NCBI GenBank assembly: GCA_903831595.1
Contig: CAIKXY010000001.1
Location: 1-47,073 of the forward strand
Direction of reading: 5' to 3'
Source of the DNA: an uncultured bacterium
GTDB taxonomy: Bacteria; Patescibacteriota; Minisyncoccia; Phycocordibacterales; GWA1-40-21
DNA: 47,073 bases
Positions 1 to 47,073 of this stretch are shown here, piece by piece (position 1 is the first letter of the stretch; each line of letters starts with the position of its first letter). The position numbers and the translations under genes were made by a program. Under the pieces are notes generated by a model. The model ran no database searches, was not told the origin of the DNA, and saw nothing but the letters and a program-made list of their open reading frames with translations.

Positions 1-44
1 GCCCCGCCTTTTTAATTTACTTTTTTCTGCTATTATAAATGATA

Positions 45-740
45 ATGAAAAGCTTAAATTTACCAAAAATAAACAAGAATTTACACCATGCTTATTGTAT
101 TTTAGGTAATTCCGAAGGTATTATAAATGAACTAAAAACATTTTTACTGAATGAACTAGATTTTCCAACAGTAGATAACCCAGATTTTTGGCATGGAAAT
201 TTTGAGGTTATGGATATTGAAGACGGAAGAGCAATAAAAAACTCACACCAAAATAAACCAATTAAAGGTGATAAAAAAATATTTGTAGTTTCAGCAAACT
301 TTATTACAGAAAAAGCTCAAAACGCAATGTTAAAACTTTTTGAAGAACCAAGAGGCGATACACATTTCTTTTTGGTATTACCATCGTTAAGTAACATTAT
401 TCCGACTTTTCGTTCAAGACTTTTTATTATTGACACAAGTGAATCTGCCGACTCAATTATTAATCCTAAAGAATTTTTACAGATGTCATATGGAAAAAGA
501 ATGGACGCCGTCAAAAAGATTTGCGAGAACGTTTCTGATGAAGAAAAAAGTAAAATTGAAATAATTAAATTTATTAATGCTATTGAAGCAGAGATTTTTA
601 CGCATCAGTCAGTTTTAAGTCCGCGTTTGTCTGCGTCTTTGGAAGAAATTGAAAAAGTGCGACAATATGCAAGCGAACAATCTCCATCATTAAAAATGCT
701 TTTGGAGCATTTAGCTATAATTTTGCCTTTAACAAAATAA
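45..740 (+). CDS. holB: DNA polymerase III delta' subunit-like protein
   Basis: Clamp-loader subunit family (AAA+ fold) that helps load the sliding clamp in replication. The N-terminal LHHAYCILG segment matches the family opening, the central AQNAMLKLFEEP stretch is the typical helix around Walker B/sensor I, and FRSRL is a variant of the SRC motif. No GxxGxGK P-loop is visible, as expected for an ATP-inactive delta'. It is short (about 230 aa against over 300 in E. coli), so the C-terminal domain is reduced. An ATG at 39 is also possible; I prefer 45 because TATTAT at 31-36 lies 8 nt before it and no SD is present. frr follows 22 nt downstream with its own -10. Confidence 0.8.
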   Translation: MKSLNLPKINKNLHHAYCILGNSEGIINELKTFLLNELDFPTVDNPDFWHGNFEVMDIEDGRAIKNSHQNKPIKGDKKIFVVSANFITEKAQNAMLKLFEEPRGDTHFFLVLPSLSNIIPTFRSRLFIIDTSESADSIINPKEFLQMSYGKRMDAVKKICENVSDEEKSKIEIIKFINAIEAEIFTHQSVLSPRLSASLEEIEKVRQYASEQSPSLKMLLEHLAIILPLTK

Positions 741-750
741 TAATTTTTGA

Positions 751-756
751 TATAAT
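751..756 (+). promoter_or_regulatory. -10 element for leaderless frr
   Basis: TATAAT ends exactly 6 nt before the frr ATG at 763. Transcription would start at or next to the A of the start codon, and no SD lies between. The same spacing recurs at other core genes in this window. Confidence 0.6.
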
Positions 757-762
757 ACTCCT

Positions 763-1314
763 ATGTCATACGATTTTAAAAAATTAAAAGATAGTATAAA
801 AGGTTCTGAAGAATGGTTAAAGAAAGAATACTCAGGACTTAGAACTGGTATTGCAAGTCCATCTATTTTGGATGGCGTACAAGTTGAAGTTTATGGTTCA
901 AGAATGCCGATAAATCAAGTTGCGAACATTGGTATTGAGGATGCGCGAGTTATCAGAATTACTCCTTGGGATAAATCACAATCAAAAGCAATTGAAAAAG
1001 CAATTACAGTTGCCAATCTTGGAGTGTCTGTCGGTATTGATGATAAAGGTGTAAGAATATTTTTCCCAGAGTTAACAGGTGATAGAAGATCTTTACTTAT
1101 AAAAACAGCAAAAGCCAAGCTTGAAGATGCAAAAGTAAATATTAGAGGATTTAGAGATGTTGCATCTACAGAAATAGATGCACAAGAGAAAAAGGGTGGA
1201 ATGGGAGAAGACGATAAATTTAGATATAAAAAAGAAATGCAAAAAATTGTTGATGAAGGAAATGCATCCCTTGAAGCGCTGCTTGCTAAAAAAGAAAAAG
1301 AAATTAATTCTTAA
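763..1314 (+). CDS. frr: Ribosome recycling factor
   Basis: Acts with EF-G to split post-termination ribosomes in the cytoplasm. The protein is 183 aa, close to the usual 185. It has the family features: an N-terminal helix with GLRTG, the IRITPWDKSQ segment, the PELTGDRR motif, and a C-terminal helix with EMQKIVDEGN. Its TAA overlaps the ATG of the next gene (TAATG), so the downstream metallopeptidase is probably translationally coupled. No SD is seen; TATAAT at 751-756 suggests leaderless expression. Confidence 0.97.
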   Translation: MSYDFKKLKDSIKGSEEWLKKEYSGLRTGIASPSILDGVQVEVYGSRMPINQVANIGIEDARVIRITPWDKSQSKAIEKAITVANLGVSVGIDDKGVRIFFPELTGDRRSLLIKTAKAKLEDAKVNIRGFRDVASTEIDAQEKKGGMGEDDKFRYKKEMQKIVDEGNASLEALLAKKEKEINS

Positions 1315-1967
1315 TGATTTATAAAATTAAAGAATATAAAAATAAGCTAATCGAGAAAGCTTATAGAGAAGGAATGAAGGAATTCAATAAGTTTTTTGGT
1401 ATTAATCTTGAATATAACAAGGAGCCAGATATTTGTATTTTAAATAGTAGAAAAGAAATAGACTTATTAAAACGTTATAAAAGTGAAAGATGGGTTAATG
1501 CTTTTGTTATTGGAGGAAAAGGTAATATTGTTTATATTCTTGATAATAATCGGATGGAAAAAGAAAGTAGTCATAAAAAGCATTCTGATAATGAATATTC
1601 TGCACTTATTAAACATGAAATTTGTCATCTCTTTGAACATGTAGTATCAAAAAATTGTTATAAACCTTTATGGCTTGGAGATGGTCTTGCTGTATATTTA
1701 TCAGGACAATTAAAATTTTATAATAAAATTAATACATTTAGTAATTTTATTGAATCTTACGATAAATATAACAAATCAACCTATACTGAGGGTGGTAATG
1801 CTTGTATGTTGTTAATAGAAAATTTCGGTAAGAAAAAAATTCTTAGACTCATTTCTCGTTCCAGTGAGGTAAATAATAAAAATGATTTTGCAAAATTATT
1901 CAAGAAAATATACGGATTTGATTTGAGCTATAAAAATTTTAATAATTTACTTAACAAAAATATATAA
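1314..1967 (+). CDS. Putative HExxH zinc metallopeptidase, MA-like
   Basis: A 217-aa protein of unknown substrate. HEICH (residues 101-105) is a classic zinc-binding HExxH motif, followed about 18 residues later by WLGDGLAVYLS. This resembles the WxxEGxA segment of peptidase-MA-like gluzincins, but with Asp123 where Glu normally supplies the third ligand. No signal peptide or membrane segment is evident, so it is probably cytoplasmic. It sits between frr and rseP with TAATG overlaps on both sides, indicating one transcript. Without the unusual third ligand being tested, activity remains an inference. Confidence 0.65.
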   Translation: MIYKIKEYKNKLIEKAYREGMKEFNKFFGINLEYNKEPDICILNSRKEIDLLKRYKSERWVNAFVIGGKGNIVYILDNNRMEKESSHKKHSDNEYSALIKHEICHLFEHVVSKNCYKPLWLGDGLAVYLSGQLKFYNKINTFSNFIESYDKYNKSTYTEGGNACMLLIENFGKKKILRLISRSSEVNNKNDFAKLFKKIYGFDLSYKNFNNLLNKNI

Positions 1968-3061
1968 TGACTATCGTTTTATTTTTAATTATACTTGCCG
2001 TACTTGTTTTTGTGCATGAGCTTGGGCATTTTGTTACAGCAAAACTATTTGGTATTCGAGTAGATGAATTTGCAATAGGTTTTCCACCTAAAATTTTTGG
2101 TTGGAAATCTGGTGAGACGCAGTATAGCTTAAATTTGATTCCGCTTGGCGGGTATGTGAAAATATTTGGTGAAGATCCTAACGATGAGTCAATCTCTGGA
2201 CCCGATAGTGTGCGAAGTTTTGTTAATGCAAAAAAATGGAAGCAAATTGTTGTATTACTTTCAGGAATTTTTATGAACTTAGTTTTTGCATGGCTATTAA
2301 TTTCAGCTTCATTTAATTTTGGTTTGCTTACATCTATCGAAGACCAATACACAAGTAATGCAAAAAATATTTCTGTCATTGTTTTGTCTGTTATGAAAAA
2401 TTCTCCAAGCGAAATAGCTGGACTTAAAGAAGGAGATAAAATTCTAGCAATTGAATCTGGAAGCAAAAAAATTACTACTCCGCTTGTTGCAGATATTCAA
2501 AATATTATTGAAAATAGTAAAGAAAAAATAAGTATTGAATATCAAAGAGTCAATGCCACGGGGACAGTAAGTATTTTGGCCAAAGATGGAGTCGTAGAAG
2601 GAAGAAAGGCAATCGGAATATCCATGGCTTTGGTTGGGACAGTTCGTTACGGCTTTTTTCAATCTTTTTTTGAAGGTGCAAAAATGACTGCTATTGAAAC
2701 CTCAAATATTGCAAAAGGGATTTTTGATTTTATTGTTGGTGCATTTAAAGGCCAAAGTGGACTGCTTTCGCAAATTGCAGGGCCAGTTGGAATTGCTGGA
2801 ATGGTTGGGCAGGCAAGTAGTATGGGACTTTCATATTTGTTTGGTTTTATTGCAATGATTTCTATAAATTTAGCAATGTTAAATCTTGTCCCATTTCCAG
2901 CACTTGATGGTGGAAGGGTTTTGTTTGTTCTAATTGAAGTTGTGATAAGAAGAAAAATTAAACCAGCAATTGCAAATTGGACAAACATGATTGGTTTTGG
3001 ACTTCTGATTGCGCTGATGCTTTTTATAACTTATAAAGATATTTTAAAGTTGTTTAAGTAA
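1967..3061 (+). CDS. rseP: Site-2 protease RseP/MmpP, membrane zinc metalloprotease
   Basis: Intramembrane protease that cleaves membrane-bound regulators or remnant signal peptides. HELGH lies at residues 17-21 in the first membrane helix. A PDZ-like domain occupies the middle (the SPSEIAGLKEGDKIL segment). The C-terminal helix carries NLVPFPALDGGR, which supplies the third zinc ligand Asp. The 364-aa length suits a single-PDZ bacterial S2P. It is co-translated with the upstream metallopeptidase (TAATG). Confidence 0.93.
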   Translation: MTIVLFLIILAVLVFVHELGHFVTAKLFGIRVDEFAIGFPPKIFGWKSGETQYSLNLIPLGGYVKIFGEDPNDESISGPDSVRSFVNAKKWKQIVVLLSGIFMNLVFAWLLISASFNFGLLTSIEDQYTSNAKNISVIVLSVMKNSPSEIAGLKEGDKILAIESGSKKITTPLVADIQNIIENSKEKISIEYQRVNATGTVSILAKDGVVEGRKAIGISMALVGTVRYGFFQSFFEGAKMTAIETSNIAKGIFDFIVGAFKGQSGLLSQIAGPVGIAGMVGQASSMGLSYLFGFIAMISINLAMLNLVPFPALDGGRVLFVLIEVVIRRKIKPAIANWTNMIGFGLLIALMLFITYKDILKLFK

Positions 3062-3098
3062 AAAAAGCTAGTTCACTAAATAGACAAGAACATAACAA

Positions 3099-3113
3099 TT
3101 GACTATGAGTCAA
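3099..3113. promoter_or_regulatory. Palindrome upstream of proS, possible operator or -35
   Basis: TTGACTatgAGTCAA is a perfect 6+6 palindrome in the 93-bp gap between rseP and proS. Its left half resembles a -35 hexamer, and TATAAA lies downstream at 3128-3133, but the spacing (23 nt) is too long for a standard pair. It may be an operator or simply part of a promoter. Confidence 0.3.
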
Positions 3114-3154
3114 GGGTTTTGTTTTATTATAAAATAATGTAGTATTTAAGCCAT

Positions 3155-4411
3155 ATGAGACAATCAATGTTACTAACAAAGACCCGTAAAGAAGGTCTTA
3201 AAGATGAAGTATCTAAAAATGCAAATCTCCTAATCCGTGCTGGTTTTATTAATAAAGAAATGGCTGGTGTATATTCCTATTTACCACTAGGATTGAGAAC
3301 ATTAAATAAAATTTCAAATATCGCCAGAGAAGAAATGAATAAGATTGGAAGTCAAGAACTTCTTCTTACGGCGTTACAAGATAAAGAGCCATGGGTAAAA
3401 TCAGGAAGATGGTCTGATGATGTTTATGATATTTGGTTTAAAACAAAATTAAAAAATGGGACTGAAATTGGACTTGGTAGTACACACGAAGAGCCTTTAG
3501 TCACACTTATGAAAAACCATATTAGATCATATAAAGATTTACCTGTAAGTGCGTATCAAATTCAGACGAAATTTAGGAATGAAGTAAGGGCTAAAGCTGG
3601 GATAATGCGTGGCAGAGAATTTTTAATGAAGGATATGTATTCTTTTTCTAAAGATGAAAAAGAACATGAAATATTTTATGAAAAAGCAAAAGTTGCTTAT
3701 TCTCACATTTTTAAAAGATTGGGTATTGGTGACAGGACATATTTTACCTATGCTCTAGGAGGAACTTTTAGTAAGTATTCACATGAATATCAAACTTTGG
3801 CTATCAATGGAGAAGACACAATCTATTGTTGTGACGAATGTATGGTTGCAATAAACAAAGAGCTTATCGACGAAATAAAAGAATGTCCTTCATGTAAAAA
3901 TAAAAAATTGATTGAGAGAAAGTCAGTTGAAGTTGGGAACATATTTAAATTGGGAATAAAATATTCTGAGCCGCTTGGTCTTATATACATAGATGAAAAA
4001 GGGGCAAAAAAATTTGTTTTTATGGGATGTTATGGTTTCGGGCCTTCAAGGACGATGGGAACAATTACAGAAATTCTTTCTGATGAAAAAGGCTTAGTGT
4101 GGCCGGTGTCTGTTGCACCTTTTAAGGTCCACATAGTTGAAATATCTTCTGAAAATAAAAAAGTTAGAGAGACTTCAGAAAAACTCTATGATATATTTAC
4201 AAAAAATGGTGTAGAAGTATTGTATGATGACAGAGACGCTCGTGCCGGAGAAAAGTTTAATGATTCTGACCTTATAGGTATTCCACTTAGAATTGTAATT
4301 AGTGAGAAAGGTTTAGAAAAAGGTGAATTTGAAATTAAACAAAGAATTGATGGAAAAGTATTTAATATAAAAGAAAAAGAACTTATGGATTTTGTAAATA
4401 AATATAATTAA
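3155..4411 (+). CDS. proS: Prolyl-tRNA synthetase, short form without INS editing domain
   Basis: Charges tRNA-Pro. The class II core is clear: the N-terminal GVYSYLPLGLR segment, TKFRNEVR and RGREFLMKDMYSF (motif 2 region), GCYGFGPSR (motif 3 region), and a C-terminal anticodon-binding domain with DDRDARAGEKF. At 418 aa it is about 150 residues shorter than E. coli ProRS. The segment between motifs 2 and 3 that normally holds the INS editing domain is only a small linker with two CxxC pairs (CDEC, CPSC), possibly a zinc ribbon. Hydrolysis of Ala-tRNA-Pro would therefore need another factor. mreB starts 1 nt after its stop. Confidence 0.95.
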   Translation: MRQSMLLTKTRKEGLKDEVSKNANLLIRAGFINKEMAGVYSYLPLGLRTLNKISNIAREEMNKIGSQELLLTALQDKEPWVKSGRWSDDVYDIWFKTKLKNGTEIGLGSTHEEPLVTLMKNHIRSYKDLPVSAYQIQTKFRNEVRAKAGIMRGREFLMKDMYSFSKDEKEHEIFYEKAKVAYSHIFKRLGIGDRTYFTYALGGTFSKYSHEYQTLAINGEDTIYCCDECMVAINKELIDEIKECPSCKNKKLIERKSVEVGNIFKLGIKYSEPLGLIYIDEKGAKKFVFMGCYGFGPSRTMGTITEILSDEKGLVWPVSVAPFKVHIVEISSENKKVRETSEKLYDIFTKNGVEVLYDDRDARAGEKFNDSDLIGIPLRIVISEKGLEKGEFEIKQRIDGKVFNIKEKELMDFVNKYN

Positions 4412-4412
4412 A

Positions 4413-5474
4413 ATGTTTAATGATTTAAGAGCAAAAATATATAAGCGTTTTTCTAATGATATCGGGATTGATCTTGGTACGGCCAATACTCTTGTCTATG
4501 TTTCTGGAAAAGGAATTATTATTAACGAACCATCGGTTGTTGCACTTAATCAAAAAACAGGAAGAGTTGTAGCGGTTGGTACTCAAGCAAAAGAAATGCT
4601 TGGCAGGACTCCTCCACACATAGTTGCAATAAGACCACTCGTTGATGGAGTCATTTTTGATTTTGAAGTCACTGAAGAAATGATTGCATATTTAATAAAA
4701 AAAGCTGAAGAACTTTCTCCCAAAATACTTGGGCCAAGAGTTGTTGTTGGCGTACCAAGTGGTGTTACAAACGTTGAAATACGAGCAGTAAGAGATGCTA
4801 CGAGAAACGCTGGTGCAAGAGAAGTACATATTGTTGAAGAGCCAATGGCAGGAGCAATTGGAATCCGTTTACCAATAAATGATCCCGTGGGAAGTATGGT
4901 GATTGATATTGGTGGCGGGACAACAGATATTGCAGTTATATCTCTTGGTGGAATTGTGAAATCAAAAAATTTGAGAATTGCCGGAGATAAACTAAATAAC
5001 GATATCATCAGTTATATTAGAAGTGAATTTAAAATTTTAATTGGAGAAAAAACAGCTGAAAATATTAAAATTGCTATTGGTAATGTTGTACAGGGTGAAC
5101 ATATGGAAGCTCCAATAAAGGGCAGGGATTTAATCACCGGCCTGCCAAGAGAGGTTATTTTAACTGATTCTGATATTAGAGAAGCAATATCTCTTTCAAT
5201 TGAAAGTTTGGTGGACGCAACAAAAGAAGTTCTTGAGACGACACCGCCAGAAATTCTTTCAGATATCATGAAAAGAGGAATTTATCTTTTTGGTGGTGGC
5301 GCACTTATAAAAGGACTTGATGTTTTATTAAGCGATTATTTGAAAATTCCAGTTCATTTTGTTGAGGATCCATTGACTGCTGTTGCTCGAGGAACTGGTG
5401 TTATACTCGAAAACATGGATCTTTATAGAGATGCATTAATTCAAAACGAAGATGAACTTCCACCAAAGAAATAA
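4413..5474 (+). CDS. mreB: Rod-shape determining actin-like protein MreB
   Basis: Bacterial actin that directs lateral wall synthesis. The family motifs are intact: DLGTANTLVYV (phosphate 1), GVPSGVTNVEIRAVRDA, EEPMAGAIG, DIGGGTTDIAV (phosphate 2) and LFGGGALIKGL (adenosine). Length is 353 aa, near the norm of about 345. An N-terminal amphipathic stretch precedes the core. It overlaps mreC by 23 nt and leads the mreB-mreC-mreD-mrdA block, so this CPR cell probably carries an elongasome and can be rod-shaped. Confidence 0.97.
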   Translation: MFNDLRAKIYKRFSNDIGIDLGTANTLVYVSGKGIIINEPSVVALNQKTGRVVAVGTQAKEMLGRTPPHIVAIRPLVDGVIFDFEVTEEMIAYLIKKAEELSPKILGPRVVVGVPSGVTNVEIRAVRDATRNAGAREVHIVEEPMAGAIGIRLPINDPVGSMVIDIGGGTTDIAVISLGGIVKSKNLRIAGDKLNNDIISYIRSEFKILIGEKTAENIKIAIGNVVQGEHMEAPIKGRDLITGLPREVILTDSDIREAISLSIESLVDATKEVLETTPPEILSDIMKRGIYLFGGGALIKGLDVLLSDYLKIPVHFVEDPLTAVARGTGVILENMDLYRDALIQNEDELPPKK

Positions 5475-6258
5475 TAATTTTTTAATTAGAGAAAATGGTA
5501 AAAAAAATCATATTTTTTATATAGTTGCTGTAATTTTTTTTATTTTAATTTTTTCTCTACCTTGGACCAGGAATTTACTTTTTAGTGCCGGCTCTCCTTT
5601 GTGGTCCTTAAAAAATAGTATTGTCACTTTTTTTTCAAATAATATTTCCGTTTTGGATTCAAAAGTTAATTTATTAAAAGAGAATAGTATTCTTAAACAA
5701 CAAACTTTAACGGATAATAGAGAGCAAGCATTGCTTGGTTTATTAAAGAAGGAAAATGAGGACCTAAAAAATATTGTAAATCGAAGTAATTATGGTCAGA
5801 AATTATTGTTGTCCACTGTTCTAGTTAAGCCATTTTTATCAGCATACGACACTCTAATTCTTGATGTTGGCTCAGTAAATGGCGTGGTTGTTGGAAACAA
5901 AGTTATAGCTGATGGAAATACATTCATTGGCTATATTTCTGAGGTTTATGATGATACATCAAAAGTGATTTTGTATTCATCACCTGGTGAACAAGTGAAA
6001 GTTTTAATTGGAAACAATAATGTTGAGAAGAATGCAACAGGACTTGGTGGTGGAAATTTTTCCGCGCAGGTTCCAAAAGAAATTGATGTAAAAGAAGGTG
6101 ACAATATTGTTATTCCTTCGATTTCTGCAAATGTTTTTGGCATAGTTGAAAAAATTGAATATAAAGAAACTGATTCATACCAAAATGTCTTGTTTAAGAG
6201 TCCAGTAAATATCTCAGAATTAAAGTGGGTTGAGGTATTGTTATCAAATAAAAAATAA
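5452..6258 (+). CDS. mreC: Rod-shape determining protein MreC
   Basis: Scaffold linking MreB to extracytoplasmic wall enzymes. It has a short basic N-terminus, one membrane helix (about residues 20-42), a coiled-coil region (about 65-105), then a beta-rich domain with the family's VLVKPFLSAYDTLILDVG and GNTFIGYISEV segments. Length is 268 aa. The start is placed inside the 3' end of mreB because no later ATG keeps the transmembrane segment. The stop is 1 nt before the mreD-like ATG. Confidence 0.9.
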   Translation: MNFHQRNNNFLIRENGKKNHIFYIVAVIFFILIFSLPWTRNLLFSAGSPLWSLKNSIVTFFSNNISVLDSKVNLLKENSILKQQTLTDNREQALLGLLKKENEDLKNIVNRSNYGQKLLLSTVLVKPFLSAYDTLILDVGSVNGVVVGNKVIADGNTFIGYISEVYDDTSKVILYSSPGEQVKVLIGNNNVEKNATGLGGGNFSAQVPKEIDVKEGDNIVIPSISANVFGIVEKIEYKETDSYQNVLFKSPVNISELKWVEVLLSNKK

Positions 6259-6259
6259 A

Positions 6260-6535
6260 ATGTTTAGGAAAAATAATCTTTACAGGATAATAGCTGATAT
6301 TTTTTTGATTTTATCTATTTTTTTGTTACCAAGTTATATTTCAATCACTTTAATCTTTGTCTCTGTTTTAATTTTTAATAATTTTATTGAGTCAATTTTT
6401 TTTGGTTTTATGCTTGATATGCTATACAGCAGTGGAAGAATTTTTGGATACCATTTCGCATATTTTTTCACATTTATTTCTGTTATTTTCTATATAATTT
6501 CATTTAAAATTAAAGAAATGGTTAGGGTCTCATAA
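6260..6535 (+). CDS. mreD: MreD-like small membrane protein
   Basis: A 91-aa hydrophobic protein with three probable membrane helices. It occupies the mreD position between mreC and the PBP2 gene, and this position is the main support for the name. The GFMLDMLYSSGRIFGYH stretch resembles the MreD core. Typical MreD has about 160 aa and five or more helices, so this is reduced. A start at 6230 would overlap mreC by 29 nt; the ATG at 6260, just after the mreC stop, is more natural. Confidence 0.65.
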   Translation: MFRKNNLYRIIADIFLILSIFLLPSYISITLIFVSVLIFNNFIESIFFGFMLDMLYSSGRIFGYHFAYFFTFISVIFYIISFKIKEMVRVS

Positions 6536-6539
6536 ATAA

Positions 6540-8243
6540 ATGTTTAAAAAAGTAAAAAAAAAGATTAAAGGTAATCCATATAAAGACAGAATAAAAGATA
6601 TCGATCCAGATGAAATCTTTTTAGATTCTGAAAATTTACCAAAATTTAACGTTGATCAGTTTGAAGGAAGGATAGAAAAGCCTATTTCAAGTAGGACTTT
6701 TGTGTTTTTTGGTATAGCTTGTTTTTTAATTTTTGCTGGTTTTATCATTCGTGCAATAAATTTACAAGTAACAAATGGTCCATATTATTTACAAAAAAGT
6801 GAGAATAACCGATTACGAAATACATTAGTATTTGCAAACAGAGGCGTGATTTATGACAGAAATGACAATAAACTTGCATGGAATGTTGATAGCGAGAGCA
6901 GTCCTGAGTTTTCGTTAAGAAAATACAGCAGTCAGTCTGGTCTATCTCATGTTTTGGGTTATATAAAATATCCATCAAAAGATAGTTCAGGTTTCTATTA
7001 CAGTGAAGACTTTGTTGGTAAGGATGGTGTTGAGAAATATTATAGTGATATTTTGTCCAGTAAAAATGGTTTAAGAATTGTTGAGGTTGATGCACATGGA
7101 GCTATACAATCACAAAGTGTTGTTCGCCCTGCCGTCGATGGTCAAGATATCAAACTTTCTATTGATTCAAATTTACAAAGTGAAATTTATAAAGTTATTT
7201 CAGATTTGGTAAATAGAGTGGGTTTTACAGGTGGTGCCGGAGTTATCATGGATGTTAACACCGGGGAGGTTTTAGCTTTAACAAGTTATCCAGAATATGA
7301 CTCTCAAACTTTAACTGATGGAACGAATTCATTAGCAATTAATCAATTATTAAAAAATAAAAATAATCCATTTTTGGATAGGGTAGTAAATGGGCTTTAT
7401 ACACCGGGTTCTATTGTAAAACCTTATATGTCGATTGCTGCATTAAATGAAAACATTATTGACCCTAATACAAAAATTTTGAGTACTGGGTCTATCTCTA
7501 TTCCAAATATTTACGACCCTCTACATCCATCAGTGTTCAAAGACTGGCGAGCTCAAGGTTGGGTGGATATGAGGCACGCGATTGCTGTTTCTTCAGACGT
7601 GTATTTTTATGAAGTTGGTGGGGGATATGAAAATCAAAAAGGGTTAGGTATTTCTCTTATAGATAAATATATGCATCTATTTGGTTTTGGTTTTGATATA
7701 CCAAATGGTTTTTTTACAGGGACCAGCGGAGTAATTCCTGATCCACAGTGGAAGGCCGAAAATTTTAATGGAGAAAAATGGAATATTGGAGATACTTATC
7801 ACACTTCAATTGGGCAGTACGGTTTTCAAGTCACTCCTATTCAAACAGTCAGAGCAGTTGCAAGCATTGCAAATGGCGGAAAATTATTGGAACCATCAAT
7901 ATTGTCTGGCGGTAATCCTGATAAGTTTATTCAGTTGAATCTTGACCCAGCAGATTATAAAGTGGTAAGAGAAGGAATGAAGCTCGGTGTAGAAGAAGGG
8001 GTTGCCGTTGGTTTAAATACAGGATATTTATCTTTGGGGGCTAAAACTGGAACTGCAGAACTTGGTTCAAAAAAACAATTTGTGAACTCATGGGTTACAG
8101 GTTTTTTCCCATATGATAATCCCAAATATGCGTTCGCAATTATTATGGAAAAGGGTCCAGTTACAAACACTATGGGGGGCGTTTATGTTATGCGCCAAGT
8201 TCTTGATTGGATGCATATTAATACACCACAATATTTAAAATAA
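6540..8243 (+). CDS. mrdA: Penicillin-binding protein 2, elongation transpeptidase
   Basis: Class B PBP that cross-links peptidoglycan during elongation. It has a cytoplasmic N-terminus, one membrane helix (about residues 55-77), a dimerisation domain, then a transpeptidase domain with SIVK (catalytic Ser291), SSD (351-353, the variant common in PBP2) and KTG (502-504). Length is 567 aa. It ends the mre block. rodA, its usual glycosyltransferase partner, is not adjacent. No SD precedes the ATG, 4 nt after the mreD-like stop. Confidence 0.93.
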   Translation: MFKKVKKKIKGNPYKDRIKDIDPDEIFLDSENLPKFNVDQFEGRIEKPISSRTFVFFGIACFLIFAGFIIRAINLQVTNGPYYLQKSENNRLRNTLVFANRGVIYDRNDNKLAWNVDSESSPEFSLRKYSSQSGLSHVLGYIKYPSKDSSGFYYSEDFVGKDGVEKYYSDILSSKNGLRIVEVDAHGAIQSQSVVRPAVDGQDIKLSIDSNLQSEIYKVISDLVNRVGFTGGAGVIMDVNTGEVLALTSYPEYDSQTLTDGTNSLAINQLLKNKNNPFLDRVVNGLYTPGSIVKPYMSIAALNENIIDPNTKILSTGSISIPNIYDPLHPSVFKDWRAQGWVDMRHAIAVSSDVYFYEVGGGYENQKGLGISLIDKYMHLFGFGFDIPNGFFTGTSGVIPDPQWKAENFNGEKWNIGDTYHTSIGQYGFQVTPIQTVRAVASIANGGKLLEPSILSGGNPDKFIQLNLDPADYKVVREGMKLGVEEGVAVGLNTGYLSLGAKTGTAELGSKKQFVNSWVTGFFPYDNPKYAFAIIMEKGPVTNTMGGVYVMRQVLDWMHINTPQYLK

Positions 8244-8253
8244 TTATATTTCT

Positions 8254-8282
8254 TTGACTAAGTAACAATTTATTGCTAAAAT
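8254..8282 (+). promoter_or_regulatory. Promoter for greA
   Basis: TTGACT at 8254-8259 and TAAAAT at 8277-8282 are 17 nt apart, in the gap between mrdA and greA. The predicted start gives a leader of about 27 nt with no SD. Confidence 0.55.
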
Positions 8283-8316
8283 ACACCCAACTTTAATAAT
8301 TTAAATCATAAATAAT

Positions 8317-8784
8317 ATGGACGAAAGAAGAGAATATTTAACGAAAGAAAAGTATAACCAATTAGTAATCGAGCTCAATGATTTAAAAAATGTAAAAAGA
8401 AAAGAAGTTGCTGAAGCTCTTGACTATGCAAGAGGCTTGGGGGACTTGTCAGAGAATGCAGAATATCATGAAGCAAGGACAAGACAGGCTGATGTTGAAG
8501 AAAGAATTAAAAAAATAGAGGATATTTTAAAAAACACAACTGTTGTTGAGGATAAACACGGAGATCACGCAGTGATAGGTAGTACTGTAGTCGTAGAGAA
8601 AGCAGATGGAACAAAGAAGATGACTCTCATGATTGTTGGTTCTGCTGAGTCAGATATTGCAACAGGTAAAATTTCAAATAGATCACCAATCGGTGCCGCA
8701 GTTTTAGGTAAAAAGAAAGGCGATATTTTCCAATTTAATTCTCCAAGCGGAAAGATGGAATATAAACTTCTTGAAGTAAAATAA
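8317..8784 (+). CDS. greA: Transcription elongation factor GreA
   Basis: Rescues backtracked RNA polymerase by stimulating transcript cleavage. It has the N-terminal coiled coil carrying the acidic tip region (ARGLGDLSENAEYHEAR) and the C-terminal FKBP-like domain with GSAESD and SPIGAAVLGKKKGD. At 155 aa it is full length. It has its own promoter at 8254-8282. lysS starts 10 nt downstream and probably shares the transcript. Confidence 0.96.
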   Translation: MDERREYLTKEKYNQLVIELNDLKNVKRKEVAEALDYARGLGDLSENAEYHEARTRQADVEERIKKIEDILKNTTVVEDKHGDHAVIGSTVVVEKADGTKKMTLMIVGSAESDIATGKISNRSPIGAAVLGKKKGDIFQFNSPSGKMEYKLLEVK

Positions 8785-8794
8785 ACTAATAAAA

Positions 8795-10252
8795 ATGTCT
8801 TCTTTTGAAGAACTAAGAAAAACAAGAATCGAAAAAATAAAACTGCTAGAGAAAGCAGGAATGGAACCATATCCAGCAACATCGAAACAAGATTACTCAA
8901 TTTCAGAAGTAATTGCAGATTTTGATAAAATTGCTAAAAAATCATCCATAAATCTTTGTGGAAGAATTATGGCTATAAGAGGTCAGGGAGGTTTGATATT
9001 TATTAATATAAATGATGGTACAGCAACTTTTCAAGGTTTACTAAAAAAAGATGAAATGGAAGAAAAAGTTTTTGATCTTTTTCAAAACACTATTGATATA
9101 GGAGATTTTATTGAAATTAATGGAAAACTTTTTATAACAAAAAGAGGGGAAAAAACTCTTCAGGTTTCAGATTGGAAAATTTTAACAAAAAGCTTAAGAC
9201 CACTTCCAGAGAAATGGCATGGTATTCAGGATGAAGAAGAAAGATTAAGAAAAAGATATCTTGATATTATTTTTAATCATGATGTGAAGGAAATGATAGT
9301 AAAAAGAGCAAAATTTTTTGCTTCTGTTAGAATATTTCTTGAAAAAAAAGATTTTATGGAAGTTCAGACTCCAACTCTTGAAAACACAGCAGGGGGAGCT
9401 GAGGCAAAGCCGTTTATAACACACTATAATGCTTATGATACTGATGTTTATTTAAGAATTTCACCAGAACTTTGGCTTAAACGCTTGATGGTTGCCGGCT
9501 TTCCAAAAGTTTTTGAGATTGGAAAAGTTTTTAGAAATGAGGGAGTTGATGCAGAACATTTGCAGGATTATATGCATTTTGAATTTTACTGGGCCTACGC
9601 AGACTATAATATGGGGATGGAATTTGTAGAAGAAATGTACAAATATATAGCAAAAGAAACCTTTGGTACACTTAAATTTAAAATTAAAGGATTTGATATT
9701 GATCTTGAAACAAAGTGGCAAAAATATGATTATGTAGAAATAATTAAAGAAAAAACCGGGATAGATATTTTTGATACAAATATTAGGGAAGTTGAGAATA
9801 AACTTCAAAGTTTAAAAGTTGAATATGATAAGAAGGGTTTAAATTTAAATAGAGTAATTGATTCTTTGTGGAAATATTGTAGGAAACAAATAGCTGGTCC
9901 AGGTTTTCTTGTAAATGTTCCTGTTATGATGGAGCCACTTGCGAAAAGAATGAGTAAAAACAAAAATCTTGTTGAGAGATTTCAGCCAATTATTGCTGGT
10001 TCAGAAATGGGTAAAGGATTCTCTGAGCTCAATGATCCATTTGATCAAATGGAAAGGTTTGTTGAGCAAGCCAAGCTTCGCGAAGAAGGTGATGATGAAG
10101 CTCAAATGATGGATGGAGAATTTGTTGAAGCCCTTGAATATGGAATGCCACCAACTTTTGGTTTTGGTGTGTCAGAAAGATTGTTTTGGTTTCTCGAGGA
10201 TAAGTCTGGTAGAGATTGTCAGATTTTTCCATTTATGCGAATAAAAGGGTAA
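8795..10252 (+). CDS. lysS: Lysyl-tRNA synthetase, class II
   Basis: Charges tRNA-Lys. The N-terminal OB-fold anticodon domain (about residues 45-140) is followed by a class II core with RKRYLDI, FMEVQTPTLE (motif 1), VFEIGKVFRNEG (motif 2) and GFGVSERLFWFLE (motif 3 region, with Ser where GxGxDR normally has Asp). Length is 485 aa, a normal size. It ends just before a probable intrinsic terminator at 10273-10302. Confidence 0.93.
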   Translation: MSSFEELRKTRIEKIKLLEKAGMEPYPATSKQDYSISEVIADFDKIAKKSSINLCGRIMAIRGQGGLIFININDGTATFQGLLKKDEMEEKVFDLFQNTIDIGDFIEINGKLFITKRGEKTLQVSDWKILTKSLRPLPEKWHGIQDEEERLRKRYLDIIFNHDVKEMIVKRAKFFASVRIFLEKKDFMEVQTPTLENTAGGAEAKPFITHYNAYDTDVYLRISPELWLKRLMVAGFPKVFEIGKVFRNEGVDAEHLQDYMHFEFYWAYADYNMGMEFVEEMYKYIAKETFGTLKFKIKGFDIDLETKWQKYDYVEIIKEKTGIDIFDTNIREVENKLQSLKVEYDKKGLNLNRVIDSLWKYCRKQIAGPGFLVNVPVMMEPLAKRMSKNKNLVERFQPIIAGSEMGKGFSELNDPFDQMERFVEQAKLREEGDDEAQMMDGEFVEALEYGMPPTFGFGVSERLFWFLEDKSGRDCQIFPFMRIKG

Positions 10253-10272
10253 AATTATTTTAATAAAATTTT

Positions 10273-10302
10273 AAAAAGATTCCTTGCATTAGGAATTTTT
10301 TT
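10273..10302 (+). terminator. Intrinsic terminator after lysS
   Basis: ATTCCT tgcatt AGGAAT forms a stem flanked by an A-run and followed by seven T. It separates lysS from the mraZ division operon. Confidence 0.6.
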
Positions 10303-10414
10303 AATTTATTTTTTTTAAATATTTATATACTGTTGATAACTATTTTATTATGTTGAAAAAGGCATATTTTAAGCCATATTTTTATTTATTTATTAATGAA
10401 AATAATTGTGAGTT

Positions 10415-10474
10415 TTGTTGTTGCATTGTGGGATAAAGTGCTATAAAATATATAGTATGTGGGAAGAAGTGGGA
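10415..10474 (+). promoter_or_regulatory. mraZ promoter with MraZ-box-like repeats
   Basis: GTGGGA occurs at 10428, 10459 and 10469, and a degenerate copy GTGCTA at 10438. Starts are spaced 10, 21 and 10 nt apart, which is helical phasing. A TTG-rich -35 (10418-10423) and TATAAA (10442-10447) are interleaved with them. MraZ is known to bind TGGGN direct repeats upstream of its own gene, so autorepression of the division cluster is likely. The remaining 160 nt upstream are AT-rich with one DnaA-box-like TGTTGATAA at 10331 and no gene. Confidence 0.7.
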
Positions 10475-10500
10475 CTTAAAATTCTTCTCAAAAAACTACT

Positions 10501-10935
10501 ATGCTTATTGGAGAATATATACATACATTAGATGAGAAAAAAAGAGTTTCACTTCCAGTAAAATTTCGTAAAGAAGTTGGTAAAAAAATAATTATTACTG
10601 CAGGTCTCGATAATTGTCTTTGGATTTTTACGCAAACTCAGTGGAAAAAAATATCAGATAAACTTTCAGATTTTTCTATGCTACAGGCGGACAATAGAAG
10701 TTTCAACAGGTATATGTTTGGTTCAGCAACTGAGGTTGAAGTAGATACAATCGGAAGAATATTATTGCCAGAATTTTTGGTTTCTCGTGCTTCTCTAAAA
10801 AACAAAATAGCGGTAGTTGGAGTTCAAGACAGAATAGAAATTTGGAATGATTCAGCATGGAAAGAATATAAAAATGTAGTAGAAAAGAAGGCTGATCAGC
10901 TCGCAGAAAAACTTGGACAGGCGGGAGCATTATAA
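10501..10935 (+). CDS. mraZ: Transcriptional regulator MraZ
   Basis: DNA-binding regulator of the division and cell-wall cluster. It contains two SpoVT-AbrB-like repeats: GEYIHTLDEKKRVSLPVKFR near residue 3 and VEVDTIGRILLPEFL near residue 78, each ending with the family DxxxRxxLP pattern. Length is 144 aa. It is the first gene after repeats matching the known MraZ target, so autoregulation is expected. rsmH starts 4 nt after its stop. Confidence 0.95.
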   Translation: MLIGEYIHTLDEKKRVSLPVKFRKEVGKKIIITAGLDNCLWIFTQTQWKKISDKLSDFSMLQADNRSFNRYMFGSATEVEVDTIGRILLPEFLVSRASLKNKIAVVGVQDRIEIWNDSAWKEYKNVVEKKADQLAEKLGQAGAL

Positions 10936-10939
10936 AAAT

Positions 10940-11827
10940 ATGATACACAAGACAGTTCTTTTAAATGAATCAATAGATAACCTTAACCTTAAACCCGGAG
11001 CAATATTTTTTGACGGTACTTTAGGTGGTGCTGGGCATAGTTTAAAAGTTTGTTCAGATTTTGGTGGAAAAGTAAGAATTATTGCTACGGATAGGGACAA
11101 TCTAGCAATAAGAAATGCCAAAGAAAAACTTTCTAACGATGGTTGTAATACAGATTTGATTCTTGATGATTACAGAAACATTGACAAGGTATTAACAAAT
11201 TTAAATGTTGAAAAAATTGATGGAATATTGCTAGATCTAGGACTTTCTTCAGACCAATTGGATGCATCAGGAAGAGGGTTTACTTTTAAAAACAATGAAC
11301 CGTTACTTATGACATTTTCAGAGGATGACCAAAAGGTAAATGCAAAAATAATTGTAAATAATTGGAGTGAAGAAACAATAGCAGATATTTTGTACGGATA
11401 CTCAGATGAAAGGTACTCAAGAAAAATCGCAAAAGCAATTGTTGAAAATAGAAAAATTAAGGCGATAGAAACGACGTTTGACTTAGTGAAAGTAATAGAA
11501 AATTCAGTACCAGCAGGTTATCGAAGAGGAAAGACACATTTCGCCACAAAAACTTTTCAAGCACTCAGAATCGCAGTTAATGATGAAATTACAGCACTTA
11601 AAGAAGGAATGAAAAAAGGTTGGGAATTTTTAAAAAAAGAAGGGCGAATGGCAATAATTTCATTTCATAGTGTAGAAGATAGAGAAGTAAAGCAGTATTT
11701 TAAAGAAAAATCAAAAATAGGTGAGGGCAGATTAATAAATAAAAAACCAATAATTCCAACCGACGAAGAAATAAAGCAGAATCCAAGAGCAAGAAGTGCA
11801 AAATTAAGAGTAATAGAAAAAATATAA
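10940..11827 (+). CDS. rsmH: 16S rRNA (cytosine1402-N4)-methyltransferase RsmH
   Basis: Methylates C1402 in the decoding centre. It begins with HKTVLLNESID, has the SAM-binding DGTLGGAGHS, DGILLDLGLSSDQLD and GRGFTF motifs, then FQALRIAVNDE and the C-terminal ISFHSVEDR. Length is 295 aa. I chose the ATG at 10940 rather than an upstream start at 10913 inside mraZ, because the family begins right at this Met. Its TAA overlaps the ATG of the next gene (TAATG). Confidence 0.96.
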   Translation: MIHKTVLLNESIDNLNLKPGAIFFDGTLGGAGHSLKVCSDFGGKVRIIATDRDNLAIRNAKEKLSNDGCNTDLILDDYRNIDKVLTNLNVEKIDGILLDLGLSSDQLDASGRGFTFKNNEPLLMTFSEDDQKVNAKIIVNNWSEETIADILYGYSDERYSRKIAKAIVENRKIKAIETTFDLVKVIENSVPAGYRRGKTHFATKTFQALRIAVNDEITALKEGMKKGWEFLKKEGRMAIISFHSVEDREVKQYFKEKSKIGEGRLINKKPIIPTDEEIKQNPRARSAKLRVIEKI

Positions 11828-12165
11828 TGGTCGCACAAATAATAAAAAAACAAATAGAACAAATCGAATATCGAGAAAAGAAAATTTTCTGGGTTCTTTT
11901 CTCGTTGTTTGCATTTTTAATTGTTTCTTATGGAATATTAGTTAATGATATTTTTTCTAATGGAGTTTCTCAACAAAATATGGAAAAAAGTATTGTTTCC
12001 TTAAATTCTGATGTAAATACTCTAGAATTTCAATATTTAGGCCTAAAAAATAGTATTACTTTGGCTTTAGCAGAGTCCAAGGGGTTTGTTTCAGTCGCTA
12101 CAGATAAATTCGCAGTAGTAAATTCAGTTCAAAAAAATCTATCTTTGTCTGTAAATGAAAACTAA
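11827..12165 (+). CDS. ftsL: FtsL-like divisome membrane protein
   Basis: A 112-aa bitopic protein with a basic N-terminus, one membrane helix (about residues 21-43) and a predicted extracytoplasmic coiled coil. This is the topology of FtsL, and it lies exactly in the ftsL position between rsmH and ftsI. Sequence alone does not prove identity because FtsL is poorly conserved. It overlaps rsmH by 1 nt and ftsI by 11 nt, so the three are translationally linked. Confidence 0.65.
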   Translation: MVAQIIKKQIEQIEYREKKIFWVLFSLFAFLIVSYGILVNDIFSNGVSQQNMEKSIVSLNSDVNTLEFQYLGLKNSITLALAESKGFVSVATDKFAVVNSVQKNLSLSVNEN

Positions 12166-13897
12166 TCCTTTTCAAAAAAAAGTCAGGTGGATATTTGGTA
12201 TTATAGTGTTTTTTGCATTGATAATGGTCACAAGACTGTATTTTTTGCAAATTGTTCATGGTCAAAATTATTCTGACAAAGCAGATAGACAATATACAAG
12301 CATTTCAGTTGATACTTTTGATAGGGGAAGTATTTTTTTTGAAAATAAAAATGAAGATTTAATATCCGCTGCCAGTTTAAAAACAGGATATATTTTAGCC
12401 ATTAATACTAAACTCATTGCTACTGATACAGAAATGTATTATAAAAAAATTTCAAGTATCATAACTATTGACCCAGGAACTTTTTACTCAAAAATATCAA
12501 AAGTAAATGATCCTTATGAGGAAATAGCAAAGCAAATACCTGAAGAAAAAATAAAACAAATTAATGATCTAAATCTTCCAGGATTAATAATTGAAAAAGA
12601 AAAATGGAGATATTATCCTGGTGATAGTTTGGCGTCGAACGTCATAGGTTTTACAGGATACGATGATAGTGGAGTAAACATTTTGGGAAGATATGGTCTT
12701 GAAAAGTATTATGAGGACAATTTAAAAAGAGATAGTAGTACTCTATATGTAAATACATTTGCTGAAATTTTTTCTAATATTAGTAATAATTTTATTCAAA
12801 ATAAAAATAGAGAAGCAGATATTGTCACGTCTATTGACCCTGAAGTGCAGGGTTATGTAGAAAAGGTAATTTCAGATACAAATAACAAATGGAGCTCGAA
12901 TCTAACTGGAGCCATTGTGATAGACCCAAATACCGGAGAAATTTATTCTATGGCTGTAACCCCAACATTTAATTTAAATAATTTTAAAGGAGAAACCAAT
13001 GTAAGTGTTTTTTCAAATCCACTAGTGTCTGATTCCTATGAAATGGGATCAATTATTAAACCACTTACCATGGCTGCTGGGCTTGATGATGGGGATGTGA
13101 CTGCAAAAACAACTTATAATGATAAGGGCAATATCCAATCGGATGGTTATACAGTTTACAACTTTGATAAAAAAGGTAGGGGAGTTGTCGACATGCAGGC
13201 AGTACTAAATAATTCCTTGAACACTGGTGCTGCTTTTGTAATGAATTCTCTAGGAAAAGATAAGTTTTTACAATATTTTAAAAACTATGGTATAGGTTCG
13301 GAAACTGGTATTGACCTTCCTGCAGAAGCAGCTGGAAATATAGGCAACTTATTAAATAATTTAAATAATAATAAAAAAATTGAGTACATCACAGCATCTT
13401 TTGGACAAGGCATTTCAATGACACCAATAATAACAGCCAGAGCACTTTCAACATTGGCAAATGGAGGAAAACTAATAATACCCCACGTTGTTAAGACAAT
13501 AAATTATAAAGTTGGCCTTGCAAAAAATATCTCTTATGTTGATGAGGCAAAACAAGTTTTAACTAAACAAACTTCAGAGGAAATTACTCGAATGCTTGTA
13601 AGGGTGGTAGATGAAGCTCTTGCTGGCGGAACTATGAAAATGAAAAATTATAGTATTGCTGCAAAGACTGGTACTGCTCAAATTTCAAGACCAATAAAGG
13701 AAGGTGGTGGATATTACCCTGACAAATGGCTTCACTCATTTTTTGGGTATTTTCCAGCATATAAGCCAAGATTTTTAGTGTTTCTTTACACAGTTGATCC
13801 AAAAAATGTTAATTATGCATCGCAAACTCTTACTTCTCCATTTTTTGACATAACAAAATTTCTAATTAATTATTATGAAATAGTACCTGATAGATAA
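12155..13897 (+). CDS. ftsI: Division-specific penicillin-binding protein (FtsI/PBP3)
   Basis: Class B PBP for septal cross-linking. It has an N-terminal membrane helix (about residues 10-30), a pedestal domain with the conserved RG segment (FDRGSI), and a transpeptidase domain with SIIK (Ser299), SLN (354-356) and KTG (504-506). Length is 580 aa. Its position after rsmH and the ftsL-like gene supports a divisome role, as opposed to the PBP2 at 6540-8243. Confidence 0.92.
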   Translation: MKTNPFQKKVRWIFGIIVFFALIMVTRLYFLQIVHGQNYSDKADRQYTSISVDTFDRGSIFFENKNEDLISAASLKTGYILAINTKLIATDTEMYYKKISSIITIDPGTFYSKISKVNDPYEEIAKQIPEEKIKQINDLNLPGLIIEKEKWRYYPGDSLASNVIGFTGYDDSGVNILGRYGLEKYYEDNLKRDSSTLYVNTFAEIFSNISNNFIQNKNREADIVTSIDPEVQGYVEKVISDTNNKWSSNLTGAIVIDPNTGEIYSMAVTPTFNLNNFKGETNVSVFSNPLVSDSYEMGSIIKPLTMAAGLDDGDVTAKTTYNDKGNIQSDGYTVYNFDKKGRGVVDMQAVLNNSLNTGAAFVMNSLGKDKFLQYFKNYGIGSETGIDLPAEAAGNIGNLLNNLNNNKKIEYITASFGQGISMTPIITARALSTLANGGKLIIPHVVKTINYKVGLAKNISYVDEAKQVLTKQTSEEITRMLVRVVDEALAGGTMKMKNYSIAAKTGTAQISRPIKEGGGYYPDKWLHSFFGYFPAYKPRFLVFLYTVDPKNVNYASQTLTSPFFDITKFLINYYEIVPDR

Positions 13898-13933
13898 AGT
13901 GCTAAAGTAATAAAAATATGTTAGTTTTGGTAT

Positions 13934-15232
13934 ATGAAATTAATATTTAAAAAAATAATATCATTGATAATTACGTGTGAAGCTATTTTAATTATAAAAA
14001 AATATAAACCAAAGATTATAGCAGTCACCGGAAGTGTTGGAAAAACATCCACAAAAGATGCAATTTTTGCCGTTATGTCCTCCTCATTTTTTGTCAGAAA
14101 AAGCGAAAAAAGTTTCAATAGTGATATCGGAATTCCGCTAACTATTTTAGGTTGCCAAAATGCGTGGTTTGATCCAATTAAATGGTGCAAGAATATTTTT
14201 CATGGGTTAATGTTGATAATATTTAAAAACAAGTACCCAGAATGGTTGGTTTTGGAAGTCGGTGCCGATAGACCAGGAGATATAAAAAATGTGACAAAAT
14301 GGTTAAAGCCAGATGTTGTCGTTTTGACTTCTTTCGCAAAAGTACCAGTGCATATAGAGTTTTTTAAAGATAGAGAAGCAGTTATTAGAGAAAAAAAATA
14401 TTTGGTTGATGCGCTAAAGAAAGATGGAATTTTGATTGTTAATGGTGATGATGATGATTCATTAAAAATTAAGGAATCAACAAAAAATTTATCAATAATA
14501 TATGGTACAAGTAAAACTTCTGATTTGGTTGCAACTGACATTAAAAATTATTATGGAGAAGATGAAAAAATAGAAGGGATTACATTTAAAGTTGTTTACC
14601 AAGAAAATATTGTCCCAGTGATAATAAGGGGTGCACTTGGGGATAAAAGTTTATATTCTTCCTTGGCAGCTATTGCCCTTGGAATTAGTCAAAAAATTAA
14701 TATTGTTAAAGCTGGTGAAGCTCTAATAAATCTTGAAGCATCAAAGGGAAGAATGAGAATAATTAAAGGCATAAAAAATACCGTAATAATTGATGATACA
14801 TATAATTCATCACCCAAAGCTTTGGGCTCAGCTTTGAATACTTTAAAAGATATAAAAAAAATTAATAGAGCCAGAAAAATTACGGTCTTAGGAGATATGC
14901 TTGAACTTGGGAAGTATTCTTCTGAAGAACATTATAAAGCTGGTAAACTAGCCGCTGGAGTTTCTGATATTTTGATTACCGTGGGGATTCGTTCTCGGAA
15001 AATTGCTGAAGGCGCCCAAGATGCACTATTGAATAAAAAAGATATATATCAATTTGAAGACTCTTTTGAAGCAGGAAAATATATAAAAAATTTATTGAAA
15101 GAAGGAGATATTATATTAGTAAAAGGTTCACAATCTATAAGAACGGAAAGAATTGTTGAAGAGGTTATGTTAGAGCCAGAAAAAGCTAGAGAATTACTTG
15201 TCAGACAAGAAAGTGAATGGAAGAACAAATAA
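13934..15232 (+). CDS. murF: Mur ligase, MurF-like
   Basis: Probably adds D-Ala-D-Ala to the UDP-MurNAc peptide. The ATP site GSVGKTSTKD starts at about residue 33, followed by the central-domain VLEVGADRPGDI and NGDDDD and the C-terminal DDTYNSSPKALGSAL and GDMLELG motifs of MurF. Canonical MurF carries a UDP-binding N-terminal domain of about 80 residues. Here only about 30 hydrophobic-to-basic residues precede the P-loop, so that domain is missing and substrate binding must differ. It closes the division operon and runs into the terminator at 15233-15262. Confidence 0.83.
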   Translation: MKLIFKKIISLIITCEAILIIKKYKPKIIAVTGSVGKTSTKDAIFAVMSSSFFVRKSEKSFNSDIGIPLTILGCQNAWFDPIKWCKNIFHGLMLIIFKNKYPEWLVLEVGADRPGDIKNVTKWLKPDVVVLTSFAKVPVHIEFFKDREAVIREKKYLVDALKKDGILIVNGDDDDSLKIKESTKNLSIIYGTSKTSDLVATDIKNYYGEDEKIEGITFKVVYQENIVPVIIRGALGDKSLYSSLAAIALGISQKINIVKAGEALINLEASKGRMRIIKGIKNTVIIDDTYNSSPKALGSALNTLKDIKKINRARKITVLGDMLELGKYSSEEHYKAGKLAAGVSDILITVGIRSRKIAEGAQDALLNKKDIYQFEDSFEAGKYIKNLLKEGDIILVKGSQSIRTERIVEEVMLEPEKARELLVRQESEWKNK

Positions 15233-15262
15233 AAAAAGCCGAAGTTAATCCTTCGGCTTTTT
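15233..15262. terminator. Bidirectional terminator between murF-like and the 44-aa gene
   Basis: A 12-bp stem AAAAAGCCGAAG / CTTCGGCTTTTT with loop TTAATC. T-runs follow on both strands, so it serves the plus-strand murF-like operon and the minus-strand small genes. It overlaps the last codons of the 44-aa gene. Confidence 0.85.
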
Positions 15263-15379
15263 GTACAAATACCTGCAATCATCGCTCTCTTTCATTTTTT
15301 TAATTATAATGTACCTGTCATATAAACCAAGTACAATAATAATTAACAGTGCTATTACAATAAAGACTAGTATTCTCAT
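15245..15379 (-). CDS. 44-aa single-span membrane protein
   Basis: A short gene of unknown function. It starts with a strongly hydrophobic stretch (MRILVFIVIALLIIIVLG), followed by a basic tail of about 25 residues. Its ATG overlaps the TGA of the upstream 69-aa membrane protein (ATGA), and the GAGGAGGAGG that encodes the Glu run of that protein is also its ribosome-binding site. Coupled translation of two small membrane proteins is therefore likely. It ends inside the terminator stem. Confidence 0.7.
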   Translation of the reverse strand: MRILVFIVIALLIIIVLGLYDRYIIIKKMKESDDCRYLYKKPKD

Positions 15380-15585
15380 GCCTCCTCCTCAATTTTTTTT
15401 GTATCGCTTTTACTTAAAATATAATCTTTAACCACAAAATGTAATGTGGCACCTCCAAAAATAATAAAGACTATTAGTGTAGCAACCATCAGAACTAATT
15501 CTTGCTCAAAAATAGAACCTATAATAATGAATCCAATAAACGCAAATACAATAATAGGCAATAAAATGTTATTGTCATTATTCAT
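15376..15585 (-). CDS. 69-aa two-span membrane protein
   Basis: Unknown function. Two predicted membrane helices (about residues 8-27 and 30-51) are followed by a charged tail ending in IEEEA. It has a consensus SD (AAGGAGG) 4 nt before the ATG and a promoter of TTGACA (15640-15645), 16-nt spacer and TATTAT (15618-15623). This differs from the SD-less core genes around it. It overlaps the 44-aa gene by ATGA. The pair forms one of the SD-type cassettes of this window. Confidence 0.75.
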   Translation of the reverse strand: MNNDNNILLPIIVFAFIGFIIIGSIFEQELVLMVATLIVFIIFGGATLHFVVKDYILSKSDTKKIEEEA

Positions 15586-15617
15586 ATTTCCTCCTTGTGT
15601 ACGAACTTTCTATTTTA

Positions 15618-15645
15618 ATAATATATGTAAATAATACAATGTCAA
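15618..15645 (-). promoter_or_regulatory. Consensus promoter for the two small membrane proteins
   Basis: On the minus strand, TTGACA (15640-15645) and TATTAT (15618-15623) are separated by 16 nt, with the SD and ATG about 32 nt downstream. Confidence 0.65.
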
Positions 15646-15665
15646 TCAACACTGAATTATATTTG

Positions 15666-16205
15666 TTACTTAATTATATAAACATAGAGTGTTTTGCACA
15701 TTTTATCTTTGTGTTTAGGTAGGTCAATTATTTCATCTGGATTTAACCCCGAAAACTTAAAAGAACATGAAACAATACGTGTACCAGGTCTGCACTCATA
15801 ACTAATTTTAGCAATCAACTTATCCATTATTTTAGGAAAAAGATATAAATATATGTGAGTTGCATCTCTAAGAGAAATATTCTCAATATCGCTACAAATT
15901 ATTTCTATGTTAGTTTTTCTAGTAAAAAATTTTGTTAAAATATAAACAATAAAGTTTTTTTCTACACCTATAGCACGAATATCATTATTTTTTATTGCTT
16001 CTAACAAAACTCTTCCATCACCGCAACCCAAATCATACAAAACACTATTATTTTTTAATTTTAATGACTCTATGATTTTTTTAATAACTCTATTTTTAAC
16101 TGGTACATATGGTGCATCAGTAAAAAAAGAATTAATCAAATATATTGAATAAATAATTATAGATACAAGCCAGATTATATAAACAAATAATAAAATATAT
16201 ATCAT
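15666..16205 (-). CDS. SAM-dependent methyltransferase with N-terminal membrane helix
   Basis: A class I Rossmann methyltransferase. DLGCGDGRVLLEA (about residues 58-70) is motif I, and an acidic residue after beta 2 (IGVEKN) should bind the ribose. A hydrophobic helix at residues 1-25 suggests membrane anchoring. The substrate is unknown; such anchored enzymes in CPR often resemble protein- or lipid-modifying methyltransferases, but nothing here proves it. No SD precedes the ATG, which places it with the core-type genes. Length is 179 aa. Confidence 0.8.
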   Translation of the reverse strand: MIYILLFVYIIWLVSIIIYSIYLINSFFTDAPYVPVKNRVIKKIIESLKLKNNSVLYDLGCGDGRVLLEAIKNNDIRAIGVEKNFIVYILTKFFTRKTNIEIICSDIENISLRDATHIYLYLFPKIMDKLIAKISYECRPGTRIVSCSFKFSGLNPDEIIDLPKHKDKMCKTLYVYIIK

Positions 16206-16221
16206 AAAATTGTAAATTTTG

Positions 16222-16293
16222 TGACCTTACGGGGAATCGAACCCCGATTCCAGCCTTGAGAAGGCCGTGTCCTAACCGTTAGACGATAAGGCC
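16222..16293 (-). tRNA. tRNA-Glu (anticodon CUC)
   Basis: A 72-nt cloverleaf on the minus strand. The acceptor GGCCTTA pairs with TAAGGTC (one G-U) and the discriminator is A. The anticodon stem CGGCC/GGCTG holds loop TTCTCAA, so the anticodon is CTC, reading GAG. The T-arm is GGGGT TCGATTC CCCGT-like. CCA is not encoded, so a CCA-adding enzyme is required. A perfect 10-bp hairpin (AAACATTTTG/CAAAATGTTT, 16299-16320) lies just upstream of its 5' end. Confidence 0.95.
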
Positions 16294-16403
16294 CTAAAAC
16301 ATTTTGTAGTCAAAATGTTTGGGCTAACAATTTTTAATAAAATCGTTTTAGCCATAACTAACAAGCATAATATATCAGTTTTTAATGTTTTGAACAAATA
16401 AAA

Positions 16404-16432
16404 GGGGACGAGTCAATGTTCTGACCGTCCCC
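16404..16432 (-). terminator. Terminator after the 71-aa gene
   Basis: GGGGACG/CGTCCCC plus an inner GTCA/TGAC stem with loop ATGTTC. On the minus strand it is followed by a TTTTATTTG tract, just 3' of the 71-aa gene. Confidence 0.75.
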
Positions 16433-16437
16433 ATATT

Positions 16438-16653
16438 TTAAAAAATATTTTTTTTGACATTCCATTTTCTTCTACCTTTTGCTTTGCTTTTTCTCCTCGT
16501 CTCTCTCATTCTTTTTCTCCAGTACTGAAAGTTTTCTACATTCAGCCCTGGAAATTCCTCACATACTATCTCTAATGCCCGTTTATTTCCTACAGTAGAC
16601 TCAAGTAAAATTATCCTGGCCAAAACTTTAAAAAATAAATCATTCAGTTCCAT
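16438..16653 (-). CDS. 71-aa basic protein, family with the 78-aa neighbour
   Basis: Unknown function. A helical N-terminus leads to ALEIVCEEFPGLNVENFQYW and a very basic tail (RETRRKSKAKGRRKW), so nucleic-acid binding is possible. The VCEEFPxL segment and the Trp/Arg-rich part after it match the 78-aa protein at 17310-17546 (VCKEFPQLDPDILRWY), so the two look paralogous. The SD GGAGGTGA lies in the loop of a hairpin (AGATG/CATCT, 16656-16672). The gene follows the terminator of the 149-aa gene without its own clear promoter, so expression probably depends on read-through. Confidence 0.65.
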   Translation of the reverse strand: MELNDLFFKVLARIILLESTVGNKRALEIVCEEFPGLNVENFQYWRKRMRETRRKSKAKGRRKWNVKKNIF

Positions 16654-16655
16654 TT

Positions 16656-16672
16656 AGATGTCACCTCCATCT
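16656..16672 (-). promoter_or_regulatory. Hairpin presenting the SD in its loop
   Basis: On the minus strand AGATG and CATCT form a 5-bp stem around GAGGTGA, 3 nt before the ATG of the 71-aa gene. It could modulate ribosome access. Confidence 0.4.
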
Positions 16673-16682
16673 GAAATAAAAT

Positions 16683-16704
16683 GGGGAGCGGTATTTTGCT
16701 CCCC
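16683..16704 (-). terminator. Terminator or attenuator between the 149-aa and 71-aa genes
   Basis: GGGGAGC/GCTCCCC with an 8-nt loop, followed on the minus strand by ATTTTATTT. It lies directly after the 149-aa gene and before the SD of the 71-aa gene. Confidence 0.7.
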
Positions 16705-16710
16705 AAATCT

Positions 16711-17160
16711 TTAAAATAATCCATCCGGATATTCTTTAACCTTTTTCTTGTTATCAGCTGAATAAAGGTGGGGGAACATCCTCTTTCTTTCATTTTCTTC
16801 CAAAATTTTCTTTTCAATGAAATCCCTCAAACTCTTTGTATTTCTGATACTAGAAAGTTTTGCCGCCATACATATTGCTTCATCCTTAGGGAAGCATTGG
16901 CGTTCAGACAAATCTTTGAACTTTTCATACACTGGTGCTAACTTTTTCCCCAAATCTATCTCCTTTTGGATTTTGTTAATTTCTGCTTTCTTTTTGTTTG
17001 TTTTTGCTGCTTTCAGCGCAAAAAAATGTGCTGTGGAGCCAGTAGTATATCCGTAAGCATTATCTGTCTTAAGATATGCTAATCTGTGCCCAAAACCTTT
17101 TTTATATACTAGGTTTTGAGCATAACTAACTGCTTCTTGCGAGATATTATCATAACCCAT
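16711..17160 (-). CDS. 149-aa charged helical protein of unknown function
   Basis: Not recognised. The N-terminal half has an Ala/Gly/Tyr-rich segment (LKTDNAYGYTTGSTAHFFALK) and the rest is Lys/Glu-rich helix with two Cys (RQCFPKDEAICMAAK). No signal peptide or membrane helix is present. It has SD AAGGAGG 5 nt before the ATG and a consensus promoter (TTGACA, 18 nt, TACAAT at 17261-17290) with a leader of about 95 nt, then its own terminator. It is an SD-type cassette gene inserted among SD-less core genes. Confidence 0.65.
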   Translation of the reverse strand: MGYDNISQEAVSYAQNLVYKKGFGHRLAYLKTDNAYGYTTGSTAHFFALKAAKTNKKKAEINKIQKEIDLGKKLAPVYEKFKDLSERQCFPKDEAICMAAKLSSIRNTKSLRDFIEKKILEENERKRMFPHLYSADNKKKVKEYPDGLF

Positions 17161-17260
17161 AATTCCTCCTTGGAATCATTGAATTTACTATAAAGTTTTG
17201 TAGTTATTAATGTGCTCAAATCTAATTATTTTATTGAATAGCTAGATCACTCTATATTAA

Positions 17261-17290
17261 ATTGTACCATATAAACATGTTATCTGTCAA
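17261..17290 (-). promoter_or_regulatory. Promoter of the 149-aa gene
   Basis: Minus strand: TTGACA (17285-17290), 18-nt spacer, TACAAT (17261-17266). The transcript leader of about 95 nt carries no gene that I can see. Confidence 0.65.
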
Positions 17291-17294
17291 ACAA

Positions 17295-17322
17295 AAAGGG
17301 AACCTAGTTTCAGGTTCCCTTT
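17295..17322 (-). terminator. Terminator overlapping the 3' end of the 78-aa gene
   Basis: AAAGGGAACCT/AGGTTCCCTTT, an 11-bp stem with a 6-nt loop. On the minus strand a TTTTTGTTTG tract follows. It overlaps the last codons of the 78-aa gene. Confidence 0.75.
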
Positions 17323-17546
17323 GAACTTATTTTCTCAAAATCAGTCCAACACTTTTTTCTTTCCTCCTTATTATTATTTGTTGCTCTAATATACCACCTT
17401 AAAATATCAGGATCTAATTGCGGAAATTCCTTGCATACATTTTCAATAGTATATTCGTTACCATTCTTTTTATTTTGTTCCTCATAGTACTTCATCCCAA
17501 TCAGATACTTTATTTCAGGTGATTTTTGCCTCTTTCCCGTAGGCAT
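17310..17546 (-). CDS. 78-aa basic protein, paralogue of the 71-aa protein
   Basis: Unknown function. The N-terminus is PTGKRQKSPEIKYLIG, followed by IENVCKEFPQLDPDILRWY, which parallels IVCEEFPGLNVENFQYW of the 71-aa protein, and a Lys/Arg/Glu-rich tail. It could be a small helical nucleic-acid-binding domain. It has a promoter of TTGACA (17602-17607), 16 nt, TATCAT (17580-17585), an AGGGGGT ribosome-binding site, and a terminator overlapping its stop. It is a self-contained single-gene unit. Confidence 0.65.
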   Translation of the reverse strand: MPTGKRQKSPEIKYLIGMKYYEEQNKKNGNEYTIENVCKEFPQLDPDILRWYIRATNNNKEERKKCWTDFEKISSKGT

Positions 17547-17579
17547 TTTTATACCCCCTTTTTAAGAACATTTGTTAAA

Positions 17580-17607
17580 ATGATAAACAAAATAAATATA
17601 TTGTCAA
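17580..17607 (-). promoter_or_regulatory. Promoter of the 78-aa gene
   Basis: Minus strand: TTGACA (17602-17607), 16-nt spacer, TATCAT (17580-17585), directly downstream of the terminator of the 91-aa gene. Confidence 0.6.
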
Positions 17608-17612
17608 ACAAA

Positions 17613-17636
17613 AAAAGAGACCATTTGGCCTCTTTT
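17613..17636 (-). terminator. Terminator of the yqeY / 91-aa unit
   Basis: AAAAGAG/CTCTTTT extended by CC/GG across one mismatch, followed on the minus strand by a long T-run. It overlaps the stop codon of the 91-aa gene. Confidence 0.7.
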
Positions 17637-17910
17637 AATCATTATTTTTATATGTTTCATAATCACTTGGTCTATTCCTTTGTTGCTCTGCTTCCTCTTG
17701 TCTCCATTTATCCTCAAGAATTTTTCTATCTTCTAAGTAAGTTACTAGCTTATCTTTTGCAACACCAAATTTTTCTGCTGTTTTTTCTATCAACTCTTTG
17801 TCTCTATTTGAGCCCAATTCTTTCATTGCCTTAAAACACAACGAATTATTTATTTCATCAAAAAAATCTGTTTGTTCATTTTGTCCACTTGGAATACTTT
17901 CTTTTTTCAT
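17635..17910 (-). CDS. 91-aa helical protein of unknown function
   Basis: Not recognised. Residues about 35-75 (ELIEKTAEKFGVAKDKLVTYLEDR) form a helix-turn-helix-like pattern that weakly recalls the VCxEFP region of the 71- and 78-aa proteins; this similarity is uncertain. It starts 4 nt after the yqeY-like stop with no SD, so it is probably co-transcribed and coupled to that gene. It is Glu/Gln/Arg-rich and soluble. Confidence 0.6.
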   Translation of the reverse strand: MKKESIPSGQNEQTDFFDEINNSLCFKAMKELGSNRDKELIEKTAEKFGVAKDKLVTYLEDRKILEDKWRQEEAEQQRNRPSDYETYKNND

Positions 17911-17914
17911 AATT

Positions 17915-18367
17915 TTATTTTACTAATTCCTCTAAAATTTGTTTTACTAACATACCATCAGCTTTTCCTTTGAGCTCTTTCATAATACCGCCCATAAATT
18001 GACCAAGCTTTGCTTTATCTATAGTACCTGCTTCAGCTACTTTAGCTTTAACCACCTTTTCAATTTCTTCTTTGTTCATCATTTGTGGCAAAAATGCTTC
18101 AAGAATTTTCATTTCAGCTTCCTCGTTTTTAACCAAATCTATTCTATTACCCTTAGTAAATTGCTCAATAGAATCTTTCCTCTGTTTTACAAGTCTTCTT
18201 ATTATTGTAATGGCATCATCATCCGACATTTCAGGAGTAGTGATTTTCTTAGCTAGCATTTCATTTGTAAAAACAGCGGAGATGTTACGAAGCACAGTAA
18301 GTCGTAATGTATCTTTTTTCAACATTGCATCTTTTATTCCATCTTTTATTTGTTTGTGTAGTGACAT
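17915..18367 (-). CDS. GatB/YqeY domain protein
   Basis: A 150-aa stand-alone YqeY domain, related to the C-terminal tail of GatB in the tRNA-dependent amidotransferase; its exact role is not established. The family signatures AMLKKDTLRLTVLRNISA, IIRRLVKQRKDSIEQF, LPQMMNKEEIE and LGQFMGGIMKELKGKADG are all present. It is transcribed divergently from rmuC across a gap of about 100 nt and is followed by the 91-aa gene. Confidence 0.92.
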   Translation of the reverse strand: MSLHKQIKDGIKDAMLKKDTLRLTVLRNISAVFTNEMLAKKITTPEMSDDDAITIIRRLVKQRKDSIEQFTKGNRIDLVKNEEAEMKILEAFLPQMMNKEEIEKVVKAKVAEAGTIDKAKLGQFMGGIMKELKGKADGMLVKQILEELVK

Positions 18368-18458
18368 ATTTTTACAAATTAACGAATTATACTAATAATA
18401 CAAATTGTTTCGAATAATCTAATACATAAGCTATATTATCATATTTAAAATTTATTGG

Positions 18459-18464
18459 TATAAT
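18459..18464 (+). promoter_or_regulatory. -10 element for leaderless rmuC
   Basis: TATAAT ends 6 nt before the rmuC ATG at 18471, with TTATCA 17 nt upstream as a weak -35. No SD is present. Confidence 0.6.
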
Positions 18465-18470
18465 GTATTT

Positions 18471-19505
18471 ATGGAATCAATAATCTTATTTATTTTGTTA
18501 GCAATCGTAATATTATTACTTCTTTGGATAGTATTTGCTAAGAAAGGAAACAATGAAAATAGTTTGATAATAAATCAGATAAACGATTTGCGTAGGACTG
18601 TCGATGACAAAATGAGCGAAAGTACCAAGCAAATGACCGAGTCTGTGAGAAATCAGTTTACTGAGTCGGCAAAGCTTATCAAAGATGTTACTCAAGGTCT
18701 TACAAAACTCGACGAAACAAATAGGCAAGTTGTTTCTTTTGCAGACCAACTTCAGTCACTTCAAGATATTTTAAAGAATCCTAAACACCGAGGAATCTTG
18801 GGTGAATATTATTTGGAAACATTGTTGCAAAATGTTTTGGCTCCCACACAATATAAAATGCAATACGCTTTTTCAAATGGTGAAATTGTTGACGCGGTTG
18901 TATTTGTAAAAGATAAAATAATTCCAGTTGATTCAAAATTCTCTTTGGAAAATTATAATAAATTAAGTACTGAACAAAACCCACAAGAAAAAGAAAAGCT
19001 GGAGAAAGCCTTTGTAAATGATTTAAAATTAAGGATACAAGAAACCTCTAAATATATAAGACCAAAAGAGGGGACGATGGATTTTGCATTTATGTTTATT
19101 CCTCACGAAGCAATTTATTATGATTTGTTGGTAAATAAAATTGGTGCTATGGCTGAAGAAACAGACAACCTTATTCAGCGCGCAGCAAATAAATATAAAG
19201 TAATAATAGTGTCTCCAACATCTTTCTTGGCATATTTGCAAACAGTTTTGCAGGGTTTGAAAGCGATGCAAATAGAGGAATCAGTTAAAGGTGTTATTAA
19301 AAATGTAGAAGGGCTTCAAAAACATTTTAAGAGTTTTGAAGAATATCAGGAAAAACTCGGTAATTCTCTAGCCACAACTGTAAATCACTATAATGCTTCA
19401 AATAAAGAATTTAAGAAAATTGATAAAGATATTGTAAGGATTACAGGAAAAGAATCAGACATTGGACTTTTGGAAGTCGCGAAACCAGAAAGGGAAGATG
19501 AGTAG
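18471..19505 (+). CDS. rmuC: DNA recombination protein RmuC
   Basis: RmuC-family protein thought to limit rearrangements at inverted repeats; the core has a PD-(D/E)XK nuclease-like fold. It has an N-terminal membrane helix (residues 3-23), a coiled coil (about 30-95), then RGILGEYYLETLLQNVL, VDSKFSLENYNKL, KYIRPKEGTMDFAFMFIPHEAIYYDLL and the VSPTSFLAYLQTV signature. Length is 344 aa. A -10 lies 6 nt before its ATG. leuS follows after 32 nt. Confidence 0.94.
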   Translation: MESIILFILLAIVILLLLWIVFAKKGNNENSLIINQINDLRRTVDDKMSESTKQMTESVRNQFTESAKLIKDVTQGLTKLDETNRQVVSFADQLQSLQDILKNPKHRGILGEYYLETLLQNVLAPTQYKMQYAFSNGEIVDAVVFVKDKIIPVDSKFSLENYNKLSTEQNPQEKEKLEKAFVNDLKLRIQETSKYIRPKEGTMDFAFMFIPHEAIYYDLLVNKIGAMAEETDNLIQRAANKYKVIIVSPTSFLAYLQTVLQGLKAMQIEESVKGVIKNVEGLQKHFKSFEEYQEKLGNSLATTVNHYNASNKEFKKIDKDIVRITGKESDIGLLEVAKPEREDE

Positions 19506-19537
19506 AAAATATTAAACATTTAAGGTAGTATAAAAAT

Positions 19538-22261
19538 ATGAATAATAAGACAAATAAACCAGCAGAATATAATCACACAAAAATAGAAAAAAAGTGGCAG
19601 AAATTTTGGGAGAAAAATAAATCTTTTGTTGTAAAAGAAAACCCTAAAAAGAAGAAGTTTTATGGCCTCATTGAATTTCCTTATCCATCAGGAGACGGTC
19701 TTCATATCGGACATGTAAGAAGTAATACCGCGATGGATATTATTTGTAGAAAAAGAAGGATGGAAGGCTACAATGTTTTATATCCGATAGGCTGGGACGC
19801 CTTTGGGTTGCCAACAGAAAATTCTGCAATAAAAACCGGTGTCCATCCAACTATCTTAACGAAAAAAAATACTAATACTTTTAGAAAACAACTTAAATCA
19901 ATTGGATTTTCATTTGATTGGACTCGAGAGATAAATACTTCTGACCCCAAATATTACAAATGGACACAGTGGATATTTTTACAATTTTTTAAAAAAGGAT
20001 TGGCATATAAAAAGAAAATGCTTATCAACTGGTGTCCAAAATGTAAGATTGGACTTGCAAACGAAGAGGTTGTTGATGGAAAATGTGAAAGATGCGGAGC
20101 GACAGTTGAAAAGAGAGAAAAAGAACAATGGATGCTCGCTATCACAAAGTATGCTGATAGGCTCGAAGCTGATTTAGCAGAAGTGAATTATTTAGAGAAA
20201 ATTAAGTTGCAACAGAAAAATTGGATAGGAAAAAGTTATGGTGCTGAATTATGGTTTAATATTAAAAATTCAGAAGAAAAAATTATTGTTTTTACAACAA
20301 GACCAGATACTTTTTACGGAGTTACTTATGTTGTTTTAGCTCCTGAGCATAGACTGATAAAAGAATTAGAGTCACAAATTCAAAATTTTGATGAAGTTGC
20401 TCAATATGTGAAAAATGCAAAAAATAAGTCTGAAATAGAAAGAACAGCTGAAAATAAAGAAAAAACAGGCGTTGAATTGAAAGGAGTCATTGTAAAGCAC
20501 CCAATAACTAAAGCAATAATTCCAGTCTATGTTTCCGATTATGTTTTGGGACACTATGGTACTGGTGCGGTAATGGCAGTGCCAGCTCATGATGATAGAG
20601 ATTATGCTTTTGCGAAAAAGTATAATTTACCGATTACTGAAGTAATATCAGATAAAACAAAAATATTGGTTATTTCAAGATCATTAAAGCCAGAATTTTA
20701 CAAAAAAATTGAGAAACTGGGAACTGTGGTAAAAAAAGATTGGCTCATTGAAGTATATACAGAAAATATTGATGAAGTTTTTGAATTAGCAAAAAACAAT
20801 TTTATTGGTGGGCCATGGTATATACACTCTGAAGGAAAAATTAAAAAAATATTATTTCATTCAGAATTAGAAAATAAAGTTTTTGATTGGAATTCTGAAA
20901 ATGATATTAATAGCGCAAAAGAATATGGAAGAAAAATTGGAATTAAAGAAGAACAGCTAGACTTCAGTGATATAAGACAAGCTTATGTTAATGACGGAAT
21001 TATGATAAATTCCGGAAAATTTAATGGCAGAAAAAATACAGAAATAATGAAAGAAATTACTGAGTATGCTGGAGGCAAAATGGTTACCACATATAAATTG
21101 AGAGACTGGATTTTTTCAAGACAGCATTATTGGGGTGAACCTATCCCAGTTGTTAATTGTCCAAAATGTGGACTTGTTGCATTACCAGAAAAAGACTTAC
21201 CATTAAAATTGCCAATGGTAAAAAAATATCAACCTACAGATAATGGAGAATCTCCTTTAGCATTAATTTCAAAATGGGTAAATACAAAATGTCCGCAATG
21301 TGGTGGTAAGGCAAAAAGGGAAACAGACACAATGCCAAACTGGGCAGGCTCATCTTGGTACTATCTAAGATATACTGATGTAAAAAACAGCAAAAATTTT
21401 GCTGGAGAAGATAAATTAAAATATTGGACGCCGATTGATTGGTATAATGGTGGAATGGAACATGTTACATTGCACCTTTTGTATTCTCGTTTCTGGCACA
21501 AGTTTTTGTTTGATGAAAAATTAGTGCCAACTAGTGAACCATATTTAAAGCGAACAGCTCATGGTTTTATACTTGGTGAGGATGGAGAAAAAATGTCAAA
21601 GTCTAGAGGAAATGTTATCAATCCAGATGAGGTGGTAAAAAACCTTGGGGCTGATTCTTTAAGAATTTACGAAATGTTTATGGGGCCATTTGACCAAGCT
21701 ATTACTTGGAGCACAGACAATATTATTGGTTCTAGAAGATTTATTGAAAGAGTATGGAAATTGCAAGAAAAAGTCGCCAAAAATTATTCAGATAGTGAAG
21801 ATGTTGTTTTGCTATTAAATCAAACAATTAAAAAAGTAACTGAAGATATAGAGAATATGAATTTTAACACAGCAATATCTGGGATGATGATTTTTACAAA
21901 TTGTTTAGAAAACCAAAATAAAATAAACAAAGAAACATATTTGAAGTTTATAACAATCCTTTCGCCTTTTGCTCCACATATTTGTGAAGAGTTGTGGCAA
22001 ATCATGGAAAATAAAAAATCAATCGTTTTAGAAGCATGGCCAAAATACGACGGAACGAAACTAATTTCTTCAAAAGCTAAAATTGTTGTCCAAGTTAATG
22101 GTAAGGTGAGATCTATGATTGAGGTAAAAATGGATTCGTTACAAGGTGAAGTTGAAAAAGAGGCTTTAAAAAATGAAGATGTTGTCAAGTGGACTCTAAA
22201 CAGTAAAATTATCAAGACAATCTTTGTTAAAAACAAAATAATCAACTTTGTTGTTGTTTAG
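19538..22261 (+). CDS. leuS: Leucyl-tRNA synthetase with an enlarged editing-domain region
   Basis: Charges tRNA-Leu. The class I signatures are PSGDGLHIGH (HIGH) and EKMSKS (KMSKS). The CP1 editing domain carries VFTTRPDTFYGVTYVV and the GTGAVMAVPAHDDRD site. Cys pairs (CPKC..CERC, CPKC, CPQC) suggest zinc binding. Length is 907 aa. Between ITEVIS (about residue 370) and AYVNDGIMINSG (about 481) there are roughly 110 residues where E. coli has about 13, so an extra module is inserted. AAGG lies upstream but there is no strong SD. Confidence 0.96.
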   Translation: MNNKTNKPAEYNHTKIEKKWQKFWEKNKSFVVKENPKKKKFYGLIEFPYPSGDGLHIGHVRSNTAMDIICRKRRMEGYNVLYPIGWDAFGLPTENSAIKTGVHPTILTKKNTNTFRKQLKSIGFSFDWTREINTSDPKYYKWTQWIFLQFFKKGLAYKKKMLINWCPKCKIGLANEEVVDGKCERCGATVEKREKEQWMLAITKYADRLEADLAEVNYLEKIKLQQKNWIGKSYGAELWFNIKNSEEKIIVFTTRPDTFYGVTYVVLAPEHRLIKELESQIQNFDEVAQYVKNAKNKSEIERTAENKEKTGVELKGVIVKHPITKAIIPVYVSDYVLGHYGTGAVMAVPAHDDRDYAFAKKYNLPITEVISDKTKILVISRSLKPEFYKKIEKLGTVVKKDWLIEVYTENIDEVFELAKNNFIGGPWYIHSEGKIKKILFHSELENKVFDWNSENDINSAKEYGRKIGIKEEQLDFSDIRQAYVNDGIMINSGKFNGRKNTEIMKEITEYAGGKMVTTYKLRDWIFSRQHYWGEPIPVVNCPKCGLVALPEKDLPLKLPMVKKYQPTDNGESPLALISKWVNTKCPQCGGKAKRETDTMPNWAGSSWYYLRYTDVKNSKNFAGEDKLKYWTPIDWYNGGMEHVTLHLLYSRFWHKFLFDEKLVPTSEPYLKRTAHGFILGEDGEKMSKSRGNVINPDEVVKNLGADSLRIYEMFMGPFDQAITWSTDNIIGSRRFIERVWKLQEKVAKNYSDSEDVVLLLNQTIKKVTEDIENMNFNTAISGMMIFTNCLENQNKINKETYLKFITILSPFAPHICEELWQIMENKKSIVLEAWPKYDGTKLISSKAKIVVQVNGKVRSMIEVKMDSLQGEVEKEALKNEDVVKWTLNSKIIKTIFVKNKIINFVVV

Positions 22262-22272
22262 TCAATAGGTAG

Positions 22273-22301
22273 TTGACTCTATTATCAATGTATGATAATG
22301 T
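22273..22301 (+). promoter_or_regulatory. Promoter of the sigma-region-4/HARE gene
   Basis: TTGACT (22273-22278), 17-nt spacer and TAATGT (22296-22301), in the gap after leuS. It gives a leader of about 37 nt without an SD. Confidence 0.5.
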
Positions 22302-22345
22302 ACTTATATAAATATTAGTGCAAGGTTTTTTAATTTTATTAAAAT

Positions 22346-23380
22346 ATGAAAATAACATTAGGTTTTAAACCAAAGCAATCAGTGAAGAAGCTTCTTCTTG
22401 CATTGCCAGAAAGATCAAGAGATATAATTATTAAAAGATATGGATTGGGTAAGAACCCAGATTTAATGACACTTGATGCTATTGGAAAATCTTATGGTAT
22501 TACTCGTGAAAGAGTTAGACAAATTGAAAACCACGCTATAGCAGCTATTAGAAAATCAAAGAATTATTCAGATGAAAAACCAGTTTTTGATGAGATTGAA
22601 AAAATAATTAACGGCCTTGGTGGAATTGTTGTAGAACAAGATTTACTTGATCATGTTTCAAAAGACCCTTCAATACAGAGTTGCATAAACTTTTTACTTG
22701 TTGTTGGGCATCCTTTCAATAAAATAAAAGAAGATGATGATTTTAAACACAGATGGTTTATTGATAACAACCTCGCTATAAAAATTCAAGGATCACTTAA
22801 AAAATTATATGAGAATCTAAAAGATGATGAACTTATTTCTGAACAAGAAATGATAAAAACATTTTTAAGCTATATTGAAGATGTTTCTGAACAATATAGA
22901 ACAGAAGAGATCGCAAAAAGATGGCTTAACTTATCAAAGAAAATCTCAAAAAATCCACTTGGCGAATGGGGTAAAACAGCTTCAGCAAATATTAGTATTA
23001 AAGGTGTAAGAGATTATGCATATTTAGTAATTAGAAAGCATGGTTCACCTATTCACTTTAAAGAAGTCGCAAAAGCAATAACAACTGTATTTAATAAAAA
23101 AGCGCATATTGCTACTACACATAATGAGCTTATAAAAGATCCAAGATTTGTCCTTGTAGGAAGAGGTTTATATGCACTTTCAGAATGGGGATATATAAGC
23201 GGTGTTGTTAAAGATGTTATAAAGAAAGTATTAGAAAAAAACGGACCAATGACAAAGAAAGAGATAGTGGAAAAAGTTATGAAAGAAAGATATGTCAAGG
23301 AGAACACTATTGTTATCAATCTCCAAAATAAAAAGTACTTTACAAAAAATAAGGATGGAAAATACGAGGTTGTAAAATAA
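22346..23380 (+). CDS. Sigma-70 region 4 plus HARE-HTH (RNAP delta-like) regulator
   Basis: A two-domain transcription-associated protein. Residues about 22-70 are a sigma-70 region 4-like helix-turn-helix (RDIIIKRYGLGK...TLDAIGKSYGITRERVRQIE). The C-terminal part holds a HARE-HTH winged helix (GSPIHFKEVAKAI...THNELIKDPRFVLVGRGLYALSEWG) like the delta subunit of RNA polymerase, then a second winged-helix-like segment. There are no regions 2 or 3, so it is not a complete sigma factor; it may modulate RNAP. A strong terminator follows. Confidence 0.85.
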   Translation: MKITLGFKPKQSVKKLLLALPERSRDIIIKRYGLGKNPDLMTLDAIGKSYGITRERVRQIENHAIAAIRKSKNYSDEKPVFDEIEKIINGLGGIVVEQDLLDHVSKDPSIQSCINFLLVVGHPFNKIKEDDDFKHRWFIDNNLAIKIQGSLKKLYENLKDDELISEQEMIKTFLSYIEDVSEQYRTEEIAKRWLNLSKKISKNPLGEWGKTASANISIKGVRDYAYLVIRKHGSPIHFKEVAKAITTVFNKKAHIATTHNELIKDPRFVLVGRGLYALSEWGYISGVVKDVIKKVLEKNGPMTKKEIVEKVMKERYVKENTIVINLQNKKYFTKNKDGKYEVVK

Positions 23381-23395
23381 TATCATTAAATAAAC

Positions 23396-23430
23396 AAAAG
23401 GGCGGGCTCGCTAAGTGAGCCCGCCCTTTT
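23396..23430 (+). terminator. Strong terminator after the sigma-region-4/HARE gene
   Basis: A 14-bp perfect stem AAAAGGGCGGGCTC / GAGCCCGCCCTTTT with a 7-nt loop, followed by GTTTT. Confidence 0.9.
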
Positions 23431-23461
23431 GTTTTAATTTGTAATTTTGCTATAATATTAA

Positions 23462-23467
23462 TACAAT
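23462..23467 (+). promoter_or_regulatory. -10 element for the leaderless DUF8128-like gene
   Basis: TACAAT ends 6 nt before the ATG at 23474. A second TATAAT lies at 23451-23456. No SD is present. Confidence 0.5.
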
Positions 23468-23473
23468 ATTATT

Positions 23474-24760
23474 ATGATTAGTTTTTTATCGAATACATTA
23501 AATTCAGGTTTATATTCTACAACTATTAGGTATTTATTGATTTTGCTTCCAATAGCTTTACCGATCATTTTATTGGTCCTATTTTGGATTGTAAGATTTA
23601 GATGGATCACAATGAATTATATTTATAAGTTGAAGCCTTTTATTATTGAAATAAAATTGCCAAAAGAGATATTAAAATCCCCAGCTGCAATGGAAATATT
23701 TTTTTCATATTTTGCACAGAGAGGTGCTGAAAATTTAAATGAAGCATTTTTAGATGGTAGAACCCGCCCATGTTTCTCTTGTGAAATTGTTTCTACGGGT
23801 GGAGTAGTTAAATTTTTTATTTGGTGTAGTGACTCAAAATGGAAAAATTTAATTGAAACGCAACTTTATGCTCAATATCCAAACCTAGAAATATTTGAAA
23901 CTGAAGATTATACAAAAGATTTTTATTTTGATCCAGATAAATATCCAATGTTTGCGACTCAATATGCACTTGTAAAACCAGATCCGTTTCCAATTAAAAC
24001 TTATATAGATTATGGTTTAGGTTTAGGAGAAGATCAAAAAGAAGAATATAAAATAGATCCATTAACTTCTGTTATTGAGTATATGGGGTCTTTAAAAAAA
24101 GGTGAAAATGCTTGGATTCAAATTCTTATACAAAAACATGAAAAACCTACTATTTTTCACGGCAAGTCTTCGGTTGATAAGATCTTAAAAGATGAAATAA
24201 AAGATGAAATAGAAAAAATAAGAAAGGAGGCAATCCCAGAAGCAGACAAAAAAGATGACAAAGCATTTAAATTTCCAAACCCCACAAAAGGACAAGTGGC
24301 TATAATTTCTGCTTTAGAACGAAGTTCAACAAAAACACCTTTTGAATGTATGATAAGAAGTATTTATATTTGTGAAAAAAATGCATTTTTTCCACCAAAC
24401 ATAGGAGGTTTAGTTGCTGGTGTAAAACAATATTCATCTGCAGATTTAAATGGCTTTAGACCTGATACCGTAACAGAGGGGGATCCTATTAATAGAGATT
24501 TTGCAAGAATATTTCCTTTTTACAAAAAAATATTGGAAAGAAATGTTTTAGATAGGTCAAGAGACCTATTGTATGCATATAAATTAAGATCGTATTTTCA
24601 GCATCCATATAAACATTATGGGAGAAGTCGACCTTTTATTTTAACTACAGAAGAGCTAGCCACGATTTTTCATTTTCCAAGCGGTTTGGTTTCTCAAACA
24701 CCAACTTTGCAAAGAGTTCCTTCTAAAAAGTCAGAAGCACCTTCAAATTTACCTGTATAA
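23474..24760 (+). CDS. Membrane-anchored CPR family protein (DUF8128-like)
   Basis: A 428-aa protein with one long N-terminal membrane helix (about residues 18-42) and a large cytoplasmic part. Segments such as FIIEIKLPKEILKSPAAMEIFFSYF, FSCEIVSTGGVVKFFIW, IETQLYAQYPNLEIFE and SKSEAPSNLPV recall a conserved Patescibacteria family usually encoded beside VirB4/TraG-type ATPases of type IV-like secretion systems. No ATPase gene is adjacent here; mltG follows by 12 nt. The family assignment is from memory of its sequence, and the function is unknown. Confidence 0.65.
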   Translation: MISFLSNTLNSGLYSTTIRYLLILLPIALPIILLVLFWIVRFRWITMNYIYKLKPFIIEIKLPKEILKSPAAMEIFFSYFAQRGAENLNEAFLDGRTRPCFSCEIVSTGGVVKFFIWCSDSKWKNLIETQLYAQYPNLEIFETEDYTKDFYFDPDKYPMFATQYALVKPDPFPIKTYIDYGLGLGEDQKEEYKIDPLTSVIEYMGSLKKGENAWIQILIQKHEKPTIFHGKSSVDKILKDEIKDEIEKIRKEAIPEADKKDDKAFKFPNPTKGQVAIISALERSSTKTPFECMIRSIYICEKNAFFPPNIGGLVAGVKQYSSADLNGFRPDTVTEGDPINRDFARIFPFYKKILERNVLDRSRDLLYAYKLRSYFQHPYKHYGRSRPFILTTEELATIFHFPSGLVSQTPTLQRVPSKKSEAPSNLPV

Positions 24761-24772
24761 AAATATTTAAAT

Positions 24773-25777
24773 ATGCCTCTAGAAGAGCAAAAAATAGAAA
24801 CTTATCATCCATTTTTCATAATAGATAATAAAAAGATAATAGTTGTTTGTACAACTATTATTTTACTTTCGATATTATTTTACCAGTTTATTTTGAGTGC
24901 ACCTATAAACTTTCCAGCTGGTCAGATATATGATTTAAAAGATGGTCAGACCTTACCTATTGTTTCAAACAATTTTGCTAGTTCTAATATAATTAGATCA
25001 AGTTTCTTTTTTAAAGCATTTGTATATGTATTTTCAAAAGGAAAGGCTACCCTTATTGAAGGAGATTACGCATTATATAAAAAACAAAGTGTTATTTCAT
25101 TAGCTTGGAGAGTCACTCATGGGTTGCTAGATATTGTGCCAATAAAAATTACTATTCCAGAGGGAACAAATTCATTTGAAATCGCCAATATATTGGCTAA
25201 TAATTTTCCTTCATTTGATAATCAGATATTTTTAAGCATTGTGCAGTCAGAAAAACTTGAAGGGTATCTTTTTCCAGATACATATTTATTTATGCCGAAT
25301 ATGAAAGAAACGGAAATGATTAAAATGATGACTGATAATTACAAAAGAAAAATTGCCGAGCTTGAACCGCAAATAAATAAATTTGGAAAGTCAGAAAGTG
25401 ATGTTATTAAAATGGCTTCGATAATTGAAGAAGAAGGACGAACAACTGAAACTAGAGAAATTATCGCGGGAATTTTATGGAAAAGATTATCGGTAAAGAT
25501 GCCACTACAAGTTGATTCCTCATTTAAATATATCAATGGAAAGACAACTGAAACCCTTACTGCGGATGACCTTAAAATTGACTCACCTTACAACTCTTAC
25601 ACAAACAGGGGATTACCACCTACTCCTATATCAAACCCCGGTCTTGAGGCAATAAAAGCCACAATAAACCCAATAAAAACACCATATTTCTATTTCCTAT
25701 CTGATAAAGATGGGAATATGCATTATGCTGCGACTTTTGATGAGCATATTGCTAATAAACTAAAATACATTAAATAA
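24773..25777 (+). CDS. mltG: Endolytic murein transglycosylase MltG
   Basis: Membrane-bound lytic transglycosylase that cuts nascent glycan strands. It has one N-terminal membrane helix (about residues 22-42), a LysM-like segment (TIPEGTNSFEIANILA), then the YceG core: LEGYLFPDTYLF, MASIIEEEGRT with the catalytic Glu, PLQVDSSFKY, YNSYTNRGLPPTPISNPG and the closing FYFLSDKDG...HYAATFDEH. Length is 334 aa. Together with mrdA, ftsI and the murF-like gene it supports a functioning peptidoglycan pathway. Confidence 0.95.
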   Translation: MPLEEQKIETYHPFFIIDNKKIIVVCTTIILLSILFYQFILSAPINFPAGQIYDLKDGQTLPIVSNNFASSNIIRSSFFFKAFVYVFSKGKATLIEGDYALYKKQSVISLAWRVTHGLLDIVPIKITIPEGTNSFEIANILANNFPSFDNQIFLSIVQSEKLEGYLFPDTYLFMPNMKETEMIKMMTDNYKRKIAELEPQINKFGKSESDVIKMASIIEEEGRTTETREIIAGILWKRLSVKMPLQVDSSFKYINGKTTETLTADDLKIDSPYNSYTNRGLPPTPISNPGLEAIKATINPIKTPYFYFLSDKDGNMHYAATFDEHIANKLKYIK

Positions 25778-25780
25778 AAT

Positions 25781-25805
25781 ATCCCCGAGGTGGAGCCTCG
25801 GGGAT
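25781..25805. terminator. Terminator between convergent mltG and exonuclease genes
   Basis: ATCCCCGAGG / CCTCGGGGAT, a 10-bp perfect stem with a 5-nt loop. The minus side is followed by a T-rich tract. Confidence 0.75.
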
Positions 25806-25811
25806 AATATT

Positions 25812-26387
25812 CTAAAATGGAAGTGTAAAAGTCATTTTTGAATCTTCTTTCTTATCCCAATTTGTTGTATCTATTTTTATCTCTTTAATCTCTTTTCCAT
25901 CTAAATATTTTAATGATTTATTTTTTTGTGCATATTCATAGATTTCCTTTGTAATTTTTACGTCTTCAATACAGTAATCAATAACTTTTTGCTTCTCTCC
26001 ATTTCTCCACCAAACAATGGCCTCAAGGCCATGCCCACTTTTATTTCTACCCAGTGTCGCTTCAGCTATTATGTCTAACTTTATTCTTCTTCCTAGAGAA
26101 TCCTTCACTTCTTTCAATAAGTCTAAACTTTTTATCTTTGTTAAATCCCCAGAATAATATTTGTTCAATATTGGAATATCAAAATGGTCACTATTAAAGC
26201 CAATTATCATATCTGCTTTTTCAAAAATAGGCCAAAGTTCACTTAAAGTTTCTCTAGTAAAACTACTATATTTATCAGTATCATAGTCATAAATACAAAC
26301 AACAGATAAATCTAGTGCAGCTGGGTCAGTAGAAGCCACATCTTGAAAAATATTACTGGTTTCAATATCAAAAACGATTTTTTTCAT
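25812..26387 (-). CDS. DEDDy-type 3'-5' exonuclease domain protein
   Basis: RNase H-fold exonuclease. Exo I is FDIETSN (Asp, Glu), Exo II is IIGFNSDHFDIPIL (Asp), and Exo III is IDYCIEDVKITKEIY with the YxxxD arrangement of the DEDDy group. The 191-aa length means a stand-alone nuclease domain without polymerase or helicase; its substrate (DNA or RNA) is unknown. TACAGT lies 7 nt before the ATG with no SD, so a leaderless transcript is likely. It is convergent with mltG. Confidence 0.85.
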   Translation of the reverse strand: MKKIVFDIETSNIFQDVASTDPAALDLSVVCIYDYDTDKYSSFTRETLSELWPIFEKADMIIGFNSDHFDIPILNKYYSGDLTKIKSLDLLKEVKDSLGRRIKLDIIAEATLGRNKSGHGLEAIVWWRNGEKQKVIDYCIEDVKITKEIYEYAQKNKSLKYLDGKEIKEIKIDTTNWDKKEDSKMTFTLPF

Positions 26388-26437
26388 TATATTTACTGTA
26401 TATATTTAATTAAATTATGCTAGTATTCTATCAAATT

Positions 26438-27190
26438 ATGGAGGTAAAACAACAAATATTAGCTTTATACAAAAATATGGGAGAAACACCACTTGAATGT
26501 TTGGAGCGGTTTAAAATTAATAATCCAGAATACAAAAATGAAAAAATGACTTATGCGGGGCGACTTGATCCACTTGCTGAAGGGTTGCTTTTAGTATTAG
26601 TTGGTGAAGAATGTAAAAATAAAGAAAAATATTTGGGATTAGATAAAGAATATGAAGTCGATGTGCTTTTTGGATTTGCGACTGATACCTATGATGTTTT
26701 GGGACTTGTAACTGAATACGAAAAAACTGACAAGGAAATTATCCAACTTGAAAAAATATTAAAATCTTTTGTTGGTAAGTTTACTCAAAAGTATCCAGCA
26801 TATTCATCAAAAACAATAAATGGAGAAACAATGTTTTCCTTATCTAAAAGTGGAAAGTTAAATGATGATGAGATTCCCAAAAAAGATGTCGAAATAGATA
26901 GTATTGAATTACTAAATCAAAAAACAATATCTAAAAATTATTTAATGAAATATATTAATGATTCTATTGCTCTAGTAAAAGGCGATTTTCGTCAAAACGA
27001 AATTCAAAAAGAATGGGATACTGTAATGGCAAGGTCAGACCTTGACGAATTCAATATTATCTCAATTAAGATTAATTGCTCCAGTGGAACTTATATGCGC
27101 ACTTTAGCAAACTTAATTGGAGAAAAGGTTGGTATTCCGGCTTTAGCTTTAAATATAAAAAGAACAAAAATAGGGAAGTTTAGTATATAA
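26438..27190 (+). CDS. truB: tRNA pseudouridine(55) synthase TruB
   Basis: Makes pseudouridine 55 in the T-loop of tRNAs. The catalytic motif YAGRLDPLAEGLLLVL and the downstream KEYEVDVLFGFATDTYD segment are characteristic. KYPAYSSKTINGE and the C-terminal INCSSGTYMRTLAN also match. With this start it has 250 aa. I prefer the ATG at 26438 (MEVKQQ) to 26417, because a -10-like TATTCT (26424-26429) lies between the two and would exclude the upstream one. It ends at a strong terminator shared with typA. Confidence 0.92.
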   Translation: MEVKQQILALYKNMGETPLECLERFKINNPEYKNEKMTYAGRLDPLAEGLLLVLVGEECKNKEKYLGLDKEYEVDVLFGFATDTYDVLGLVTEYEKTDKEIIQLEKILKSFVGKFTQKYPAYSSKTINGETMFSLSKSGKLNDDEIPKKDVEIDSIELLNQKTISKNYLMKYINDSIALVKGDFRQNEIQKEWDTVMARSDLDEFNIISIKINCSSGTYMRTLANLIGEKVGIPALALNIKRTKIGKFSI

Positions 27191-27194
27191 ATAA

Positions 27195-27229
27195 AAGGGG
27201 GGTTCGCGAAGCGAACCCCCCTTTTATTT
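27195..27229. terminator. Bidirectional terminator between truB and typA
   Basis: AAAAGGGGGGTTCGC / GCGAACCCCCCTTTT around GAA, a 15-bp perfect stem with T/A tracts on both sides, between convergent genes. Confidence 0.9.
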
Positions 27230-27233
27230 AAAA

Positions 27234-29015
27234 TTATCCTTTTCTTTCGTTTTTATCCCTCATCGACTTTGTTAAAAGTTTTTTTCTTAGTCTTACTGTC
27301 TTTGGTGTAATTTCTAGATACTCATCATTTTGCATTGTCTCTAATCCTTTCTCAATATCCATTCTCATTGGTGGGACAAGATACAAAGCTTCATCAGAAC
27401 CAGAAGCACGCATATTTGTAAGAGCTTTATTTTTTGTTGGGTTAACTTCCAAATCTTCACCGTTAAGCACATGTCCGATGACCATTCCTTCATATATTTC
27501 AACTGCTGGGTCAATGTAAAGCACACCTCTTTCTTGAAGATTCCAAAGTGAAAATGCCATTGTTTTTCCTGTGACCATCGAAGTCATTGAGCCAAATTCT
27601 TGTTTTTGTATTTCGCCGGCATAAGGTCTAAAATTTATAAATCTTGAACAAAGAATTCCTAAACCTTTTGTGTCCACAATAAATGCACCCCTGTATCCAA
27701 GAAGTCCACGGGTAGGAATTTCAAAAATCATCCTGACTTGGTTGTCGCGGATTTTCATATCTTTCATAATCCCTTTTCTTTTACCTAGTTTTTCAATAAT
27801 AGTTCCTTGGAATTCTTCTGGGACATCAACTGTGACTTCTTCATAAGGCTCCGACATTACGCCATCAATTTCTTTTACGATTGCGTGCGGCTGGGAAACT
27901 TGAAGTTCAAAACCTTCTCGTCTCATATTTTCTATCAAAATTGCAATGTGAAGCTCACCTCTGCCATAAACAGTTATTGGCTCGCTATTAAAATCTATTC
28001 TTAATCCAACGTTTACTTCAAGTTCTTTTTCAAGTCTTTCTCTTATTTGTCTTCCAGTAACAAATTTACCTTCGCGTCCTGCAAAAGGCGAATCGTTAAC
28101 AAGAAAATTCATAGAAATAGTTGGCTCATCAATATTGATAGCTGGAAGGGGATTTTGCTCTGCATTTTCACAAATTGTTTCTCCAATAAATGCATCAGAA
28201 ATACCGGCAATCATCGCAATATCTCCAGCCGTAGCTTCTTCTACCGCATCTTTTTGAATTCCCTTAAAAGTATAAAGTTTGGTGATTCTTGTGCTTCTTG
28301 TTTCGCCGTTTGGCATTTTTAGGAAAATAGTTTGGCCATCTTTTACTTTTCCATTATAAATTCTGACGATAGCAAGTCTGCCAAGAAAATTATCATAAGC
28401 AAGATTAAAAATCTGTGCTTCGAGTGGTTTTGTAATATCGTTTTTTGCAGGTGGTACTTTTTCAAGAATCATATCTAAAAGGGGAGTCAAATCTTTTTGC
28501 TCATCTTTTGGATCAAGCATTGCTACTCCTTTTCTTCCAACAGCATAAATAACAGGGAAGTTTAGCTGTTCATCATTTGCACCAAGTTCCATAAATAATT
28601 CTAAGACTTCTTCGTGTGCTTCTTCTGGTCTTGCTGCTGGTTTATCAATTTTATTTATAACAACGATTGGTTTTAGCCCAAGTTCTAGTGACTTTTTCAA
28701 AACAAATCTTGTCTGTGGCATAGGACCTTCTTGTGCATCTACGACAAGTAGCACTGTATCTATAGAACGCAAAACTCGCTCAACTTCAGAGCCAAAGTCT
28801 GCGTGACCAGGAGTATCAACGATATTTATTTTTGTTCCTTTATAAAAAATGGAAGTATTTTTTGCATAAATAGTAATACCTCTCTCTTGTTCGAGTTTAT
28901 TACTGTCCATACTGACGCCTTCTTCAACCATTCCTGTTTGTCTAAGAATTGAGTCTGTAAGACAGGTTTTTCCATGGTCAACGTGAGCTATAATTGCGAT
29001 ATTTCTAATTTCCAT
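27234..29015 (-). CDS. typA: Translational GTPase TypA/BipA
   Basis: Ribosome-associated GTPase needed for growth under stress and cold. The G motifs are intact: AHVDHGKTCL (G1), a switch I region with ERGITI, DTPGHADF (G3) and NKIDKP (G4). EF-G-like domains II, III and V follow, with GRGELHIAILIENMRREGFEL and TRGLLGYRGAF, then the BipA-specific C-terminal domain. Length is 593 aa, typical for the family. Its 5' side faces the palindrome at 29033-29050 and the unidentified RNA. Confidence 0.97.
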   Translation of the reverse strand: MEIRNIAIIAHVDHGKTCLTDSILRQTGMVEEGVSMDSNKLEQERGITIYAKNTSIFYKGTKINIVDTPGHADFGSEVERVLRSIDTVLLVVDAQEGPMPQTRFVLKKSLELGLKPIVVINKIDKPAARPEEAHEEVLELFMELGANDEQLNFPVIYAVGRKGVAMLDPKDEQKDLTPLLDMILEKVPPAKNDITKPLEAQIFNLAYDNFLGRLAIVRIYNGKVKDGQTIFLKMPNGETRSTRITKLYTFKGIQKDAVEEATAGDIAMIAGISDAFIGETICENAEQNPLPAINIDEPTISMNFLVNDSPFAGREGKFVTGRQIRERLEKELEVNVGLRIDFNSEPITVYGRGELHIAILIENMRREGFELQVSQPHAIVKEIDGVMSEPYEEVTVDVPEEFQGTIIEKLGKRKGIMKDMKIRDNQVRMIFEIPTRGLLGYRGAFIVDTKGLGILCSRFINFRPYAGEIQKQEFGSMTSMVTGKTMAFSLWNLQERGVLYIDPAVEIYEGMVIGHVLNGEDLEVNPTKNKALTNMRASGSDEALYLVPPMRMDIEKGLETMQNDEYLEITPKTVRLRKKLLTKSMRDKNERKG

Positions 29016-29032
29016 AATTTTAAATTAAAAGG

Positions 29033-29050
29033 CCTGCCTGCGCAGGCAGG
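29033..29050. repeat. 18-nt perfect palindrome, intergenic repeat type
   Basis: CCTGCCTGCGCAGGCAGG is perfectly self-complementary and GC-rich in an AT-rich gap. Similar CCTGCC...GGCAGG palindromes are, as I recall, a common intergenic repeat of Parcubacteria. Only one copy is present in this window. Confidence 0.55.
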
Positions 29051-29123
29051 CGCCTAAGCACCTTGCTGAATATTTATACCAATTTTTTTACTAAATGTAA
29101 AGGATTTTATAATTATAAATGGA

Positions 29124-29154
29124 AAACCCCTTAGCTTTTTGAGCGAAGGGGTTT
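29124..29154 (-). terminator. Terminator of the 393-nt RNA
   Basis: AAACCCCTTAGC / GCGAAGGGGTTT with one mismatch, immediately 3' of the RNA on the minus strand, followed by a short T-tract. Confidence 0.65.
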
Positions 29155-29159
29155 GTTTT

Positions 29160-29552
29160 GGGGTAAGTCACCATCGAATTTGCCGCGTTGGAATGTTATC
29201 TTTCCCAATGTTGGACAGATTTTCCGTATGGCAGGTAGTGTCTCAATTAATTGATAATGAGCGGCTCAGTTCTACCGAAATAGAACTATCATAGCCTCCT
29301 ACCTACGCTTTGTGCCAAACGTCAATTCACATGGCCTATAAAGGGGAATTCAACCCTCTAAAAGCACAACCCTCAAACCTGCATACGACTAGCTGATGCC
29401 ACCCAAATTGGCTATCTCTAGTCTAAATGCAGAAGCCAAAAGGCTTAATGTCATGTTTCCACGGCTAGAAAGGCATATAATGCTCACCTCTAGACTATGG
29501 GAAACAAGCATGTTTGCAATTAGCGTTGTCTTCATTATAGTTTGACTACCCC
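29160..29552 (-). ncRNA. Unidentified structured RNA of about 393 nt
   Basis: The 5' end GGGGTAGTCA pairs with the 3' end TGACTTACCCC (10 bp, one bulge). Internal helices include CTGCAT-GACTAG with CTAGTC-ATGCAG (29379-29432), GTTCTA/TAGAAC (29269-29286), AAGCC/GGCTT (29433-29446) and TTGTGC/GCACAA. A consensus promoter predicts a start exactly at the GGGG, and a terminator follows. Size, closed ends and a TTCGATG loop 12 nt before the 3' end suggest tmRNA. However, I find no UUCGAC-type D-arm, no paired T-stem and no tag reading frame ending in Ala-Ala. The conserved RNase P sequences are also absent. No long coding frame explains it. Confidence 0.7.
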
Positions 29553-29557
29553 AAATA

Positions 29558-29585
29558 TATTTTACATATAAATAGTAATTTGTCA
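29558..29585 (-). promoter_or_regulatory. Promoter of the 393-nt RNA
   Basis: Minus strand: TTGACA, 16-nt spacer, TAAAAT, then ATATTT and GGGG. It is a near-consensus promoter, as expected for an abundant stable RNA. Confidence 0.7.
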
Positions 29586-29636
29586 ACTATACATAGACTT
29601 TCTTAAAACGCAGTAACTTATTTAATAATATATTAC

Positions 29637-30200
29637 TTAATTCATTACTCCTTCAAGCACGCCAGCTGGTGTTACTTTCAAATATAAAGTTGCGCCTTGA
29701 GATGGTCGCGCAGTCATTGGCTCACCAGATTTTCTTTCCGCATAATTTACATAAAGTTCTTTTGCACTTGTATTTATTTGTGTTGTCTGTGGTGCAATTC
29801 TGTCACCAATAAAAAATGCATTTGTTGTTTTATAACCAGTTGAAGTTTTTAGTGCGACTACTACATAATAAAATATTCCACTACCACCCGTCTCTTGGCT
29901 GACAAGAAAAGCTTCATCTTGTAATCCATCGTCATTCAAATCTCCGTAAGATTCATTTCCAAAATATCTCGTAACTATTTTCGACGCCGATCCCACAGTC
30001 ACTGCTTTTTCTGATACTCCGTTTTTAAGTGTTACACTTTCTCCGTCAAGAATAAATGAGCTATTTTTACCATCAAAAGTATTTTGTGTTGTTATATTGC
30101 TTTTTGTTTGTAAATTATTGACTCCAGTATTTTTTATTATTGAATAGACAATAAAACCTAATAAAATAATAAGCAAAATAATTATTAATTTCTTTTTCAT
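29637..30200 (-). CDS. Membrane-anchored or secreted protein with a GDLNxDGxxD motif
   Basis: A 187-aa protein with an N-terminal hydrophobic helix (residues 3-21) acting as anchor or signal. The outside part contains YGDLNDDGLQDEAFLVSQETGGSGIFYYVV, an Asp-rich loop of the FG-GAP/dockerin kind that probably binds calcium, then IGDRIAPQT and VNYAERKSGEPMTARP. This block resembles a widespread uncharacterised envelope family. TACAAT (30207-30212) lies 6 nt before the ATG, so it is likely leaderless. Confidence 0.65.
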   Translation of the reverse strand: MKKKLIIILLIILLGFIVYSIIKNTGVNNLQTKSNITTQNTFDGKNSSFILDGESVTLKNGVSEKAVTVGSASKIVTRYFGNESYGDLNDDGLQDEAFLVSQETGGSGIFYYVVVALKTSTGYKTTNAFFIGDRIAPQTTQINTSAKELYVNYAERKSGEPMTARPSQGATLYLKVTPAGVLEGVMN

Positions 30201-30290
30201 AAATCAATTGTAGCATAGCTAAGCATTATTGGTAGTTAAATATACGTTTTTTTATCACTTTTTTAGTGTATAATAGTGATTAAATATTAA

Positions 30291-31559
30291 ATGATTTCAA
30301 TTAGCAAATTAAAGGAGGATGCTTTTTTAAGGCACTATGTAATATATTTTATAGGCTCTATGATAGTCGCTGTTTTAAATTACCTTTTTTATCCTATTCT
30401 CGGTAGATTATTAAGCCCGTCTGAGTTTGGAGACATACAGGTTCTTATTTCACTGATTACACAAGCTGGCATTATTTTTGGAGCCTTTTCTCTCATATCC
30501 GTAAACATAACAGCCAATACAGAGAGTCCCCATGAAAGAAATGCTATTTTAAGTGAGCTACGAAAGATTTGTTATTATATTATTTTAGCAATCGTTTTAT
30601 TTTTATTAGTTTTTATTTTTAAATTAGAATCTTTTCTTAATCTAAGCACCGTATATCCCATAATCGGCCTTGTTATATTATTATTACTAAGTTCTACTGC
30701 CACTTTTCGAAGCGCTTTTCTTAATGGTAGTAAAAAGTTTGCCGAATTATCTATAAGCGGAATAATATCTTCTGGTGGTAGATTGGTATTTGCAATAATT
30801 TTAATTTTTTGTGGTTTGGGTCCAATCGGTGCAATTTTTGGAATTGTTCTAGCCCAAATCGCTACACTTCTTTTTCTTCATTTTCGTACAAAAGATTCAT
30901 TACAATTAGATACAAAAGCAAATCTACACACATTAGAAAAGGGTAGTATCAGAAAAGAAATCATTTACGGCATACTCATACTATTTTCTACAGGCTTAGT
31001 TACTTTTATATATACTTCTGATGTTTTAATTGTTAAACATTTTTTTGATGCGCATGATGCTGGTATATATAGCGGAATATCGGCGATAGGTAAGATAATA
31101 TTTTTCTTATTGTCACCAATAACAGCTATTATTATGGCCTCAATTAAGATAAAAAATACAGTCAAAGAAAACGCCTCAATTCTAATAAAATCAATATTAA
31201 TTTCATTAATACTGGGTATATCCGTACTACTTGCTTTTTTCTTATTTAATGGTATAGTAGTAAAAGTACTTTTGGGGCAAAATTATATGAGTTATTCATA
31301 CATTCTTCCAAAGGTCGGTATAGTGATGTTTCTCTCGTCTATAGTAAACGTTTTTGTTTACTATTTCCTCGCTCTTCGCAGATTCTTTCTAATAGGTATA
31401 TCCTGTATCGGCATATTAACACTCGGAGCACTTCTAATGTTTTATCACGGTAGTATTAATGCCGTATTAAATAGTCTTATCATTAGTCTTATAGTAATAA
31501 TATTCTTATTTTTTATATTTTATGTCAAAAATTATTTCAATCGTAGTACCAATATATAA
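30291..31559 (+). CDS. Polysaccharide flippase, Wzx/MOP superfamily
   Basis: A multi-span membrane protein (422 aa, about 12 helices) that would flip lipid-linked glycan units outward. The N-terminus has the family pattern YPILGRLLSPSEFGDIQVLISL, and later come VKHFFDAHDAGIYSGISAIGKI and KVLLGQNYMSYSYILP. TATAAT at 30269-30274 precedes it. The glycosyltransferase start overlaps its end by 38 nt, which points to a surface-glycan operon that is now cut short. Confidence 0.87.
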   Translation: MISISKLKEDAFLRHYVIYFIGSMIVAVLNYLFYPILGRLLSPSEFGDIQVLISLITQAGIIFGAFSLISVNITANTESPHERNAILSELRKICYYIILAIVLFLLVFIFKLESFLNLSTVYPIIGLVILLLLSSTATFRSAFLNGSKKFAELSISGIISSGGRLVFAIILIFCGLGPIGAIFGIVLAQIATLLFLHFRTKDSLQLDTKANLHTLEKGSIRKEIIYGILILFSTGLVTFIYTSDVLIVKHFFDAHDAGIYSGISAIGKIIFFLLSPITAIIMASIKIKNTVKENASILIKSILISLILGISVLLAFFLFNGIVVKVLLGQNYMSYSYILPKVGIVMFLSSIVNVFVYYFLALRRFFLIGISCIGILTLGALLMFYHGSINAVLNSLIISLIVIIFLFFIFYVKNYFNRSTNI

Positions 31560-31830
31560 TGAGGAAAAAAATATTCCGCTGATTAGCGCGGAACTTTTGA
31601 ATGTATTTTCTTCACTAAAATATGATTACGAAATTATTTTTATAAACGATGGATCCAAAGATGGTTCTCAACAAATAATCGAAAATCTAGCAAAAAATAA
31701 TGATAAAATTAAAAGTATAGAATTTTCTAAAAATTTTGGAAAAGAAGCCGCTACTTCAGCCGGCCTCGAATACTCGGCCGGCTCCGCTGCCATTATTATT
31801 GACGCAGATTTACAACACCAGCTCCAGTAG
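31522..31830 (+). pseudogene. Glycosyltransferase family 2, N-terminal fragment
   Basis: The first 102 residues match a GT-A family 2 enzyme of the dolichyl-phosphate-mannose-synthase-like type: ISIVVPIYNEEKNIP, IIFINDGSKDGS, FSKNFGKEAATSAGLEYSAG and DADLQH (the DxD region). Normal proteins continue for about 200 more residues with a PPE-like segment after DADLQH. Here the frame runs out of family sequence at once and stops after QLQ. The catalytic half and membrane helices are gone, so this is a truncated gene. It abuts the peptidoglycan-binding remnant. Confidence 0.8.
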
Positions 31831-32210
31831 GACAAGTCTTGGGTGTATCTACATTCAATTTTAATTCAGATTTAAGATCTGGTATCTCAGGTGATGATGT
31901 AAGACAATTACAAACACAATTAAAAGCACAAGGTTTGTTTAATGGTCCTATTACAGGAACATTTGGTCCACTTACTTTACAAGCTGTAAAAGCTTTTCAA
32001 TTAGCTAACAAATTGCCACAGACAGGATTTGTAGGACCTTTGACAAGAGCTGCATTAAATAATTCAGCATCAACATCAAATGTTCCGTCAGTAACACCAA
32101 GTGGATCAAATCTAACAAACATGACACTAAAACAATTTGTTCAAATGTTGATTGATACAGGTGCAATTTCTCAGGATAAAATGGATGCAGCAAAAAAGTT
32201 TGTTCAATAA
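31815..32210 (+). pseudogene. Peptidoglycan-binding domain protein, 5'-truncated
   Basis: In the frame of ACA CCA GCT CCA GTA the sequence reads PVGQVLGVSTFNF, then a complete PG_binding_1 domain (DDVRQLQTQLKAQGLFNGPITGTFGPLTLQAVKAFQ...GPLTRAALN) and a Ser/Thr-rich linker to a short C-terminal helix. Only an internal TTG at 31839 could act as start, and the signal peptide expected for a wall-binding protein is missing. It begins exactly where the glycosyltransferase sequence stops, in another frame. A terminator follows at 32234-32262. Confidence 0.7.
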
Positions 32211-32233
32211 TCTATAGATAGATAAACAATCAC

Positions 32234-32262
32234 AAAAAACCACTTAAAAAGTGGTTTTTTGT
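32234..32262 (+). terminator. Terminator after the peptidoglycan-binding remnant
   Basis: AAAAAACCACTT / AAGTGGTTTTTT around a short A-rich loop: a 12-bp stem ending in a T-run. Confidence 0.85.
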
Positions 32263-32274
32263 TGGTATATTTTA

Positions 32275-32280
32275 TATAAT
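32275..32280 (+). promoter_or_regulatory. -10 element, leaderless type
   Basis: TATAAT ends 6 nt before the ATG at 32287 with no SD. It lies just after the preceding terminator. Confidence 0.6.
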
Positions 32281-32286
32281 AGACTT

Positions 32287-33105
32287 ATGAAAAAAGCGCT
32301 GTGTTTTTATAAAATATTAATTATTGTTTTATTGTTGGCAACGCCAGCTCTTAAGCTTTTTGCACAAACTGCTTCATCTACTACACAAATAAATGCCGAA
32401 GTGCTAACTAACATTTGGTATTCCACCACGACGATAAATGAAAATGACAATATAAGTATTTATGCTGGTTTTCAAAATCATTCTATAAAAAATCTCTCAT
32501 TAACCGCTGGATTCTTTATAGACGATGTTCAGATTTCAAAGGCAGATTATGTTGCTAGCCCAAAAAGTTTGATTAAGCTATCAGCGACATATACAGCAGT
32601 AAAGGGAGGTCATACAGCACAAGCAAAAATACTTGATATAGCAGAAGTTGGTGGTAGCACAATTGATAAATTATCAGTAGAAAATTTGCTGGCAAAAGAC
32701 AGTGAAAAAAATAGCTTTAATGTCGTTCACCAGATTACCCAGCAGGAAGTAATTAATACCGCAAAAGATATTGCAAATACTGTTGCTGACACGGTTTCAA
32801 AAACTACAGACAGCGTTGTGAGGACGATTGATACACAAGCGGAAAAACTCGCTACATATGTTGAAAGTTTAAAACAACCAACATATCAAACTCCAAATAA
32901 CTCTGCAAAAACAATTTCGAAAACAACAGGGAAGGTCCTTGGTATTAGTACAGAAAATACACACAGCGCTTCATCTACTGTTAAAAACGCACAAGGTTTT
33001 TCAATAACAAACATATTACTTGATGCTTTGGCCTTTATAATTAGACACTGGATTTGGACATTGATTGTAGTTGTTGTAATTGTGCTCATTATATCTTTTA
33101 GATAA
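32287..33105 (+). CDS. Secreted membrane-anchored protein with Ig-like domain
   Basis: A 272-aa protein with a signal peptide (residues 1-29, ending LKLFAQ), a beta-rich domain (about 40-130; NENDNISIYAGFQNHSIKNLSLTAGFFIDD) resembling CARDB-type Ig-like folds, a low-complexity Thr/Ser/Val stalk and a C-terminal membrane helix (WIWTLIVVVVIVLIISF). It is probably displayed on the cell surface. The start at 32287 is preferred to 32251 because TATAAT ends 6 nt before it and the signal peptide begins there. The role is unknown. Confidence 0.7.
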   Translation: MKKALCFYKILIIVLLLATPALKLFAQTASSTTQINAEVLTNIWYSTTTINENDNISIYAGFQNHSIKNLSLTAGFFIDDVQISKADYVASPKSLIKLSATYTAVKGGHTAQAKILDIAEVGGSTIDKLSVENLLAKDSEKNSFNVVHQITQQEVINTAKDIANTVADTVSKTTDSVVRTIDTQAEKLATYVESLKQPTYQTPNNSAKTISKTTGKVLGISTENTHSASSTVKNAQGFSITNILLDALAFIIRHWIWTLIVVVVIVLIISFR

Positions 33106-33123
33106 TTTTAAATAAAAAAAACA

Positions 33124-33143
33124 CCGCGCGATTGCTCGCGCGG
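33124..33143 (-). terminator. Terminator of the 66-aa gene
   Basis: CCGCGCG/CGCGCGG with a 6-nt loop. On the minus strand TGTTTTTTTT follows. A-runs on the plus side make it mainly a minus-strand terminator. Confidence 0.75.
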
Positions 33144-33160
33144 GTATCACATTTATTTTC

Positions 33161-33361
33161 TTATCTTTTAGTCAATGTAATCAGCCCCAAAAATCCTGAC
33201 CACACGATTGAAACTACCATCCATATCTTATAGTTATTTAGATATAGATATGTCCAACCGTTGGGACTTGTTGGGTGAACGATCAAATCAATTTTCACTA
33301 CCAACATAAGAATCATAAAAACAACTACTGCAACCGCCAAAAATACTGCTATTTTCTTCAT
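33161..33361 (-). CDS. 66-aa two-span membrane protein
   Basis: Unknown function. Two hydrophobic segments (about residues 3-24 and 45-62) flank a short outside loop (VHPTSPNGWTYLY). It is an SD-type cassette: a consensus promoter (TTGACA 33424-33429, 16 nt, TATAAT 33402-33407), a GGAGGT site, and a GC-rich terminator immediately downstream. The SD sits in the loop of a hairpin whose 3' arm reaches the start codon. Confidence 0.7.
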   Translation of the reverse strand: MKKIAVFLAVAVVVFMILMLVVKIDLIVHPTSPNGWTYLYLNNYKIWMVVSIVWSGFLGLITLTKR

Positions 33362-33378
33362 ATGACCTCCATGTCATA
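33361..33378 (-). promoter_or_regulatory. Start-codon/SD hairpin of the 66-aa gene
   Basis: TATGAC and GTCATA form a 6-bp stem around ATGGAG on the minus strand. The loop displays the SD and the stem includes the first base(s) of the ATG. Confidence 0.45.
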
Positions 33379-33401
33379 ATAATAAAATCTATTGCCATAT
33401 A

Positions 33402-33429
33402 ATTATATCATATTGCAATAATTTGTCAA
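33402..33429 (-). promoter_or_regulatory. Promoter of the 66-aa gene
   Basis: Minus strand: TTGACA (33424-33429), 16-nt spacer, TATAAT (33402-33407). Confidence 0.7.
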
Positions 33430-33501
33430 ATGATATACAATAATAGCAAATAAGTATTTTACTTTTTTATATAAAAAGCATAAAATATAATGGTAAAAAA
33501 T

Positions 33502-34281
33502 ATGTTTAATAAAAACAGAAATAAAAATAAATTTATTTGGCCAACAATCTCGGTAGTAGTTATCGTGTTGATTGTATCTGTATTTTTTATGCCATTTTCG
33601 CAGAAATTTTTAAAATATATTTCTGCAAAAATTTCACAGTTTGCCACAGTTATTTCTTCATCACTTGTATTGGGGACAAATGAATTTAGAGTCACAAATA
33701 ACGAAAGTGCCCTGAAGGAAAGTTCATTACTTAATCTCGCAGCACAAATGAAGGCAGATGATATGGCGGGTAAAGGATATTTTTCTCACGTAGCACCAAA
33801 TGGAGATTTGCCTTGGGTTTGGTTTAATAAAGTCGGTTATGATTATAGCTATGCCGGAGAAAATTTGGCAATTGATTTTACTGAGTCTTCTGATATTACG
33901 ACCGCTTGGATAAATTCTGCAAAACACAAAGCAAACTTATTGAATGCAAACTTTACTGAGATAGGTATTGGTATTGCTACTGGAACATATGAAGGTCACG
34001 CTACAACTTTTGTAGTGCAATTTTTTGCAAAACCATATATCAACACTGATGTCGCCACAGTTGGTTCTATTATTAAAACAGAAAAGCTTTCTACGACAAC
34101 AAAATCTGATGTCGCCGTAGTAACAAGATCTGACTTACCAAGCGGTGAAGTTCTCGGCGCCACCACAGAAAATAACAATCAAAATGGAGCGTTGCTGATC
34201 TCTGGTGTGCTTGTACTAATTATAGTAGTTATCAGCTTAAAACTTTTTTCAAATAGAAAAGAAAAGCAAAAAACTATTTAA
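33502..34281 (+). CDS. CAP/SCP-domain envelope protein
   Basis: A protein of the CAP superfamily (YkwD-like) displayed outside the cell. An N-terminal membrane helix (about residues 15-35) is followed by the CAP domain: LLNLAAQMKADDMAGKGYFSHVAPNGDLPWVWF, YAGENLAIDF, AWINSAKHKANLLNANFTEIGIGI and FVVQFFAKP. The CAP His (FSHVAP) and Glu (GENLA) are present. A C-terminal membrane helix precedes a basic tail, so both ends are anchored. The ATG at 33490 is also possible, but it overlaps TATAAT at 33486-33491; the next ATG (33502) fits transcription from that box. Confidence 0.82.
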   Translation: MFNKNRNKNKFIWPTISVVVIVLIVSVFFMPFSQKFLKYISAKISQFATVISSSLVLGTNEFRVTNNESALKESSLLNLAAQMKADDMAGKGYFSHVAPNGDLPWVWFNKVGYDYSYAGENLAIDFTESSDITTAWINSAKHKANLLNANFTEIGIGIATGTYEGHATTFVVQFFAKPYINTDVATVGSIIKTEKLSTTTKSDVAVVTRSDLPSGEVLGATTENNNQNGALLISGVLVLIIVVISLKLFSNRKEKQKTI

Positions 34282-34284
34282 GTA

Positions 34285-35571
34285 TTAATAATCAAATTTC
34301 TCAAAATGAAGTTGTTCATTTGTGATACCAACTTTTTTTAATTGTTTTACCAAATTTGTCGTCATTTGGCTTGGTCCACAAAGATAATAATCTCTATCTT
34401 TATAATCAAGGCAAATTTCAATAATTTTTTCTACACTAATTCTATTGTGAACACCAAGGCTTGTATTAAAAAAATGGCTTTCAATTTGGCTTTGTTTTAT
34501 CTCATGCCAAAAATTTGTATCCTCTTCAGATTTATTTGAATAAAGCAAAATACCCAAGGATGTGTTATGTATTGATTTTATCATTGATAAGATAGGTGTA
34601 ATACCAATACCACCAGCAATAAATACATACTTATTATTTACTGAGTTTTTTAATGTAAATACTCCAAATGGGCCATCTATCCAAACTCTTGTACCAGCCT
34701 TGAGCTTTTCAATTTTAGAAGTAAAATCACCGGAAGCTTTTATTGTGAATCTTAAATGTTTTCCATTATATGTATCTGAAAAAGAGAATGGATGGTGAAA
34801 CATCATATTTTTCTGCAAAAAAATTAAATTTGCATATTGGCCACTTTGAAACATGTACTTAGCCATGTTTTTACCAGTAATATATATCGAATAAACATCT
34901 TCATTTTCTTGCACAATTTTCTCTATTTTAAATGAATGCACAAAATATAAATATATTGGCCGCAAAAATCTATAAATAATTAAAACGCCTATTGAAATAG
35001 TATTTATCAAAAACCAATAATACATTGCTCCACCGGAAGACATATCACCAGTCTTTATCTGGTGTCCAAGTGCAATTGCAATAGCGATATAAAGTGGTAA
35101 ATGTAAAAAGTACCATACCTCATAGCTAATTTTTACACGATATTTTTTAATAGATATAACCGCCACAAAAATTATAATCAGTAGCGCAAGTGTGGCACCA
35201 ACAATTCCTTCCCACCTAGTAATAAAATTTATAAATTGATCAATTAAACCGATATTTTTTGATTGTGCATAACCAATTGTGAGAAGTAGTGGATGACTGA
35301 TTAAAAAAACTCCCAAGAAAAACCCAATCTTTTTATGAATACTAATAAGTTTGTCAAAACCATATTGTTTTTCTATAAAAGTAAACCTACTAATCAGTAG
35401 CAGTTGAATTAAAATTAAAAATTCGCTCAAAAGACCAGCAAGTCTTCCGAGAGCAATAAATATGTCTCCACTTTTTGCACCATAAATTAAATAGCCAGAA
35501 TTTGTAAACCAAAAATACAAAATTATATAGAAATTAATTATTAATACAGCATTCCAAAATACTTTTTTCAT
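34285..35571 (-). CDS. Ferric reductase-like transmembrane flavocytochrome
   Basis: Membrane electron-transfer protein of the FRE/NOX type (428 aa). The N-terminal half has about six helices with two His pairs, HKKIGFFLGVFLISH and HLPLYIAIAIALGH (spacing 14 and 13), as needed for two stacked hemes. The C-terminal half is a ferredoxin-reductase domain: HHPFSFSD (FAD), FIAGGIGITPILSM (NAD(P)H) and YYLCGPSQM. It would move electrons from cytoplasmic NAD(P)H to an outside acceptor. The cytochrome b5 gene ends 10 nt upstream of its ATG, so the two likely work together. Confidence 0.87.
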   Translation of the reverse strand: MKKVFWNAVLIINFYIILYFWFTNSGYLIYGAKSGDIFIALGRLAGLLSEFLILIQLLLISRFTFIEKQYGFDKLISIHKKIGFFLGVFLISHPLLLTIGYAQSKNIGLIDQFINFITRWEGIVGATLALLIIIFVAVISIKKYRVKISYEVWYFLHLPLYIAIAIALGHQIKTGDMSSGGAMYYWFLINTISIGVLIIYRFLRPIYLYFVHSFKIEKIVQENEDVYSIYITGKNMAKYMFQSGQYANLIFLQKNMMFHHPFSFSDTYNGKHLRFTIKASGDFTSKIEKLKAGTRVWIDGPFGVFTLKNSVNNKYVFIAGGIGITPILSMIKSIHNTSLGILLYSNKSEEDTNFWHEIKQSQIESHFFNTSLGVHNRISVEKIIEICLDYKDRDYYLCGPSQMTTNLVKQLKKVGITNEQLHFEKFDY

Positions 35572-35581
35572 AATATGTTTA

Positions 35582-36019
35582 TTATTTTAAGTTACCCACA
35601 AAAACGTTTGATAGTCTGGAAACATCATGAGCTCCGACACGGCCGTACATTCTTGTCGCATCGACACCGCATCCTTGCAATATTCTATCAACACCTGCTG
35701 GGTGAGAATAAATGTAACTAGTAATATCATAAATTTTTCCGCTAACTACAGTCCAGCAACTTGTTTCGTTATTGTGTTGTGATACCTCAGCCAAAGAATA
35801 AGATGGGGTAGTCGATATAGTATTATTTTTAGGTGCTATATTTGTGTTGGTATTTGTTGATATAGAAACTTTTTTTGTTGGTAAGCTTTTGGTGGGTTGA
35901 TTTTTTACTGTTACTTTCGAAGTATTCTGAGTAGAATTGCTGTTTATTACAAAATATAAAATTATTGCCCCAATAAGAGCAATATTTATTGTCCATAAAA
36001 TTATCTCTCTATTTTTCAT
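35582..36019 (-). CDS. Membrane-anchored cytochrome b5-like protein
   Basis: A 145-aa protein: an N-terminal membrane helix (residues 8-26), a Thr/Asn/Lys-rich linker and a cytochrome b5 heme domain (about 74-145). YSLAEVSQHN, CWTVVSGKIYDITSYIYSHPAG (His106 heme ligand) and GAHDVS (His131, probable second ligand) follow the family. The domain should face outside. It sits directly upstream of the flavocytochrome, a plausible electron partner. TATAAT (36027-36032) lies 7 nt before the ATG; no SD. Confidence 0.88.
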   Translation of the reverse strand: MKNREIILWTINIALIGAIILYFVINSNSTQNTSKVTVKNQPTKSLPTKKVSISTNTNTNIAPKNNTISTTPSYSLAEVSQHNNETSCWTVVSGKIYDITSYIYSHPAGVDRILQGCGVDATRMYGRVGAHDVSRLSNVFVGNLK

Positions 36020-36079
36020 ATAAAATATTATAACACAACAAAATATACGTTTTTGAATATGTTTTGGGTGCTACCAAAA

Positions 36080-36970
36080 TCAATTTGGTTCAATATGAAC
36101 TAAAATTTTACCTAATTCAGGAATTTCTTTTTTTAAAATATCGTTAACTTCATGTGCTAGTCGGTGACCTTCTTTGACTGTTGTATTCGCGTCTATTGTA
36201 ACGTGTAAATCAACATGATATCTCATTCCGGCTTTTCTAACAAAACATTTTTCTGTATTTATTATGCCTTTAACAGTTAAAGATACATTATTAATTTTTG
36301 CTACTAAATCATCATGTATATCTTCATCCATTAATTCACTGATCGCTGGTCGAAAAATTTTGTAGCTATTATAGATAATAAAACAAGCTGCAAAAATTGC
36401 TGCAATATTGTCTGCAATAGCAAAATTTTCACCAAAAATAATAGCAATTGAAATCCCAATAAATGCTGCAACTGATGTTATTGCATCGCTTCTGTGGTGC
36501 CACGCTTCAGCTTTTAGTGAAGAGCTTTTTGTTATTTTACTTTTTCTATTTATTATTTGAAATATAATTTCTTTCCAAATAATAATTGGTGCAAGTATAA
36601 GTAATGTCCATGTGTGCGGTACTTTGTGCAAAATAAATATACCTACAATATTGTTTTGGATTATAAGTATAGCTGAAGCAAATAATATAAAAGAAACGAT
36701 AAGCGCTACTAATGACTCTGCTCTCCCATGCCCATATGGATGGTTTTCATCAGCTGGTCTACTTGAAAATTTTAGACCAAATAATACAAGAAAGGAGGAA
36801 AAAACGTCAGTTGTTGATTCTATCGCATCAGCAATTAAGGCATATGAATTACCAAAATATCCAGCAGCACCCTTTATAATTGAAATAAAGATGTTACCAA
36901 TAACGCTAAAAATCGCTGTTTTTTCAGCAATTTTTTGATTTTCTGAGGCTTGCACTGATATGTTATCCAT
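36080..36970 (-). CDS. Cation diffusion facilitator family transporter
   Basis: Zn2+/Fe2+/Mn2+-proton antiporter family (CDF). It is 296 aa with about six membrane helices. Metal-site residues are visible in YALIADAIESTTDVFSS (helix 2) and HHRSDAITS (helix 5, HxxxD). HPYGHGRAES is the conserved loop, and the C-terminal domain (about 215-296) has the ferredoxin-like fold with CFVRKAGMRYHVDLHVTID. The HxxxD site resembles zinc transporters, but the metal cannot be fixed from sequence. It is separate from the b5/reductase pair by about 60 nt. Confidence 0.92.
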   Translation of the reverse strand: MDNISVQASENQKIAEKTAIFSVIGNIFISIIKGAAGYFGNSYALIADAIESTTDVFSSFLVLFGLKFSSRPADENHPYGHGRAESLVALIVSFILFASAILIIQNNIVGIFILHKVPHTWTLLILAPIIIWKEIIFQIINRKSKITKSSSLKAEAWHHRSDAITSVAAFIGISIAIIFGENFAIADNIAAIFAACFIIYNSYKIFRPAISELMDEDIHDDLVAKINNVSLTVKGIINTEKCFVRKAGMRYHVDLHVTIDANTTVKEGHRLAHEVNDILKKEIPELGKILVHIEPN

Positions 36971-37005
36971 AAATTCATATTAAATATACAATTTATAATT
37001 CCTTA

Positions 37006-37033
37006 TTGCAATTAATATAAAATATGCTATTAA
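37006..37033 (+). promoter_or_regulatory. Promoter of the 26-aa cassette
   Basis: TTGCAA (37006-37011), 16-nt spacer, TATTAA (37028-37033). The predicted start near 37040 gives a leader of about 82 nt. Confidence 0.4.
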
Positions 37034-37044
37034 ATACATGTAGC

Positions 37045-37121
37045 AGGTATCCCAATCGTCACACTCCGAGTAATACCTCACCCAAGTAACAAAACAAAAA
37101 TGTTACTAAGGAGTGATTGGG
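37045..37121 (+). promoter_or_regulatory. Structured leader that can sequester the SD, pseudoknot-capable
   Basis: CCCAAT (37051-37056) and CACTCC (37062-37067) are together complementary to the contiguous GGAGTG-ATTGGG (37110-37121), a 12-bp helix with a 5-nt bulge. This helix covers the AAGGAG SD and ends at the ATG. AGTAAC/GTTACT (37085-37107) makes an inner hairpin. AGGTAT (37045-37050) and ATACCT (37073-37078) pair around the CCCAAT...CACTCC segment, giving a pseudoknot. The layout resembles translation-controlling riboswitches; the ligand is unknown. Confidence 0.6.
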
Positions 37122-37202
37122 ATGAAAATCTACTACGCAACACAGGACGGGTTGATATACTCAACTCTTGCTGAGGCACAAGAAGCCAAGGCATCAAGGT
37201 AA
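37122..37202 (+). CDS. 26-aa small protein MKIYYATQDGLIYSTLAEA...
   Basis: A short open frame that starts 7 nt after an AAGGAG site and ends just before a terminator. The peptide begins MKIYYATQDGLIYSTLAEA and ends with a basic AKASR; it has no membrane segment. Support comes from its SD, strong terminator and structured leader rather than homology. Its base composition is less AT-rich than the surroundings. It could instead be a leader peptide or an exported small RNA with incidental coding. Confidence 0.5.
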   Translation: MKIYYATQDGLIYSTLAEAQEAKASR

Positions 37203-37213
37203 AACTTGGTCCG

Positions 37214-37249
37214 AAGGGCGACCCTATATTTTGTGAGGTGGGCGCCCTT
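37214..37249 (+). terminator. Terminator of the 26-aa cassette
   Basis: AAGGGCG / CGCCCTT with a 22-nt loop that can pair partly, followed by TTTT. Confidence 0.7.
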
Positions 37250-37276
37250 TTTTAATGTAAACGATATTGGTCTAAG

Positions 37277-37783
37277 TTAAACTACTAGTAAATCATTAAT
37301 TTCTTTATAAGATTTTAGTTTTATGGTTTTGTGAAGGTGTGGCTCTAATAGTGCTTTATTTGTCTTTTCTTTATCATTCGCTATCCCAAAACGTTTGCGA
37401 GTGACATATATTAACATTTTTAATAAATCAGCAATCGATTCATAATCTCTTGTTGTTTTTCTTTTAATTAGAGTAAACCACTGAGAAAAAATATTACTCC
37501 ATTTTAAATGGATGATAACATCGGCTTTATCAAGGGCAGATTTATATAAGTGTGAGCTTGATCCTTCCACGATCCATTCATCAGTCTGGTACACCAAATC
37601 AATTTTCTTAATACTTTCTTGTCTGTCATGGCGCTCTGTAAATTTCTTTTTCCACAGAAAATCATCAGTTGAATATAGTGGAATATTCAATTTTTCTGAC
37701 AGTGCTTTTGCCAAAGTAGTTTTTCCACGACCAGATTCACCTATAACTAATATTTTTTTTGATTTAAATATTTTATCTTTCAT
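37277..37783 (-). CDS. P-loop kinase, FlaR/adenylate kinase-like
   Basis: A small nucleoside-kinase-type ATPase (168 aa). Walker A is GESGRGKTTLA near the N-terminus, followed by STDDFLWKKKF and WIVEGSSS, the pattern of the FlaR/'topology modulation' kinase-like family. The substrate is unknown. An in-frame ATG at 37816 would overlap the 51-aa membrane protein gene by 14 nt; the start at 37783 (MKDKIF) puts the P-loop at the usual position. It lies downstream of that small gene and is probably co-transcribed. Confidence 0.75.
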   Translation of the reverse strand: MKDKIFKSKKILVIGESGRGKTTLAKALSEKLNIPLYSTDDFLWKKKFTERHDRQESIKKIDLVYQTDEWIVEGSSSHLYKSALDKADVIIHLKWSNIFSQWFTLIKRKTTRDYESIADLLKMLIYVTRKRFGIANDKEKTNKALLEPHLHKTIKLKSYKEINDLLVV

Positions 37784-37802
37784 ATTTAAATGTATAGATA
37801 TA

Positions 37803-37958
37803 TTATTTGAACGCAAAAGACAAAAGGACGATAGTTAGAGCGTTAAGAATGACCAGTGCTAAAACCATATGAAATTTTGATGGAAGGGGATTCCATAAAA
37901 TATATATTGTGTAAATTATTGCAACAATAGCCGCACCTATAAAATTTCCTTTAATCAT
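37803..37958 (-). CDS. 51-aa two-span membrane protein
   Basis: A short gene below usual length cut-offs. Two hydrophobic segments (GNFIGAAIVAIIYTIYILW and FHMVLALVILNALTIVLLSF) are linked by NPLPSK. TATAAT (37965-37970) ends 6 nt before the ATG, the same spacing as at frr and rmuC, which supports a real leaderless gene. The kinase gene begins 19 nt downstream. The function is unknown. Confidence 0.65.
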   Translation of the reverse strand: MIKGNFIGAAIVAIIYTIYILWNPLPSKFHMVLALVILNALTIVLLSFAFK

Positions 37959-38135
37959 ATAGACATTATAACATAATTAGGCTTACTAGATATAACTTAT
38001 GCATAATACATAATTTATTGCCATGTCTATTTAAAATATTCAAAATTAATAGTGTAGAATGGATAATTGACATTTATTTTACGACAGAATACAATTATTA
38101 TGTTGAATATTTATTAGTTAATTTATTAAAAAAAT

Positions 38136-38459
38136 ATGATAGATAAAAATGGTGGTTTTGGAGGTGGAAATGAAAATCCAAATATAAATGAAACTGGTGT
38201 AAAGAAAGTAGAAAAGGCAAAAGAAAAAGAACTAAAGATTGAGTGTCCAAATAAATGTTCTAGCAAGGTTGAATTTGATGTAGGTAATGAAACAACAGAA
38301 TGTCATTGTCCAGATTGTCACTGGACAGCAGTGATTAAGAATTATAAAGACCCCAAAAAAATAAAAATATTAAAAACTGTTTTTGAAGGAGTCAGTGAGG
38401 TAAAAATTGGAGATGGCTATGAAGGAAAAAGATTAGAATCAGATGAAAATGAAGACTAG
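38136..38459 (+). CDS. 107-aa zinc-ribbon-like protein
   Basis: Unknown function. A Gly/Asn-rich start and Lys-rich segment lead to CPNKCSSKVEFDV...CHCPDCHW (about residues 46-71), with Cys spacing suitable for one zinc ribbon. The acidic C-terminus ends in LESDENED. No SD is present. It shares a terminator hairpin with the convergent ClpP-like gene. Confidence 0.65.
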   Translation: MIDKNGGFGGGNENPNINETGVKKVEKAKEKELKIECPNKCSSKVEFDVGNETTECHCPDCHWTAVIKNYKDPKKIKILKTVFEGVSEVKIGDGYEGKRLESDENED

Positions 38460-38487
38460 AAAATAAGTATTTTACTAAGAAAATAAG

Positions 38488-38519
38488 AAAGCGCCATACT
38501 CACTTAGGTATGGCGCTTT
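38488..38519. terminator. Shared bidirectional terminator
   Basis: AAAGCGCCATAC / GTATGGCGCTTT, a 12-bp perfect stem with an 8-nt loop, between the convergent zinc-ribbon and ClpP-like genes. Confidence 0.85.
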
Positions 38520-38527
38520 TATTATGT

Positions 38528-39073
38528 TCATTTTGGGAGTGGTTTATTCCACACCCCATCGAGGAAACCAAAAGATATAGCTTCATCGATAGTCATTGGT
38601 TGATCTTTTGCGTATTCCGACTTAACTTTTGAAAGACTCTTTCCAGTCCTTTTTATGACTATGTCATAAATTTTATTCTGGATTTTTTCCATATTTTCAA
38701 TTAGCTTTGTTAATTTTTCTTTATCTCTTAGGTCGTCTAAAGACAGACGACGACGAATATTGTGAACCAGTATACTTGCATTGACTGTCCCATACCTTTC
38801 GTCACAAGCTTGCAAAATAACAGTTGCCATTGAAGAAGCTTCATTACAGACAATTGCAGTCTTTTTTCCTGGATAAAGGGTTAGTAGATCATAAATGGCG
38901 AAACCACAATCTACTGATCCGCCCTTGCTAGAAATTATCACTGTAATATCTGGTGAACCAGCAAGATAAAACTTGGTTAAAGAATTTTGAACATACGATA
39001 ATTTTTTTTCATTAACTTCACCAATAATCGCAACGATTTTTTTCTTCAAAAAACTTTTCTCAGTATTTTCCAT
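38528..39073 (-). CDS. ClpP-like serine protease
   Basis: A 181-aa protein of the ClpP/crotonase fold. GGSVDCGFAIYDLL is the oxyanion region, EASSMATVILQA holds the nucleophile (Ser81), ILVHNI the His (His104) and KDQPMTIDEAISFGFLD the Asp (Asp157), so the triad is intact. It is less conserved than housekeeping ClpP and no Clp ATPase is adjacent. It may be a second, accessory peptidase. It is an SD-type unit (TTGACT 39174-39179, 17 nt, TACTAT 39151-39156; SD TGGAGG) with a leader homologous to that of the GH17-like gene. Confidence 0.88.
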   Translation of the reverse strand: MENTEKSFLKKKIVAIIGEVNEKKLSYVQNSLTKFYLAGSPDITVIISSKGGSVDCGFAIYDLLTLYPGKKTAIVCNEASSMATVILQACDERYGTVNASILVHNIRRRLSLDDLRDKEKLTKLIENMEKIQNKIYDIVIKRTGKSLSKVKSEYAKDQPMTIDEAISFGFLDGVWNKPLPK

Positions 39074-39089
39074 AAGGCCTCCATAAGTT

Positions 39090-39179
39090 ATTTTTTAAAG
39101 ATCAATAATAAGTGCGAGTGGTTTAAACCACATATGTATTTTCTAAATACATAGTAAATTAAAAATACCGTTTAGTCAA
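39090..39179 (-). promoter_or_regulatory. Promoter and leader homologous to that of the GH17-like gene
   Basis: It contains ATTTTTTAAAGATCAATAA (39090-39108), the palindromic hairpin GTGGTTTAAACCAC (39118-39131), TGTATTTTCTAA, the -10 and TAGTCAAGTC with the -35. The same elements occur in the same order at 44124-44211. Confidence 0.75.
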
Positions 39180-39321
39180 GTCGAATAATAATTTGCTCAA
39201 GTAAGTATGAATAGTAAAAAATGATATATAAAATCTATAAAATAAATTGGTTATAAAAACTTGTATGGATATATTGAATATGATAACTTTATAAGGCAAA
39301 TAATTTACTTAAAATATAAAT

Positions 39322-39984
39322 ATGATAAAGGTTACTATAGATGCAGGTTTGCAGTCACTTATACCAAAATTAAATCTTGGGATAGTTCAAGCTAAAGTAG
39401 AAGTGAGTAAACACAACGAAGAGCTTTGGAAAGAAATAAATCAATGTGTTAATAATATTTCCAAATATAATATGGAATCTTTGTATCATATCGAAGGTAT
39501 TGAAGCACTAAGAAATGGCTACAAAGCGATTGGAAAAGATCCCTCAAGATATCGTGGGTCCGCTGAAGCACTTGCGCGTAGAGTTATTTTGGGTAAGGGT
39601 TTATATAAAGTAAATACGATTGTTGATATCAATAATCTTATATCGTTGGAAAGTATGAATTCAGTTGGGTCATATGATTTAAGTCATGTCGGCAAAAGTG
39701 TTTTGTTTTGTATCGGAAAAAATGGAGAATCATATAAAGGCATAGGTAAAGAAATGATTAATATTGCTGAGTTGCCAGTTTTTACAGACGAAAACGGTCC
39801 TTTTGGAAGTCCAACAAGCGATTCTGAGCGAGCGATGATTCTTGAAAGCACAAAAGATTTAATGATGATAGTCATATCATTTACAGGAAAGGAATCGCTA
39901 AATAAATATCTTAAAAGGATTTCTAGTCTGCTAGTTCGCTACGCAAATGCCGATGAAAAGCAAATTGAAACTGCTATTATTTAA
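39322..39984 (+). CDS. B3/B4 domain protein, PheRS-beta-related
   Basis: A stand-alone B3/B4 tRNA-binding or editing domain as found in the PheRS beta chain (COG3382 type). GYKAIGKDPSRYRGSAEALARRVILGKGLYKVNTIVDINNLISLES is the diagnostic core; GPFGSPTSDSERAMI is the second conserved block. Length is 220 aa. It may hydrolyse mischarged Tyr- or other aa-tRNA, but this is unproven. No SD is present, so it belongs to the core-type genes. Confidence 0.9.
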   Translation: MIKVTIDAGLQSLIPKLNLGIVQAKVEVSKHNEELWKEINQCVNNISKYNMESLYHIEGIEALRNGYKAIGKDPSRYRGSAEALARRVILGKGLYKVNTIVDINNLISLESMNSVGSYDLSHVGKSVLFCIGKNGESYKGIGKEMINIAELPVFTDENGPFGSPTSDSERAMILESTKDLMMIVISFTGKESLNKYLKRISSLLVRYANADEKQIETAII

Positions 39985-40004
39985 AATACATTTTGAGCAA
40001 AAGA

Positions 40005-40039
40005 AAAACCTGCCCTCCTTATAGGTATGAGCAGGTTTT
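40005..40039. terminator. Terminator between B3/B4 and the 162-aa gene
   Basis: AAAACCTGC / GCAGGTTTT with a 17-nt loop and T-rich flanks on both strands, between convergent genes. Confidence 0.7.
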
Positions 40040-40051
40040 GTTTTTCCTCCC

Positions 40052-40540
40052 TTATGGAATTAGGTGAAAAATTTTTCCAGTCGGTGAAGGTGTTTTCTTT
40101 ATGCTAGCCTCTTTTTTTTTCTCTGACAGTTGCTTAATTTTTCTTCCGGTGCAGGACCTCAAATCAAAGTCCCGTTTATGAATCGTTGTCTTAGTTTTCA
40201 TATTAACACCTTTCGGTTGAATCATAATATGAAAGCATCCATTAATGTATCTGACAAACTCAACGGCCATACCGGTATAGCCACTTGGCTTGTCTGTAAC
40301 CGTACTGCCGATGATTTCAAACGGCACTTCAACCGTTTCAAAATCATCTTCCCTGACGTTCAGCCGTTTTTCACATAAATAAACTGCTTCTACCGGCTGT
40401 CCATCCTCATCAAGGCCCTTGGGCTGGAATAGGTAATTAACAAACCCGTCCATATTCAGTACCCAGTGGGTGAGTGTTCCCTTGAGTTCCGTCGCTTTGT
40501 CAGTACATACTATCCCCAATTTCAATACCTTCAACTTCAT
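40052..40540 (-). CDS. Tandem-duplicated phage-type small-domain protein
   Basis: A 162-aa protein built of two copies of one beta-rich unit: LGIVCTDKATELKGTLTHWVLNMDGFVNYLFQPKG (about residues 8-42) and IGSTVTDKPSGYTGMAVEFVRYINGCFHIMIQPKG (about 77-111). The [LI]G..VTDK.sG..G.....Y..G....iQPKG pattern recalls small proteins of phages and plasmids. Function is unknown. GC content is clearly higher than in neighbours. It has a consensus promoter (TTGACA 40607-40612, 17 nt, TAAATT 40584-40589) and a GAGGAGGG site. Confidence 0.7.
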   Translation of the reverse strand: MKLKVLKLGIVCTDKATELKGTLTHWVLNMDGFVNYLFQPKGLDEDGQPVEAVYLCEKRLNVREDDFETVEVPFEIIGSTVTDKPSGYTGMAVEFVRYINGCFHIMIQPKGVNMKTKTTIHKRDFDLRSCTGRKIKQLSEKKKEASIKKTPSPTGKIFHLIP

Positions 40541-40583
40541 TTTCCCTCCTCAGGGCAAGATTTGTAGAACTTATTCATTATGC

Positions 40584-40612
40584 AATTTACACTGAGTTAT
40601 GCTTTTTGTCAA
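40584..40612 (-). promoter_or_regulatory. Promoter of the duplicated-domain gene
   Basis: Minus strand: TTGACA (40607-40612), 17-nt spacer, TAAATT (40584-40589). Confidence 0.65.
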
Positions 40613-40758
40613 GCCTAACAAAATTAAAAATTAATATTTGATTTATTAATATACATTGAAAGTTGCTCAATTTTTTTAGTTTCCATATTAAAAGTATAAC
40701 AAATTTATAAAACTTCCGCCTTAATTAGTGGTAAAAAATAATATAGACATTATCAACA

Positions 40759-40786
40759 TTGACAAAATCAAAATCCTTGTTATTAT
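40759..40786 (+). promoter_or_regulatory. Promoter of the secreted 210-aa protein
   Basis: TTGACA (40759-40764), 16-nt spacer, TATTAT (40781-40786). The leader holds a GAGACAAATGTCTC hairpin before the AAAGGAGGAT site. Confidence 0.65.
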
Positions 40787-40859
40787 ATTTACAGAAAAAT
40801 ATGGAGACAAATGTCTCTTTTTTGTTATTAAAAAACTGATATCACTAAAAGGAGGATAT

Positions 40860-41492
40860 ATGAAAAAAATTCTTTTGGTTGTTTTTTTTGTATTTGTACT
40901 GACATCAATTTTGATGTCAGAGGAAAACATATTTATGATTGGATATGAAAGATATTGGTTTCCAAGAATAGATATTGTCCACGATACGCACCCAGATGAT
41001 TGGTTTCTTCCAAACGCTAGTGTTCCAGGTTCTGCTGGAACAACCTCATTGGGGGGTGAGTCTTCGTACTTAGCATTAGGAGTAAGGTATGAAGTGATAA
41101 AGGTGTTGCCGTATACAATAAATTTAAAGGGAGCAATACTAATTGGCGATATTACAAATTCTATGCAAAAAAACGCTAATGATCCAAGACCAGATCAAAT
41201 TGCTGCATTTGTATATTCAAACAATCATTACGGTTTTTATCTAGAAACTGGTTGCTCATATTATCTTTTTGATATAATTGGTATAGGAGCAAACGTTAGA
41301 TTTACTGGAATTTACTCAGAGTGGGGGTGGAGCAGATTTAGCTCCAACCAAGCTGTGGGGTCAAAGTGGGATTGGGACACATCATTTGGTCCAAATCTCA
41401 TTGTAAAAATTTGCAATAAACTAAAAATTGAAATCGGTTTGCAATTAAAGGACGGGAGGCCTTTAAATGCAAACATTATTTTTTGCGAGTAA
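40860..41492 (+). CDS. Secreted beta-rich protein, outer-membrane-like
   Basis: A 210-aa protein with a signal peptide (residues 1-20, MKKILLVVFFVFVLTSILMS) and alternating-hydrophobicity strands rich in Tyr/Trp/Gly (GYERYWFPRID, YLALGVRYEVIKVLPYTINLKGAILIGD, IGIGANVRFTGIYSEWGW), like small beta-barrels. The upstream in-frame start at 40728 lies before the promoter and is rejected; AGGAGGAT directly precedes 40860. Patescibacteria are thought to lack an outer membrane, so a barrel would be odd. It is an SD-type cassette with terminator 41500-41530. Confidence 0.7.
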   Translation: MKKILLVVFFVFVLTSILMSEENIFMIGYERYWFPRIDIVHDTHPDDWFLPNASVPGSAGTTSLGGESSYLALGVRYEVIKVLPYTINLKGAILIGDITNSMQKNANDPRPDQIAAFVYSNNHYGFYLETGCSYYLFDIIGIGANVRFTGIYSEWGWSRFSSNQAVGSKWDWDTSFGPNLIVKICNKLKIEIGLQLKDGRPLNANIIFCE

Positions 41493-41499
41493 GATAGCT

Positions 41500-41530
41500 A
41501 GGGCTTGATTAGAAATTCTAATCAAGCCCT
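41500..41530 (+). terminator. Terminator of the secreted 210-aa gene
   Basis: AGGGCTTGATTAG / CTAATCAAGCCCT, a 13-bp perfect stem with a 5-nt loop, followed by TATTTTATT. Confidence 0.88.
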
Positions 41531-41573
41531 TATTTTATTGAACTATTATGAGCAAAAATAATTTAATAAAAAA

Positions 41574-41603
41574 CCTCGCTACACCAATTAAGGCGCAGCG
41601 AGG
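41574..41603 (-). terminator. Terminator of the 253-aa gene
   Basis: CCTCGCT / AGCGAGG with a 16-nt loop; the minus strand continues with TTTTTTATT. Confidence 0.75.
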
Positions 41604-41610
41604 CGTTGTT

Positions 41611-42372
41611 TCAAAACGTATATGCAACTCCTGTTGATAGAGCGATATTTCCGCTTTGTTTTCTTGGATCACCACCATGCACAAGAGTAAGCGGATAAAC
41701 CACAACAATGTCAAGGATGTTCCAAGTTAAGTCTCTAAAAATTTTTTTTTGAAAAGCAGACTCTAGCTGCAAAGTTAGTAACTCATTAAATTGTTCTATT
41801 TTGCTGTTCCATTGTAGACTAAAAACAATGGGAGAATTTAAATCAAAAACACTAATCTGACGATACGGACTAATTGAAATTAATGATACAATCACACCTC
41901 CATTATTAAAATTATTTGCGTAGTGCAGATATCCAATTCCAATTGAAGAAATATACACACCATCAAACGAATCACTGAAACAGCTCAAATGAACATTATA
42001 TAACAATATTTTTTTACTAACTGTGTTTGTTATTGGTAACATATCAAAATATTTTACAAAAATATTCAGAGATACATTAGAGTCAATTGAAAATGCCTTA
42101 CCAATAAAAATGTCAGTTTCATCGATTGTGTCAGCGTTTTGATTAATGTTATTTAACCAAGAATGATGAGTAATTGAGAAGCCTATTGCCCCAGGTAATT
42201 TTAAATACATAGAAACTTCTGTATTTAGCCCATCACATGTGGTAAGACTTAAATAATCGTTAAAACATTTATTTCCAATACTAAATGATAATTGATTGTA
42301 TTGATCTGTGTTGGCAATTGATGCACTAACAATAACTAGTATTGCTATCAAAACATAAAATACACTTTTCAT
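41611..42372 (-). CDS. Secreted beta-rich protein ending in a C-terminal Phe
   Basis: A 253-aa protein with a signal peptide (about residues 1-20, MKSVFYVLIAILVIVSASIA) followed by many amphipathic strands and a last strand NIALSTGVAYTF. A terminal aromatic residue is the mark of BAM-assembled outer-membrane barrels, although that is only suggestive. AGGAGG abuts an ATG at 42378 with no spacing; the next ATG at 42372 has proper spacing and is chosen. Promoter: TTGACT (42491-42496), 16 nt, TAATTT (42469-42474). The leader contains a TGAGTC/GACTCA hairpin. Confidence 0.7.
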   Translation of the reverse strand: MKSVFYVLIAILVIVSASIANTDQYNQLSFSIGNKCFNDYLSLTTCDGLNTEVSMYLKLPGAIGFSITHHSWLNNINQNADTIDETDIFIGKAFSIDSNVSLNIFVKYFDMLPITNTVSKKILLYNVHLSCFSDSFDGVYISSIGIGYLHYANNFNNGGVIVSLISISPYRQISVFDLNSPIVFSLQWNSKIEQFNELLTLQLESAFQKKIFRDLTWNILDIVVVYPLTLVHGGDPRKQSGNIALSTGVAYTF

Positions 42373-42468
42373 TTGCATCCTCCTGTTTGTATAGTTATTG
42401 AATATTAGTAAAAAAATGAGTCCCTTGACTCAAGTTTGTTTTTGTAAGAGAACATAAAATCTTTAATT

Positions 42469-42496
42469 AAATTAGCATTAATAAAAAAAGAGTCAA
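42469..42496 (-). promoter_or_regulatory. Promoter of the 253-aa gene
   Basis: Minus strand: TTGACT (42491-42496), 16-nt spacer, TAATTT (42469-42474). The leader is about 90 nt. Confidence 0.6.
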
Positions 42497-42554
42497 GCAA
42501 TAACTTCACGTTAATTATTTTTGAAACTATGTCTGTTATTTTAAGTAATAAAAA

Positions 42555-42580
42555 TCCCCGCACTGTTTAAAGTGCGGGGA
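42555..42580 (-). terminator. Terminator of the GH17-like gene
   Basis: TCCCCGCACT / AGTGCGGGGA, a 10-bp stem with a 6-nt loop; TTTTTATT follows on the minus strand. Confidence 0.85.
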
Positions 42581-42587
42581 TGTAAAA

Positions 42588-44105
42588 CTATTCAAACTTT
42601 ATTTCATCAACAAAAATTTTAAAACTTCCTGAATTAAACCATTCATTGGTTACCCAACAAAATCCCCCAATAACATTTGAAAGGTCTTTACCTTTCAAGT
42701 CAATTGAGTATTTCTTCCACTCTTTTGTAAGTGTGACAACATGCATTATCTTTTCAAAAGAGTCATGATAGGGAAGCGATGGATCAAATATGCCCCCACT
42801 TTTAAATAGTGATACCTCACCACCATTCTCTCCTCTAGCCCAAAAAGTAAGTGCAGTAGCGCCATCTTTAATTTTATAACCAGGATATTTACCCCAGTTA
42901 TTAGATGGAAATTGCAGGTATAATCCTGACCACATATAGATTGAAAACTGACGATTGGGCGATTTACTATCACTTAAAAGTTTTGGATCGGTATACGAGA
43001 TGCAAATGCATGTCTTTCCTGAGTGAGGATTAACATTGCAATTGCTATCTACTTTGACAGCATTTGTATTTCCAATATACCCTGAAGGAAAGAAGTTGTT
43101 TTGATAATCTTTCGCGTCATCATAAATATAGAATGGTACTGAAATTTCTGTTGCGTAGAAAGGTCTGCCCATCAAATTTTCTGGTAATTCTGGAACAAGT
43201 TTTTTAATCTTTGGCTTTATATTTCCATTTGATTCATAAAGCCCCCAGCAGGCGCCAACCTTACCTTCAAACTTTTCTTTCCAAGCTTCATCAAAAACTT
43301 CAAAATATAAATATTTGATATTGTTTGACTCAGCAAGTTTAGTGAATTCTTTGAAAAACCTCGCTTGATTTTCCTCAGATGGCACCGCATCCCGATTTGT
43401 TTTTCCATCAGATGGCCACCCAGTCTCTCCAATCATAATTTCTTTGCCAGGAAAATATTTTGAAATATTGAAGAAAGAGTCAATAACGTATTGAGCACCA
43501 TTTTCAATGGAGACGCCTTCCCAATAAGAGTATATGTGAAGCATAATTATATTCACTGACTCCGCTACTTTTGGGTGATCTAGCATAACGCCACCTATTT
43601 CCGCGTAAGCAATTTTAAAACTCGGAATATCTTTTGTTCGTTCTTTTACTTCGTTGATATAAGCAATGAGCTCGTCCTCGCTTAAATCTTTACGTAAAAG
43701 AACTTCGCTTCCAACAATCATTGCTCTTAGACTCTTGTGCCTTTCGTGAGTAATTTTGATGCCGGCTTCAATTTCTTTTCTGTTATCTTCTTTATTCTTA
43801 CCCAACCAAATCCCCAAATAACACTCCATACCAATCTGATCACAAATTTCTGGTATGTATCCTGGAGTTTGTCCTGAACCATATGTTCTGATAACCCCCG
43901 TCAAGTTCGATATAAATTTTATATCTTCTTCCATTTCTTTACGGCACGGAAATATCCCAATGTCTGGATCATGATTAGCACGAAACGGCCCATAACAAAT
44001 TCCAGAGAGTTTACCGTCTGATGCTTCCAGTCTGGTTGGAATGTTCCAATCGATTGATAGCATCAAACAAAACGCTAGTACTACCATTTGCAATATCTTT
44101 TTCAT
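42588..44105 (-). CDS. Secreted GH17-like beta-1,3-glucanase with C-terminal carbohydrate-binding-like domain
   Basis: A 505-aa secreted enzyme. A signal peptide (about residues 1-29) precedes a TIM-barrel resembling glycoside hydrolase family 17: GICYGPFR, RTYGSG, AMIVGSEVLLR (acid/base Glu134), NIIMLHIYSYWEG and MIGETGWPS (nucleophile Glu227). From about residue 320 a beta-rich domain (LTFWARGENGGEVSLF, WKKYSIDLKGKDL) looks like a carbohydrate-binding module. It would cut laminarin-type glucan or host polysaccharide. It is an SD-type unit (AAGGAGG) whose promoter and leader are homologous to those of the ClpP-like gene. Confidence 0.85.
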   Translation of the reverse strand: MKKILQMVVLAFCLMLSIDWNIPTRLEASDGKLSGICYGPFRANHDPDIGIFPCRKEMEEDIKFISNLTGVIRTYGSGQTPGYIPEICDQIGMECYLGIWLGKNKEDNRKEIEAGIKITHERHKSLRAMIVGSEVLLRKDLSEDELIAYINEVKERTKDIPSFKIAYAEIGGVMLDHPKVAESVNIIMLHIYSYWEGVSIENGAQYVIDSFFNISKYFPGKEIMIGETGWPSDGKTNRDAVPSEENQARFFKEFTKLAESNNIKYLYFEVFDEAWKEKFEGKVGACWGLYESNGNIKPKIKKLVPELPENLMGRPFYATEISVPFYIYDDAKDYQNNFFPSGYIGNTNAVKVDSNCNVNPHSGKTCICISYTDPKLLSDSKSPNRQFSIYMWSGLYLQFPSNNWGKYPGYKIKDGATALTFWARGENGGEVSLFKSGGIFDPSLPYHDSFEKIMHVVTLTKEWKKYSIDLKGKDLSNVIGGFCWVTNEWFNSGSFKIFVDEIKFE

Positions 44106-44123
44106 ACTTCCTCCTTAAAACAG

Positions 44124-44211
44124 ATTTTTTAAAGATCAATAAAAAGAGCGTGGATTAATTCCACATTGTATTTTCTAACAACACTGTAGATTATTATTAC
44201 TATATAGTCAA
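44124..44211 (-). promoter_or_regulatory. Promoter and leader homologous to that of the ClpP-like gene
   Basis: Minus strand: TTGACT (44206-44211), 17-nt spacer, TACAGT (44183-44188), then the hairpin GTGGATTAATTCCAC (44150-44164) and the 19-nt block ATTTTTTAAAGATCAATAA (44124-44142) that is identical at 39090-39108. Confidence 0.75.
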
Positions 44212-44287
44212 GTCTAAAATCTTTGCACAAAATTGATAAAAAAATTTATACTTGTTTATGTTCTCAACTATATGATAAGATTCAAAA

Positions 44288-44887
44288 ATGATTAAAACAA
44301 TTATTTTTGATATTGGTGGAGTTATTACAAATTACGATTTTGATACATTATATTCAAATTTTGCCGAAAGATTGGGAGTTCCAACCAAATTTATAACAGA
44401 ATATATTGATAAAAATATTGACGATATATTTTGTGGTAAAAATAATTGGAAAGATTTTGAAAATGAAATTATTAAAGTTGGAGCTGACTCAAAACTAGAT
44501 ATTAAAAAAATTTGGATAGAAGAAGGATTAAAATCGGTTAGTGTAAATAAAGAGTTGCTCCAGATAATAGAAAAATTGAGCAAAAAATATTCAACAGGAA
44601 TATTATCAAATGTTTCTGAAGCCCGAGCATTTATAGATAAAAAATTAAAACTTTACGATAAAGTTAATTATAGAGTATTGTCTTACGAGGAATTTGTTCA
44701 AAAACCTGACCCAGCTTTTTACAAAAAGGCTTTATCAATTGCTCATGTAAAGCCAAACGAGGCCGTTTTCATTGATGATACAAAAGAGCTAATTTTTGCC
44801 GCAAAAAAAATAGGTATAAATGGTATTGTCTATTTAAATAATAATGATTTGATAGAAAACCTTAGAAAACTTGGAGTTGAAATATAA
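44288..44887 (+). CDS. HAD-superfamily hydrolase, subfamily IA (YihX-like)
   Basis: A 199-aa phosphatase-type protein. Motif I is FDIGGVI with nucleophile Asp8 (the second Asp is Gly, as common in YihX-like members). Motif II is ILSNVSE, the Lys motif KPDPAFYKKAL and motif III FIDDTKELIFAAKKIGING. The cap is helical (about 15-80). The substrate is unknown. There is no SD, and TATGAT lies 11 nt before the ATG, so it is a core-type gene between cassette genes. Confidence 0.9.
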   Translation: MIKTIIFDIGGVITNYDFDTLYSNFAERLGVPTKFITEYIDKNIDDIFCGKNNWKDFENEIIKVGADSKLDIKKIWIEEGLKSVSVNKELLQIIEKLSKKYSTGILSNVSEARAFIDKKLKLYDKVNYRVLSYEEFVQKPDPAFYKKALSIAHVKPNEAVFIDDTKELIFAAKKIGINGIVYLNNNDLIENLRKLGVEI

Positions 44888-44970
44888 TAAAAATATTATA
44901 TTTTTCGGCAATATTTTTTTAATAAAGTTTGAAATTAATTAAAAGGGGAGTTGATATTGAAATAAAAAAA

Positions 44971-45004
44971 TACCCCGCGCCTATTTTATAGGACACGGGG
45001 TTTT
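44971..45004 (-). terminator. Terminator of the 75-aa gene
   Basis: ACCCCG / CGGGGT outer stem with an inner CTAT/ATAG stem; a long T-run follows on the minus strand. Confidence 0.75.
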
Positions 45005-45009
45005 AAACA

Positions 45010-45237
45010 TTAAATCTTTATCTCCTCTGATATCTCCGGCTGAATGACTTTAACGAGCCGAATATTAAATATCTTTGAGGAAAATGGACTGCCCGAGCAC
45101 TTCATTTTTTCTTCTAGCTGTTTGCTAATCTCTGCTACTTTACAAACTGCTTCCTTATCTGTTTTTGCTTCAATGTCGCGTGTCAACTTTCCAGCCAGTT
45201 TTGATTCAGAATAGCTATATTCTAGTCTGTATTTCAT
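45010..45237 (-). CDS. 75-aa protein of unknown function
   Basis: Not recognised. It starts MKYRLEYSYSESKLAGKLTRDIEAKTDKEAVCKVAEISKQL, which suggests a small alpha/beta fold (strand, helix), and ends with an acidic strand. It is an SD-type cassette: TTGACA (45342-45347), 16 nt, TAATAT (45320-45325), leader hairpin GAAATTAATTTC, SD AAAGGAGG, and a terminator right after the stop. Confidence 0.65.
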   Translation of the reverse strand: MKYRLEYSYSESKLAGKLTRDIEAKTDKEAVCKVAEISKQLEEKMKCSGSPFSSKIFNIRLVKVIQPEISEEIKI

Positions 45238-45319
45238 ATTTAAATCCTCCTTTTTTCAAATTTAAATTTTATAATTAAAACAAAACAAGAAATTAATTTC
45301 TCGCTTTTAATCTAAAAAT

Positions 45320-45347
45320 ATATTATCAGCAATATGCGCCCTGTCAA
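45320..45347 (-). promoter_or_regulatory. Promoter of the 75-aa gene
   Basis: Minus strand: TTGACA (45342-45347), 16-nt spacer, TAATAT (45320-45325). Confidence 0.65.
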
Positions 45348-45377
45348 TGTGATAAAAAAATTGAATTTTGTATAAAA

Positions 45378-45432
45378 AAACAAGCCTGTTCACCCCTACC
45401 ACTTTAGTGATCTGAATGAACAGGACTGTTTT
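45378..45432 (-). terminator. Terminator of the 146-aa gene
   Basis: CCTGTTCA (45385-45392) / TGAACAGG (45417-45424) with an inner CACT/AGTG stem; TTTTTTT follows on the minus strand. Confidence 0.75.
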
Positions 45433-45441
45433 GATAATACA

Positions 45442-45882
45442 CTAGACAATTACAATTGACGGGCTATCGTCATGCCAGCCAACATTGAGCCAAATACTGC
45501 CCCAATCCCACTTAATACCGTTCCAGTGGAGATAGCGGGTACAAAGCCGACCGCTCAGGTCGATATATATCGTTCCCCAAAAAAAGATGCATTTTCCTTT
45601 GAATTCCTCGGGAATGAGGTTTTGGTTATTCAAAAGGTATTCCAGCACATTGGCAGGTAGCACGCCCTTTTTTATCATTTTCTTACGAAGTTCATTTCCT
45701 TCAATACCTCCTTTCTTCTGTTTTTTGACCAAAAAAAGTTTTGTTCGAGTGAAGTCAAGCTTGTATTGACCTTTCACTCTATTCTGCAACTGCTCACTCT
45801 TGGGAAGAACCGACCAACCCAATGGGACGAATGGCATTTCGTTGCAGTTGACGATATTCTCAAATACCTTTTCACTTTTCAT
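45442..45882 (-). CDS. 146-aa protein with a C-terminal Trp-rich domain
   Basis: Function unknown. The C-terminal half (NVLEYLLNNQNLIPEEFKGKCIFFWGTIYIDLSGRLCTRYLHWNGIKWDWGSIWL) resembles an uncharacterised family that recurs in CPR and other metagenomic genomes, from memory. The N-terminal half is basic. The ATG at 45882 is chosen over 45909 because AAGGAGG lies 7 nt before it. A leader hairpin (TGGCA/TGCCA) and a weaker promoter (TTGCTA...TTTATA) precede it; a terminator follows. Confidence 0.65.
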   Translation of the reverse strand: MKSEKVFENIVNCNEMPFVPLGWSVLPKSEQLQNRVKGQYKLDFTRTKLFLVKKQKKGGIEGNELRKKMIKKGVLPANVLEYLLNNQNLIPEEFKGKCIFFWGTIYIDLSGRLCTRYLHWNGIKWDWGSIWLNVGWHDDSPSIVIV

Positions 45883-46094
45883 AGTAGGCCTCCTTTTACT
45901 TTTTGGCACAATGTTATCTTTGCCACAGTAGAAAATTTTATATATAAATAAAAAACTATCTGCTGTAGCAAAAATATGTAATATATAAAAGAACTATTAA
46001 ATATATAATAAACCTTAATTTAATCTTTGTCAAACCATGCTCCAGAGACAGGACTTCTTCCATTATATGGACTGTATACCTTTTAAAAACGAGA

Positions 46095-46185
46095 CAGGGA
46101 ATCGACCCTTACAGGGTCAGTACCCCGATTGGATATTTTGTTTCGTTATGCTCACAAAATATACTCAATCGGGCTTCGATCCCTG
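46095..46185. other. 91-nt three-way-junction inverted-repeat element
   Basis: The closing stem CAGGGA-TCGA (46095-46105, one bulge) pairs with TCGA-TCCCTG (46176-46185). Inside are a small hairpin ACCC/GGGT (46105-46117) and a long arm CCCGATTG/CAATCGGG (46124-46131 with 46166-46173) extended by TATTTTG/CAAAATA (46134-46140 with 46155-46161). One arm resembles a tRNA T-arm read on the minus strand, but no complete tRNA fits. It could be a structured RNA or a folded single-strand recombination site. Confidence 0.5.
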
Positions 46186-46186
46186 A

Positions 46187-46375
46187 CATAAGCAAAGACT
46201 TTTGCTTATTTCTCCGGAGCCTAAAAATCAAAAAGACCCAAACAATGGGTCTAATGATTTTTGGCTCGCCCTTCTCCAAGACTTTCGAACATTTGACTGG
46301 GCTGACGAATACAAGTATCCGACCGTCGTTCTCTCCCAAATGAACCAACTGCTGGCCGAATGCAAAGAGGGATAA
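46187..46375 (+). pseudogene. C-terminal remnant of a higher-GC coding sequence
   Basis: An open frame of 62 codons without any start, running from an in-frame TGA to TAA. The part NDFWLALLQDFRTFDWADE and KYPTVVLSQMNQLLAECKEG reads like a genuine protein C-terminus, with C/G-rich third positions quite unlike the AT-rich host genes. The parent family is not recognised. Its 5' part contains two hairpins, AAGCAAA/TTTTGCTT and a long one at 46218-46266. It may instead be non-coding structured sequence. Confidence 0.35.
46218..46266. other. 18-bp interrupted hairpin
   Basis: AGCC/GGCT, AAAAATCA/TGATTTTT and AGACCC/GGGTCT stack with a single bulged T and a small A-rich internal loop; the apical loop is 7 nt. 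There is no simple terminator context, as it lies inside the higher-GC island. Confidence 0.5.
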
Positions 46376-46487
46376 CCCCAATTTGCCACTTGTTTGCCCC
46401 TGTGGCGAGCGGTTGAGTCGGAGTTAGAGATTTGCACCGATCAGAAACCCTGAACCGAACGTAAACCATTTTTGCGACCGTAATGAG

Positions 46488-46518
46488 ATTTGCTTAAGTT
46501 AAGCAATGTTAAGCAAAT
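46488..46518. repeat. Inverted repeat ATTTGCTTAA ... TTAAGCAAAT
   Basis: 10-bp perfect arms (46488-46497 and 46509-46518) with a third TTAAGCAA between them, so direct copies GTTAAGCAA also exist. It lies at the right edge of the higher-GC island, just before the partial gene. Confidence 0.5.
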
Positions 46519-46529
46519 ATGACCGATTT

Positions 46530-47073
46530 CTAATTTGCTAACAAATCGCAAATTTGAAGATATCTATCAAATAACTTTCTACACATCTCCTTGTTACCAA
46601 TCTCGGCATAGACCTTGATCATGTTTTCAAAACCTCCATGACCAGTATTTTTATATAGGTGATGCACACCCTCCATTTTCATTTTTGGATTATCAAGCAC
46701 AATCGCTAAGCCTAAGTGGAAATATCTGGAATTAGAAGTAAAAAAGTCTGTATTTGGGTAGTTATTATTCTTAAGCAGATTAATAAACAAGGAAATGTTA
46801 CCGCATAATTCTTGGGTTTTAATTAATAAGGCATTCCATGATGACTTCTCAGTCAAAACAATATTATTTTTATAATTTGAAAGTTTTTTATAAAGCCCTC
46901 GAATTTTAGCAGGAGTATTTGCTTTTTTGATGTTTGTTGTAAAGATCTGCTCTAGCTTTGGGTCATATTTATATCCATTCTCTTCTGGCTTTTCTATGGC
47001 CACATTGGCATTTTTATTGAATTTCTTACAAAAATCTAGGTAGCGTTCTTTAAGTTCACGGAAATCTGAATCA
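46530..47073 (-). CDS. Helical protein of unknown function, 5' end outside the window
   Basis: The frame is open to the right edge of the window (DSDFRELKERYLDFCKKFNKN...), so the gene is partial; an internal GTG at 47003 is not needed as start. At least 180 residues are seen. The sequence is helical with repeated helix-turn-helix spacing (FHLGLAIVLDNPKMKMEGVHHLYK, FENMIKVYAEIGNKEMCRKLF) that recalls TPR-like repeats, without a sure match. It lies just right of the higher-GC island and has no visible terminator. Confidence 0.6.
   Translation of the reverse strand, partial: DSDFRELKERYLDFCKKFNKNANVAIEKPEENGYKYDPKLEQIFTTNIKKANTPAKIRGLYKKLSNYKNNIVLTEKSSWNALLIKTQELCGNISLFINLLKNNNYPNTDFFTSNSRYFHLGLAIVLDNPKMKMEGVHHLYKNTGHGGFENMIKVYAEIGNKEMCRKLFDRYLQICDLLAN

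Follow-up and report, generated by a model that had tools for sequence, protein, structure and literature searches.

On the plus strand of the window, the whole 47,073-nucleotide stretch of DNA analysed here, positions 37040 to 37255 form a folded unit of about 215 nt. We give an even chance to the reading that this unit is a lineage-specific, stand-alone structured small-RNA gene whose 26-codon open reading frame (ORF) is incidental or tightly locked. One compact RNA would be made up of a long hairpin at the 5′ end, a junction of three hairpins in the middle and an intrinsic terminator, and with the Shine-Dalgarno (SD) sequence and the start codon lying within the 5′ helix, little if any translation of the full-length RNA would be expected. 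The ORF would then either have no coding role or be expressed only when another factor opens the hairpin, and the RNA would most likely act in trans, in a regulatory or structural capacity. We infer its transcription, its promoter, its low translation and any function from the DNA sequence and the predicted folds.

A folded unit within a local GC island

The predicted fold continues past the leader, through the ORF and into the terminator. Across the whole unit (37040–37255), the fold has a z-score of about −5.2 to −5.7 on the plus strand, with no shuffled sequence as stable, and the centroid structure is the same as the minimum free energy (MFE) structure. The minus strand of the same interval also folds above chance (z −3.8), while the plus strand folds better overall and is the only one to carry the terminal T-run. 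GC content is about 42–50% within the unit and about 21–25% at its edges, making it a local GC island. As expected of a stand-alone structured small RNA, the fold is significant throughout and the unit closes with an intrinsic-terminator-like end. That end is a GC-rich inverted repeat directly after the ORF, in which the stem GAAGGGCG.CCC/GGGCGCCCUUU is followed by TTTTTT (37213–37253, plus strand); it was overlooked by our terminator scan because its loop is 15 nt long and the scan was limited to loops of 3–8 nt.

Between the 5′ hairpin and the terminator lies a folded domain on the plus strand (37145–37212) that overlaps the ORF, in which a GGAC/GUCC helix closes three hairpins (37149–37167, 37169–37193 and 37195–37208). 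The structure of the ORF region was more stable than all 300 recodings drawn with the codon usage of the window (z −4.2 to −4.3) and, when only the synonymous codons already present in the ORF were permuted, more stable than 298–299 of the 300 resulting sequences (z −3.1). A fold that exceeds synonymous recodings and runs through the ORF argues for selection on RNA structure across the whole transcript. Taken with the intact terminator and the coherent fold of the whole unit, the excess stability over shuffled sequences suggests that selection acts or recently acted on this RNA. Elsewhere in the window, 200-nt windows at 41326–41700, 46026–46300, 27051–27300 and 23301–23550 also folded more strongly than their GC content predicts, several of them on both strands.

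GC-rich intergenic islands in AT-rich bacteria are an established signature for finding structured non-coding RNAs (the GC-IGR approach, PMC6429828). The unit has in common with the orphan non-coding RNAs found in this way a GC-rich, strongly folded intergenic sequence, an AT-rich genome and a terminator; unlike them, it is one example only, lacks covariation support and contains an SD-led ORF. The RNA would therefore be a new member of an already known kind, known so far from one tiny-genome bacterium alone.

A predicted 5′ hairpin masks the ribosome-binding site

The 5′ part of the unit is predicted to form a long hairpin of 22 bp on the plus strand (37040–37136), with an MFE of −30.2 kcal/mol and a z-score of −4.8 for 37040–37135. 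It is built from the helices GUAG/CUAC, AGGU/AUCU, AUCCCAAUC/GAUUGGGAU and ACUCC/GGAGU, with two small inner hairpins; the 5′ end, GUAG.AGGUAUCCCAAUC, pairs with GAUUGGGAU....AUCU.CUAC, and the hairpin extends into codon 5 of the ORF. The hairpin buries the GGAG of the SD sequence and most of the AUG, and the G and A bases at 37110–37113 are more than 98% paired in the predicted fold. When the strand carrying the SD sequence and the start codon was held fixed, only 2 of 3,000 dinucleotide shuffles of the upstream part folded as well, and 29 of 3,000 upstream shuffles yielded an equally strong duplex with the 12-mer GGAGTGATTGGG. Masking of the SD sequence and start codon by the upstream leader, as claimed in the initial annotation, is thus well supported in silico by the MFE pairing and by the shuffles, and of the two functions proposed there, the second, a small RNA carrying an anti-SD arm, fits best.

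The annotation had further described a perfect 12-bp helix, with a second helix enclosing its 5′ strand so as to make a pseudoknot. All of the strings that it named are found at 37045–37124 on the plus strand: AGGTAT (37045–37050), CCCAAT (37051–37056), CACTCC (37062–37067), ATACCT (37073–37078), AGTAAC (37085–37090), GTTACT (37102–37107) and GGAGTGATTGGG (37110–37121), followed by the ATG from 37122. The strings forming the 12-bp helix do pair, but a 5-nt bulge interrupts the helix on its 5′ side. The inner hairpin AGTAAC/GTTACT (37085–37107, plus strand) is worth −4.1 kcal/mol alone and is part of the MFE structure. The pseudoknot itself was not borne out by the energies. Its enclosing helix, P1 (AGGTAT/ATACCT, 37045–37078, plus strand), competes with the long hairpin and is not favoured; in the unconstrained fold, its AGGU pairs instead with AUCU in codons 3–4. 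For 37040–37142, P2+P3 gave −17.5 kcal/mol, P1 alone −3.0 kcal/mol and the unconstrained fold −30.2 kcal/mol, such that a plain long hairpin is preferred. On geometric grounds, moreover, a pseudoknot combining P1 with the full 12-bp helix would have linkers of 0 nt and 5 nt with which to span about one helical turn.

The 26-codon open reading frame

Consistent with the initial annotation, the hairpin is followed by an ORF of 26 codons plus TAA (37122–37202, plus strand; translation MKIYYATQDGLIYSTLAEAQEAKASR*) and then by the terminator, although the ORF is possibly not translated. The SD sequence AAGGAG (37108–37113, plus strand) stands 8 nt before the ATG. An SD-like motif precedes 38 of the 1,511 ATGs in the window, and most long genes there do without one. 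The codon score of the ORF ranks among the highest 3% when compared with shuffles, which is a mildly gene-like usage, and the 26-aa peptide, which is hydrophilic (GRAVY −0.37), looks protein-like. Judged by sequence, the codon usage, the strong and well-placed SD sequence and the protein-like peptide count against a purely non-coding reading.

Two classes of gene start were apparent across the window. Most genes, among them those for tRNA synthetases and other housekeeping functions, follow AT-rich upstream regions without an SD sequence; in some of these, a TATAAT-like box immediately precedes the ATG, and such genes are perhaps leaderless. Strong SD sequences occur in a minority, consisting of small or accessory genes that cluster at 15–17 kb and 38–46 kb. 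Examples lie at 15585, 16653, 17160, 33361, 39073, 40540, 40860, 42372, 44105, 45237 and 45882.

The unit might instead be the mRNA of a real 26-aa protein, silenced by the 5′ hairpin and opened by processing, by a helper RNA or protein, or by co-transcriptional timing, a reading that we hold to be possible rather than probable. The SD sequence at 8 nt and the codon bias speak for it, as does the nearly complete sequestration of the start by the 5′ end of the same transcript: the ribosome footprint can be opened only at a cost of 23.4 kcal/mol, compared with 7.1–12.5 kcal/mol at eleven other SD-led starts in the window and a mean of 10.3 kcal/mol at background ATGs, about 0.8% of which are as closed. 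This high cost also counts against the ORF being a gene and in favour of the stand-alone small RNA. Among type I toxins, for example timP (PMC11228461), there is an established precedent for mRNAs that are locked by masking of the ribosome-binding site and must be refolded or processed. By analogy, such an mRNA would resemble type I toxin-antitoxin loci in its operation, and we do not claim membership in them. The likeness lies in a short transcript in which the SD sequence and start of a tiny ORF pair back with the 5′ region, both being masked in the full-length mRNA. On the other hand, the peptide here is hydrophilic and not a small membrane toxin, the sequence shows no evident antisense RNA that could serve as antitoxin, and folding favours a simple hairpin over a pseudoknot. 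The ORF is itself also filled by structure, and a second ORF of 24 codons, overlapping it from 37100 in a different frame, indicates that ORFs of such length arise readily in this region.

Searches with the peptide, furthermore, yielded no homologue. None was found among 380 phylum-wide genomes and 397 genomes of the order, where the one match (L018) was rejected as noise, having an E-value of 0.24 and lying within an apparent long coding region. There was no match in Pfam and nothing beyond noise in the phage and plasmid collections; a weak PHROG match (phrog_5109, E 0.09) was rejected as homology. When about 85,000 species genomes were scanned for a motif of the peptide, the four matches all lay inside long unrelated proteins.

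If translated on demand, the transcript would be a locked-mRNA switch in so minimal a cell. The two readings could also be joined in a dual-function RNA, in which a trans-acting structured RNA would additionally yield the 26-aa peptide once the 5′ lock opens and would represent a new lineage-specific regulatory class; we regard this as unlikely.

Genomic context and strand

The genome is AT-rich, 726 kb in size and 96% complete, and its small size suggests membership in the Candidate Phyla Radiation. The unit stands alone on the plus strand between two minus-strand genes, a CDF cation-efflux gene (36080–36970) and a P-loop NTPase gene (37277–37816), and since both neighbours lie on the minus strand, there is no plus-strand operon for which the RNA could be a leader. 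The CDF gene has no relative at E<1e-20 in the family, and relatives of the P-loop NTPase gene occur in one sister species only; by sequence comparison, neither neighbour is conserved together with the unit. A possible promoter for the RNA, TTGCAA - 16 nt - TATTAA (37006–37033, plus strand), is weak, matching 4 of 6 positions in the −10 hexamer, and falls under the threshold of our promoter scan. The weakness of this promoter and the minus-strand z-score count against a stand-alone plus-strand RNA.

The minus-strand fold, which stops 70 nt upstream from where the CDF gene starts, could alternatively be a structured 5′ leader of that gene, read through from 37255. We consider this very unlikely, given that the plus strand folds better, that the T-run suits the plus strand only, that a separate promoter-like site (37011–36983, minus strand) intervenes before the gene is reached from the element, and that no metal riboswitch in Rfam matches either strand.

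Search for relatives

The initial annotation had proposed a search for the leader in relatives, which was run and recovered no homologue: searches for the RNA across the family, order and phylum sample, in Rfam, and in the virus, phage and plasmid collections all came back without one. At the DNA level, the unit matched only itself in its own genome and the family. Single-sequence covariance models of the 3′ domain and of the 5′ hairpin gave nothing credible in 40 near relatives, nor in 148 (3′ domain) and 397 (5′ hairpin) genomes of the order, with all matches at E > 0.03. Two of these matches were rejected, one within DNA reading as a tRNA-synthetase gene (G493) and one within an ATPase-like gene (G717); those in G006, G395 and G397 were weaker still. 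A 25-nt match (L007) was rejected as chance, lying inside a long protein-coding ORF, and DNA or protein searches of the plasmid and phage collections returned merely chance matches of 24–42 nt, in phages. The exact helix pattern had no matches in the virus and genome collections and AGGAGTGATTGGGATGAA none in virus contigs, while a 17-mer of the 3′ domain matched once, in unrelated virus DNA without anything else of the element. On both strands, Rfam gave nothing at gathering score, the best weak matches being unrelated (E 3.6–7.6).

With no homologue recovered, the region might also represent a remnant in decay, either of imported DNA or of an element that has lost its function, and its single copy in the genome, its absence from sister species and its GC content, unlike that of the surroundings, would agree with this. 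We judge the remnant reading very improbable all the same, as the terminator is intact, the whole-unit fold is coherent and no shuffle is as stable.

6S RNA shares with the unit a stand-alone RNA of about 200 nt with a long 5′-proximal helix, but where 6S RNA is a single long hairpin with a bubble at its centre, the unit folds into three domains. A 6S covariance model found no match in the window, in the genome that contains it or in related genomes, which is weak evidence, as the search gave a match in only 6 of 14 control genomes.

Translational riboswitches with pseudoknots over the SD sequence are known, for example the preQ1 and SAM-II classes, and riboswitch classes normally recur across genomes. 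The initial annotation's first choice, a metabolite-sensing riboswitch or a thermosensor controlling the tiny gene, shares with them a real sequestration of the SD sequence by upstream sequence, yet it appears highly improbable: there is no Rfam match on either strand and no recurrence in the genomes searched, the pseudoknot is not favoured, the terminator comes straight after the 26-codon ORF with no metabolic gene on the plus strand ahead of it, and, speaking against a thermosensor, the modelled fold remains closed up to 70 °C, the mean unpaired probability of the SD sequence barely changing from 0.334 at 10 °C to 0.392 at 70 °C.

Our literature search on non-coding RNA in such reduced-genome lineages found nothing on the topic; small RNAs of bacteria of this sort are little studied. 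As a putative small RNA that is compact, isolated and ended by a terminator, the unit is an easy candidate to seek in transcriptome data.

The window also contains two copies of a 5′ leader of about 110 nt (39090–39185 and 44124–44217, both minus strand; 71–93% over two adjoining blocks), with no third copy found in the genome. These leaders carry a promoter (TTGACT-17-TACTAT), hairpins and an SD sequence, and lie upstream of one ClpP-like and one GH17-like gene. The gene at 38528–39073 (minus strand) encodes a ClpP-family protein that does not reach the curated cut-off of any ClpP model; the models nearest to it are those of general ClpP subfamilies and of the ClpP involved in phage head maturation.
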